Assembly: GCA_018398765.1 (NCBI GenBank)
Contig: JAHBMJ010002356.1
Location: forward strand, 38,108 to 102,107
Length of the DNA: 64,000 nt
Direction: 5' to 3'
DNA from: Chromera velia
Lineage: Eukaryota; Sar; Chromeraceae
The notes under the pieces were generated by a model. It saw only the letters and a program-made list of their open reading frames with translations, had not been told where the DNA came from and did no database searches. Shown here one piece after another: positions 1 through 64,000 of this stretch. Positions within the stretch are counted from its first letter, which is position 1; every line of letters begins with the position of its first letter. Position numbers and translations under genes: made by a program.

Positions 1-1471
1 GAAGACTTTCTTTTGCGATTTGGGCAGCAACAACACCTGCTGCAGATTTTGGCAAACTGTCTTCCAATGAACTGAATCCAACTGAGGAAGAGAGTGAAGT
101 AGTCAATGAAGATCGTCAGAATAGCGATCCCAAAGACCACCCAGGGCAGAGGCGTTCGACGAGCCTTCACGAACGCAGGCAAGGTCCGAATCTCCAGAAA
201 CCACCACTTGCCGGGAGCAACCTCGAATCCCTTTACTGCCTGACACCCTCCGTCGTCGTCGCAAGAGGCCTGCATGCGCGCATAAAGAAATGGGGGGGTG
301 AAGGACACATCGATCTAAATCCCCCCATTTGATTTGAATGACTCGTGCCGCAGAGACTATACTCAGCGTGATGAGACTTTATAGACGAATGTACAATGCT
401 ATATGAGTGCGTATTCTCCCAGCGATGTCTTTTTCAGCGCCCTCCAATCGAAGAGAATCACTCGATGTGCCCATGAAAAGAAAGCAATTGCCTCCGTGAT
501 GGCGGACAACAAAGACAAAAGAGCTCGTTCTCTCATCCCATTTCCAGCCACGCCATCTCCACACGCATTCCTTAATGTAGTCACGCACCTGAATGGGACA
601 CTCGTTGGGGTCGAGGGTCTGACGCCACTGATCGAGTGTGACCACGTTCTCGGCCCTCAGCAGTCGGTCCTCCATCTCCCCATATGATGGACACCCCCGC
701 TCTCCCCTTTTCTGCTCTCGTGCGTGTTCAGCAAAGCAGTAGTGAGTCAGGTAGATGGCCGGCTGCTTCCGGAGCTGTTCCACAGGATCATCTGTTGTCT
801 CCGCGTCGAGCCAATTTCTTTTGTCCCCCTGGAAAACCGTTTCCTGCATCCATCATGCACAGAAAGAAAGAGAAAAGAACAGAATTGACTTCTCTATCAT
901 TGCAGCATTTATTCTGAAAATGGGTTCACCTACGTGACTGGAACGAAAGGAAGGAAAGCAACGTGCCAAGAGACTGTGCGCTGGACTCAAGCTGGCCAAA
1001 GCAGCTAGAGATGGACATTCCCAGAGAGAGAGAGAGAGTTCTCTCTGCAGACCTGTGAATAGAGGGTCACCCAGACGTCCGACGCGTCCTGGTCTCTGAG
1101 GACGGATCGAAGGAACTGCGGAAGACTTAGACCCAGCGTGACGAACCCAAACAGAGGCAGCTCGGTCTCCTTCCCCTCCGTTTCTCTGATTCTCTTTTCT
1201 GTGACTGCAAAGGGCCGCTCCCCGGGAACCTCCGAGAGCCCCGCAAGGGACTCATGATAGTCCTGGTCCCATGAGGAGACACTCAGAGATTGCCTGCAGG
1301 AAGGCATACAGATCGAGCGACGTCCGGGGCGGGGAGGGGCAAGAGGCTTGTTCAGAAGCGTCGGTTGCACGAAAGAAAAGGCGAGGCGAGAGAAAAGCAG
1401 ACAAACGAACAAACGAAGCAAGCAAGGAAGGAAGGAAGGAAGGAAACACAAAAGAGATAAACAACAGGAGG

Positions 1472-1507
<36 letters not shown>

Positions 1508-1529
1508 TGTGTCTCTGTCTGTGCGTCTC

Positions 1530-1596
<67 letters not shown>

Positions 1597-2749
1597 TATG
1601 TGTCGCGAAGAGCCAGGCACAAAGCCATGTTAAAGGCAACCCCCCCGCTGCCTACCCGCTACACTCGTAGTCCTTGTACAGAGGGACCCACACCACGACC
1701 CCCTTCTGAGGATCTTCATACTTTGTCGGACAGCCGTCGCACAATTCCTTAAGTGTGTGTTTTTTCTCCTCCTCGGAAGGCTCCCTCCCGAAGGCATCCT
1801 TTGCAAATGAAGGGGCTAGTTCCACTCTATTTGACACCACGAAGCCCCCCTTTTGCGCCGCCGTCTCGCGTACAAACTCCATATCGTCCACAGTACTGCG
1901 GAGGCCGAGGATGTCCCACCAGCACGAGGAAGGCTCTATGAAGTGCACAGGGAAGAAAGCAGGCTCCGTGCTGGAGGGCCCTTTAAAACTGAAAGCCTCT
2001 CCTTTGACGGAGTTTTGCTTTCCCTGCAGGAAGGATGGGGGCCACAATTAAACATCCAGTGTGAAGTCGATCAGCACAGCTGCTTATCTGATTCAATAAA
2101 CTGCTGTGGTTTGAATCCTTGACATTCATACATTTCTTGAGATAGTTCATGACATCAGGGGCATCAGTTCCCGCTCTTAGCTCCTAGTGAAGAGAGGGAG
2201 ACTCAAAAATAGCGTAGGGCAAAAAAAATGCGAAACAAGTCGTTTACTGTTGATGCGCCATTGATGTGCGTCTAGACCACCAGAAGACCATGCAGAATAA
2301 AGCTCTTTACACAGACAATGAAAGAGGGAGCGCATGCAGAACAAATGGCCCCATGATGGGTAAGAGACACGACGTCGCTCTCTCCATCTGAGTGGACTCA
2401 GATAGACGAAAAACTTGTATGAACCTTTTGGAACTCACACGGACAGGCGGACGGACCTCCCGAAGAAATTTTTCCTCGACTTCTGCGGTGACTCTGGGAA
2501 CGAAGGCGACGTTTTGCACGACAGGACTGTGCTCCCAGAACCTCAGAGAACTGAATTCCGACCGCGTCACGCGCCCATTGAAGGTGGCGATGACGTTGGC
2601 CTGCACGTGAGGACAGTATGAAGATCCCAGCAAATGACATAATTCCTTCTCGAACAGAAGACCCTGGATCTCAAGGGGTTGAACTTGCAGTGTTATGTTG
2701 CATGCCTCTCATACGTGTCTCTTATAAGTGTGCAACACAGAAGACATGG

Positions 2750-2785
<36 letters not shown>

Positions 2786-3185
2786 GGAGGGAACGTACCG
2801 TGAGAGCAGAGAATTGTTGTATGTCCTGCCACCCAGAATAGAATCGGTTGAGGATGCTCATGGTGAAATTCTTGAACATGAGCTTCGCGGTTTCGACTTC
2901 TTTGCTCCTCGCGTAGAAGAGTTTCGCCACCGCGAAGCACAAAACAACAGTTAGGGCCAAACACCTGATGTAGACCCTGTACCTACTGTACCACGCACAC
3001 AGACGTTGGTAGTGCACCCGCACCCTGGAGCTGCTTTGGGATGTCTTTGAGGCAGTCGACGGACTCGGCAGTGGCTCTTCATGGTCAATTATCACTGTCG
3101 AGCAGGTAGACAACCGACGCCCGGGGGGCGCCGTTTTCGTCATGTCCTTTGTTGCTCGGCCTGTCACAGACACAATTTGATCCAA
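1..3185 (-). CDS. CHASE-domain transmembrane receptor (5' part; output domain off the left edge)
   Basis: Six exons join in phase: 3185-2799, 2600-2415, 2023-1656, 1293-1053, 843-589 and 269-1 (about 568 residues, open at the edge). A basic N-terminus leads to a membrane helix at about 72-91, a roughly 390-residue extracytoplasmic region, a second helix at about 521-541 and a Cys cluster (ICSRCCCC) just inside the membrane. The loop has CHASE landmarks: VAFVPRV near 161-167, FFPVHFIEP near 214-222, GVVVWVPLY before the third junction, and KWWFLEI before helix 2. CHASE domains sense small ligands, such as cytokinins in plants, and drive a cytoplasmic histidine kinase, cyclase or phosphodiesterase. 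Which one applies here cannot be seen. The 2415 donor (CAA/GTTTTT) is the weakest junction, while 589 (CAG/GTGCGT) is strong. The start is the first Met of the open frame; a non-coding 5' exon is possible. Confidence 0.8.
1474..1592. repeat. (GT)n-(CT)n-(GT)n microsatellite in intron 3 of the CHASE gene
   Basis: Compound dinucleotide tract lying wholly in the intron 1294-1655. Long open frames across it in several frames are artefacts of the repeat. Confidence 0.9.
2751..2780. repeat. (TA)n microsatellite in intron 1 of the CHASE gene
   Basis: AT dinucleotide run inside the intron 2601-2798, close to the 2799 donor. Confidence 0.85.
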
Positions 3186-3758
3186 TATTCAAATGAAATT
3201 TAAACGGGAACACGCTTGAATTTACATGTAGACAAATCTGTAAATCACTGCAGAAACGTATATGCGGTCTGAATGAACCCCCACGCACAGGACGTATATA
3301 CGTACGTATACGTGTGGACGAAGAATGCATGATGCAAATCCATGCATGCAGTTTTCAAAACCGATTTTCGCGTGAAGGTCATGCAGGCATTAATTAATTG
3401 TTGCTCAGTGGCGGGCCCCGGCACGCATCTCGTCGCGCGGCGGAGATACAGTGCATGGGACCCGCCGCCCCGGCCTATACGGGTGCCGGGGCCGGCTATA
3501 CGGCCCCGGCCGCGTCAGCAAAAAAAAATCGGATGCATGAAAGTCGTGCATGCATGCATATATATATATAGGCCGGCTTTCTTCCCGCTAGCTGACAAAA
3601 GTCTTGACGCAGAAACCGAAACTGTTGGAAGCCAGTCAAGTTAAGTGCTCAGCTGCTTTTGCTCTCTGACCTCCCTTGACAATATCCACCGACTGTTGTT
3701 TTGAAGTTCGGCTGCGAGCAAGCAACACGTCTGAGAAAGACTCGTCTCGATAGAAGCA
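3186..3758. promoter_or_regulatory. Divergent intergenic region between the CHASE receptor and rhodopsin, with a GC-rich island
   Basis: The two start codons point away from each other across 573 bp, so both promoters should lie here. The region holds a palindromic ACGTATA-rich stretch (about 3291-3316), a very GC-rich island (about 3412-3523) with repeated GGCC and CGGC words, then TGCATGCA and a short (TA)n run (3546-3571). No TATA box or named motif is claimed. The promoter role is inferred from gene orientation. Confidence 0.4.
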
Positions 3759-6113
3759 ATGGTCAGAGCACACCTCCTTTTCGCGGCCTTGATGGGGGCC
3801 GCAATTTTGGCACCCTTGGCAGAAGCAACTCGCGACTATCTGGCAGAATGCATCGCAGAAGACGCCATCACTCCAATGAGTACCATCACTTTCGGGATCC
3901 GTGTAGCACAGGCATCTCTCTTTGTTCTGGTCGGTTTGTTCTACTGGACCCGATTCCCTGACCCGCACGTCAAGGACGAACGCCTTGCAGTATTCTCTCT
4001 TTGTACCAGCATCAACGGATACATCATGCTGTTCTCTGGGTGCCACAACTTGATCATGCTCTCCGACGCGGACGACGTCATCTTTGAGGACTGCACGCGC
4101 AACGATGTTGGAAGGTCAGTTAAAGTGCATGCATGGTCACCCGTACGGTGACGAGGGGTGAGAGGAAATCATCTGTGTCGTGCGTTCCTTGTTCGATTTT
4201 CTTGTTTGATGTTTTGTTTTACACATCCGACCAAAAGAACGTATGTGAGAGGGTGGAGACAGGTGGAGACGCAGAAGGCAAGTACTTCTGTATATATTTG
4301 TGAAGGTAAGTCATTTTCAAGCATGGTGGAGAATGGAAGGTCAACAAGCGGCCCCGTGGCCCAGCAGACTGTCAAAAAGAGACCTAAGAGGGAGAATGGA
4401 ACAGTCCCACAACTCTCTTCGATTTGGTGCCGTCTCCCTGAAATCAGGGTGCACTTACTCTCTGAATGCCCGTATTGGACTGCCTGCCTGCCTGCTGCCC
4501 TGAATTTGTTTCTGCAGGTTTGTGCAGTTTGTGATTACGTGTCCGCTTCTCACGTGGCAGGTTTCGATGCTGGCACGCAGCAAGATGCAAAGGTCAGTGT
4601 TGCTATTTATTTGTACATGGGAAATACGGTGGGCTTGACGAGGTTCGGGTGCATTCCAATTGCCTTTTTTCCCGTTGCTTTGGCTTCTAATTACTTCAAA
4701 TTGTATTTCTATTATACCAATAGATCAGGCTGCAAAGAGAAAGCCAAATTGTTTTCCATCTGCGTGCAGACAAGTTGAGCTTGTGCTGTGCACATTCCTC
4801 ATGCTCGTTTTGGGCTGCTGGACGAACGCCATTCCGGAGTTCAACTATCGCATGATGGCCTTCAGCCTGGGGGCTTTGTTCTTCGTTCTGCTGGTGATCA
4901 ACCTGGACTGGGCAGTCAGGGAAACCTCCGACTTTAAGGAATCACTCCTCAAAGGTGGGCATGCTTGAGCATCCCCAGTTGGTTCATTGGTTGGTTGGTT
5001 GGTCATCTAAGCATCTGTTTCAATAGCGCATGAAGAGAACCGGAGGGCCAACTGACTGCAGAGCTGACTAGCGGGCTTCTTGCTGTTTCGTTTCTGCGCT
5101 TACATCTCAAACTTACTGAGCCAAACTAGCCTTTTGACGCAGCCTCATGAACAGATGTCTCTGTTTGTCACGCGACCTTGCGCAGACCTGCAGTGTCTTT
5201 CCATGACGCAAACAAATAAATGTCTTGCTCACTCGTGCCCAATGAAGCTGATTCACTGTTTTTCTTTCTCTCTTCGCTCCGCAGGGAGATCCCACATGCG
5301 GTACATTTGTGTGTGTGTGGTCCTGACCTGGATCACCTTCCCGATCGCATGGATCATCGGGCCTGCTGGCCTTGCGGTCATTCCTGGCCAGGCCGAGAAG
5401 ATCACCCTCGCTGCCATGGATCTGGTCTCCAAACTGACATTCTCAGGGTGAGTTGATTTGACAAGTGGTTGGCAGATCTGCTGAGCGGGCATCAACGGAA
5501 GAAAGACTGAAGTTGGCTTCCGGTCTGCAACAGAGAAAGCGAGAAACGAGAAGCCATCGACGGAGCTCTCGAAGATCATGCATGCATTCAAGTCTCTTTT
5601 CCTGCAAATGCTCACTTCTTCATCTGCACTCGAGCTTCGTCCTTAAATTCGGCAGCATACCTCTCTGTCCGGTTGTCTTTCCTCCCTTTTTTGTCGCTTG
5701 TCTCGGGTCCACAGAGTACAAGGACGGAAGATGTCTTCAGAAAGTGTACACAGAAAAAGTATTCCTTTGCACTGACTGACAGCAAGAGCTCCCTTCCCCC
5801 CCTTTGATGCCCTCCATGCAGGTACGTCTACTATGTCCGCAACAAGTGGACGAACACTCTGAAGGAAGAGACGGCAATGAAGGCAGAGGCCGAGGCAGCG
5901 GGACTGGATCCGCCTCCTCTGACGACCGCCAAGAGCCCAGTGACAGGTCTGGACCGCCGAACGCTGAAGCACCAGGATGCAGAAGCAGAGAAGAGCAAAC
6001 GACTTCTGCTCGTCTTGACCAACAAGAAATCAGAGCCCGCAGTTGAGCAGACAGGAGAGAAAGAGGCAGAGAAAGAGGCAGCAAAAGAGGCAGGGGAGGT
6101 AATGGACGGATGA
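3759..6113 (+). CDS. Type-1 (microbial) rhodopsin, channelrhodopsin-like helix C, Gln at the Schiff-base counter-ion position
   Basis: Five exons join in phase: 3759-4114, 4518-4592, 4770-4954, 5285-5447 and 5822-6113 (356 aa). The N-terminus is a hydrophobic signal-like segment, followed by seven-helix character. Helix C spans the first junction and reads R-F-V-Q-F-V-I-T-C-P-L-L-T-W-Q (about 119-133). Arg82 of bacteriorhodopsin is kept, Asp85 is replaced by Gln, Thr89 is kept, and Asp96 is replaced by Gln. Helix F has W-I-T-F-P-I-A-W (Trp182, Phe for Tyr185, Pro186, Trp189). Helix G has MDLVSK, giving the Asp212 and retinal-Lys216 equivalents (about D251 and K255). Without the two carboxylates a proton pump is unlikely. 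TCP is the helix-C motif of channelrhodopsins, so a light-gated channel or a sensor is more plausible. A charged Ala/Glu/Lys-rich tail of about 95 residues follows helix G. Confidence 0.9.
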
Positions 6114-8546
6114 GAGCAGTCATGTGCTTACCTTCGGGTTTCAGGTTTCATTCATTCACCTTGACGTCGGTCGTAGAATTAACTGCATGATCGAGTCTTC
6201 ACAGAGACGAGCAGGGACACATCGGCGAACAAGACGACAAGACGAAGTTCATGCGGAGGAATGAATTCAGCCGGACAGATCGAAACAGTCAGATCACAAT
6301 CAAATAGTGATCAAATAGTGCTGCTGGGGGGAGGAGGGGTGCGAAGAGGGGAAATCGATACACAGAAAGAAACATAAGGGGAAGCACGAAACAGACAGAC
6401 ACCTATGATTCCAATAAGAGAGGCCAATTGAAAGGCCTGCCTGGAAGATTGTGGGAATGAATGTCTTCCAGACCAAGTTTGTGGACTCACTAAGTCACTT
6501 CCTGCATGACCACCAAAACGACCCTCTGCTGGATCCCCTCAGCTGAGCATCGGAGGGGGGTCTCTGAATCAAGTCGGCCGATTACTTGCTTCAATCAATT
6601 CCGAAAGCCTCCCTCTGATCTCTCCTGTTCTACCCGTCACAGAGAGGGATGTAAAGTAAAGCTTCTCAAAAAGAAATTCGGTGCGACCGTCAATCAATCA
6701 ATTGTCTGCAAAAGTCATACCTGCATGTATGCATGAAAATGGATGAATCATCCCTCCCCCGTCTCTCTCCGTTCCATGGCTTTCTCCTTAATTCTCTCTC
6801 TCTTCATGATCATGCGGCTCGTAAGAAAAGGAGTCTTCCCATTTCTTTCTTTCAACGTTCCTTACAGCACGCATCGGTATACGCGTGCCAGTCGTCATCA
6901 AAAGCTGTCACAATAACATCCACCCGCATTTTTTTTTCAATCTGTGAGGTAGATAGGCTGGGTGCAAAAACTTCAAACTGCCCGAATTCACTGCAGTGGG
7001 GGGAGGGAGGGGCAACAGAAATTAAGAAATGGGGTGGGGACGGGTAAAGCGTGGAGGAGCTTGGTTCTGTTCTTCTCTGCGTTCTTTCTCTGCTCTGCGC
7101 AAAACGCTCAGACAAGAAAGGGGCCAGGAAAGCAGATTGAGAAGAAGAAGAAGAGAAAAACGAACCCAATCGATTCGCAAGCCCTCTACGCTTTTTCTCC
7201 GTGGACAGTATGGGTCCGTACATACGTGAGGTGGCGAGGTATGTACGAGTACATTTGGTTCTTTTGTAGACGATCGCACAGGGGGCTTTTGAAAAGTCCG
7301 GTAAATTCTGTGTGGGAATGTTGCGCCGCGCGAGCGACGCAAGGGATCCATCGATAAAAAAAGAAATCAATCAAGAGAAAATTAAGGGAGCTAGGGAGGG
7401 GAGGAGAACATTCATTCATTCATCCATTCCGTTCTGAAGCCAGTGATCCAAGCAGTGAGTGGGAGAAATAAAAAAAAAACATCTGGGGAGCTCATGGATT
7501 CCCTCAGTGCCTCTCTGCAACCCCCCCGACGGCCGGTATCCCCTAGCTCTCATTAAATGAATTCAAAGAAAAAGCCTTGACGCAATGAATGCATGGATCC
7601 CCCTCTTGCTCGTGCGTATCGGTGCGTCCGTCAGGGTTCATCCGTTTTTGTGAGTGCATGTGTGCACTTCACTAGTACGCGTGTCCGTGCACTTAATTAT
7701 CTTTTCTTGCATGTACGAGAGAAGTCCGTCACTCGCCTGCCAATTGCGCTTTTCTTTTCTCTTCTTTTCTTTTCTTTCGGCGAAGTTTTCGCCCTAGCTG
7801 CGGTGCATGGGGCACTTCGTGCTTCTTTGCCCTCACGCATAAATCTTCCTGTGTACATCTGTGTGTGTGTGCATGTCCTCCACTCCTGGCAGTCTCCTGC
7901 ACAGGAGCTTCCATGTGTGTGTGTTTAAACACTTGTTCTATGATTGTTTTTCTCCGTTGCGGAATCTTTGGTGTGATCAGCATGCACTCGAGATCATGGA
8001 ATAAAACTGACGGCAAAAGTTTGGGTAAACATATTGGGAGGATTCGATCTGTGCCAAAAAATAAATGGTGGCCGGGAAATGCAGGAGCCGCTTAGAGACT
8101 AGCTCGAGATCATACTAGAGAGCCACAAAGAATTAAAGGTCAACCAGTAAATGAACATTGGACAATCGCCTCAAAATAGTACCGTCGTATAAAACTATGT
8201 TGTTTAACATATATTCATTCATTCATTCATTCATTCATTTATTCATTAATATTACCCCAAACACATGTTTTAAGTTGAAAATGAATCATTTTGCATATTT
8301 ATTTAAATGTATAAAAAACATGGACGGATTGTTCGGAAAACCTAATTAAGCGCCGCGCTTTATATATGAAGGTTAATGCGGCCCGGGGGGGAGGTCCTAG
8401 GGGAAGTCAGAATTCAATTACAAATTGTAACAAATTGTATGTATATAGGTGGACTTAACAGTCCAAAGTGATCCTTATCTTCGTTTGAGCTTTGCTATCA
8501 CTAGTGCTATCATGATGATGAGACAACAAAACTTAAAAAAGAAAAC
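6114..8546. other. Intergenic, no gene recognised
   Basis: Mixed-composition DNA with short open frames on both strands but no recognisable protein, no run of exons in phase and no RNA gene that I can see. From about 8150 it becomes AT-rich, with an (ATTC)n run at 8214-8245. The rhodopsin 3' UTR should occupy the first part. Confidence 0.5.
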
Positions 8547-8548
8547 TA

Positions 8549-9070
8549 CCCTGCAAAAAAATATTAGAAAAATAATAGAAAGTGGTAGAAAGCTGATAGA
8601 AAAGTTATAGAAAACTGATAAAAAAGTAATAGAAATTAATTTATTAGAAAAATTGTTACTAAACTTGTTAAAAAAGTGATAGAAAAGTGATACTAGAAAA
8701 CTAATAGAAATTTCTAGAGAAATTTAAACTTTTTATTTCTATTACTTTTGCATCATACAGTTTTTTATAACTTTTCTATCAGTTTTCTATCACTTTTCTA
8801 ACAATTTTTCTATTACTTTTCTAACCTAGGCGTATCACAGAGAAAAAAAAATAATTTAAGCCCGTCCCCGCTTAATTTTTTTTTTTTTTGCCCAACAATA
8901 TTAGATGATAAACAACCGTTGTTCAAATATTGCATAAGTGTTGTTTTGGTGTTGCACAGTGTTGCTTAGGTGCAAAAAAAAAAAAGAAAAAAATAATTTA
9001 AGCCAATTCTGGTTTACTTTTTTTTTTTCTTTTGCTGTGATACGCCTAGCTTCTAACATTTTTTACAGGG
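8549..9070. mobile_element. MITE-like foldback element flanked by TA
   Basis: The ends are inverted copies: CCCTGCAAAAAAA at the left and TTTTTTACAGGG at the right, each bordered by TA (8547-8548 and 9071-9072), as expected for a Tc1/mariner-type TA target-site duplication. The left arm is built of AGAAAA(G/C)TGATAG-like words, which return as their complement (CTATCAGTTTTCTATCAC) from about 8774. There is no coding capacity. A second element is inserted inside the right half. Confidence 0.7.
8825..9050. mobile_element. Second MITE-like element nested inside the 8549-9070 element
   Basis: Terminal inverted repeats read CCTAGGCGTATCACAG at the left and CTGTGATACGCCTAGC at the right (15 of 16 positions pair). 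TTCTAA flanks it on both sides (8819-8824 and 9051-9056), consistent with a 6-7 bp target duplication. The interior is two subterminal A/T runs around an AATTTAAGCC word. Related TAGGCG plus A-run starts occur near 19787 and 61408. Confidence 0.65.
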
Positions 9071-9072
9071 TA

Positions 9073-9765
9073 TACAAAAAAAAAAACGGTTCAAGCCTCG
9101 ACTCTCGAAGGATGACTATCAATTAAACTGTAACCATGTATCAGGCTACATTACTTGCGGATACATTCAGCTTGAAACAAAGAATTGAGTTTAACTCACT
9201 AGCAGTCAAATTGAAAGTTCTATGTACTTCAAAGCTTTACTAGTAGGGATTTTAATTACTGATAGATTTAACAGACATGTATATAGTACTGAACCAATAT
9301 AATAGGAATTCCTAGATTTATTTTTTTCAAGCTTAATAGACTCGGCAATAAAATTATACAGAAATTTTAATGATACTCTAGATGATACTCTTACTTCTAT
9401 TATTAAGTTCTATAATGTCAGTAAGTTGTATATATAATGTGTCATTGACACCTAGGGGTGACCTGGCATACTATTAAAGCACTGTCATACTTATGTCATG
9501 CAGTGAAAAGCTCACAGCCTGGTGGGCTGGTAACAGGGCAACCTTCAAACCGAGTGCACAGCCCACGAAAAATGGAATTCAATTGAATTGACGTGGTCAA
9601 AGCAGGTGAGCCACCAGTTGGGCTCTGGCCAACCCATATGCAACGCAGCTAGCATCAAAGACAAATTCGGAGTTACAACGCCGGGGAGACGAGAGACGAC
9701 AGCTCATTCAGACGGTCTGACTTCAACACTGTAGGAGCTGATAATCAATGAAACTTTGAATTATT
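9073..9765. other. AT-rich intergenic, no gene recognised
   Basis: The first 350 bases are AT-rich. From about 9480 composition becomes balanced, but I see no conserved protein and no RNA. The 3' UTR of the minus-strand hydrolase should run into this stretch. Confidence 0.4.
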
Positions 9766-12700
9766 CTAAAAAGCGGCTGTTGTGGGAGGTATAGAGTTGA
9801 CAAAGGAAGCGTGGGACGCAAACTGCCAATGAATATCCCAAAAACCTCCGGCTAAAAGCCCCCCTTCAGCTTGCCACGACATGGAGGGTGCATGAACAAC
9901 CAGCCAGTCAGGAATCGCACCGCCCGAGTAGAGGGGGAGCAGGGAGGCAGCAGCTGAGGCCCCTCTCACGCTTGTGCCCCCGACGACTGCCATCAGATTG
10001 TCCTCACCAAAAGGGTGAGGCGCCAAGAAAACGACCCCCGTGTCAGGATCAGAGAAAGTCACCGTGTCGCCATCACTACCAAGATGATGCGCTTTCACCT
10101 GTATGTCCGCATCTCCCTCTGCGAATGCTATTGGTACTCTCCACAAGTTCCGAAACTTCCTTGTAATCTTGTTACAGTCAGGACCCCCCAATAAGATCAA
10201 ATTATGAGAAGCCAACTCACGGTCTGTCACGTCCCCGTCCTCCAGAACACGCAAAGCCCCCCTCACCCGATACCACCACCCATTGGCCATGGATATGCCC
10301 CTTGCTCTCATCCCCTCTCCACACCCCTCAGCCGTTCCCACAACAATAAGAACAGGCCCCCACTCCATCACCTGACGGAGAGGCCCCATCGTCCGTCCGT
10401 GCCTCTCCCTCCCCTTCCACTCTTCATTGGAACATAAAGTCCAACCGTTAGAGGCAGAGCGGGAAGACTGGAGCATGTTTTCCTCTTCAATCGGCCCAAG
10501 CTCATCAGCCGACTTCGGGGGCACAAGGGGGTCTTCTTTTACAGAAGACGGACCCCGGCATACCCTACTTCTCCTACAGAGGTGGGAAGCCGTCGAGTTC
10601 CAAAGAGGAAAGATAATCCCATCGATTTCAACTTCGGACGGCTTCGGAATGCCCCTCACCTCTTCATGCTGGTGCACGCACACGCAAAGGGACACGGGGC
10701 ATGGCAAAGACGATTCAAGCATTTGTCTTTCTCTTTCTCATCATGACGGAGGGAGATGCTGTCAAGATCGACAAGATTGGCAGCCAATCCACAAAAATGG
10801 AGAATGAAACTTTCTTCAGGTTGCGCATCCCACACAATAGGTACAGAATTGAAGGGACACAAAAGGGAAGGGAAGAGCAGAGATCGGAAAGGAGACAGAC
10901 TGACCTGCAGCCTGCAGACATTACTCGACCTCAGATACCATCTGCCCCCCTCAGCACGCCCCCCCCCCCTGGAGAGATCCATCGCGACCCTCGCAGGTGA
11001 GTAGACCCTCTCTGGTTGCAACAGCCGAAATCCCGCTCTACTTCCGCACTCTCCTGGATGCACGCACGTGTAAAGAAGACGGGACGGCAATGGAGGCTTC
11101 ACATTTACCGTCTCCAGGTGAGACTCAAAGAAGGCCTGCACGTCGTCACTCTTCAGAACGTCCCCCCACCAGTGTGCCCTCGACGTGTCTTCAGATACTG
11201 TCACGTTGCCCCCCTGTTCGAAGTGCAGCCTGGCCATTCTCCTCATGTGCCAAGGTATCACGTTCGTGTCCTTCGTCCCTATCCGGACCTGCACGGACAC
11301 CCACCAGAGGGTTCAACTCCGATGACATCAAGATATTCAATAAGAAAAAGGGAGACGGCAGACGGGAAAAAAGTTTTCGAGGGACAGGAAAGGAAAAGAA
11401 AGACGCAAGGGCTCCAAGCGGACTTCGAAAAAGGGACTGTACAGAGATCGAGACATACGGAAGCAGTGAATCGACAAGAGAGGGCACTGCAGACAGCTCA
11501 TATCAGAAGTGCAGAATCAAAACCCGGAAAGAACAGGGAGACGCATCTGAATCCCCCTAATGGGAAAGCAGCAGTTCAATGCCGATACCCCTCCTGACTG
11601 ACTGACCATTACGTCCAGGCCAAGAAGATTGGACACGTGGAGGGCTGGATCGTTCGGTGCCTGTGCTGTCTGCAGGATGCCTGCTACTAGAGGTCCTGCA
11701 TAGTCGAACCCCACCCTCAGAGTAGGGGCTGAGTACAGAGAGAAGCGGATCCACCCGGAAGCAGGAACGGCGGCGAGGGCAAGATCCGCGTATCTGCAGG
11801 CAGGCAGGCAGGCAGGTCGGTAGGTGTGAAATGGGTATATGAACTGATGGATGCATGCATGCGTATGAAGAGTCAGTCCAACTTGCTTCCACTGATCCTC
11901 TGATGCATATCTTTGACGGAAATCACATTCTCCACATGGACACCCACACCAGGCAGGCATGTCCGGGGTAACCCTCAGCCCCTGTGTAGCTGCCAAGACG
12001 ACGCACTTCAACGGGAGCGGAAAGAAAAGAAGGAAGGATCTTTTGACAGGAAGTTGGTGAGAGAAAGAAGCGAGGGAAGGAAGGAACAGGCAATCTGAGT
12101 GCACGGAGAGAGGGCAGAAGGGGTGTACGTGATGTTACTTCTTTGCAACACCAATCTGACATCTCGACTTGACTTGACTTGACTTGACTCAAGGCACTCA
12201 CTCACCTACTCACCTACCTGGTAGCCATCAGCCAGCACCCGTGTCCTCCCATTGAGTGTCCACTGAAAACGATCCGAGTCGGGTCTACCCCGTATTTCTC
12301 TCTTTCCTCGGGGGGGACACCAGGAAGCTGCCTAGTCAGCGCCTCCAGGGCCGCGAACGCATTCCCCCTGCCGACCCCCTGCCAGTCAAATCCAAACCTG
12401 AGGACAGAGAGAGAAAGAGTGGAGGGGGGGGGAAGAGTACACTGAGTCAATCGTAGGAAGGGTCTCAGGGGGAGGCAGAGCATGAAAGGAAACGAGGCTG
12501 CCGCCCCGCCGACCTTCTCTAGTGTTCAAAAATAGGAGCGGAAAAGGAAAATTTCGATTCGAAGAGTCGTTGACCAACCATACCCCTCCTTTCACCCCAT
12601 ACTTCCCGCCTCTGCTTGACTCACTTTCTTCTCCCGGTCGGCAGGAGGAGCCAGGCCCCTCTCTGTTGTCTGAACCCCCCAGCCCAGCCAGCGTTCCTCG

Positions 12701-14435
12701 TTGGGGATACATCCACCCCCGCTCCGTGAAGGCCCAACAACACGGGACAGAGAGAGAGGGAGGGGGACTGACTAGAAACTGTAAGAATGTGGACAGACAG
12801 AAGCGCAGAGGTAAAGGAAGCAGGGGGGGGGCACATTCTGTGAGCTCTCACTCTCCTCCTATTTATATCTGCCCCCGTGTCACTTTTCTTTCAGGCTGCA
12901 GTCACCCTTCTCCTCTCGCCTCTTCTCCCTTTCGATGAGCCGAAGCGAACGTTTGTAAGGTCACGAGGAAGCAGGTAAATCAAGCTTTCAAAGCAAAAGA
13001 GATCAAAACTTGTGCGATCATGTGGACTTGTTGAAGGAAAGGGAAAAGAAAGCAACAAAATACTCACGAGGGGGGGAAACGGGATTCGCAAAGAGATGAA
13101 ATGAGGTCGACAAGACACAGAAAGGAAGAAAGGAGACGGGCGGGCCAAAGTGGACTTGAAAGACACAGGCAGAAAGGGCGAAGATGGGTAGCACCTCACC
13201 GCTTTCCTTTGCTGAGTGCCTTACTGACTTGTTGAGACATTCTGCTTTGTATCTTCTCCATTCTGCTCCCCTCCCTCCCATGCTGTCGTTGTGCTTCTCA
13301 TTCTGTCAGTGCAGGGTTCGGAAGGAGGTCTGACGGCTGCGTAGTGAAGAGAGCCGTCGTAGTCCTCGAAGGTGAACTGGAAGGCGTCATCGGGAAAGGA
13401 GTAGTGAGACAGAGTAACGTTGGCAGAGACTGTACAGTTCTGACCATTCTCGAAGTCCGCAAAGATAGAGACGGTCAGAGAGGTCTTGGAGATGTTGGAG
13501 GGCACTAGAGTATCTCCATCCTGTCGCATTTCAATTTTCAGAGGCATGGTTTGACCCGGAAGAATGGGAACTTCTGTTGCAGACAAATTGGATCCTTCTG
13601 TATTCCAAACAAAGTCGGAATGCACGGAAGACCGTACCGATACAACGCGTTCTGATGGATGAAGATTCCGAAAAGCCACAGAGATCATCGGACTTGCGAG
13701 ACGCCCTGAGACAAAATCAGGAGCGACGAAGTCTTCTTCTGCAATCCCACAGATAGCGTCCGTCTCCACAAAAACACAACTGAACGAGGCGTCTTCCATT
13801 CCGACCAGACGCGCCCTCAGCAAGTCACCGCCTCCCACCTCAACAGCCTGCCCCCCCCACGGATTCCGATAAGGATTACTGCCCAAAACCGTCCACGTGC
13901 ACTCACCAAGTGTGCCATCTGCATCATGAACCCTCACTTCTGTAGAGGTGGTACATTGAGCAACGTACCGTCGTCGGGGGATTTGATCGGGCACTTTCCC
14001 AACCACCCAGGACCGAAACATCCCCCCTGTCCTCTCTCCGAAAGCCCCCTGAAGAGAATCCCAGTCCGCCTCTGGGAATTCGATCCTGTCTGGTGACATC
14101 CGGAAAGACACCTTCCCTCCCTCATCTGACGTCTCTGTCTCTACAGTCACGTTCACATCCTGCCAGTCTGGTATGAACGCCCCTATAACAAGTTCACTCG
14201 GGTACCCCTCAGAACCGTCTCTGGAGACGGCTTCAGATTCGAAAGCCGTCTCGCAAAACCACGGAGCCACCGCCTCTCCTAAAGGCCCCAGACCGGGGGC
14301 CTTCAGAGCATCATTCGAAGGACCGCCCCTGGGAGCAAATGGAAACGGACCCAGGAACCGCCAAACCAATGAATCCTCAAGTGCAGCGCGGGCCAGCAAA
14401 GACAAGGCCCACAACTTGAAGACTCCCTTCAACAT
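9766..14435 (-). CDS. Secreted alpha/beta serine hydrolase, prolyl-oligopeptidase (S9)-like, 973 aa
   Basis: Eight exons join in phase: 14435-13229, 12778-12625, 12397-12218, 11793-11607, 11288-11109, 11053-11007, 10968-10905 and 10668-9766. The start at 14435 gives a clean signal peptide (MLKGVFKLWALSLLARAALE). About 400 residues of beta-rich sequence follow, then the hydrolase core: LLGLHGAG (oxyanion side, about 416-423), GHSMGGHG with nucleophile Ser about 502, IGTKDTNV with Asp about 583, and RAHWWGD with His about 615. A further roughly 340 residues end in a part with LILLGGPDCNK. This layout (N-terminal beta domain, hydrolase core with HWWGD, conserved C-terminal domain) matches large fungal and protist S9-like secreted hydrolases of unknown substrate. 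Secretion is predicted from the leader; peptidase versus esterase activity cannot be told. The short exons 6 and 7 are the least certain. Confidence 0.8.
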
Positions 14436-14640
14436 ATCGTAGCAGCTCCTGTAGAAACTAGGACGCCGGTTCCATGCACCAAAGAGGGAGGATTCGAAGG
14501 AGAAGAAGCATCCCGTCGACGATAATTTCCAAGGCTGCCACAGGTCGATGAGGAAAACGAGAACTGAGTTAGTCAAAACATGGCAATATCAAGATCAGCT
14601 TTTTATATAAGCATGCAGACTGAACGCGGACGAACTGCGT

Positions 14641-15060
14641 GCATCTGACGCAAGCAAGCTTGCGAACGGCCCCGGAAAGCAAGAAAAATGACAACTGCAC
14701 GATTGACGCACGCCGGCCAGTCGCCCACCCCCTCGCGGGAAAAGCCGCGGAACTCTCCCCCCCCCCCGGGAAAAAAGCCCAACCCCCATCTAACGCATGC
14801 ATAACGCAAATTCAGCCTTTCGGGGCCGGGTTTTTGGCGAAAGACACTGCGTGCATCTGATGCAAGCAAGCTTGCGAACAGCCCCGGAAAGCAAGAAAAA
14901 TGAGAACTGTATGATCATTGACGTACGCCGGCCAGCCGACCAGGTGGTCATGCCGAACCCCCCCCCCCGTAGAAAAAGCCGCGGAACCCCCCTTTCCCTG
15001 AGAAAAAAGCCCGGGGTATGCTCTGACGCATGCATAGCATAAATTCAGCCTTTCCGCGGT
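14641..15060. repeat. Two tandem copies of a roughly 211-bp dispersed repeat
   Basis: Copies start at 14641 and 14852. Each holds a GCATCTGA(C/T)GCAAGCAAGC word, then GGAAAGCAAGAAAAATGA, then CGCCGGCCAG, a C-run of 9-11, a GGGAAAAAGCC-like word and ATTCAGCCTTTC. They differ from each other by scattered substitutions and short gaps. Further copies lie at 16511-16735 (same strand) and 17040-17260 (inverted). Confidence 0.8.
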
Positions 15061-15084
15061 CGCTCGCATGCCAGGGGCGAGTAG

Positions 15085-15772
15085 GATGCTTTTTGCCCCC
15101 CTAAAGCGGTGTATTTCTGCGAAAAACTTGTTCTCAAAATTGGTAAGGAGTTAGAAGCTCAAACTTTGTGTAAGAAGACGTTGTAACGATAAAAAAAGAA
15201 CTATTGAACAGATTTTTTATATTATTTCTAGAAACATAGGCTATCATATAAATTTTTTGATTTTGAGGCCATTTTTTAACGGTTTTGAATAGTAAGAAAA
15301 ACGGTATAAAACTTATAAAATGTGTATGACAGCCTGTCAGCTTTGTACGGCGCTCTAGAGTATAACGGGGCTCTTAAAGATTCTTAGGGAAGGAGGGCTG
15401 ACAAGCAGACCCGTCTGTCAATGTTCTGCTATTCAATGTCAGTCTGCTGATACCAAACGACCTTGACATATAATTCAGACTAATTGCTGTGCACGCGCGC
15501 TCTCTTTAGTCACTGACACAATTCAGTCTATCACACGCGTCCCGCCATGCTTGCCACCGCCATGCCTCTTCGCGGCGCGCCCAAGCGTAAGGCTCACACC
15601 GGGCTTACACAGCCTATGTTTCTAGAAATGATGTAAAAAATCTTTTCTATAGTTCTTTTTCTATCGTTACAACGTCTTCTTACACAAAGTTTGAGCTTCT
15701 AACTCCTTACCAATTATGAGAACGAGTTTTTTACGGAAAAGCGCCGGTCTCCTATGCAGAGAGGGGGGCAAA
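15085..15772. mobile_element. Foldback element with inverted arms of about 150 bp
   Basis: The left arm (about 15085-15243) and right arm (about 15606-15772) are imperfect reverse complements. They share TTTTTGCCCCCCT, AATTGGTAAGGAGTTAGAAG, CTCAAACTTTGTGTAAGAAG, ACGTTGTAACGAT and TTTCTAGAAACATAGG. The roughly 360-bp spacer is AT-rich on its left side and has no ORF of note. A weaker match of the flanks suggests that the element sits at the centre of a larger inverted repeat made of the surrounding 211-bp family. Confidence 0.75.
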
Positions 15773-16344
15773 AAACACCCACTCACCCCCGGCATACGCT
15801 TTCCAGGGCCACCCATCTGACGCACGCTAGGACGCACACCGAGTATATATAGTAGGACTGAGGATAGAACAGATCAAAAAATGGATGCGCAATATGAACA
15901 AGATAGATATAATCACCCCTGACAGAATTATTATTATAAAAGTGGCGGCGCCCGAAGGGCGCCGTGCGGACCTTACAAGACTTATAAAAATTTATAAATC
16001 CATAGAATCGGATTAGTCACAATTCATCAGTCAATAAATGAATCTATTCATTTTAATCATATATGTTCAGTTCAATGGTCACACCATCTGTTCATTCTAG
16101 ACTTCAAATTGCTACTGCAAGTGTATGTTCTCTTCGTTCTTTCTTAGTGTTCTTTCTAGTTCTTTCTTCTGTTTTGGACTCGAGTTTCAGGGTTGAGTTA
16201 AGCTCTGACTGACCTGCATGCACATGCGTATGTGTGGCGGCGTGCGAAAAAGGCCCGCGTACATCCGCAAGGTCGTGTGCGTGTATCAATAATTATGACA
16301 GGGGTGATTGTATGATAAAATTCTCAGTCTTACTATATGTAAAC

Positions 16345-17260
16345 CACGTATGCATGCATGGTGATGGGTTCACGCTTTAAATTTTTGGACCATTTGGGTG
16401 GGATCTTTAAAATTCCGGGGCCTTTTTTTGGTGAAAGACATTGCGTGCATGAGCTGGGGTATTTTTGTTTTATAAGTGCCCCCCTATGCCCCCCGCTTCG
16501 CTTTCCGGGGCCATCTAACGTAAGCCAGCTTGCGAACAGCCCCGGAAAGCAAGAAAAATGAGAACTGCACGATTGACGCATGCCGGCCAGCTGACCGCGC
16601 GGTCACGCCGATCCCCCCCCCCCAATAGAAAAAGCTGTGGAACTCCCCCTTCTACCCTTTTCCACAGGAAAAAGGCTCGGGGGTAAGCTGAAACCCATGT
16701 ATCTGATGCACGCATTTCACAAATTTAGCTTTTCCGTAGTTACTTTCCGGGCTACCTATATCTGACGCACGTATGCATGGCAACGGGTTCACGCTTTTCT
16801 GGACTATTTGGGCGAGATCTTTCCGGAGTCTTTTTTTGGCGAAAGACATTGTGTGTATGGCCCTGGAAAGCGAAGCGAGAGGCACTTACAAAACAAAAAT
16901 ACCCTAGCCATCCCTAGCCCATGTATGTAATGTCTTTCACCAAAAAAATGCCCTGGAAAGATCCCGCCTAAATGGTCAAGAAAAGTGTGAACCCGACTTT
17001 AACCCGTCGCCATGCATGCGTATGTCAGATATGAGTAGTCCCGGAAAGCGACCATGAAAAGGCTGAATTTGCGCTATACGTGCATCAGAGCTAGTTAGAG
17101 TATACCCCTGCGTTTTTTTCCTGGGGAAGGGGGGGTTCCGCGGCTTTTCCTGTAAGGGGAGGAGGATCAGCGTGACGGCTAGCCAGCATGCATCAATCGT
17201 GCAGTTCTCATTTTTCTTGCTTTCCGGGGCTGTTTGCAAGCTTGCTTGCGTCAGATGGGC
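16345..17260. repeat. Cluster of dispersed repeats in both orientations
   Basis: One module has GGGTTCACGCTTT, a (G/C)ACCATTTGGG-like word and TTTTTTTGG(T/C)GAAAGACATT. It appears at about 16355-16450 and 16775-16860, and inverted at about 16925-17020. The 211-bp family recurs at 16511-16735 and, inverted, at 17040-17260. Open frames here are repeat-derived; I see no gene between 14436 and 17742. Confidence 0.7.
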
Positions 17261-17271
17261 TGGGGTATTTT

Positions 17272-17352
17272 TGTTTTGTAAGTGCCCCCCGCTTCGCTTT
17301 CCGGGGCCATTTCTGTTTTGTAAGTGCCCCCCGCTTCGCTTTCCGGGGCCAT
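17272..17352. repeat. Two direct copies of a roughly 41-bp unit
   Basis: The unit TTTTGTAAGTGCCCCCCGCT plus TCGCTTTCCGGGGCCAT occurs twice in a row. A diverged single copy is at about 16469-16513. Confidence 0.85.
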
Positions 17353-17460
17353 GCCTTCCGTGTGGGCTGCGGGGACCGCGCCGGGCCCGCCCGGCTCGGA
17401 CCACATGCGACTCAGGTCAAATTTGAAATTTCCCCGGCCGGCCGGCCCCGAAATCGTCAA
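17353..17460. promoter_or_regulatory. GC-rich island upstream of the UBE2J gene
   Basis: A CG-dense block with GGGCCCGCCCGG and a run of GGCCGGCCGGCC lies about 280-390 bp before the UBE2J start codon. Similar islands precede the rhodopsin and the RCC1-TBC gene. A promoter role is inference from position and composition only. Confidence 0.3.
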
Positions 17461-17742
17461 GCTTCGTCATGCTTCGTCCGACATCGTCCGACGTCTGCCC
17501 GGAATTAATTGCCCAGCGATGTTCTGACATCTTGGCGATTTCTTCCTCATTCGATCAGGGCCTACACTATCCTACACTGCATGACTCTCTTGCAATACCT
17601 TCTGCTTTCTGTCCAGTTTGTTCACTTGGCTCAATCGTCAGGTTCAGTCGGAGACACTTGAGCAACAGTCAACAACCAAGCCACAGTCTGGCCAACAGTG
17701 TGGCCAAGCCGAGTCCAGCCTCTCCTTTCTCTCGTTGCTGTC

Positions 17743-19364
17743 ATGAGGCCAAGCACAGTTCAAGGCTTCGGACGGGCGCAGTCCATTGCCCGGATCATGC
17801 GGGAGCATCAAGAGATCCTCAAGACCAAGGACAAAAGCTGGCACGCTGAGCCAATTGACATGAACGATCCTTACGAATGGTCAGAGCAGGATCAAGGAGA
17901 GTATTGCTTCCTCTCGGCACTTTGCATGGTCCTAATCTTTCACATTCCCTCCCGTATTCCCCATCTGCAGGCACTACACCATACAGGGGCCCGAGGATTC
18001 TGAATTCGAGGGGGGCGTGTACCACGGACGTATTGTCCTTCCACAAAATTATCCCTATGCACCGCCTGGAGTGATGATCCTGACCCCAAACGGGAGGTTT
18101 GAAACAGGAAAGAAGATCTGCCTGTCTGCAAGTGACTACCATCCTGAACTGTGGCAGCCGGCATGGTCAGTCGCTCACTCAACAAAGCTTTCACCTGAAG
18201 ATCCGATCACAGTCTTCCTATGTCTCTTGTACTTCTCACAGACCCATTGCTCTGGTGCGTTGTCTTTCCTTGTTTTCCTTCTTCGTTTCACCTTGCTGCT
18301 GCTTTGGGATTGGATTATGTCAGACTGTCATCACGTTTTTCATCGCCTAGGCTCTCGTGTCTGCTAGCTCTCCTTCTGACTGCGGGTATCATTACCACAC
18401 ACCCAAGTGGCCTTGAATCACCTTGTGTCAGCTCCAACACGCCGCCTTCCCTCCCCTGGTTTTTCTCCTTTCTCATCTTCAACTCCCACTTTCCCGCCCC
18501 TCACGAACAACTGATGCCTGTGTGTGTGTCTGCAGGGGAATCCGCACGATTCTCGAGGCCCTCAGAGCGTTCTTCCCCACCCCGGCCGATGGCGCCCTCC
18601 GCTCCCTCGAGTACCCCCCCGAGGTCCGCCAGAAACTCGCGAAGGAGTCCAGCCAGTGGATGTGTGAGGTCTGTGGCCGCACCAATGGGGCTATCAATGC
18701 AGAATTCTGCAAAGCCCGAGAGAAAAAGACAAAGGCAGATGAACCAGGCAGCTCAAAGGGGGGAACCACAACGACAGAAACCACCGGGGCCCTCCAAGTG
18801 CCACCGACCGTCCCTCCCGCCCCCGCATCCCCCACAGCACCCAAGGATGAAATTGTCAAACCAGCAGGAGTCACCCCGATGGTAGCTCAGTCTCCTTCTC
18901 CAGCCGCGAGAGACAAGGCTGAGCAGGAGGAGGGGACCCGGAGACGCTGGGTGGCACCCGAGCCTCAGCTGTCTGTTCCCTCACTTGCCGTCTCGGGAGC
19001 GAAGGAGACGGGTTGGGGGGGAGAGAAGAAGGTTCAGGCAGAGACGAAGGCGGAAAAGAAGGAGGAAGTGAAGGGATCGGAAAAGGAGGGAAAGAACACA
19101 ACCAAAACAGAGGACGCACAGAAGAAGGAAAAGGAGAAGGAGGAGAAAGAGGCCGAACGACTTGAAGAGATTCGAAAAAGACGGGCGCCCCCCCCTTCTG
19201 TTCAGCCAGGTTCTCTGGCTGACATCCTACTGGTGCTCATCAAGCGCCCCCCCCAGTCTCCTCTGGAGTTCCTCGGACTCGCCATCGATGTGGCCATCGT
19301 CTTCTGTGCAGGGGCAGTGGCGCTGCTTCTCTGTGACCTTGCAGTGCATCCACCCTTCCTCTGA
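17743..19364 (+). CDS. Tail-anchored ubiquitin-conjugating enzyme E2, UBE2J (Ubc6) type
   Basis: Three exons join in phase: 17743-17879, 17971-18165 and 18536-19364 (386 aa). The E2 fold runs through residues 1 to about 150. It has TPNGRF in place of the usual HPN, catalytic Cys about 96 in KKICLSASDYHPELW, then PAW-GIRTILEAL and FFPT...GAL-SLEY, which follow human UBE2J1 closely. A short Cys segment (CEVCGRTN...C) comes next, where UBE2J1 has CCEGCG. A long charged, Lys/Glu-rich linker leads to a C-terminal hydrophobic helix (about 358-380) and a five-residue lumenal tail. Ubc6/UBE2J enzymes sit on the ER membrane, facing the cytosol, and ubiquitinate misfolded proteins for degradation (ERAD). 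No leader precedes the E2 fold, so the host ER, not the plastid-surrounding compartment, is the likely site. Confidence 0.93.
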
Positions 19365-20400
19365 ATACCGTCAGAACCTTCCAACAGGCTGTAAATTGTA
19401 CCTGCAGCCTAACGGGTGTAAGGACTGAGATGGAGTGTGCTTGCGGGTCGGGGAGTGCATGGGGATCGGGGGACTATTAAAAAGATCGGGAAAGTATGAA
19501 CGATTAATTTGCCGAGCAACTATTTTCACTCCTAGCATTGCTCCCTCTCTCAAAGCTGAACTTTTTCATAGTTATGCAGTTTTGGTCCAACTTTTGGAGG
19601 TGTACCAGTGCAGGCTACACACTAGCACTGTACTCCTACTAGCACACAACAATTTCAAGAGCCGTTTGATGTTTTCTTTGTCGGCAGCTAGGTCGGCAGC
19701 GATTTAAGCTCCAGAGTTCAGCCTAGCTAACTTTAGGACTAACTTCATCATCATCATTATTATTCATTGTTCATCAGTCTATGATCTAGGCGCCGGCTTA
19801 AAAAAAAAAAGAAAAAAAAATGATTTGAAGCTAGATTTGAAGAGTTTTTTTTTTTCTTGTATACGTTTTTTGCTTAAATTGCTTTTTAACCCTATATTTT
19901 GATTGGTTGATTAAGTGATTAGTGATTAGTGGTGCCCTAGAGCACTGGATGATAAGTGATAAGTGATTTAATGGTGCTCTTGAGCACTATCGCCGTTTTG
20001 TCTTGTAGAGGTCGCCCCCGCAAATGGCAAGGGGGTGTGCCCCATCACTGAGGCTCAGACTATTGCATCATGATTGTATGATTTGATTAACTGATCCATT
20101 ACATGATTTTTAACCTTAAACAACACTTAATTTACAACAGTTTTACAATTAACACACAAACAACATTTGTCCAACACTTGAACAACAGTTGTTTGATTAT
20201 AAAAAAGATGGAATACTAGAATGAAAAAAGAATAAATTTATTTAGGGAAACATGCGAAAAAAGAATAAATTTATTAGGTCGCAGGGAAGCATGCAGACTC
20301 AGGAAGTGTGAAGACCAACATAAGCGTCATGCAGGTTCTCCTTCCGACCTTCCCCCCCCTCCGGTTGCAGTGTCGTCGTCGTCCTCCTCTTCTTTTTCTT
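19365..20400. other. AT-rich intergenic with MITE-like fragments
   Basis: No gene seen. Near 19787 a TAGGCGCCGGCTT start is followed by A-runs and, from about 19844, T-runs, resembling one end of the element family at 8825-9050. A GTGGTGCC(C/T)TAGAGCACT word at about 19930-19950 recurs at about 45306-45323, marking another dispersed repeat. Confidence 0.45.
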
Positions 20401-20401
20401 C

Positions 20402-20404
<3 letters not shown>

Positions 20405-20473
<69 letters not shown>

Positions 20474-20610
20474 CTTCTTCTTCTTCTTCTTGTTCTTCTT
20501 CTTCTTCTTGTTCTTGTTCTTCTTCTTCTTCTTGTTCTTGTTCTTCTTTTTCTTCTTCTTCTTCTTCTTCTTCTTCTTCTTTTTCTTCTTCTCAGACTGC
20601 TTCTGCTTCT
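20405..20610. repeat. Poly-T (about 69) followed by (TTC)n
   Basis: A homopolymer T run at 20405-20473 passes into TTC/TTG triplets. The poly-Phe and poly-Ser frames read through it, and the poly-Lys/Arg frame on the other strand, are not genes. Homopolymer length in an assembly is unreliable. Confidence 0.9.
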
Positions 20611-20789
20611 TTTTCTTCTTCCTCTTCTGCTTCGCCTCTGCCCCACCCGTGCACCCCTCCGCAACGTCTTCAATCCCTCAATGGGTCTTTCAGCCGTTCC
20701 CCCCCTCCCTTCTCTTTCCTTCTGCATCCTCACCCTCCCACAATGCTTTCTCTCCTTCTTACGATATGAGGTCTGGTCTCATAGTATCA

Positions 20790-23700
20790 GGTAGAAGGAA
20801 ACTCACAATAAAAATGGTAAATGTGGGGGGGCTGGGGTTATGCATACAGAGTAAAGCTCTCGAGCGGCGGCTGGCCGCTTGCCAGACAGACATTGTGGTG
20901 TTGACTAAAACGAAGTGCCCCTCCATGCCCGTAAGAACATCTACTCACACGGGCATAATTTCGATCACTTTGAGTGGTTGAGGGCATCATTCAAGTGAAA
21001 CTAGGCTTTCTACTTCATGTGTGTGGACATTTATATATGAAAATGTGTGGAAATATTGAACCTAACATTTTTCTTAAAATACCAACTTGATTATCTCAGT
21101 ATATGCATATCTTTCATAACTGGATCTATCCTATCCTGGGTTAAGTATTATTCCTACGCCGTGTGTTAAGCTTTAATTCAGTTAGTCATGATAGAGAGAG
21201 CGCTAAGAAACGCGGTGACGAGAGAGCAACGGAAGGCAGAAAAGAGAAAGGTGGAGAACATAAGAGCCAAAATAAATGAAGGAGGCTGCTGGAAGGTGAC
21301 ACACTGTGGAGGAGACTCGGTGAGGAAGACAGGAGGGCAGCACCAAGAAAAACAAAAAACAGCATGATGACCCAGCAGGTAACAGAAGGTTTCAAACAAA
21401 TGTATGAGCTGCCAAAGGAAGAGAAAGAAGAGAGAAAGAGGGAACGAGAAGGAAAAACGACAGTGGGTAGAGCGATTAAGGAGAAACGATGGCATATAGC
21501 AGAGGAGAAGGAGGTAAAGAAGGCAATGAAAAGAGCAGGCAACCCTAGAAAGGCCGCTGGGAAGGACGAAATACCCCCAGGAATGCTGAGAACGATGGAA
21601 AAATCGACTGAGCTGGTATCTTTATATGTTTTGTTAATTAATGTTGCATATCGTTTCGGCTGGTGGCCAAAAGGGTGGAACGACTTGCCGGTGATGGCTC
21701 TTCTAAAACCGGGTAAGTCACTTGCACTGCTTGGAGGATGGAGGGGAGTGCACCTGGTGGTAGCAGATGTGAAATGGGGGGACATGATCATGAGAATGAA
21801 GGTGGAGAAGGAAGCCAGACAGACGCCATGGCACTTCGCATACAAGAAAAAGGCAGGCACATACGATGCAATTTTTCTTTTGCTGTTCGTTATTACTCGA
21901 ATGGAAGTGCTCAGTGTTGCTTTTGTTGACTTCACACGGGCTTTCGACGAAGTGAGGCTGGAAAAGTTGAAAGAGAAATTGAGAAAGGCAGGGGTGGAGG
22001 AAGGTCTGATCAGATGGGTTGAGGCCTCTTTAGAAAAAGTGAGGGCACGGGTGAAGGGGACGAGCATATGGTACCCGGAAGATAAAGGACTCAAGCAAGG
22101 AGGCCCGAGCGGCCCTTCCCTTTACTCTGTGTACATACATGACTTGCCAGAGGAAGTAGGAAAGAGAAGAGGACAGAGACGACAGACCGACAGACAGAAG
22201 CCAAAGGTGCCGGCAGGAGAAAACGGGAGGTAGGTCGATTTCCTTGCCCCTCTGTTTACAGATGACACAACACTCCTCGAATCCTTAGATAGACAGTTGA
22301 ACCTTCTTCTTTTGAACCTTGTAATCTTTGTAAAACCTCTCCGTCTTCTATTTTCTGACAAGTCGAGATTGGTCCGGTTTGGCCGCATCGTATCAAGAGA
22401 GAAAGAAGAAGTTATAGACTGGGAGAGATAGTGATAAAAAAAGTAAGAGAGCAACCCTACCTGGGACTAGTCCTATCCGCCGACTGCAACCTAGAGACTA
22501 TGATAGAGGCGCGGCCAATCAAAGCAAAGAGATGCATGTAGGGACTGATGGGGAAGATAGGAAGGGAGGAAGGGATTCCACCCGCTGATTGCTTCAATAT
22601 ATTTAAACAGACAGTGCGCGCTGTATGGTTGTATGGATGCGAAATCCATGCATACCCAGATAGCGCGTATACAGAATTCGATGAGAAGCAAAGGAGATTT
22701 ATCAGGTTTGTTTTGTATTTGAGAAAGAAAGAAAATTGTGATACGCTGATGATGGAAGGAGGTTTCATTCTGATCGATCTCGAAGTGGTTTCCAGAACAA
22801 TCCGGTGGGCAGGGAAGGCTTTAAAAGAGAAAAGAAATGAAGCGGTAGGGCAGACAATCCTCACATACCTGAGAGAGGGGGTAGAAAACAAAATGGGGGG
22901 AGGGAGAGGAATGCATCCTTTTTATCTTTTTTCTCATCTAAAGCAATGTGCACAGGCACTCTACACAGACAGAGGAATGCACCCTTTTGCAAAAGAAAAA
23001 CCTCAATCATTCATTTTGTAAAAGAAAGACTAAAAGGAAGCATAGGGCAGAGAGGAACACAGGTAGTTAACGAAAGAGTGGACGGGATAGAGAGATGGCT
23101 GCTGAAAAGAATAAAAAATGAGCTAGATAAAAAAAAGAGAAAGGCGTTTGCACATAGAATAAAAAGAAACATAAGAGAGAAGAGCAGTCAGGAGAAGGCA
23201 GAACTGACAGGAGTCATGATGGCTGACGTGCACAGAAAGGTCTCAAACAGAAACCGTCTCCACCTTTCTTTGTTTGAAGACAGAGCAGGTAGCAAGGTTG
23301 GCTTGACAATGAAAATAGACAGAGAGAGAATAGAGAGAGCCCCTTTTTGCTATACGAGAGTGGCGCCACGATCGGAACACAGGAGGAGAGCAGCATGCAG
23401 AGTGGGAGACAGGGTTGTGGCTGCGACTCAGGGAAAAATTCCGGTAAGGGGGGGAGAGAAGGTGCCGTTACAGAAAAGGACGTGCCAGTTCTGTCGAGGG
23501 TGGTTGGGAATCGAGGTGGTAGAATATGAAATCCATCTGGTGACAGAATGTCCTGTTTTTGACAGAGAGAGAGCAGAGATGTTCAGGAAGATAGAAGAGA
23601 AATAGGATAGTAAGATGGAAGAAAGAGCCAGAAAGGCAGCCACAGAAAGAGAAGGGCTCAACAGAGAAGAGGGAAAAAGAAACAACTCGACGCTTTTCTG

Positions 23701-24000
23701 CTTTCTGTTGAATGAATCTCATGCCGGAGTGGATGAGTTTTTGGGATGGGCGTCATTCAGACGGAGGGTGTTTGAGGAGTGTCCAGGACGGTACGGACAC
23801 ATAGAGGGAGACGCTCTGGCGGCTAGACATGCAGGAATCACCGGAAGGCAGTGGGCGATCGAGAGACTAACAAAAGAATATGAGGAGACAATTGATAACT
23901 TAGAGACGACTGAAGGAGCGTTAGGGTGGGGAAGGAGCCTTTGAGGGAGCCGCAGAAGAAGATTGATAAAGCAAACAAGAAGAGCGAGGAAGCCCAAATC
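20790..24000 (+). mobile_element. Degenerate non-LTR (LINE) retrotransposon
   Basis: Pieces of one element appear in order on the plus strand, in different frames. At about 20810-20940 there is a remnant of an endonuclease N-terminus (KMVNVGGLG, DIVVLTKTK). At 21364-22233 there is a reverse-transcriptase palm (KAAGKDEIPPGMLR, VAFVDFTRAFDEV, KGLKQGGPSGPSLYSVYI). An FTDD active-site box follows at about 22258-22269 and a PYLGLVLSAD thumb motif near 22457. At 22548-23605 come the connection region and a C-terminal zinc finger (C-x2-C at CQFC, then H and C in EIHLVTEC). Frameshifts, stops and loss of most of the endonuclease mean it cannot be active. It looks closest to Jockey/R1-style LINEs, but the clade is not settled by eye. 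Confidence 0.85.
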
Positions 24001-24088
24001 GCATGCCGTTTCAGATCGATTTTCAGGCCGGAAAGCCAACACGGATCCAGAGCCGTGGCTTGAACAACGAACAATCATGCAGCAGCGG

Positions 24089-24174
24089 CCAGAGCAACAG
24101 ACTCTGGCGGGCCCCGAGGGCGGGGTCTAATACCTCAGCTTAGGCTGGGGAACGCCCCGCCCTGCTAGCTCTGG
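24089..24174. other. GC-rich stem-loop just after the LINE
   Basis: The outer stem CCAGAGC (24089-24095) pairs with GCTCTGG (24168-24174). Inside, GGGCGGGG pairs with CCCCGCCC around an AATACCTCAGCTTAGGCTGG loop. It could be a LINE 3' UTR structure or a chance GC hairpin. I recognise no known RNA family. Confidence 0.35.
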
Positions 24175-24187
24175 CGACAGATATTAG

Positions 24188-24395
24188 AGGCATTGTCAGA
24201 GCTGCACGTAGTGCACGCATGTCGAGCGTATGGCGTATATGTATGTGCATGTATGTATTGTATTAATTAGTTCGCATGCAAGTCAATTCAGAAATACAGT
24301 CTTGCCTGTGTGTAAGACTAAAGAGAAGTATGAACAATGCATGTCCGACCCTCAGATCTTATAGCCCCGTACGTTGGCAGCGCCATAACTCTACG
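24188..24395. repeat. 208-bp direct repeat, copy 1
   Basis: Begins AGGCATTGTCAGAGCTGCAC and ends GCCATAACTCTACG. Copy 2 (26260-26467) has exactly the same length and differs at 11 positions (about 95% identity), ten of them transitions. Neither copy has the TG...CA ends of a typical LTR. Confidence 0.9.
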
Positions 24396-24733
24396 TGGCA
24401 GCAGAGTAGGTCGGTCAGGGACCAATCTGTTCTGTTTATGATCAGAGACGAATCTCTGTATCGTTGAACGGCAGACGGCAGGCATTCTTTCGCACCAGAC
24501 GACGATCTTCTCTGGGTACATTGAGTCTGTTCGCTTTTCAGAGTTCTTGTAGGTCTTTCTCTTGTTGTTGCGATGACGTTGAGGCCACATAGAGAAGTGG
24601 GCCCGATTTTCTGTGCAATTGCGTTCCTCGTGAAGAGTGTAGAGGAACTGAAGGACGTCTCCGTTGCGACCCTGGATGACCAATACGAGTCTGTTTGTCT
24701 TTTTCTGTCCGGAGTCGCTGAAGAAATGCAGCG

Positions 24734-25747
24734 ATGGTTGCCCTCGGGGTCTATGGGCAAGAAGAAATGCAGAGCGAGGAAGGGTCACAAGCAATCGAAG
24801 GACATCATTCAGGAGGGTTGAGACGAAAAGCCGGAAAAGAAGAAGAAGACGTGTCGTTTTTGCGTTTTTTGAAGACCCAATGGAATGAGAAGGCCCTCGG
24901 ACAGACACACAGTAAGAGAGATGGGAGGAAATCGAATGATGACCAGACTGCCTCCCCAGTGAAGCGGAAGGAAACAGATGGGTTCAAGGCGCACAGACCT
25001 TTACACACTCTGCATGCGCCCACAGACGACTGGGGACCCCAACGCCCTCAGAGTGATGCTGTAGTGAGTGAACCCCAAACAGTAGCAAAGAGCTTCACAG
25101 CGACATCGGGTTTCCAGGGAAGTGACCGAGGAAGAGAAACCCTATTCGTTCAAACTGCAGGGACGACGTTTGATTTTCAAGGGTACAGCAATGCAGGAGA
25201 ATCTGAATTCAAAGCAGTATTGCCGGTAGGTCTTTCCAGACACGAGGATGCAGACATGGGAAGTGGAGACAGTCAGTGGGAGATCAGTCAGAAAGCAGCA
25301 CCCCTTTTCCCAGAGTCAGCGCCGTTCATTGCCGGAGAAACTGAAGTTGCCCCCATGAGGATTGGGAGAATAGAACTGACCCGAAACGCAGGAAAGGCAG
25401 AGAGAAAGAGAGAGAAGCAGACAGCAAAGAGAGGGGCAAAACAAACGGAAAAACATGTAGCACTGCTGAACACGATCCGCTCAGCTCACGCTCAAGATCA
25501 TGAGATGCCTCCCGGTGGAGTTCCGTATAGAGAGGGATTCAGTGCACAGATACCAGAAGTGGGAAGACGAGTTAGGCCTGTCTGCACTGGAATTCGATCA
25601 GGCCTGATGGAAAGAAAAAGAGTGCAACTGGTATTCGAACGCCAAGAGCGAGAACGTACTGCTGCCTTAAATATGATAAGGCAGAACATGATGAGACAAC
25701 AGCGTTCAGGTGTGACCGAATGGAAGGGGTACAGCCGACAGTCTTGA
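24734..25747 (+). CDS. Hypothetical protein, 337 aa, between the two 208-bp repeats
   Basis: An uninterrupted frame from ATG 24734 to TGA 25747. I do not recognise the protein. It is hydrophilic, with no membrane segment or signal peptide. The first third is charged, the middle has aromatic patches (TTFDFQGY, FKAVLP), and the last 100 residues are Arg/Glu/Gln-rich and probably helical (RKRVQLVFERQERERTAAL). A different frame just upstream (24573-24821, starting MTLRPHREVG) overlaps it by 88 bases and could be an N-terminal exon joined by an unseen splice or frameshift. Since the ORF fills the space between two direct repeats, it may be cargo or gag-like protein of a small retroelement, or a host gene caught between insertions. 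Confidence 0.45.
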   Translation: MVALGVYGQEEMQSEEGSQAIEGHHSGGLRRKAGKEEEDVSFLRFLKTQWNEKALGQTHSKRDGRKSNDDQTASPVKRKETDGFKAHRPLHTLHAPTDDWGPQRPQSDAVVSEPQTVAKSFTATSGFQGSDRGRETLFVQTAGTTFDFQGYSNAGESEFKAVLPVGLSRHEDADMGSGDSQWEISQKAAPLFPESAPFIAGETEVAPMRIGRIELTRNAGKAERKREKQTAKRGAKQTEKHVALLNTIRSAHAQDHEMPPGGVPYREGFSAQIPEVGRRVRPVCTGIRSGLMERKRVQLVFERQERERTAALNMIRQNMMRQQRSGVTEWKGYSRQS

Positions 25748-26259
25748 GATCGGATTGAGGAGACGGTATTCACCCCACTGTAACAGTCCCATTTGCGTGT
25801 TCGATCATCTGTTCCATGCATGGAGCCCATTTGTTTTTTTTTTAGCTGCGTCTGCCTTTGACTTTATCTGCATGGCTGTGTGGACACGGCCTGGAGGAGA
25901 GGGGGCATGTGTGTAGGTAGGAAAGAGGCAGTGCATCTTTGCCCTTCCACCTGAGCAGAAGTGAAATGCAGGATGGACAAGAAAAAGAGAGAGGAGAACA
26001 TATGAGAAAGGAGTTGAAAGACACAAGAAGAAGAGAAGACAGAATGTTCCAAATCGCCGGGCAAAAGCTTCAAACATCATCAAACGTCCCAAACCCGGTT
26101 CGGACAATGCTCTGTAGAGACATGCACGTCAAGCCTGATCGCTTTCATCTTGTAAAATAAACCTCGCAACCCTTGTCTGAGTTCAACAGCTGAGTACATC
26201 TATATGAAAGTGTCGGGACGACACTCTGGGGGAGGTGGCACGTTACATTGTGAGGTTGT

Positions 26260-26467
26260 AGGCATTGTCAGAGCTGCACGTAGTGTGCGTATGTCGAGCG
26301 TATGGCGCATATGTATGTGCATGCATGCATTGTATTAATTTGTTCGCATGCAAGTCAATTCAGAAGTACAGTCTTGCCTGTGTGTAAGACTAAAGAGAAG
26401 TACGAACAATGCATGTCCGACTCTCAGATCTTATAGCCCCGTACGTTAGCAGCGCCATAACTCTACG
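26260..26467. repeat. 208-bp direct repeat, copy 2
   Basis: Second copy of the 24188-24395 repeat, same strand, 2,072 bp downstream of the first. The bases just outside differ (TTGT before copy 2, TAGA before copy 1), so no target-site duplication is obvious. Confidence 0.9.
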
Positions 26468-27226
26468 AGTGGTTTTATATATACTTCATATAACTTCATA
26501 TCACTACATTTTATTGACCATGCAAGTTTTATTCACGTTTTAGACTTTTAGTACGGTAGATTACTAGAGTTTTACATACTTTAGACCAACTTAACAAAAT
26601 CTACATCACTATAAATTACGACTTATTCCAACTAATTTCTTAGTCCTTACTCATCCTTACTCAATCTTGAATTATTATTTCTTTTTTTTACAAATTTAAT
26701 AAAATCTAAATTTAATTATAGAACTGAAGAAGTAATGAGTGTCTGAATTTTCAGAATAAAAAGAACTTTTAACTTTTTTTTGAGTTAACTCTGCGAAGCT
26801 AGAATGCAGACTCGGTCTAATTAAAGGAGTCGGGGTGGATTTTCCTGAGGTTTTTTTTGAGAAGATCACGCCCGAATGATGCCCGATGACTCGTCGCATG
26901 GCGCATCATGGCGTCTCGTGTTTTATCTCGTGTTTTAATTCTCTCACGTCTCCTTGTGTCTCGATCGTGTCAGAATTAATTCTCTGCTCAAGGAGCCAAT
27001 AATAATGAGCTGTATATGGAACCGTTTGAATGGGGACCTTCCAGAGCAGACCAGTCGGCAAGTGGAAGAACAAGTCCACAGACCATTCAACTTGAACAGC
27101 GAAGCATCGCAGGAAGCTCTTGTGAACTTTCAGAACAAGAACAAGTTTAATGAGGCTGCACCCTCCCCTCGTCCTTGCTTTACCACATGTAAGAAAAGTA
27201 TACTTTTTTTCTCCCCTTTTCTCATC
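26468..27226. other. AT-rich intergenic and leader of the methyltransferase gene
   Basis: 26468-26770 is strongly AT-rich without genes. From about 26880 composition rises, and a frame stays open from 26954 into the methyltransferase exon. The signal-peptide-like Met at 27227 is preferred over the upstream Mets, because the upstream part looks non-coding (TTTT-rich and hydrophilic, no targeting character). Confidence 0.4.
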
Positions 27227-27925
27227 ATGAGGGTTTTCCGTTTCGCTCTTGGCATCCTTCTGGCAGGGACCATGAAGCGCTCTGAGGCCCTCTGTCGTAC
27301 GAACGGCATGGTGTCATTCTTGGGACATCGCGTTGCACGTTCTGTGTCTTCTTCATTTTCACTCCACACGCGAGTCGCCCGAAAGGGTACGCCAAGGGGA
27401 TGGCGTGCGACCATCAAGACGGTTGTTGAAGACTCTCTTTTATCAATGAATGCCTTTGGCTCTTTTCGAAGGTCTGCCGGTTCCCTATCGGGACCGCCCG
27501 TGAGCATCCAAACCGTTGTTTGTGCCGTCTCAACGGAGACGGCAACAGACGTAGAGGATGATGGGGTAGACGGACTTGCAAAGTCGGGAACGGAACTTAT
27601 CGCCCTCCCAAAAACTCCTGCCTGTGCTCGCAGTGTAGGGTCTGTTCTCGATTTGAAGATTGAAAAAGTGACCAACATGGGCTCCGGAGTGGCGAGAGTG
27701 AAGGTCCTGCGAGTTGATGGAGACGGCGAGAGGGGGGCAGCAGTAGAGGGAGATGATGCGGAAAACACGGCAGAAGCACCACAAGGGGAGTTTCAATGGG
27801 TTGTGATGATTCCTTTCACAATCGGTGAGTAGTGGTGTTTGGCTGTGTGTTGTCAAGGGGGGAGCTGGCTCAGATAGGAGAAACTCGAATGTCTTGATTA
27901 TCAAAAGGAATGTTACCGGGAGATG

Positions 27926-27983
<58 letters not shown>

Positions 27984-30019
27984 GTGTGTATGTGTGTGCG
28001 TGCGTGGAAGGACGGTGCTTGACCCTTTTCTTTCCGTCCCTTTGTCCACCCCCACACCGCCCTCTCCCTTTTATCTCTCTTTCGTTCTGGTTCTCCCCTC
28101 GGCATCGGGACTCCCTTTCTTCTCCCAGAATCTCTTCTGCTACCACTCCTGCGTGCAGCCGGGGAGAAAGTCCATGTGGAGGTCACGCGCGTTCACAAGA
28201 ACTTCTCCGAGGCCCGAGTTCTTAAAGTTCTCCGACCCTCACCCCACAGACGCTCTCCTTTGTGCAAACACTTTATGCAATGTGAAGGCTGCCAGTACCA
28301 GCACATGACGTATGAGGATCAGAAGAAGACCAAGGAGCAGCACATACGGGACCTGTTGCAGTATTTCCTGAAGATTCCTCAGGAGGAGGCCGCTGCCCTG
28401 GTGCCCCCTCTGATCACTGCCGCGGAACCCCACGAGTTTGGTTACCGGTCGAAGTTGACCCCTCACTGGGACAGACCCAGAAAGGGAAATGTGACAGCCA
28501 TTGGGTTCCACCGTGTCGTCTCTGCATCTGCTTCTGCACATCGCCCACCTTCTCTTTTGTCGGGTTCTTTGACAGAAGAAGAAGAAGAAGCCCAAGGGAC
28601 AGAAGGGACGGGGAGGGGGGTTTTTCAGGGGAAAGAGGCAGAAAAGGAAAAGGGGGAGGCGAATAACAGCGCTGGAAATTTAGAAGGGGGACAACAAAGA
28701 CGGGAATTTGACGTTACTGGCCGAGTACGATTGGAGCGTTTTGATCTTGAGGAGTGTCCCATCGCGCTTCCGAGTATACAAGAATCACTGAAACCGGAAA
28801 AGGAGAAGGTGCGGGACATGATAAAAGAAGCTTTCAGAAGTCAAGAAGAGATTCTGGAAATCGAATCAAAAGGCTTCTCTTCTTCTTCAGAGGAATCGGG
28901 GGGTGAAGCAGACTCTGGGGGTACGGAAGAAAGGGAGAGGTTGAAGCGGAAGAACAAAAAGCTGTTGAAGAATGGGGGGACGTTGCTGTTGAGAGCAAGT
29001 GAGGAGGGGGTGATCACTGATTGTCGTGCTGAAGGGGCCGAAACCGTTTTGGGTCGGAAGTTTTTCTTCAAAGCCGGCGAGTTCTTTCAGAACAATCCCT
29101 TTGCACTCCCAAAGATGATTGAATTTGTTGTAGAGAGAGCAAGTAGGCCGTTGAAAGCCCCCCTAATCACAACAACCTCTAGTGCGGCTGAGGAAGATGA
29201 GTCTCAAGTCACAAAAGAAGGTCTCCCGCCGAGTCTGTTGCTTGACTGCTACTGTGGTGTAGGCCTCTTTGCAGTCTGTGCTGCTGACCGCTTTTCCCGG
29301 GTGGTCGGTGTGGAGGTTCAGAAATCGGCTGTCGAGCTGGCCAAGCGTAACCGTGATGCGGCAGGTTTGAAAAATTGTGAATTTCTCTGCGCGTCTGCGG
29401 AGGACATCTTTGGCTTTGCTCGAAGAGAGAAGGGACACGAAGACGAGGGAGATCAGGAGGAGTCTGCCGACCTAGAAGTGGAGGGAGAAAAGCAGAAAGA
29501 TGTGCAAAAAGAAAGACAGGGGGGTGTGGCGGAAAACGAGGGGGGGGAAGAAGATTCAGAAGTCTTCTCAGACAAACAGGAGACGTTGGAGGTCGATCCC
29601 AAGAGTTGTGTGGTCATTCTAGATCCTCCAAGAAAAGGGTGTGACCGCCTTTTCCTCAAACAGCTTTTCGCCTTTAGTCCTGCACGAGTCGTGTATGTCT
29701 CCTGTAACCCAGCAACGCAGGTGTGTCTGTCAGTGCATGCATCGGAGGAAGGGAATGAAGCAATGACGGAACGAAGGAAGGAAGGAAGGACGGGAGAAGG
29801 AAAGAGCGGAGAAAGAAAATTTGCAGATGGGTGGGGATTCACGCATGAGAGAGAACGACTGGCAGTAGAAAGAAGGTTCTTTCTGTACTCCCTGTGCCCT
29901 CCTTCGTTCTTTTCACGCGTACTCTTTTGCCTGCAAATATCTGCCTGACTGTCGATCTTTGCCCCTGTTCCCCATCGCACCCCGTTCTTTTTCGCCGTGT
30001 GTGGCAGTGTGTGTCGCTG

Positions 30020-30080
<61 letters not shown>

Positions 30081-30506
30081 CCTCTCTCTCTTATGTCCTT
30101 GCTCACTTACTTGCTTCCCCCCGCGGCAAGCGTGGAACTGATTTCCCAGAAGAATATCTCGATCGGTGATATAAGAAACATCTCTCTTTGTGGATATAAG
30201 GATGGACGGATGGATGGCTGCAGGCACGCGATGCGCTGGACTTTCTTTCCAACGGGTGGCGACTCGAGTGTGCACAGCCTGTTGATCTCTTCCCTCAAAC
30301 GCGACACGTGGAAAACGTGATGGTATTCGAGAACTGCAACCCTGGGGTTCCTTCTTCGGTCCGTCTCCCTGTCTGTGCGTCTCTCTGTCTGTCTGTCTGT
30401 CTATCTACCTATCTGTCTGTCTCTCTGTCTGCCTTGTGTCTTCTTTCTCCGTTTTCGTCGTAGGTTTTTGCCTTTTTGGCTCTCTTCTTCAGTCGCTCTC
30501 TCTCTC

Positions 30507-30538
<32 letters not shown>

Positions 30539-30986
30539 CGAGTGCGTACGTAGGTGGGTGTGACAAAGAAAAAGAAGAGAGGTAGACAGGAAGAAGTCAA
30601 AGTCATGGCGCCTTTCTGTGTTTCTACCTGTCGGCATACCACTGCCGGCATGTCTACACGCGTGTACCCCTGTGCCTGAATCTGTGTATGTGTGCTGTTC
30701 TCTCCTGCATGGTCCCTCGACCTGACGGTACTCCCTCTTTTCAGTTTGACCCGGCCAGCTCGAACCTCGAATCATGTTTCTGTTCCGTTTGCTGCAGAAT
30801 TTTGAATCCCATGCTGCCAGCTCGATCATTCCCGAGGAAGTTCAACCCGAATTGGTTCCTGCGGGCGGTAGTGGGGAGAAGGGCTTGCGGCTGCTAAGCT
30901 CAGAAAGAGAAAAAAAGAAGAAGCGAAGGTGGGAGCGAAAAGGAAGCGCTCGACGGCGGCGAAAAAAGACTGCATCGCAGGGTTAA
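27227..30986 (+). CDS. TrmA/RlmD-family RNA (uracil-5-)-methyltransferase with a bipartite organelle leader
   Basis: Four exons join in phase: 27227-27824, 28159-29720, 30224-30358 and 30798-30986 (827 aa). The enzyme makes 5-methyluridine in rRNA or tRNA using S-adenosylmethionine. Residues 1-20 form a signal peptide (MRVFRFALGILLAGTMKRSEA) and the next 60 are Ser/Arg-rich, as in leaders for complex plastids. A TRAM-like segment follows (about 145-225). An iron-sulphur Cys set, C-x5-C-x2-C (about 235, 241, 244) with a later Cys in LEECP, recalls RlmD. The SAM motif is LLLDCYCGVGLF (about 559), then LDPPRKG, the catalytic Cys in YVSCNPAT (about 714) and the HVE base box in TRHVENVMVFE. Two acidic low-complexity insertions (about 310-360 and 615-690) and a basic tail lengthen it well beyond the usual 430-450 residues. 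The last exon is less certain. Confidence 0.88.
27926..27998. repeat. (GT)n microsatellite in intron 1 of the methyltransferase
   Basis: Runs of GT with a few GC interruptions inside the intron 27825-28158. Further CT/GT tracts lie in intron 2 (about 30019-30074) and intron 3 (about 30497-30532). Confidence 0.9.
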
Positions 30987-32144
30987 ACAAATCATGTGTC
31001 TAGTTCAGTTATAATTAAAGGATTCATGCCATGAGTTAGCCAGAGCCTTAGCGGTGGATCACCGGCTTTAACCATTTTGATTTAATTTAATAATTTTAAT
31101 TTTGTAGTGAAGTCAAATGAAATCGAATTGGCCCACAAATTAGCCTGATTCTTGAGAATATGCGAATCATACCATAATCTATATGCGGTAAAAGCTGTAC
31201 CGCTATTTAGGTTTTTAACTGAAACATCAAGTCTTAAAAAACTATACTTGCAGGAAAAATGATTATATCAGCTAAAAACATGTTAACAGTCTTAACCTAT
31301 ACTAAGTACAGGAAAAACAGGAAAAAAATACTAGAAAAAATAAGATGCGCACTGATAGATCATAGATACATTAAGCGCCGCCAATCACAGCGGCAATTTA
31401 AAGCCCTGGTCACAGCCACGACAGGATGATAACCACACGCACGGTCGATTGATTCTAGGATTGATTTAATTGATACCAGTCTAATTACTACTCCAGTTAC
31501 CACTTAATGAACACTCATGGATGCCTAGACAGATGCAGTTCAACTTACGTATTAGCCAGTTTACAAATTTGAAACAGACTCGATCAATATGAAGATTCAC
31601 AAATATCAAATTGTATGTACGTATGCATGAATCACAATTCATCTTAAAGTCTTACAAAAGATCATTCAAAATTTTTCACAGTGAACTTTGCATCTCAAAC
31701 TGCCGCAGGAATTCACTCACGAGCTTTCACAAATTGACCTTGAAGCTTCAATCGCTGGACAAATCGCTGCATTGTAGCGTCGGTGCTCCTCAGCGTGAAC
31801 CTCACACACGCTGTTCAGCACCACAGCTGCTGCCCGACTTCTCTCTCGCCTTCACCTTCGACGAATTTCATCCTGCTCTACTACTATGACACAAAATCAA
31901 TTTGATGCTGCTGAACACATGAGAAAGGCATCCACGCTACCATGCAGTCAAATTTGCTGCTTCAAGTACGTGCACTTCACCCGGGCGGGTCCATGAGACT
32001 GCACACCCAAACGCCCATTTCTTTGACGTTCTCCTCCCTCCTTTCCTTTTCTTTTCTTTCCTCTCGAAGATCCCCTTCCCTCCTTTGAGGTCTCTAGGGC
32101 GTTTCGCTTTTCGATCTCTGTTCATTCTCTCTCCTTCTCTTTTC
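30987..32144. other. Intergenic between two convergent genes, no gene recognised
   Basis: AT-rich from 31060 to about 31660, with A-tract words. No conserved ORF or RNA was seen. Both neighbouring genes end toward this stretch, so it should contain two 3' UTRs. Confidence 0.45.
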
Positions 32145-34194
32145 TCACTTGAAGAAATCGTTGATCGACTCAACAAAATATTCGGGCTTCAGACTGCCGT
32201 TAGACCCCTGCATGGTGTTGCGCAACCTTTCCGGAGAGGTGACCCCCGAGAGAGTCAGTACTGTGCGCAGACCGTTGTTGCGTCCAAAGGCAATGTCGGT
32301 GTCCAGCCTGTCTCCCACCATGAGAATGCGGTTCTTCTGGACTTTGTACTTGTCAACGATGTAGTCAATCATCAGAGGGGCGGGCTTCCCGACCACCGTG
32401 GGCTCCTTGCCAGTGCACCCCTTGATTGCCCCCACCATCGACCCGTTCCCTGCCCACTCCTGCAAGCAAGGAGCCCAAAAAGAAAAGAAAAAAAAAAACG
32501 AGAGACGAGAGGCAGATCAGAAACAAAGAACGAAAAGGGACGGAATGCAGTGGGGAAGGGGGTGTAAGGAATGAAGGGTAACTTCTCAACTTGCTGGACT
32601 ACTAAGCAGGCATATGAAGAGCTGACAGAAGGGATGAAGGGAGAACCCAGGCTGCCCGAAGCACAGGTCAAAAGGCACACAAAGAGACACACACACAGGA
32701 AGAGAAACAGAAACAAACACTGAGACGGGGACAGACACGACGAAAAAGAAAAAAGGAGACAAAACACTACCCGACAAGAAACCCCGCCAACGTGCATGAC
32801 CAACAGAGGACTACATGCAAAGAACAAGACAAGGATAAATGAGAAGGACAGAAGGACTTATTTGGACCTCTCACTCACCTGTGCATCTGTCAGGTGAGTG
32901 ACTGCGTCCAGGTTGGTGGCGATGAACTGCGCCTTGTTCTCGTTGATTGCCAGCTGCGCGTACTGGAGCTTGTAATAGTTGATATTCCGGTCAAACCCCA
33001 CGCACACAGCCCCCACCTGAGGGTCAATCTCCAGCTTGGCCCCGGGTTTCAACTCGATCTTCTTGTCTTTGTCTGCAGTCACTCAACAGACAGACAGGTC
33101 AAACAGAGAAGGCGAACGTGAGATGCTCAGGTACCTTTGAAGTTCGGTGTTTTCTGTCACTTCCTAAGTAGGTGAGTTCCGTTTGGAACTGCCTTTCACC
33201 AGTCGTCTCGCCGTCGTTCAATCTTCCTCAAACAGACACCTGCAAAACCTGCCTCGTGTTTCAGTCACTCATACATTCATTAGTCCGTCAACCCGTTTCT
33301 GCGATCAAGCGTCCACTCAGCGAAAGCCCTTCTCTCTCAGAGCCTCAAGAAGAAGAACGTGCCCCCCAACCATCCCTCTACCGAGAGAACGTTGTCAGGC
33401 TCACCAGGTCTTTCCGATCAACCATATGCGTGACATTTGGAAAAACACGACAGCATGAACGTCGTCACCGCATTCCCTCCCAATGTCACTCTGTCTGTTC
33501 CAGAGGGTGAATGAGAGCAATCCCTCAATAAAGAGAGCCCTAACTTCCTCATGTTTGAGAAAAATACAATGAACAGGTGACTAAATTTGAGAAAAAAGGA
33601 GAGCCAACCTCCAACCGACCGACCTTTGGTTGCACCGATCCATGGCACCCCCACGAGATCTAACTCCTCCTCGATTCCCGTCTCTCCCACCACGTAGACT
33701 TTCTTTCCCGTCTCCTTGAATTTCGTCTGTTCAAAATAAGCAGCAGCGGCAAAACTGGAGGAGAAGATTTCCTCATCCTGAACATCTAGACCCAAATCTG
33801 TGAACTTCTTCTTGTACCCCTTTCGTGACTTCGTGGAGTTATTCGTCACAAAGAACAGACGCTTTCCGAGTGCACGCAACTTGTCAAGAACATCAGGAAT
33901 TCCAGGAATCACAGAGTCACCCCTCCAGATCACGCCATCACAATCAAAAACAATCACATCAATGCCCTTCAGAAACTCATCAGCTCCTGCCAAATAGGCG
34001 CACTCCGTCTCTGCCTCGAGGGTAGGCACTGCCTTCAAAACTGCAAAGGGGGTGGCACGAGAAGACAGAGGGGAGAAGTCACGGCGTACAGTTCCTGTGG
34101 GCAACCGAGATCCACGAAGGAAAGCAGAGCAGTGAGGGGCCTGAAGGAGACAGGCAAAAGCAGACACTAATGCACTGAGCTTTGGCGCCCTCAT
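32145..34194 (-). CDS. HAD-superfamily phosphatase, phosphoglycolate / 4-nitrophenylphosphatase type, plastid-type leader
   Basis: Three exons join in phase: 34194-33624, 33072-32879 and 32459-32145 (359 aa). All HAD motifs are present: VFDCDGVIW with nucleophile Asp84 and Asp86, FVTNNSTKS (motif II), GKPAP with the motif III Lys, and MVGDRLDTDIAFG (motif IV). The long cap between motifs II and III is that of HAD subclass IIA, as in eukaryotic phosphoglycolate phosphatase and 4-nitrophenylphosphatase. The N-terminus (MRAPKLSALVSAFACLLQAP then HCSAF-LRGSR) is a signal peptide with a cleavage site before Phe, followed by a Ser/Arg stretch. This is the pattern used in algae with complex red plastids. 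With that leader, removal of 2-phosphoglycolate made by Rubisco oxygenation is the natural role, but substrate is inferred. The gene is divergent from glucose-6-phosphate isomerase. Confidence 0.92.
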
Positions 34195-34721
34195 TTTCGT
34201 TGCGTCTCCCTGTGAAACCGTTACGACTCAGGACCTTCTCGCACGACCAGATACAGCAACCCTTCCACAAATCTTTGTCTGGGAATGCCGGTGCTTTCCG
34301 CTGGGGTCACAGAAGGCAGAGAAGAAAGAGTCATTGCATGCCAATTTAAGGAGACGGCTGCAAGTAGACGGTGCTGTGGGCACGTCGATTCGTCACGCAC
34401 GCGCGATCGTAGTGGGTGAGTGCCTTGAATTGGATCTTTCGTTCTATAGGCACGCGGAGACGGCATGCTTTGTCTCGACTTGAGCCGCCAGGATGCCGCC
34501 AGGATCAGTGCCACTCAAACGATCAGTTCTGCAGTTCTATGGCACCACTGAAATTTCGCAGTGCCTACACCATAAGGGTTTTCATGGTCACGAGTTTTTC
34601 CTCTGGCAAGTTGTTCAGTCGGTTGCAATTTACTTCCTCTCTCTCACTTTTGCTGTCTCGACGCAGTGCGTCCCTCTACCCCACTCCCCGGAAGTTCGAA
34701 AACAAGAAATTGACACGCACG
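34195..34721. promoter_or_regulatory. Divergent intergenic region between the HAD phosphatase and glucose-6-phosphate isomerase
   Basis: The two start codons diverge across 527 bp (345 bp if the isomerase starts at the upstream Met 34539). No core promoter motif can be named. The isomerase frame stays open upstream of 34722 and gives an Arg/Ser-rich leader-like sequence, so part of this region may be coding. Confidence 0.4.
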
Positions 34722-37700
34722 ATGTCGCTGGCAGAGGCCCCCTCGGCTAACGCTCTGATCGCGCATGCGGAGAGAATGAAGCATGTGCACCTGGCCACAC
34801 TGATGCAGGATGAGAGCCGCAATGAGGCCCTTTTCGTGAAGTGTGGAGGTCGGTCCTCAGAATGAACCAACCTTACCCCCCCCTGTATCCCCCACCCACC
34901 CACCCTTGCCCCCCCACCCACCCTTCCTCTCCACAGCCTCTCTTCGCGCACGTTATGCAGTGCTCGACTTCTGCCTCTACGCTTTTCTCGTATTCAGTCC
35001 GAAGCTCTCTCTTCTGCTCCTTGACGCTGTCGAGACTCCCGTCTCGGGAGCACATGTGTGAAGGGTCCAAGACACCTTTCCACCCCCATGGCATTGATAG
35101 TGAACAACTGACGGAGAAAAGGAAAGGGGTGCGGTGAACAGCAAGACGACAGTGGTTAAAGATACTCAGAGCACCCTCACAGAAAGGTAGTCAAATCAGA
35201 AGAGTGTTTAGTTGGATACATTCACACCAGCACGCGAGGGCTCTGAGGAAGGCGTGTCTAGACTCTCGATTGTTGGTTCAGGAGAAGGATTCATTCGCAG
35301 TTGTTTCTTTCTTTCTTCACTCCCATTCCCCCTCAAGAACGGGGACCTTGCGAGAAAGGCAAAAGTCTTGACGCAAAAGAACGAAGAGCGACAGGAGAAA
35401 TTCAAGAAAAGGGAAGTGAAGTGAAGGGATGAAATGGGAAGCACCGCCTCCTTCCAACCGCGTTCTGCCTCTGTTAGTGTCTTTGTTCACTCTCCTCATG
35501 TTGACTCNCCACCCTTGCCCCCCCACCCACCCTTCCTCTCCACAGCCTCTCTTCGCGCACGTTATGCAGTGCTCGACTTCTGCCTCTACGCTTTTCTCGT
35601 ATTCAGTCCGAAGCTCTCTCTTCTGCTCCTTGACGCTGTCGAGACTCCCGTCTCGGGAGCACATGTGTGAAGGGTCCAAGACACCTTTCCACCCCCATGG
35701 CATTGATAGTGAACAACTGACGGAGAAAAGGAAAGGGGTGCGGTGAACAGCAAGACGACAGTGGTTAAAGATACTCAGAGCACCCTCACAGAAAGGTAGT
35801 CAAATCAGAAGAGTGTTTAGTTGGATACATTCACACCAGCACGCGAGGGCTCTGAGGAAGGCGTGTCTAGACTCTCGATTGTTGGTTCAGGAGAAGGATT
35901 CATTCGCAGTTGTTTCTTTCTTTCTTCACTCCCATTCCCCCTCAAGAACGGGGACCTTGCGAGAAAGGCAAAAGTCTTGACGCAAAAGAACGAAGAGCGA
36001 CAGGAGAAATTCAAGAAAAGGGAAGTGAAGTGAAGGGATGAAATGGGAAGCACCGCCTCCTTCCAACCGCGTTCTGCCTCTGTTAGTGTCTTTGTTCACT
36101 CTCCTCATGTTGACTCAACTCCAACGGCACGGACATTCACGTGACTGGACTTCTTGCCCGTGACAGTTGGGAAGATTCGAGAGAACTACTTCGGATTAGT
36201 TCATACACACAAAATATCAAAGTTCTCCTTGAAGAAATTTGGAGTCTGTTTCCTTCTTTCTTTCTGCAGACATTGTGATGGACTTCTGTCGTGAGAAGAT
36301 GGACACGGAAGTCTTCACCACTCTCTTGAAGTTGGCTGTCGAGACGGATGTGGCCGGCAAGATCAAAGCCCAGTTGAGTGGCAAGAAGATCAACTCGACA
36401 GAAGGCAGAGCGGTGCTGCACACTGCTCTGAGGGCACCTGCGGATACGGTTGTGGAGGTTGACGGCAAGAACGTCATTCCTGATGTCCATACGGTTCTGA
36501 ATAGAATGAAAAGATTCGCAGAGTCCGTCCGCAGAGGTACGTATGCCCTGTCCTGTCCTGTGCTGTCCGAATGCTCCGGCCCTCTTTTTTGATTTTTGGG
36601 TGCGTAGATAGGAATCAATCGTTCACGGGGCTGAGTTGGGCAAAGAAAGGGGAGTCGAAATGCTTTTGGAAATGGAGAGTTTCGATTAGAGGAGATGCTG
36701 TAACAGAATGGAGCCTGGGGGAGAGAGCAAATGGACCGCCGGGGTGGATGATTGTTGTCACTATTTTTTGTCTTCCCTTTCGTTTTTTCTCTTTTTCCCC
36801 TGCGGTGGTCTCTTTCTACGGGTCCATGAATCTAACGTGCACTTCCTTGAATTGTCTGCGCCCTGCTGAGGCCTTACGAGAATTGTGTGTCTTCGTCTGT
36901 GTCACGGCCTTTCAGGAGACATCGTGGGGCACACGGGCAAAGTGATGAAGGACGTCGTGTGTATCGGCATTGGAGGGTCCTACCTTGGGCCTGAGTTCGT
37001 TTTTGAGGCCCTGAGGACAGAAGAAGAGGCAGTGGCTGCAGCTTCAGGCAGGCGACTCAGGTTGGACCCGGGGCCCTGAGGGGGGGGGGCAGGGCTCTCA
37101 TGGATTTTTCTTCTTTCTTGTCTGTCTTTCTGTGTTGCTTCCCCCCCTACCTGTCCTCTTCTCTGACCAGGACCCATGTGAATTCATTTATGTTATGCTC
37201 ACTTCGTTTCCTTCTGCTCGCGCTGTGTGAAGATGCTCTCCCCCCTTTCCTTCCCTGCCGAAGGAGAGTTGGACCTCTCGTCATCAACCAAGGAAGACAA
37301 AATTATGAAGACGATGCAGCGAATGATTGATTGAATTTGCAAACTCCAATTGGGTTGGTTGGAAACAGAAAGAAAGGAAGGAAGAAAGCTCAGAAGGAAT
37401 CATCCGTCCAACCCCATACCCGTTCATACACACGCACAGATTCCTGGCTAACGTCGACCCTATTGACGTCAAGAGAGCCCTGGAGGGTCTGATGCCAGAA
37501 ACTACTCTTGTCAGTCAGTCATGCAGACAGGGAGCGAGGCAGTGAAAGGCAGCCAGGTTATGTGCGATCAAGCCAGAAATACCGGCAGTAGGAGGACAGT
37601 GTGAGTCTGGCAGTAAGTAGGAAATAGTGCAGGAAGGAGAGCGGGAACGACCGTCCTCTTTTTGAGTGTCTCGTCCCCCGTGTGCGCTATCCGTTTGTCT

Positions 37701-40700
37701 TCCTCACTCTCTCTGCCTGAATGTGTCTGCATGCCCTCGTTGCTTTGGTGTAAGCGTCTGTGTGGAAGGAAGAAACGTACGGAGATAGTGAAGACCAATG
37801 CTTGTATCCACTCAGCCTCGTCTTTGGATTTCTTTCAAGTCCTTCAACGTTTTTGCACTCGAAGGCTTGTTTTGCCCACATCTCTTTTGCATGCAAGATG
37901 CTGTCCCTTCTTTCCCTCCAGCATATGCCTCTCCCCTCTTTACGTCCCTGTTTCCATTCTCCCCCCCTCCCTTCATTCAGGTTGTGATTGTCTCGAAGAC
38001 GTTCACAACGGCAGAGACAATGATGAACGCACGCACTGTCAAGGCCTGGCTCCTCCAGTCTCTACGATCCGAGGCTGCAGTCTGTAAGTCTCTCTCTCTC
38101 TCTTCCTGCCAGCCGCTTTTTTTCTTTCTGTATCTCTTCGTTTGACTGAATGTCTGTCCCGTCCTTCTGTCCTCTCCTGGTTCTTGGTTTCGTCCCTGAA
38201 TCTTTTTCAGACAGCCGGGGGATTTTATCTTCCTTTCATCTGTTTGTCTTCCTCCCAGCTTTTTTTCCTGCTTTCGCATTCGCTTCCTCTGCCTTCCTGT
38301 GTGATGGCTTTCCATGTGATTGTCTGAGTGTCACTATTTTGCATCCATCTGTTCTCTCTCTGTCTTCTGTATTGTGCAGCCAAGCACATGGTTGCTGTCA
38401 GCACGAACATCCACGCCACCTCTGAGTTTGGTACGTCCGTTTTGATACGTTCGCTCTAGGCAGGCACACTCGGTCTCCGTTTTGTGCCGCTAGATTTCTT
38501 TCCATGCTTGCTTTGGTTTGGGGGATGGAATGGCCGTTTGGGTAAGGGAGGGAGTGCATGAGAGAGGCGAGGGCAGAGAGAGACGGGAAGGGAAGGGAGA
38601 TGATCGTCGTCTTCCTTCCCGGCCTCCTCAGTTTGTTTGTAGGGACAGCAGGCACTATCTTGCATGTTGTACGTAGGTCTGTCTGTGTGTGTCAAGTTTG
38701 ATTTTGATGGAGAGGACCTGAGTTGTTGAAGAATGCGTCTTCCTTCAGTTGTTTTGCTCTTCTTTCTTTCTTGTTCATATGATGTGAGGGGATCTCCTGG
38801 TGTTTTGTCTTGTCGGATTATCTCTTGTCTCTTTCTTTCTTTCTTTCTTTCTGTTTCTCTCTCTGCTTCGTCCCTCCCTCCCTTGTTGCTTGCAGGAGTG
38901 AACCCCGACCATGTATTCGGGTTCTGGGATTGGGTGGTCAGTCTGTCAGTCAGGCAGGCAGGCAGTTTGTACGTACATTGAGCAGGTAGAGAGACGAAGA
39001 ATCTTCGCTGGTTTCATTCCGTCTTCTTTGTATTAGAGGAAGGACCGAGCGTTTCGCCTTTCTGTATCTGTTGCGTCTTCTCCTCTGCCTGCTCTTGTTG
39101 TCCCTTCTCATCTGCGGAGGTTCTCAATACGTTGTGTGTGTCGACTCGTAGACTTAATTGATTGCTCTGTTATTTGCTTGTGTTGGTTGACACACTGCAG
39201 GGAGGACGGTTCTCAGTGTGCTCTGCTGTGGGTATTCTCCCTCTGGCCCTTCAGTACGGCTGGGGGATCGTGCAGAAGTTTCTTGACGGTGGGGGGGAAT
39301 CGTTCGCTGTCCCCTGTCTTTCTTTCTCTTTGTTCGTTTGTGTATGTGCCGTCCCCTCTTCTGCTGAATGCTGCGTGCCCCTGTCTCGCCACATTTGTTT
39401 TCGCCTTTTCTTGCATATTTCACGGGACAAGAGAAAGTAGGAAACCAAAGGAAGGAAGGGAAGTGAAGAGAATAAAAAGATATTCAGAAAGCCCCAATTT
39501 GCTCGTGCCTTCCTGCAGGGTGCCACTTCATGGATCAGCACTACGCCACTGCACCCCTGGACGCAAACCTTCCCGTGCTTCTCGGCCTCATTTCGGGTGG
39601 GTGGTGGGTGAGATGGGTCTTTCTTCATGCAGCTGCCCTTTTTTTCTGCTTCCTTGACTGCTTGTTGTATGCCTTGGTGTCATTCAAATTGGGTTCGTTC
39701 TCCTTGACGAGGCTCCATCCTGCCCTCCTTTCTTTCTCCAATTCCCCTCTGTTCTTTTTTCTGTCTCTCTCTCTCTCTCTGGTCTTGTGTCCTAGCAGGG
39801 CCTTCGTGTCATTCATTGTGTCCATATCTGTCTGATTCCTGAGCTTCTCCATTTTCATTTTTGACATTTTGGCCCCCATGTGTGTTTCGCTCCGACCGGC
39901 CAAATTTAGTCTGTCTGTCTGTGAATGAAATTTAGTCTGTCTGCCTGTCTGTGTTTCCCCCAAGTCTTTCTCCATGGGTCTTTATCCGTGCATTCAGCAT
40001 TCCGTCTCCCTTCTCTGTTTGCACTCTGCTTTCCTGTTTTGTGTCTGTCGTTTTTGTCAGCCTCTTGACGCCTTTGTGTGCCCCTGCCTGCAGTGTGGAA
40101 TGCGAATTTCATGGGATACTCCTGCAACGCCCTCCTCCCATATTGCCAAAGTTTGCTCAAGTGAGTGAGTCAGGAAAAAAGGGAGGAGGTGTTTGAGTTT
40201 TGGGGGGAGATTCTGGAAGGAAGCAAAAGGAGATGATAGTGATAGTGATTTAATTGGAGGTGAAACGGTTCGCTTGAGCTTGTTTGTTTTAGTCCGTCTC
40301 TGATTGGGCGTGCTTTGCAATTTCGCCAAAAGAGATGGAACGGCCACGTTGATGAAATGAACACTTTCATCCTGAATTCTTTCTGCCTTAGTTGTCTCCT
40401 TTGATCCCTGTGTCTCTTCTTCTCCCTCCCCCCTTCTGGTGTGTGCTCTCTAACCATGGTCACCTCTCTCGTCTCGTCTTCCCTTCAGGTTTGCCCCTCA
40501 CATCCAACAGGTGGCGATGGAATCGAATGGGAAGAGAGTGACGATTGACGGCCAAGTTCTGTCCTATGAGGCAGAGCAGATCTTCTTTGGGGAACCTGGA
40601 ACGAACGGACAACACAGGTCAGACAGACAGAACAAGATGTGGCACTCACTCCACTCCCGTCACGTTGGTGTTTTCATTTTTTGCTGAGTGTGTACACCAC

Positions 40701-40935
40701 CCAGCCGAGAAAAAGAGGACACACGGTTTTTGTTTTTGGAGACCGAGACGCGAGAGTGGACTGCATTGAAGGAATCGATTTCCTTTCTGAAGTGTGTCTT
40801 GTTCTATTCTATTAATGGATGCACGACCCACACCCACTCACTCACTCGTGCAGCTTCTACCAATTGTTGCACCAAGGGAGGGTCGTCCCTTGTGAGTTCA
40901 TTCATTTTCATACGTGGATTTTATATGTATGTATG

Positions 40936-40984
<49 letters not shown>

Positions 40985-42937
40985 TTTTTTTTTTTTGAAT
41001 GCATGCAGCTTCTACCAATTGTTGCACCAAGGGAGGGTCGTCCCTTGTGAGTTCATCGGATTCGCGCAGAGTCAGAACCCTGTGCATCTCACAGGTAGGT
41101 CAGTGGGAAGGAAGGTAGAGCTCTGGTGGAGGGAAGAGTTTGATGCTGTGTTCTTTTCGGTCTGCGGTGAGGGGGACAGGTTGGGTTCCCTTTTGGGTCG
41201 GTCTCTTCCACTACCGGCTTCTGTTAGTGTGTGTGCGAGGCTGGCCTCCTTTGCCTTTTGAATTTTTTCCATCTCTCTGCTTTGATCTGGTGGAATTCTG
41301 CATGGTTGTGGGTTTCTTTCAGCTTATCCATATGTGTGGAGTTGTTTATTTTTCTGTTTTTCGGAGTGCAGGCGAAGCCGTGAGCAACCATGATGAATTG
41401 ATGGCCAACTTCTTTGCGCAACCCGATGCTCTCGCTTTCGGTGGGAATTTTTTCCTTCCTTCAATGGATTGGTTGTCTTTCTTTCTTTCTTTCTTTTCTT
41501 TCTTTCTTTCTGCACCTCCTCTCTTTTCTTTCTTGTTTGTCGTGTGGGGGGGTTTCTTCTCTCCTCTCTCCCCGCAGCCTTTCCTTTCGACTTTTTATCT
41601 TTTCTCTTTTTCTCTTTGAAGGCTTCTGTTCATTCGTGACTGTCGCATACTCATCTCTTGCTGAGGACAAGTCCCCAACGATCTTTCTTTCTGTCTATCT
41701 GTCTGTCAGTCTGTCTGAAGAAAGAGAAAAAGGGAAAGAAAAGACGATACAGTCTGTCTCTCCGTTCACCTGTCAGTCTGAAGAAGAGGAGGGAGAGAAC
41801 CATATATTCTGTTTGCCTTTGTGTTTGTAGGCAAGTCCCGAGAAGAGCTGGAGAAGGCCAATGTGCCCGCCTCCCTCATTCCCCACAAAGAGTTCCCAGG
41901 AGACAGACCCTCTCTGTCAATCCTGATGCCTAAGTGCACTGCGTTCGCTGTGGGGTCCCTGCTCGCTCTGTACGAACACAGAGTCGCTGTGCAGGTGGGA
42001 AGGGGGGAGGGGGGGATCGAGCAGGAGAGGAGAAGAAGGAAAACTGTTCATCCTTCCATCAATCATTCTTCCCTCTTCCTTTTTTTCGTGATTCATCTTG
42101 AATTTCGTTTATTCACAAGTCGCAGGCACATAATAGACACAGCGGAACTTATCAATCAACCAATCAATCAATGTCTTTCGTCCGTACAAACTTTTCTGCT
42201 GTGTATTGAAAGGGTGGCGTGGACAGATGGGAGGGACCATTCTGTCTGTCTGGTGTTTTTTGAGTGAATGAGCCCTCCAGTGATCTTCTCTATGTGCCGA
42301 CCGACTGTCTTTGAGTTATTTCTGGCCCTGCATGCCCCTGTTTATGTAAGTTTGGGTTTTTGTCTCCCCCGGCCTGACAATCCGCCTGTCCTCCTGCCTG
42401 CCTGCCTACTTCCTGCCTGTCTGTCTTTCTGTCTGCAGGGATTTTTGTGGAACGTGAACTCGTTCGATCAGTGGGGGTAAGTGAAAGGGTGGTGAATCTT
42501 TCTGGGGTTTGTTTTGTCTGTCGAGCAGAGAGGCAGAGAGGGGGAAGAGGAGGGGCAAGTCTATGTGTCGATTGTGCGCGCACATTTTGGATTGTTGGTG
42601 TTAGCCGTTTGTCAGTTCTTGATGTGCTCTTCTTTCCCCACGACTGTTGGAAAGAAAAAAACGGGAGGACGGAATGCAAACAGCAGAGGCGGGAAAGGGA
42701 AGGGAATGCAGACACTCACGCGCTTTCATGCGCATTGAGTTTCATAATGAAAAGAGAAACGCAAGACTTGAGTGGACAGTCAGGCTCTTATTTTTCTGCC
42801 CTCCTTCCTTTGTCGCTGCAATACAACAAAACAAAGGGTGGAGCTCGGCAAAGTCCTCGCGAAGGAGGTGCGGAATTTCTTCGGTGCCGCCAGGAAAGGA
42901 GACGGGTGAGGCAATGGATACATTCAGACAGACCGAC

Positions 42938-42979
<42 letters not shown>

Positions 42980-43356
42980 ACAGACAGACAGACAGAAAAG
43001 AGGAACGAATAAACCTGTCGACAAGACAGAAAGGAACTACCGAAGAGAAAGATGATGTAGTGCCTGAAACACGCAAGGCACGTAAAGAGAGGCAATGGGA
43101 AAAACGTGAATTAGTTGATCGGTCTTTTTTCTCTGCTTTCTTTTGTGTTTTTCAATCGACCGCTTCGATCTCTTCACTCCTCCTCTCTTCATTCATTGCT
43201 TTCTTCACTTGAATGCATCCATCCATAATCCTCTCAAGCCTTACTGGCTCTCTCCCTCTCGTTTCCTTGTCTTCTCTCTCTTTTTCGCACAGGCGCATGC
43301 TGGGTGCTTTTCATCCAGCCACGCAACGTCTCCTCCAGACCTACATGGACATGTGA
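34722..43356 (+). CDS. GPI: Glucose-6-phosphate isomerase
   Basis: Seventeen exons join in phase: 34722-34848, 36270-36536, 36916-37060, 37440-37509, 37981-38083, 38380-38430, 38896-38936, 39201-39288, 39519-39596, 40094-40160, 40489-40617, 41009-41094, 41372-41440, 41831-41994, 42439-42476, 42837-42905 and 43293-43356 (551 aa, usual length about 550). It interconverts glucose-6-phosphate and fructose-6-phosphate. Visible landmarks are [10 protein letters not shown], the [10 protein letters not shown] loop, the first family signature [35 protein letters not shown] with the catalytic His, and the second signature FDQWGVELGK. Every motif is intact. The start at 34722 (MSLAEAPS) gives a cytosolic-type N-terminus. 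In-frame Mets at 34539 and 34584 would add an Arg/Ser-rich extension that could be a targeting peptide. Intron 1 holds a 609-bp tandem duplication, and intron 11 a partial copy of exon 12. Confidence 0.95.
34899..36116. repeat. 609-bp tandem duplication with an N at the junction, in GPI intron 1
   Basis: 34899-35507 and 35508-36116 read as the same sequence wherever I compared them. The single N (35508) sits exactly at the junction. The second copy runs on into unique sequence after TTGACTC. This may be a real recent duplication or an assembly artefact. Confidence 0.9.
40850..40901 (+). pseudogene. Partial duplicate of GPI exon 12 with its splice acceptor
   Basis: 52 bases starting GCAGCTTCTACCAATTGTTG are identical to 41005-41056, which covers the acceptor and first 48 bases of exon 12. 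After the shared GAGTTCAT the copy diverges and lacks the [12 protein letters not shown] end and its donor. It lies in intron 11 and would be skipped or would disrupt the message. A TATA/GT microsatellite (about 40926-40980) separates the copies. Confidence 0.9.
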
Positions 43357-45000
43357 AGGGTGAGTGAATGAATCAAAGCTTGAATGGGTGGGTGAGGGAG
43401 TGTTGGAGTCAGTGAATGAATGGTTAGCTCTGCGAGCAGGTGTTTTACCTAAGGGGCAAGATTCGTGTCATGCTGAGTAAAAGCAAAAGATTCCCGCAAG
43501 AGAGTCTGCATGTGTTTCTTTCTGTTTGGTCGAAGGAGGCGATTCGTTGGACAACATGAGCATGGGCCGACTGGTAAATGAGCGTTCTCTTTTAGGCAGC
43601 ATCCGTCGAGGAAGGAAGTCTGAATCGACCAGAAGGAGAGGAAGGAAGTCTGAATTGACCAGAAGGAGAGGAAGGAAGTCTGAATCGACCAGAAGGAGAA
43701 GGAGAAGGGGAAGAAAAGGAGGCAAAGTGAGGCGGTAGGAGGAAAAGCGAAACCATGAAAGAGAAGGAGAAGCGCGTTTCGGAAAGGCAGATGAGACTAA
43801 AGGGCTTCCTCCAAGAAGGTTTGCATTTGATTTTTTCAGTAATTCTCCGCTCAGTCTGTCCCTCTCAGTGGGTGTATGTGCAGCACAGGGGAAAGAAGAA
43901 ATTCATTCAGATGCGCTTCAGAGACAAAGAAAGACGCGTAGAATACCGTCTAGACTGTTGTCTCTCCCTCGCTGTCCCTCTTCGCGTGTTTCTCTCAGAT
44001 GCAGATGCAGACGTCATGCCATCATCAGGGAAACTGGAGGGAAGGCAGGACGAGGGGAAGGGGCAACAATACAATACTCCCATGAGGGAAGGAACTTACC
44101 GATCAAGGGGTACATGCAGGAAGGAAGGGGGGGCAAGGGTCATCTCTTCATTTGATTTTTTCATCCCTCTCCAGATGACGAGTGAATCGAGGGAGGGAGG
44201 GGGGGTCGAGTTTCCTACTGTCCGCTCTTCTCTTCGCATTCCGTTCCGTCCCATGCATGCATGGAAGGTCCTTCCTTCCTTCAGTGCATGTTTTTCTGCT
44301 GACCGACCTCGTGTCTGCACCGACGTTGCTCCATTTCTTTCGATTTAGTTTTGTGTCTGTCTGTCTGTCTGTCTGTCTTGTGTTTTTCTGACTGTCCGTC
44401 CCTCCTGACAGTTGAAGACCGAAAGAGCGTGCATGTCAAACGGCCGGCTGCGAGAGCAGCTGCTCTGTCTTTTTTCACATTTCTCTTTTTGTTCTCTCCT
44501 TCTGCCTCTTCCTTCTCCTAAAGTTGCCTTCTTGCCTCCCCACCGTTTGATCCATCCGTCTTTTCGATCAATTAAATCCGGAATCGATTGCCGCAGATAC
44601 TGGCAGTCTTGATGCTTCTGTGTCCGCAGATCGATCTCCAGACGAACATTTCTGTGTATGTCTCGATTCGTTCAATGCAAGGCAGAGAGGTAGACCACGT
44701 GCGTCTTGTCCGCTTGACACTCGTAGATACCTGGTACGTCTTTTCGATGAGGGCCGTGTTTTTGAATGAGGAGACAGCCCGTCGGTGAGTGCTGAATGCT
44801 GGGCTGATCGAAGATCTGTATGCGGGGCTTCGTCTGGATTTGATTTATGTGTCCACTAAAATGCATTGCGAGATCAGTCAAGGTCAGTTGGTATGTACAT
44901 CTCGATACGTGCAGTGTGACCGCACGTCTGGCAAAGACATATTTAATTCCGCGCGGAAAAAAAGGTTTATAATTTGTTTGTGACCCAAGTCAATCGATTT
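43357..45000. other. GPI 3' flank; open frames but no recognised gene
   Basis: A frame at 43526-43738 encodes a basic repeat peptide because of the 30-bp minisatellite described separately. Frames at 43755-44348 and 44588-44788 are open but match nothing I know. A few acceptor-like TGCAG sites precede them, so extra exons of an unrecognised plus-strand gene cannot be excluded. Confidence 0.35.
43609..43713. repeat. Minisatellite, about 30-bp unit, three and a half copies
   Basis: The unit GGAAGGAAGTCTGAAT(C/T)GAC plus CAGAAGGAGA is repeated, with one C/T difference in the middle copy. It is a multiple of three and reads as RGRKSE(S/L)TRR in the open frame. Confidence 0.85.
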
Positions 45001-46148
45001 TTTGTCTTTCCGTTACATATTTTTGCTCGTGCAATCTATATTTGTCATTATGAGAAATTATGAGAAATGTTTTATCGTATTTTATCGCTTATTGAATATT
45101 CGTTAGATTTACTACTTAAAGCATCTTCTAATATTAGTTGAATTAATTTTATGTTATACATATAAACAGATTTTAACTGAGATTTAATAAAAATCACTAG
45201 AAAAATAATAAATTGCACAATGCACTGTATGATGATAATGTATGATGATAATATGTTTATATAATCTTAATTATAATTGGTGATAAGTAGTGATAAATGA
45301 TTTAGTGGTGCCTTAGAGCACTAGCTGTCGCAAATTAAACTCGGTGGTGAATCATTTTTAGAGTCATTTCGTTTGTTTGAGTCGGTTAGCCACTCTTCAG
45401 GCTTAAATTCGTAATTTGATATAGGATAGCCTGAGGATTAATCTTCCGAGTTGCCCTGCGGTCCACTGCGGGGCTTAGTGCTGGGCCTTGACTTGCACCG
45501 TCGAAAAAAATGAATCATCATCATCATCATCATGCATACACCATCACCATCGGCCCCGATGGCCCGTAATAGGCGTCTAGCGTTCAGCAAGTCACGACAT
45601 GCAGGGCACATTGTTAAATGATGGACCCTCACTTCACAGCATTTGGCAACTAGCTTAACAACTACATTTTTTCCCAAACTCTTCCACTTCTGGCAGGGCG
45701 TGCTTGCGCATGAGCGAGACTGCTTCATGTGATGTTAACTGCCAGCCATGCCACGCCACCTCATAACGCCATTCTCTTCCCTGCTTATACTTCCCAAGAA
45801 CTTCCTTCATCTGACAGCCCTGAACCCAGCTTCCCTTAACGTCTTCCTTGATGCCTTAACAAAATTCTTCTAAATCGGCTTTTCTCTTCACATCATGAGC
45901 AATCTATTTAGAATCCTGTTTTCCGCTTCCTTGTTCACGCTGAGTCACTCAAAACCTCTTCGCTGCTTGTAAGTGTTGTCACCTTCTAGTCTGCTACACT
46001 TCAGAATCGTCCGCAACCATCTACCATTCTCCGATCATCGGAAAAAGTCGTCTGCAAAAATGGGCGGGGGGGTGCGTAGAGACGCGCCGTTTTCTTCCGA
46101 AGTTCGCAGAGCGAAAGTCTTAGAAAACAATTAAGACACACTCAGGAC
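45001..46148. other. AT-rich stretch with a probable LINE 3' fragment
   Basis: 45001-45430 is AT-rich. At 45728-45438 on the minus strand a frame contains C-C...H-H...C-x2-C spacing (AKCCEVRVHHLTMCPAC), resembling the C-terminal zinc finger of LINE proteins, and runs into an (ATG)n tract. It is too short to name. The TTAGAGCACT word near 45314-45323 is shared with 19930-19950. Confidence 0.35.
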
Positions 46149-46771
46149 ATGTCGAAGCGTCGCTCGGGTCCGCCATGCTCCAGGCAAGCGTTACAACAGC
46201 GTCTCCTTCGATCCTGTCCAATGCCCTCCTCTTGCTGCTCCCTTCATTCTCGATCGTCTCCGCTCTCCTTCCTCGGTGATTGCATCGCCTCACTCGTTAG
46301 GCTCCGAGCTCCATTCGTCCATCCATCCGTCAGGCCGTTCTTCTCGATCCATCTCCATGTGCAACTCGAAGGGCCTCCCTCGCATGATGCAGCAATTTGA
46401 ACGCGAAGGAACCAAAGGAGGGAGGATTCAGAACGGAGGGCAGGGAGGGAGGCAGGCGGCCACGGAGGCAGATACATCCATACAAACAGACACGCAGGCA
46501 GACTCTATGTCATTCTCTTTTCTCGTTGACACACAAAGCATTTGTTCTTCCTTTTTCTTCTCCTCTCTTTCACAGACAGACCAACCGACCGACAGACAAA
46601 CCGACGGAGGAGGCAGACAGCAGAAAGGCACCGGCAGCCTAAAAGACAGGGAACAGGGCGTCTGGGCTCGTGTGAGCAAAAAGATCAGTAGTGTGACCAC
46701 TCATAAGGACCAAACGGGCCACGCACGAAACTTCTTTTTGAATACTTGAGCGAACACACGCACACACACAG

Positions 46772-46802
<31 letters not shown>

Positions 46803-46812
46803 AACGTACACG

Positions 46813-46844
<32 letters not shown>

Positions 46845-46845
46845 T

Positions 46846-46880
<35 letters not shown>

Positions 46881-46941
46881 CACACATACACGCACACACA
46901 CACGCGCACACACAGACACACGCAGACACACGCACACACAC

Positions 46942-46988
<47 letters not shown>

Positions 46989-47008
46989 TACACACACACA
47001 CACACAAA

Positions 47009-47047
<39 letters not shown>

Positions 47048-48190
47048 GCAGTCACCTGCAGACAGATACATGCATGCCGGAATGGACCCCTCAAGGTGTG
47101 CGGACGAAGGCTCACCCGTACAGAGGACCCAACCTGCTCGATCAGATGCGCAGTCTGACAGCTAGGGGGAGCCCGTCACTGACAGACCGCTGCCACCTGC
47201 GAGCGAGTTGTGCCGTCCTCCCTCCCTCGCTGGGTCCACTCCGGACCAATCTCACGGACACTTCGACCAGAAACCCCTCTGGGCAGTCCGGTGCAACGTT
47301 CTGGCTGCTGGCCGCATTGAATGATCGATCGAAAGACTCGCTCGATCCCTCTGCCTTCCTTCGTGCTTCCTCGAAGAAGACGGAAACGAACGAGCCATAA
47401 GCTCGTCAAGCAGAAGCGTCGCAGCAGCCACATTGCTGGAAGAGTGGCGCCCTGCTTTCACCTACTGGAATAGGATTGATTGACTCACGTTCGTGAGCCA
47501 ACATATCACCACCCTTCCTGAGATCGGTTCAAGACTAACTGACAAAGCAACAGAGCACACCGACCTTTGATTTGACGTTTCATCGATGATGTTGCCCTGG
47601 AGATTCCCGTGAGAAGATCCAAAAGGAAAGGGAGGGTCCGCGCGGTCACTCCTTCAACCGATCTTCTCGAAAGAGAAGGGAAGAGGAAAGGGGCAGCTGC
47701 AAGCACGGATTGGGAGCAGAAACACAGTGAAAGCCCCAGCTGGTTAAGTGAACACATTCCCAAACACCGACCCATCATCGTCGTGCGATTTTCGTATTCT
47801 ATAGACGCAGTTTTCGGAGGGGAGACCACGAAGTAGCAAAACGCGCAGAAACAAAGACCCAGAGACAGGAACAGGGGGGTTGCACACGCACGTAAATGGG
47901 AATCCATACGAAGGCCAGTCAGTGAGAAAGAGGAGGCACAAAGGCAGAAAGAAACCGACGTATCAGCTCACCTTCTATTGATCACTTTGGCCCAGTTTTT
48001 GCGTGTTTTTGCTGCACAGTCATCATGCGATTAGCGCAACCACTCTCGGGAAACACGATGGCTCCACAAGTGTGAAGCAGCATGACAGCTGAAGGTATTT
48101 GAAGACGCCAAAAAACAACGAACCGTCGCGACACGGGGATCGCCCTTGCCTGTGCAGAGAGGTTCATAGGAAGAAGATTATAATTCATCG
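46149..48190. other. Unresolved region, possible exons on either strand
   Basis: Plus-strand frames at 46149-46400 (Ser/Arg-rich) and 47074-47400 look moderately protein-like. On the minus strand, exons at about 47625-47576, 47529-47501 and about 47439-47251 can be joined in phase around good donors (AG/GTCGG, AAC/GTGAGT) to give RKGGDMLAHERRHSSSNVAA and an Arg/Ser-rich helix-like sequence faintly like a Golgi SNARE (GOS28). No membrane anchor follows, so I make no call. Confidence 0.25.
46755..47042. repeat. (AC)n microsatellite of about 290 bp
   Basis: A long AC tract with scattered G and T interruptions. Cys/Val and His/Thr repeat frames through it are artefacts. Confidence 0.92.
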
Positions 48191-48362
48191 AGAGTGCTTC
48201 CTGTGAATGTCAGTAAATTTGGAAGGCCGCGTCCCATCAATAACTCTCTCAAACGCATGCTTCTTGGCAGGTGTTGTCTTGACTGTTGCACGTCTCGAGG
48301 GTTTCTCTGCAAAACGCTGCGCAACGTCACTCTGAACACTTTGAACAGTGTAGGAAACACAT

Positions 48363-48417
48363 GCACTGCACTGCACTGCACTGCACTGCACTGCACTGCA
48401 CTGCACTGCACTGCACT
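48363..48417. repeat. (ACTGC)n pentanucleotide microsatellite, about 11 copies
   Basis: Near-perfect CACTG array. The surrounding 48190-49140 holds short frames but no recognised gene. A diverged direct repeat of a CGGACT(C/T)GGGGAAGGCGGGG word lies at about 48579 and 48619. Confidence 0.9.
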
Positions 48418-48894
48418 ACAATTTGATGATCGAAGCAATCGGTCATGCACACTGTGAAGATATATACTGTGAAGGAATCTGACTTCTGCATGATCGAATT
48501 TGACTTTTTGTATCTATAGGCATAAGAGGAAAAGACCCAACCTGCCCTCCCCTGCTTACCATTGAGTTGAGGTTGGGCGGACTCGGGGAAGGCGGGGTTG
48601 CAGTTTGAGAGGGCTGGCGGACTTGGGGAAGGCGGGGGTGCAGTTAAGGCTAGCAAGGGGCTTTGTGATTCCGCATTGCTCTCGATCACTCTGTTTTCGG
48701 TCGGTGTCCCGGACGGAGCCTCGAGTTTGTGGATGTACATGCAGACACCTGCAGGGGGGAAAAGGAGAGGAGCAGTGGTTGAATGACGGAGTTTGAACTT
48801 TGAAGATATATGTCAGCCCCTCTTAAATTAAATATATCAGCTCCGTTTGACGGTTAAGATGCACATGCATGCACGCGCATGCATTCGCATGCAG

Positions 48895-49022
48895 GCCTGC
48901 GTGCAAGCCCGGCCGCGCGGCGGCAATTAACCGCGGCCCGCTATGCCCGCCGGCCCGCCCGGCCGGACTGCAATGGACTGCATGCGAGCCCACCAATGGG
49001 CCACCATATATATATATATAGC
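48895..49022. promoter_or_regulatory. GC-rich island followed by (TA)n, upstream of the RCC1-TBC gene
   Basis: A dense GGCC/CGCG block (about 48895-48970) is followed by ATGCA words and (TA)n at 49005-49020, about 520-640 bp before the chosen start. It has the same order of parts as the island before the rhodopsin. An open frame at 49141-49413 lies in between and could be an upstream exon. Regulatory function is inference. Confidence 0.3.
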
Positions 49023-49538
49023 CATCCATTAGCCATCCGTAGCCATCCATCTCGATCCCCAAAGAATCCCAAGGATCGCGCTGCATCCCTGCATACACAC
49101 GATTACACATCATTATTAATACACTCCAAAACACTCCTGCGTGCTTCTGCTCAGGGTCAGTGCGGACTTTAGTTTGACCGATGGGTGCGGGTTGTTTGTG
49201 CGTGCGAGCACGGAGGAGATCAAAAAAAGTTGGATGGCGCAAAGAGACGCAGACGGTCAAAAGACATACAGACGGCTTTCCCTCAAGTCTGCATCCGATC
49301 TTTCGACCCCTCTTCCAGTGTCTCCTCGCATTTCAAGACCGAAGTTAACTAGCAAGGGCAAGGGTGGTTGCATTCTCTTCTGCAAAGCGTTGCTTCTCAG
49401 CTTGTCAGACTGATGCATGTGTTTGTCTCGTCTGACGGCCGCTGCGGTGCCCTGAGCTGACCGCTCATCGTGTGAGATTGCCCGCTCTCTTCACCAACGC
49501 GGTCCCTTTTTCGGACCAATAGAAGGGAACGGACTGAG

Positions 49539-52500
49539 ATGCATGGCTTCAGTGGGCTTGGAGAGTCGGGTGAAGATGGGAGAGACGAGCCGGTGACTTT
49601 TGCCTTGGGTCACGTGGGATCCTCTTTTTTTGGTTCCTTCTCCCCTCTCCACCCTGCGGCAGCCTGCTCTTCTTCTCCTTCTCCTTCTCGTTCGGGCCCT
49701 GCAGAGGGAGGCGGACTGAGATTTGATTCCTTTTCGTGCGGCTTGACGACGTATGGATTCGAAAGAAGAACAAGGTGAGTGGGCCGCGGGTTGCCGTCTC
49801 CGTTATCCCGGATACTCTTGCTCGCTTTCTCTTTGTGAGGGTGGTGGGGGTTCAGGGTCTATGACATGAATGTTTTTAAGCTGTTACGAGTTACCTTTGG
49901 GAGACTTTGAGTGTGTGTCTGTCACTCCCTTGTCGAGCCCCTTTTCTGTTTAGACACACCCACCAAGTGTTTTGGTGAGTTGGCCTTTCCCCCGTGCTCT
50001 TTTCTCCTGCCTTATTCTTTTGGTTCTACTGCTTCGTTATGATCATGTGCTTTTGCGTTGTGATTGCAGAGATGTTTTCTCTTGGCAAGTCGGAGAGGTA
50101 CGAAAGGAAGAGACGGAAGGTCCGTTAGAGGGAGAAAAGAAAGAACTAGCGGCCGCGATGGTAGTCACCGCCCGGATGGAACGTCCCCTTATGATCTTCC
50201 GGACTTTACATAACAGACGCTGTACGCAGGTGGCAGCAGGTGTGAACTCGGCTGTGGCCCTGCTGGAGAGCGGAGAAATCTTGGAGAAGCGATGCGCTAT
50301 TGAGCAGGAGAAGGAAGAGAAGAAAAGTAAGGCCTCGGGAGGTCTCATGCGAAGAGGGAGCAGCGTGTCTGGCAGGGCAGGCGTGACGACTGCGGACGTT
50401 TTTAGTGATTTTCTGCAGAAAAGAAAAAGCGAAATGTGGCAACCTGTGGTGCCTGCCTCTATCCGAAATCTTCCTGCCAGTTTAGGCCGTCGGGGGTTTG
50501 TGCCTCGACATCCAACGGGAGGGTTGGGGGGGGGGTCTTCTGCTGTCTGCTTTTCTTCGATCGCTTGTGGGGGCACTTTTGTCTTGGCAGTGAGCCGCGA
50601 GGGGGTATTGTTCTCCTGGGGGGAGAGCAGACAGGGGGCCCTGGGGTTGGGCCCTGAGTGGACCCAGCGGCACTGTGCGAATCCTCGTGTGGTTAGTGCC
50701 TTGGTCAGTCAAGGAGGGGGTGGAATGAGTGTATGATGTCTGGGAGAAGTGGAGAGAGAGTAAGTGTCTCAGAGGTGGAATGGATGGCCGAATGATCCAG
50801 GCGGTGGGCAGAGGTTCCCCCAATGTTTCTGTCTGTCTGACTCTCAATGCATTCAACCGCGTCTCGTCGCTTCTTGACCTCTCTGTTTCCTTCTTGAACG
50901 TTTCCGTGCTGAAAGCCAGTTAAAAGGCTGTGTGAAAGCGCTGCATCTTTTCCTTTTCCCGTTTGTTGTTGTTCTCAGGATATAGTGTGTGTAGCGTCTA
51001 GATTCGCTAAAAGGGTTTTGGGGACTTGACACATTTGCTGTCTATGAATTTTTCAATTACTTGCATGAAGATAAACAATCTCTTCTCTTCTCCTGCAGGA
51101 GGGACGTCGCGTGACTTCCATCTCCTGTGGCTTTCTTCACGCGGTTGCTCTGACACGGGAGGATCCGCATAGCTTCTTTTCGTGGGGCTGTACTGCAGAC
51201 GGGTGGGGGCGGGCCCTTTGACGCATTCATTCATTCATTTTTTCTTTCTGTGGTGCCCTTCTTTTCTTTTTTCTCTCGTGAACGTTATAACTCTGGTTGC
51301 GGCCGTTTTGGTGTATTTATGAGCTTTTTTTCACTCTTTCTTCGAACTTCACTTGATTTCTTCACGTTGTTTGTGTTGCCTTGGTCTCCCTCCTGTCTTC
51401 CTTTCTTTTGTCTTTTCGTCTCTCCCTGGAAAAAGATTGGTTTCTCCGAGATTTTTGTCAACCGTCGTCATTTCTTTGTTGGCTGTCTCACTCCCCCATG
51501 TCTTCTTCCTTCCTGCCCTCCTTTGTTCGTTTTGTCCGTCCCTTCAAGCAGGCGCTTATGCAATTGCCTCACAAGCGGACCCGACGTTGCCGCACCCCGG
51601 AAGATTCCGTTTGTGCGTCAGTTCTTGAGGGCGGGGGCGGCAGAGAGCCGCAGGGCGAGTGCCAGGAGGCCCCTGACTGCTGTGGCAGCAGGACAGCGAG
51701 TGATGAGCATGACTGCTGCCTCGGGGCTCTCCGGTGGAACCCTGCCGGCCTTTGCCCCTGCCCCGAGACTTCAGCAGCGGCCTGTCCGCACGGCGTGGGA
51801 GGAGAAAGACGGAGGCCCGTCAGCAGAAGTGCAAAAGGGGAAACATGCGGCGGCGTCGAGTGGGGAGAGTTTGTTTCTTCCTCATCCAGAGACCCGTTTG
51901 AGTGCTTTTCTGGCCTCTTCCTCGAGGTCCGAGGGGCACATTCCGGGGGACGGGGCCCCGATCGTTGACGTGGAGGGGGAAGGTGAGAGACCTGGGGAGG
52001 GGGGGTTGAGTAGTCTAGGATTTGAAGGAGAGCATGGAGGGGGAACGGGGCGTGAGGGGGGTGTAGGCATCAGTGGAACAGTCGAAGAGGGAAACCACAA
52101 GAAGGAAGAGGGAAGGTTGAAGTTTTTGCGGGGAACTGGGAGAGGAGCCAGAGGTCCAGGGAGGGATGTGAAGGGGGGGAGAGGAAAGGGGAGAGGGGGG
52201 ATGATTGGGGGTCTTCGTCGGAGTTCCTCTTTGGGAGACGAGGAAGGACACGGAGGGGGCTTTTCGGTCTCTCCCCCTTCCTCCCCGGCTGCTTCTGTTG
52301 CGTCCTCAGCCGTGACACCCCCCTTTGGACATGGGCTCCTTCCTGATGCATTGCGCGAAATTCAGACAGAAGTTGCTGAAGATATGGGGGAGCTTTCAAT
52401 GAAGGGAGTGGGGGGGAAGAGACGGAGTCGGTCCTTAGGAGAGCCTTCTGAATTCCTTCGTGAGCATGCACAGGAAGGAGGCTGGGGGCCTGCACAGACA

Positions 52501-55500
52501 CGCACTGAAGGGTATGGGATGAACCAGAATTCCTTCGAATCGCGGAGTGGAGCGGGGGGGTCCCTGCAGCCTGAACCGGGGGGCGAACGGGGAGCAGAAG
52601 CTGCTGGGAGGTCAGTGAAGACACACACGTCGGATGGATGCGTTGGGAGACGCGGAAGGAAGTCTTCTTTCTTTCTTTCTTTCTTTCTTTCTTTTCTTTC
52701 TTTTCTTTCTTTTCTTTCTTTCTTTCTTTCTTTTCTTTCTTTTCTTTCTTTTCTTTCTTTTCTTTCTTTCTTTCTTTCCTTCCTTCCTTCCTTCCTTCCT
52801 TCCCTTCCTTCCTTCCTTCCTTCCTTCCTTCCTTTCTTTCTTTCTTTCTTCCTTCCTTCCTTCCTTCCTTCCCTCCTTCCCTCCCTCCCTCCCTCCCTTC
52901 CGTCCGTCCGTCCGTTCTTTCTTTTCTTTCTTTCTTTCTTTCTTTCCTTCCTTCCTTCCTTCCTTCCTTCCTTCCTTCCCTTCCTTCCTTCCTTCCTTCC
53001 TTTCTTTCTTTCTTTCTTTCTTTCTTCCTTCCTTCCTTCCTTCCTTCCCTCCTTCCTTCCCTCCCTCCCTCCCTTCCGTCCGTCCGTCCGTCCGTTCTTT
53101 CTTTTCTTTCTTTCTTTCTTTCTTTCTTTCTTTCCTTCTTTCTTTCTTTCTTTCTTTCTTTCTTTCCTTCCTTCCTTCCTTCCTTTCCTCCCTCCCTCCC
53201 TTCCTTCCGTTCTTTCTTTCTTTCTTTCTTTCTGGCTTTGGTCTTCTGTGCAGGGGGGGGGGGGGCTCTTGGGCCCTCAGCACATGAAGGAACGTTCTTT
53301 TTTTTCGCTCTGTCTGTTTTCTTCGGAAAGGAAAACTCGAGGGAGAATTGCATTTTTTCCAGAACTTCAGCAGACGGACGCCGTTGTTCTGTTCATTCCC
53401 GTTGAGCCTACAGCTTCTTTTCTTCTCTTTTCAGAGCTACGAAGAAAATCGACAGGGCGTGCGTGAACATGGACCGCCAAGAGCTCGGCTCCTCCGGCGT
53501 AGTCATTCATTCTTTCATTCGTTCGTTCATTCATTCATTCATTCGTTCGTTCATTAATTCATTCATTCATTCTTTCATTCATTCGTTCGTTCGTCCATTC
53601 ATTCATTCGTTCATTCATTTATTCATTCATTCTTTCATTCTTTCATTCATTCATTCATTCATTCATTCTCTCCTGTCCCTTTGCTTGTCCATCTCTCTCT
53701 CTCTCTCCCCCCCCCCCCCCCCCNNNNNNNNNNNNNNNNNNNNNNNNNNNNNNNNNNNNNNNNNNNNNNNNNNNNNNCCCCTCTCTCTGTGTGTGTGTGT
53801 GTGTGTTTGTCTGTTGCTTTGTTTGTGGTCTCACATTGCAGTGGTCCTGTGGGATTTGCCGGAGGGGACAGTGAGGCGGCGGTTTCGTTCATGATGCCCC
53901 GCTCTGTGGGTGCACTGGAGGCGGGAGGGTCGAGGTCCCCCCCTGTTCCGGGGGTTCCCTTTCCTTCCTCTTCTCTGTCAGAGGCTGCGGGAGAGGCTGG
54001 GGGAGAGAGAGAGAGAAGAGGGCACACGGAGGAGTCCTCCTTTTCCCCTTCATTCAAAGACAGACTCAGACAAAGGTGGATGCAATTGAACCCATTCGGT
54101 CCCTCCACAGGAGCGGGAGGGGTAGGGGGTCCCCCGCCTTCACTGGGAAGACAGGGGGGTGCACATACACACACAGCGTCGTCTCATCTGAGGTTCATGA
54201 GAGTGACGGCAGCTGGGCAGACTCAAAACAACAGCCCCCCCCCTGTGGGAGTGCCTGCAGGTCTCTATGGAGGTTCGTTGGCATGGCATGTGTCCCCTCC
54301 CTCTGATTTATGCTCGTGGTTCCATTATATTGCCCTTCAGTTGGTCTATTTAGCTGACTCGCTGTTTTCCTTTTTGTTTTTGTCTTTCTCCTCAGAAAGT
54401 TACGCTGCCGCCATTCATTTGTTCTTTTGTATACGCCCGCCTTCTTCAATCTTCGTGTGTGGCTGNGGGGTGTGAATACCTCCATCCTCCTGCTTCTGCC
54501 CAAACGGCCGCGCTCTGCACTATCATCAGGGTCCCGTTTCATTCTTTTCTTTTGCTTGCAGGGCTACCCGCTTGGAAGGTTTCAGGCTCATCTGCTCTGT
54601 CGAGATCCAGGGGCAGAGGGCGGGGGGTACCCGCGTACGCACATGCAATGGCGCGCCCTCTCGCGTCCACAGGAGAAAATGGGGGTTTTCTGGGAGGAGG
54701 ACTCAACGCGTCGGTGCCTGCCTCCCTCTCCCCCACACCCATGCAGTCGGTGGCCCAATTTCTGGGAGGACCCGAGGGAGGCGGAAGGAGAGGTTCCAAC
54801 AGCAGAGTAGAAGGGGGGGCTTTAAATCAGAGACAGAGCCGTGGGGGGGGGGAGATGGGAGAGAGTCGGCGCAGTCTCGGAGGGTCGGGTTTTGGTTCGG
54901 TTCGGGTGAAGAAGGTGGTGTGTGGGTTTGACCATACTCTCATTTTGTTGAGTGACGGCGACCTGTGGGCGTGTGGATCTGATCACCTGGGGCAGTTGGG
55001 TAGTGGGTCCGGTGGGTTTGTGCGGAGTCCGGTTCCTCGTCGGGTTCAAATAGAGAGGTGTGAAGGGGAAGGAGAAGGAGGGGGGAAGGGGAGTAGAGGT
55101 GATGTGGTAGACGCAACTGCGGGGCCTTTTCATTCGTTGGCTTTGTGTTCTGATGGGAGCGTGTTTGTGTTTGGGTTGAACGTGATGGCACGGGAAAGCG
55201 GAGACTTCAATAGAAGCAGCAGTGCGGAGCGTCTGTTGGAAGAAAGGCGGCGAAGAGAAAGGAAGAGCAGCCAGGCCCCCTCGGCCTGTGCTGCTGCGTC
55301 TGCGGAGAATTGCGTCAGTCAGCCTTTCCACTACAAGTCGACAGATGAGATGGAAGGAAGGCAACTTGTAATGAAGCAGGACGAATGGAATGGACCAGAG
55401 TCAAGAAACACAAGGAGGATCTTTCTGTTGTTTGACCCTTCATTCCTCAATGGAAGGGGAGGCCAAGATTGGTCTCTGTGTGTGTGTGTGTGTGTGTATG

Positions 55501-58500
55501 TATGTGTGCATGCCGAACGAACTCTTTGACTCCCCGTTTCCTCCTAGAGAATCCGGACAGGTTTCTCGTTTGTCTCGAGTGTGAACCAAAAGATCTTTGG
55601 CTCTGAGAAGCGAAGAAAGTCTGTGTAGTTCCCTTTCCTTTCGGAAAGAAAAAGGAACAAAATGAAAAACCAAAAAGGCGAAGGACCCACATGATAGGAA
55701 AAGAAGAAAGTCAAGTTCAGAGGAAAATGGGCCGTGCTCAAGAGGATCGTCTGACGGTCATCAATTGCCTTTCTCATCAAGCATTTTTTTTTGTCTTCGC
55801 TGCTTTGCTTTCAGCAGGTTGTAGGCGAGATTCAAGACAATGCGTGTGAGCGGACAGAAACAACGAAAGACAAAGAGGGACTTCCTATGGAGGGATCAAG
55901 TGGTGGTCAACATCAACATCAACAACAAGCAGGAGGGGTCTCGTCCGATTTGTCTCCAGAACCTGGAAGAGAAAATTCGTGCTCTCCTCCCAAGACTGCA
56001 TGGGAGAGGAAGGATATCCTTGAGGATAACAAAATCAATAGACGCCCCCTTGTTTTGCAAAGTCCAAAATTGCTTTGTCGATTTGATTTGGGAAGGGTGT
56101 CTGACGTTTCTTTGGGGCAGGGGGATGTGAATGGAAGAGGAAGAGGGCGATCAAGGGGTTCGAGAAATAATTCAAATGCAAGCTCGGTGAATCAAGAAGA
56201 GAAGGGACAGACGACAAAGAGGACAAACATGGTGCAAATGGAATGCGGACCGCATTTTATTCTCCTCACTTGCCGGTGAGTGTGCGGAAAGAAAGACAGA
56301 GCTCTCTCTCTCTCTCTGTGTGTGTTCATTCTTCTTTCTTTCTCGGTCTGTTTTGCATTGCCTTGCCTTGCCCTGCCAGTGTTTCTGTCTCCTTCCATCC
56401 GGTGCGTTGACGGGTCCGCTCTTCCATGACGGAGATTCTCCTTGCCATTTGTCTTTCTGCTCGCTTTTTGGGTCATTGCATTCTTTCTTTCTTTCTTTTC
56501 TTTCTTTCTTTCTTTCTTTCTTTCTTTATTCGGTCGGTCGGTAGGTCAGTCAGTCTGTCTGTCTGCCTTCCACTGAGACAGCGCGCCAAAAGAAGAAATA
56601 AAAACAGAGAAGACAATGACGAAAGAGAAAAAGAAAAAGACAATGCCATATAGTCTATCTGCCTGTTTGACTCTAAGTTTAAAAAACGACGCAAAAATGG
56701 AACCATGGTCGCTTTTAATGTCCCCCTTCACTTTTTCTTTTCTCTTTGCAGGGCGACGCTGCTCCCAGAATTGCTGTCGGAGTCTGCCCCTGCGCACCTG
56801 TCTGCTGGGATTCCCGGAGAGGAGAGAGGAGAGGGAACGTATGACGACTCACTTTCCGGTTGTGCGGTAGAAAAAGAAAGTGTGCGTAGGGATGTACAGC
56901 TCAACAGTGCTACAAATGGGGCGAATGGAGAGCTTGGTGCGCAAGAAAGAAAGGGAGGGGAAGCCGTAAGTCTGAGTCCAGAAAAAGGGGAAACCATCGA
57001 ACGAACAGGCACAGGGGGGCAAGAAGAGACAGGAACCCCCCCCAGGATGCCCAGAGATTCAAAGAAACCCACGAAGGTATCCCCTTCACGAGAGAAAGCA
57101 GACTCGTCGCGTCGTTCGCTCAAGTCTCAGCCTTCTTCCCTCCTCCAACTCCAGCCGGCCTCCCTACCCCCATCTAGAAGAGCATGGGCGCATCAAATGA
57201 AAGAAAAAGAGAAGCGGGGGGCGACCGTATCCCCTTCAGGCAAACGTGCCCCCTCCGTCGAAGTTTCTCAGAAACCTCCTGCAGCACGATTAGAGCCTCC
57301 TTCACGTTCACCTGTCTTGGAGGAGAACAAGGGGGAGGACAGGGTGGACAAAAAGGGTGCGAATGCTCATCGTGATGGAGTTCCGGTGTCTCCATCAAGT
57401 GACGGTTTTCCCTTCCTTTCTGCTTCGTCTCCTGCTGTGTCTGTTTCCGTTTCGGAGAGAGTGGCCGGTCTCGGGGCCTCTCCATCTCCCCCGATAAGTC
57501 ATAACTCACCCCCTGTGGCTACCCTCCAGCAGCAGCAGCAGCTGCAGACTGCCTCTCCTTCCCCGAGCTCCTTTCTTCGTGAGCCTGAAGGAGACGGGAA
57601 ATTGAGTGAGGGGGGGGACAGGACGCCATTCCTGTCTGCAACGGGGGGAGCTTCCTCTCATGTTGGCGACGGAATAGAAGAAGGAGGGGGAGAATGCGAG
57701 GGAGAGGTGCCTCAGCAAACACTTCGCGCTGACGACGCACGGATGCCTCATCCCTCCACACCACAACCAGCTTTCAATTCACCAGAGTCACCCAATACAA
57801 ATGCAAGACCAGGTTCTGGGCAAGGAACAGGACCGCAGGGAGATGACGCACGCCTATCTCCTTCTCCCGCTGTCGCCAGGCAGTCGCTGTCGAGGACTCC
57901 TCCCTGGCCATCAGAAGCTGTGGGACCGGACCCCGGTGCATTCCTAGCCGGGGGCAGTGGCATGCCGGGGCCTTCCAGATCGGTGCCCCCGCCTGCAGGG
58001 CCACAAGGGTCGAGGGGTCCGGCCTTCCTCTCTTCTCAAAGGAGGGTCAGCCTTGCCTCCTCCAGCAAGCTGCCTGTTGGGCCCTCGTGCTACTTCGATC
58101 GAGAGCGAGTGCGGCAGTGGGCGTTCTGGGAGACACAGGTGATCCCGGAGTGGCTTGGGAGGCACCCGGGTACGGGGGGGGAGATTGGGCCTGGAGAGAC
58201 GCACAGAGGGTCGACGATCGAGAAGGCTTGGAGACAGGGAGGGGTGCCTGCAGAGAGCAGAGACGTTGTGTGGCCCCTCGCAATTGGTCGGTCAGTCGGT
58301 CGCTGTGTTAGTGGGGGGGGGTCTTTCTCTCTTTCTTGCACCCTTTCGTTCAAGAGACCTTCCCTCCCTGCTGTGTTTGCGTTGTCATCCAGGCGGGGAG
58401 TCTGAGGTCGACAGAGAGGTTCGGAAAGAGAGGCGAACGAGTGTTGTGCTTGTGTGGCCTGAATGCTCTAGTGATTCTTTGATGATGAATCGGGTGGACG

Positions 58501-60481
58501 GACAAACAGTATACAGGAAGGAGAACGGAGGGAGGGAAGAAAGAAGGAACGAAAGCATTCAAGGTGCGCAGTCTCTTTCTTTTCGACGACTTCTCCATTT
58601 CTCTTGAGTTTTGTTTTTGCTCTTTCTGATTTTCTGCTTTGTGGCTACTCTCTCTGGTGCGTGTGCAGGGAACAGAATGCGAATAACGAGACAGTTGTTT
58701 GAGACTCTGACAGAAGCGGTGGAGATTGTCCGAAAGAAAAAGGCCAAACAAAGTGCGAGGGAGACCCCCAGACAACAGCAACAACTGCCCAGTCTGTGCC
58801 CGTCTCCCTCAGTCCCCTCTCACGCTCCTCTCTCCCCGGCGCCCTGCAGTCCTCCTGCCCCCGCCCTCTCTCTCTTCCCAGAGAAGTCCCCTGTGTCTCC
58901 TCCTGTACAGACACCATCCATCGAGGCTGCATCTTCGCCAGCCGGGCAGAAAAAAATCGAGCTGCACAAGCAGAAGACGGCTGAGAAAGCAGCGTCATGT
59001 CGCGAGCAGAGAGCGGAGGAGTGTGAGGAAGCAGAGGCGGTCAATGAAATGAAAGAAGGAGAAGAGAATCAACGGCCCCGGAAGGCATCTTCGCGCAGTC
59101 GGCCCTCCCAGTCAGCACCTCAGTGGCGCCGTCTCACTCGTTCGGAGACGGTGGAGATCAAGGGCCGCCACGGCACCCTGACGAGGAAGAGCAGCGGAAA
59201 GGTTGGAAAGAACGGGGAAGAAAAGGATAAACCTGCCCCCGGCCAGCCGCCCTTTCCTCGACTCATGGCGACTGCTGTGAGTCCAAACGCGACAGGGGCA
59301 CTTGAGCCTTCTGCAGATGAAGACCAGAACGCATTGAATTCCCCCCCTGCAGCGGCACCCTTTCCTGCCTCTCCTCCCACTCCGTCTCCAAGCTTTACAC
59401 CGGAACAAACGGGAGAGGAAAGGGAGACAGAGGTAGAGGTTGCATTATCGCCTGGAGAGAAATCTCTGTGTGCCTCGTTGCGACTCATCGAGGTCGATCT
59501 ACCCCGGACGCTGCCGCACCTCGGCCTCTTCGGGCCCCGGGGTTCTCTCTACCATGAGTGCAGAGACATCTTGGCTGCCTGGGCGGCTTTTCGACCAGAC
59601 CTCGGGTTGGTCTTTTGCTCTATCTGTTTTTTTCCTTCCTTGTCTCTCAAACAGTCTCTCCATTTGCTCTCTGTTTCTATGTCCTCCTTCATCAGACGCG
59701 AGAAAGAAGGCAGGCAAGCTCTCATGTCAGCACTCCTGAAGCCCAGGCGAGCTTCAATGGGAAGAAAAACAACGGCCAGACCAGCGAAAGGCAGTTAGTC
59801 AGTTAGTGACTGAGTGAGTCTGTGAACAAAAAAGAGATTGTGTATAAATGCAGTCACAATTGATCTGAAGCACTTCATCCTGCAACTTTTTGCGCACCCC
59901 TCTAGATCCTTCTGTTGAACAAACGAACGAACGAATGCAGGTATGTCCAGGGAATGTCGTACATCGCCGCCGTTCTCCTCCTCCACTTGCCTCCTGGCGC
60001 TGCTGCGTTCTCTGCCCTCTGCAACCTCGTGACTCTCCCCGTCCTGTGCGGTATGTACAAACTGGGGATCGAGGAAGTCGAGTCGCGGTACAGGTAGGTG
60101 AATTTTCCTTTGTCTCTCTTTCTCTGCCTGCGTCTGCCCGTCTGCCTTTGGGATGTTGCTTTCTTTTCTTTTTGGGGGGGAGGGGGTTGGTACCTGCACC
60201 CCGTGTGTCGCTGTGAGGTTCTGTTGCAACACGAAACAGCGACAGCTTCTCTCTCTTTTGATCGTAGACTCTCGCAGACGCAGGCAGAAGGGGCGGTCTG
60301 CATGCCTATGCGCGTGAGTTTTTCTGATTCTCTCTGTGCAATGTGTGTGTGTGTGTGTGTGTGTGCAGGATCTTCTACCAGCTGCTGGACAGGATCTGCC
60401 CTCCCATGCGGATGCACCTGGAAGACATCGGCCTCCCTTGCGAGCTCTTTCTGCTCGAGTGGTTCCTCACTCTGTTCTCAA

Positions 60482-60519
<38 letters not shown>

Positions 60520-61091
60520 AATAAGTGGCACAGATCAGGAAAAGGCGGGAAAAAGATGGAAGTTCCTTATGGAACAAAAGAAGGGACTCGTGCATCACCA
60601 CTATTCAGAGCTTGCTCCTGCTGCCCCCACGAAACCAACCATTGAGCAAACAAGCGCGTGCAATGCACGCACACAAGCTTGTGTATGTTGCAACTGATTT
60701 CCCTTTCGCTCACGCAGATCATGGTGGAGTTACTTCTCTTGTCCGTGCACTCACTCTTTTGCTCCCGATCGAACCACTCTGTCCCCTGCAGGTACTTCCT
60801 CTCCCCTTCGCGTGCCTTGTGTGGGATTTACTTCTTTTGGATGGGGAGATCACGCTCTTTGTGGCTGCAGTGCTTCTCCTTGACCTCAGCAAGCAGGCCA
60901 TACTGACGGCAGGGGACGTTGCAGAGGGGCGGGAGGCTCTCGCAGGAGTAGGACGGATTGCAACTCAGGGAGGGGCAGAGGGATTTCTCCAGGCCATGCG
61001 GAGAGTGCGGGGCCAGGTGCAGGATGAGGTGTTGATGGCTGTCTCGAGACTTTCAACGATCGAGTTCTCGGTGAAAAGCCTTTTGTTATAG
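49539..61091 (+). CDS. RCC1-like beta-propeller fused to a TBC (Rab GTPase-activating) domain, about 2,202 aa
   Basis: Thirteen exons join in phase: 49539-49774, 50070-50703, 51099-51202, 51552-52610, 53435-53458, 53842-54272, 54562-55181, 55815-56275, 56752-58286, 58669-59605, 59941-60093, 60369-60483 and 60792-61091. RCC1-type blades recur in the first half ([99 protein letters not shown]), split by long disordered inserts. The TBC domain starts near 1640 ([28 protein letters not shown]). It has the catalytic Arg in IEVDLPRT (about 1982), the catalytic Gln in GYVQGM (about 2016) and the closing [14 protein letters not shown]. Wording is closest to TBC1D12/14. A roughly 240-residue insert splits the TBC domain. 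It should switch off a Rab GTPase on endomembranes. First exon and the tiny exon 5 are least sure. Confidence 0.85.
52663..53232. repeat. 570-bp uninterrupted pyrimidine tract in an intron of the RCC1-TBC gene
   Basis: TTTC, TTCC, TCCC and TCCG tetranucleotide blocks form one pyrimidine strand, broken only by G in a few TCCG units. Blocks recur in the same order about 180-190 bp apart (for example TCCGTCCGTCCGTTCTTTC near 52900 and 53085), so there is a higher-order repeat. The long open frame through it (poly Phe/Leu/Ser/Pro) begins in real exon 4 and ends in repeat. Confidence 0.92.
53506..53668. repeat. (ATTC)n microsatellite
   Basis: ATTC with ATTCGTTC variants, in the intron after exon 5. 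Followed by (CT)n, a C-run and the assembly gap. Confidence 0.9.
53724..53777. other. Assembly gap (54 N) inside the RCC1-TBC gene
   Basis: Ns flanked by a C homopolymer and CT/GT repeats. The gap lies in the intron between exons 5 and 6, so missing exon sequence cannot be excluded. Single Ns also occur at 35508 and 54466. Confidence 0.95.
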
Positions 61092-61407
61092 CGGTGCCAG
61101 TCACGGCAGCCAGTGGCTGTACACATACATCAGTAGACACAAAACTACAGAAAACTTCAAGTTTTTCGTAGCTAGGTCTTGAGTCTTTTAGCGTTGGTTT
61201 CTTCTCTCGATTTTTTGTGTATTAAATATCTAGTGCTAGATCTAGTGTAGTATGCGATGAATTCAAAATATTAATACGTATGCGATCTAGTACGCGATAT
61301 GTGTACACATGTGTTGTTGTTTTTTCTATTTATTTTGTAGGAAAGAGGTAAAAAAAAGATGTGAAGTATATACTGACTACTTAAAATGCTCATGGAGAAG
61401 CAGGCTA

Positions 61408-62183
61408 GGCGACCCACATAAAAAAAAAGAAAATTGAGCTAAAAACCTAATTAGTTTTTTTTTTATTGTTATTTTCGACGTTCACATTTCGGTCCTCAAA
61501 GTCAGCTTAGTGCTAAGCCTAATGCCTAGACTAACAGAGAGTCTGAGCAAGTCTCTCACAGCTCTCCAGGTCTCCCGCGAACCACATACGCCATTCAGAG
61601 ACGGAACCGCTGTCCCCTCAGCAACACAAGCAGCATGACTCGGAGGCCCTAGACGAGGCCCCTATATACTTCTCCCCAAAGACAACAGGAAGGAGAAGAA
61701 AAAGAGGAAGACAGGGCTTAACATCAAATGCAGCAGCAGAAAGGCAAGGTCCTGCATTTGTAGAGGGGGATTGGAATGGACAGTCAGCAGAGAAAACGAA
61801 AGGTTGGCTGCAAGTGAGACCTGATGGTCCCGGTGAGGCTGAACAGGATATGGTTTCCTTTTTTTGGAAGTTGTGGAAGGAGGCAAATGAAAAAAACGGG
61901 CATGCTGCAGTTATTGAAAAGGGGAAACAGAACCGTACCAGGCGGGCCGCGGATACAAACTTCCTCCTAGACTTTCTCAAATCAAGAGTGACTTTCAGAT
62001 CCTCAAACTAGTTGCTAAGTGGAAGCTAAACCCTAAGCTAAACTATGAGCTAGAGCCCTTGATAAGTGGGAGATCTGAACTGGGCCCAGATTTTTCACAT
62101 TGAAAATCAATCAAAAAAAAAAAGAAAATCAAAAATCGATTTTAGGCAATTACTTTTTTTTTTTTATGTGGGTGGCCTATGCT
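61408..62183. mobile_element. Terminal-inverted-repeat element of about 776 bp carrying an ORF
   Basis: The left end TAGGCGACCCACATAAAAAA and right end TTTTTTATGTGGGTGGCCTA are inverted copies with one mismatch (G/C) over about 20 bases, followed on both sides by A/T runs. TAGGCG plus an A-run is shared with the element at 8825-9050. The interior is not AT-rich, but contains a 155-codon open frame. No transposase is recognised, so it would be non-autonomous. Confidence 0.6.
61547..62011 (+). CDS. Open frame inside the TIR element, no recognised function
   Basis: 155 codons are open after a TGA at 61544-61546 and end at TAG 62009-62011. The first Met is late (MVSFFWKLWK, 61850), so if real the frame begins at a splice acceptor or is a captured exon. 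Visible features are a basic patch GRRRKRGRQG, a GWLQVRPDGPG turn region and a Lys/Arg-rich end. It could be a host exon caught by the element, or an unused relic. Confidence 0.3.
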   Translation, partial: ASLSQLSRSPANHIRHSETEPLSPQQHKQHDSEALDEAPIYFSPKTTGRRRKRGRQGLTSNAAAERQGPAFVEGDWNGQSAEKTKGWLQVRPDGPGEAEQDMVSFFWKLWKEANEKNGHAAVIEKGKQNRTRRAADTNFLLDFLKSRVTFRSSN

Positions 62184-62284
62184 ATGCGCTATCAAAGCGT
62201 GACTAGAAAGAAAATGAGAATTAAATAAATTGACTTAATCGAAAATAGTGCTAAGTAAAAGAGAATGGTGTGTGTCGCTTACGT

Positions 62285-62345
62285 TTATAACTTAGTGGTT
62301 AACATACAACATTAACAAACAAAAGATCATAGGTTCAATCCTCGC
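62285..62345 (+). other. tRNA-like RNA polymerase III internal promoter (possible SINE head)
   Basis: ATAACTTAGTGGTTAACA resembles a tRNA A box, and ATAGGTTCAATCCTC a B box about 40 bases later, the normal tRNA spacing. The T-stem does not pair well and no good acceptor stem is seen, so this is a degenerate tRNA-derived SINE or tRNA pseudogene at best. Confidence 0.3.
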
Positions 62346-63037
62346 TACCTGCCTTTTTAAGGATCAACAAGAAAAGAGACGGGACGTTAACATCCTGTAC
62401 TATACAGATTTTGGCCTGTCGTATTTTGATCAAAATTTTATAAAAGACTTCCGAAAGACTTTCTGGAAGACTACTATAAAATCAGATCGATCGCTGAATC
62501 GCAAGAAAGCTCCATGCTCCTGATATCGATCGAGTCTGTCACTGGGGATCGACCTGAACCGCTCCAGCGACATCAAGCCCTGAAGACCCTTGAACCTCTG
62601 CAAGCACTCACTAGCGCCAACCCCTCTAAGTAGACCTTAACACGTGGTGACGCCTAGCTTGAGATCAACAAGATCAAAGAGCTGAGCGAACGGAGACTAA
62701 CCTTCTCTGCCGAACAACAACTATTCTGCAAGCAACGCAGACCACCTTCTTCGCCCAGAGAAGGTTCACCCAGAGGAAACCAGAACGCTGTGATCATCTA
62801 CACGCATACTACAGGAGCGCACACCTGCGAGCCATCAACTCAAACCTCAATTTGTACGCCCTCAACTTGGCCGTCCCTTTGGTGTCCTGTACCTGCAAGG
62901 AGAAAAAGCAGGACCACATCATGAAGCGCTGCTGGAATTTCTAACGGAACCCCAGTTTCTGTCCTCTGCTATAAATCGACATCAGACAGGACCACACCGC
63001 AAAGCGCTGCTAAAATTTCTGACTGTACTGCTTTTCC

Positions 63038-63270
63038 TGCCCTTTTTACAAATTTTACACATTCTACCTGACAGTGAATTTGACTTCTCTTCATTTCTTT
63101 GTGAACGACAAAGCCCTGCTCTTTTTGCAAATTTCACGTATTCTACCTAACAGTGAATTTGACCTCTCTTCGTTTCTCTGTAAACGGCAAAGCCCTGCCC
63201 TTTTTATGAATTTCACGCATTCTACCTGACGGTAAATTTGACTTATTTTTATCGTTCTGCGAAAGGCAAA
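63038..63270. repeat. Three tandem copies of a roughly 79-bp unit
   Basis: The word ATTCTACCT(G/A)AC(A/G)GT(G/A)AATTTGAC begins at 63061, 63140 and 63219. The units also share CAAAGCCCTGC(C/T)CTTTTT. They differ by about 10-15% and are probably relics of an LTR or satellite. A looser related block (CTGCTGGAATTTCT, CTGCTAAAATTTCTGAC) lies at about 62929-63023. Confidence 0.75.
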
Positions 63271-63712
63271 ACACATTACGAAGCGTTCGTGCGTTTTGTG
63301 ACCTGGACTTTCCTGCTAAGTAAAAAGAAAATTCGACTACTTCCATCCCTGTGTGACTTACTTTTTTCGCTTGCCGTCTTCGTATATACGAGCAGTCTAC
63401 CTGCACATACGAGACAAATACAAGTAACTCTTTCTTCATTCGAATTTGGATTGCTTCTCTTTCTTTCCTTTTGCGAAGGAGATCTTTCTGCAAATCAGGC
63501 CATCTTTCCCCTCAGCAAGTTTGGAATTTCACTCTGCTGCACAAATCTTTCCTTCACAGCTAAACAAACCCTTTTGTCTTTCTTCGAATTCGGATTCTTC
63601 CTTCTCTTTTCGCTCTTCAACGGAACCCTACCTCTCTCACTTCATCAAGTCGTTTTTTCTCTCTGTAAGTTCATAATTTTTAACTTCCTTTACTTATATC
63701 ACGAGATTTTAA

Positions 63713-64000
63713 CAGAAATCAGCAGCGAAACAGAAAACTCTATCTAACCGAAATACAAAAATAATCCCCCAAACCCATCCGACGCGAAAAAGAACAACTG
63801 ACCAGGCAAACCCCGAAGAAATCACAGCCAGAACGAGAAAGATCCTTCGAGCAATTTTGCCTGGAGAACTTCCAGAATTGCACACAACAGAGAGGGAAGA
63901 ACGAGCGAGACTCATCGTGAACGAAATTTTGCAGAGGAACACAGAATTCATTGAGGACCAACAAAATCTGAGAATCTTCCTTTTGGATCAGTATTCATAC
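63713..64000 (+). CDS. Partial ORF running off the right edge, unknown
   Basis: 96 codons are open after TAA at 63710-63712, without a Met. An acceptor-like TTTTAACAG at 63706-63714 suggests that it starts as an exon. A donor-like CTCT/GTAAGTTC lies at 63664-63665. The peptide is hydrophilic with helix-like parts (EEITARTRKILRAILPG, ERARLIVNEILQRNTEF). It may be the start of a host gene or of a retroelement gag. There is too little to name. Confidence 0.35.

Follow-up and report, generated by a model that had tools for sequence, protein, structure and literature searches.

The window analysed here, a 64-kb stretch of Chromera velia DNA (64 000 nucleotides in full), contains a five-exon gene at positions 3759–6113 of the forward (+) strand, which encodes a type-1 rhodopsin of 356 amino acids. 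The five exons, joined through introns with GT and AG ends, give an open frame of 357 codons including the stop codon. Exon 1 (3759–4114) encodes a hydrophobic N-terminal stretch that is likely to be a signal peptide, followed by Cys31, helices A and B and Cys112. Intron 1 (4115–4517; GT..AG, phase 2) falls at residue 119 and leads to exon 2 (4518–4592), which encodes helix C with Gln122, Thr126-Cys127-Pro128 and Gln133. Intron 2 (4593–4769; phase 2) lies at residue 144 and is found in the window gene only. Exon 3 (4770–4954) encodes helices D and E and is separated by intron 3 (4955–5284; residue 206, phase 1) from exon 4 (5285–5447), which contains helix F (W221..F224-P225), a GPAG loop and most of helix G, including Asp251 and the retinal lysine Lys255. 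Intron 4 (5448–5821; residue 260, phase 2) precedes exon 5 (5822–6113), in which helix G ends and is followed by a charged C-terminal tail of ∼90 amino acids; this tail has no Pfam domain and carries a short S-P-V-T-G motif with counterparts in paralogs. All features of the gene are on the + strand. The introns at residues 119, 206 and 260 are common to the window gene and the paralogs L029–L033 described below, and those at 119 and 206 are also present in L034 (six, six and five of the 11 paralog models, respectively).

Helix C reads R119-F-V-Q122-F-V-I-T126-C127-P128-L-L-T-W-Q133, with Gln122 at the position of Asp85 and Gln133 at that of Asp96 (bacteriorhodopsin numbering); Cys127 and Pro128 correspond to Thr90 and Pro91, and Asp251 and Lys255 to Asp212 and Lys216. 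Intron 1 splits the codon of Arg119 only, and because residues Phe120 to Gln133 lie in a single open frame inside exon 2 the identity of Gln122 is independent of the splice model. An alternative exon 2 with a carboxylate was considered and is ruled out by this same frame and by a paralog (L035) in which a single long exon encodes the entire motif. The original prediction, which had proposed the five-exon model and pointed to Gln122, TCP, Gln133, Asp251, Lys255 and the NGYI of helix B, is borne out in the joined exons for each of these features, as is its view that Gln at both positions speaks against proton pumping of the Asp85/Asp96 type.

The window protein is a type-1 microbial rhodopsin, with a match to PF01036 (Bac_rhodopsin; 68.4 bits, cut-off 24.6), seven helices and Lys255 in helix G. 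At E values of up to 1 Pfam gave nothing beyond PF01036 for this protein, and hence no PF18761, and an NCBIfam scan matched no family. Simple hydropathy finds the N-terminal stretch and helices A–F; helix G is under the threshold and was placed by alignment. With helix ends set by hand, 11 Lys/Arg residues are located in loops A–B, C–D and E–F and three in the N-terminus and loops B–C, D–E and F–G. Heliorhodopsins have an inverted membrane orientation. The hydrophobic leader and the loop charges of the window protein fit the usual type-1 orientation and not the inverted one. Helix B (residues 77–101), which includes the stretch N86-G-Y-I, contains no Asp or Glu, and the loop between helices B and C is acidic. 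By the helix ends as drawn, helices A, B, C and G of the window copy contain a single acidic residue, Asp251. Gly178 occupies the Ser141 position and, by offset, Gly159 the Gly122 position.

Other features of the window include a frame with a reverse transcriptase domain at 21280–22233 (+) (PF00078, 42.7 bits), which is probably a non-LTR element, a tRNA uracil-5-methyltransferase-like frame at 28023–29948 (+) (PF05958), a HAD-like hydrolase at 33418–34227 (−) (PF13344) and RCC1 repeats at 54354–55529 (+) (PF13540). Long TTCT, AC and GT arrays are present at 52665–53233, 46754–47042 and 1475–1603, respectively.

When the window protein was searched against the C. velia genome assembly (177.8 Mb in 4040 contigs), 52 exon-level matches were obtained at E values of up to 1. 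Paralog models were built with a purpose-written spliced aligner; 11 of these cover the seven-helix core (L029–L037, L039 and L040), and L048 is a partial model that runs from helix A to about helix E. L038 is a further, pseudogene-like copy with in-frame stops. The window gene and these 12 further genes (one as a partial model) thus make up a family of 13. Aligner scores were 454–1117 for the three of the 11 paralogs that were rescored, 261 for L038 and 82–139 for L041, L044, L046 and L047; 20 random 6-kb stretches from the rest of the window, aligned on one strand as a control, scored 71–120.

The pattern Gln-x3-[TS]-C-P-x4-Gln is kept in all 13 models that include helix C (12 with the full core and the partial L048; L038 is not counted). 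Across the 12 aligned proteins Gln122, Cys127, Pro128, Gln133, Asp251, Ser254, Lys255, Cys31 and Cys112 are invariant, the two cysteines subject to the less certain N-termini of the L036, L039 and L040 models. Residue 126 is Thr in ten members and Ser in two (TCP in 10/12 and SCP in 2/12), and residue 119 is Arg in eight and Lys in four. Helix B is free of Asp and Glu in all 12 members of the alignment. The residue at the Ser141 position varies (Gly in four, Thr in three, Ala in two and Ser in three). Gln stands at the Asp85 column in 12/12 family rows versus 0/40 rows of other rhodopsins, which is beyond chance. Paralog dN/dS ratios are low (0.055–0.23) in eight of nine pairs, with an infinite dS in the ninth; these ratios are rough because dS is greater than 1 or infinite in seven of the nine pairs. 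In the tails, a motif [FP]VTG or I[IV]TG is present in the window protein and eight of the 11 paralogs (the tail of L039 was cut off after ten residues in this comparison), and a cytoplasmic stretch resembling IVIxNxFDxxxL is present in four of 11 (L030, L031, L034 and L035), whereas L029 and the window protein lack it. No tail domain exceeded the Pfam cut-off in the window protein or in the three of 11 paralogs that were scanned with their tails; one weak NnrS match in the scanned paralogs was far below the cut-off and lay over the helices.

The C. velia genome also encodes rhodopsins of other types. Six (L045, L047 and L049–L052) have Gly at both the Asp85 and the Thr89 column, followed by C-P, and are ChvCCR1-like; three (L041–L043) are of the pump type and have Asp at both the Asp85 and the Asp96 column (DTD). 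L044 and L046 match PF01036 and have an odd helix C in their rough models (VVVNP in L044 and no proline at that place in L046). A heliorhodopsin is located at G000:C1077:8627-10035 (PF18761, E = 6.7e-60).

The relationship of the family to other rhodopsins was analysed in a tree of 52 rows, comprising 12 family members and 40 other rhodopsins, which included 18 of the 118 prokaryotic loci with a match and five of the 12 heliorhodopsin loci. L038, whose frame contains stops, L048, whose model lacks helix G, and L044 and L046, which gave no reliable model, were dropped beforehand; GtACR1, ChR2 and a few others formed long branches. The C. velia family is one clade in this tree (100/99). A branch with support of 90/84 sets the family together with the channelrhodopsins against pumps and heliorhodopsins, and another (86/73) sets the channelrhodopsins apart from all others. 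KR2 and L149 are on a branch of their own (100/99). The ChvCCR-type genes, which in 6/6 models have Gly at both the Asp85 and the Thr89 column, form a separate clade (100/100) next to HcKCR1 (94/69), a neighbourhood that is weakly supported (45/8) in a reduced tree. In AU tests on the 52-row tree, neither a grouping of the family with heliorhodopsins (p-AU 0.293) nor one with pumps (p-AU 0.283) was rejected. Two reduced trees of 44 and 49 rows were built from helices C–G without the motif columns and without L145, L146 and C1C2. In these, the channelrhodopsin side has a support of 64/78, and the branch around the channelrhodopsins is supported at 49/58 when heliorhodopsins are left out. In the reduced tree with heliorhodopsins the p-AU values are 0.497 for channelrhodopsins, 0.535 for heliorhodopsins and 0.421 for pumps, and on the reduced set the tree constrained to join the family to heliorhodopsins outscored the unconstrained tree by 0.56 log units. 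None of the three trees gives the family a firm deep placement. A rhodopsin tree of the sort envisaged in the original prediction thus puts the family on the channelrhodopsin side in one case and gives it no firm place inside the pumps, but kinship with either pumps or heliorhodopsins is not rejected by the AU tests.

A single-sequence search of the PDB with the window protein returned sensory rhodopsin II first (E = 7.5e-11) and then pumps, with no channelrhodopsin in the best 60 of 137 matches. In a profile search the best chain was a bacterial-type rhodopsin (1.1e-18) and the best of channelrhodopsin type were iC++ (3.7e-13) and C1C2 (3.9e-13); profile–profile E values were about equal for pumps (5.9e-19) and channelrhodopsins (3.5e-18). 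Since the searches and trees leave the kinship open, descent from channelrhodopsins is not shown by TCP alone, and the earlier reading of this motif as a sign of channelrhodopsin membership is not supported. Cys is found at the Thr90 column in 12/12 family and 13/13 channelrhodopsin rows; none of the pump or heliorhodopsin rows has it. The residue before the helix F proline is Phe in the window protein, in 11 of 13 channelrhodopsins and in 5/5 heliorhodopsins, and Tyr in all 21 pump rows that are not gapped at this column. Outside the family, two of 40 rows have Gln at the Asp96 column, the NTQ-type L149 and the NDQ-type pump KR2. Derivation of the family from viruses or bacteria was also considered and is not favoured by searches of limited reach: the family patterns occurred in 58 stretches of viral contigs and 114 stretches of prokaryotic genome contigs, with none confirmed as a relative in either set, tblastn of the window core against phages gave no match and neither did KR2 and channelrhodopsin queries of viral contigs.

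We conclude that the product of the gene at 3759–6113 is probably a light-gated anion (chloride) channel similar in kind to VbACR2 of Vitrella brassicaformis, and that the gene is one of a 13-gene family in C. velia. This reading is preferred because the Gln/Asp site is like that of VbACR2, TCP is present, helix B is without acids in 12/12 members and Asp251 is the only acid in helices A, B, C and G of the window protein. A noncarboxylate at Asp85, TCP and a helix B lacking Asp and Glu are traits of anion channelrhodopsins, and together with the Gln of VbACR2 they lend substance to the original suggestion of a channel, possibly an anion-selective one; a placement of the protein within the channelrhodopsins by means of TCP is not supported. 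In the mechanism that we propose, light would isomerize the retinal bound to Lys255. As position 122 offers no proton acceptor, Asp251 (perhaps together with a bound chloride) would serve as the counterion, and the Schiff base would stay protonated during the opening of a pore that runs through helices A, B, C and G and, being devoid of acidic residues, would let Cl− pass. The outer N-terminus may be linked to the B–C loop by a disulfide between Cys31 and Cys112. The resulting shift in membrane voltage might, for example, steer the flagellate stage.

Gly178 at the Ser141 position suggests, by analogy, that the window copy is sensitive to blue light, and the colour to which each paralog is tuned may differ. 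Such spectral tuning is a fair prediction because Gly at this position is tied to a blue shift in the account of PMC10147648 and because the family varies between Gly, Thr, Ala and Ser there. Several observations count against an anion channel: the PDB and profile searches put sensory rhodopsin II, pumps or a bacterial-type rhodopsin first or end in a draw, the AU tests leave kinship with heliorhodopsins and pumps standing, and the Asn after the retinal Lys is absent. Furthermore, a noncarboxylate at Asp85 does not prove anion selectivity, as ChvCCR1 has one and passes Na+ (PMC9765531).

ChvCCR1 is at the same time an argument for a light-gated cation channel conducting Na+ or H+, and DsChR1 is reported as another exception to the rule (PMC8406140). 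We nevertheless regard a cation channel as quite unlikely, given that the ChvCCR-type genes form a clade apart (100/100) with Gly and not Gln at the Asp85 column in 6/6, and that helix B of the QTQ family contains no Asp or Glu in 12/12 members. Another reading would make the protein a light sensor without a useful ion flux, signalling via its cytoplasmic tail or via partners. The two short tail motifs kept among the paralogs (one in eight of 11 and the window protein, the other in four of 11) are in line with such a role, as are sensory rhodopsin II as best PDB match, the position of the QTQ clade near heliorhodopsins, which PMC9601134 describes as showing no transport, and the suggestion in the same source that the neighbouring dinoflagellate proteins perhaps do not serve as channels. 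A sensor is unlikely all the same: no enzyme or transducer domain was found above the Pfam cut-off in the window protein and the three of 11 paralogs scanned, neither Pfam nor the loop charge distribution makes the protein a heliorhodopsin, and its likely relative in Vitrella is a channel.

A light-driven chloride pump of the NTQ or halorhodopsin-like type has to be considered because Gln at Asp96 is shared with the NTQ- and NDQ-type rows (2/40, L149 and KR2). Here Gln122 would stand in for Asn, and Thr126 and Asp251 would hold chloride near the Schiff base; Thr or Ser at Thr89 and Asp at Asp212 are indeed kept in 12/12 members, and pump kinship was not rejected (p-AU 0.283 and 0.421). Set against this are the separate branch of KR2 and L149 (100/99), two residues that are not pump-like, namely Cys at the Thr90 column and a Phe where pumps have Tyr ahead of the helix F proline, and the lack of any prokaryotic relative found with the family patterns, and we hold a pump to be very unlikely. 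A bolder evolutionary picture is that the 13 C. velia genes represent a separate deep branch outside the classical channelrhodopsins, pumps and heliorhodopsins, in which both Gln residues became fixed and anion conduction evolved independently, followed by a colour-tuned set within one alga; this picture is tentative and, in our estimate, rather improbable.

If the preferred reading of a light-gated anion channel is right, the 13 conserved genes with a VbACR2-type site would offer a natural series for studying chloride gating with a single counterion and colour tuning by residue 178. Should these proteins be channels, the clade put near heliorhodopsins by PMC9601134 would contain ion channels. 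Blue-sensitive anion channels are useful as neural silencers.

The window gene is very likely to be a member of a C. velia clade described in PMC9601134, which has QTQ in TM3 and DxxxK in TM7 and lies near dinoflagellate rhodopsins and heliorhodopsins. The species is the same and the window protein fits the motifs exactly (Gln122, Thr126 and Gln133; D251xxxK255), although two of the 12 family members analysed here would read QSQ. The text of PMC9601134 that deals with this clade sets it near heliorhodopsins and gives it no function, and the present trees do not settle its placement; in the main texts of the open-licence literature, as far as these were covered, we found no measured photocurrent for C. 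velia QTQ proteins. With this clade, ChvCCR1 (PMC9765531) and VbACR2 (PMC10147648) already published, this lineage is better covered than the original prediction assumed. What is new here is the size and strict conservation of the C. velia family; its kin are published, and one of them has been measured.

Among these kin, ChvCCR1 is Na+-permeable with a noncarboxylate at the position of Asp85; the combination of a noncarboxylate at Asp85 with Gly for Thr89 is described in PMC9765531 for three C. velia proteins (Cvel28437, Cvel21397 and Cvel30056). ChvCCR1 and its relatives share with the window protein the species, the noncarboxylate at Asp85 and, in the six like genes, C-P in helix C; they differ in having Gly at Thr89, where the window protein has Thr126, in their separate clade and in their Na+ permeability. 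According to PMC8406140, TCP is found in most channelrhodopsins, and the anion channelrhodopsins known to that source all have a noncarboxylate at Asp85, a trait that is not proof; some dinoflagellate rhodopsins with TCP show channel activity. SmChR1 and mgdChR1 from the same source are alveolate or similar metagenomic rhodopsins with TCP, some with a light-gated current, and have Asn (or Leu) at Asp212, whereas the window protein keeps Asp212 and has Gln at Asp85. The cryptophyte anion channelrhodopsin GtACR1 likewise has TCP, a noncarboxylate at Asp85 and Asp at Asp212, but with Ser instead of Gln, a retained Glu68 and an Asp85-to-Asp212 spacing of 137 rather than 129; GtACR1 and ChR2 both have Asn after the retinal Lys, where the window protein has Leu256. 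Compared with an NTQ chloride pump, Gln replaces Asn, and the L149 and KR2 branch is located elsewhere. Heliorhodopsins are distinguished by PF18761 and SxxxK in helix G, in contrast to PF01036 only and D251xxxK255 in the window protein.

The closest counterpart that we identified is VbACR2 (CEM28120) from Vitrella brassicaformis, a sister chromerid, which was measured as a 440-nm monovalent anion channel that conducts Cl−, Br− and NO3− (PMC10147648). Its Gln128 at the Asp85 position is seemingly unique among the anion channelrhodopsins known to that source, and Asp257 is the sole carboxylate among its three counterion positions. The offsets from Gln128 of 129 (Asp257), 37 (Ala165) and 56 (Gly184) correspond to residues 251, 159 and 178 of the window protein counted from Gln122. 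The 129-residue spacing is kept in 12/12 family rows; it was considered as a mark of the VbACR2 group and is not specific, as it also occurs in two prokaryotic pump-type rows and one heliorhodopsin. Gln at Asp85 with Asp at Asp212 as the sole counterion candidate, the trait of the VbACR2 group (Colpodellida channelrhodopsins) as described, is present here. From a comparison at the published residue positions, we regard the window protein as a putative orthologue of VbACR2: both have Gln at Asp85, Asp at Asp212, a noncarboxylate at the position of GtACR1 Glu68 and Gly at the Ser141 position, and they differ at the Gly122 position, which is Ala165 in VbACR2 and, by offset, Gly159 in the window protein.
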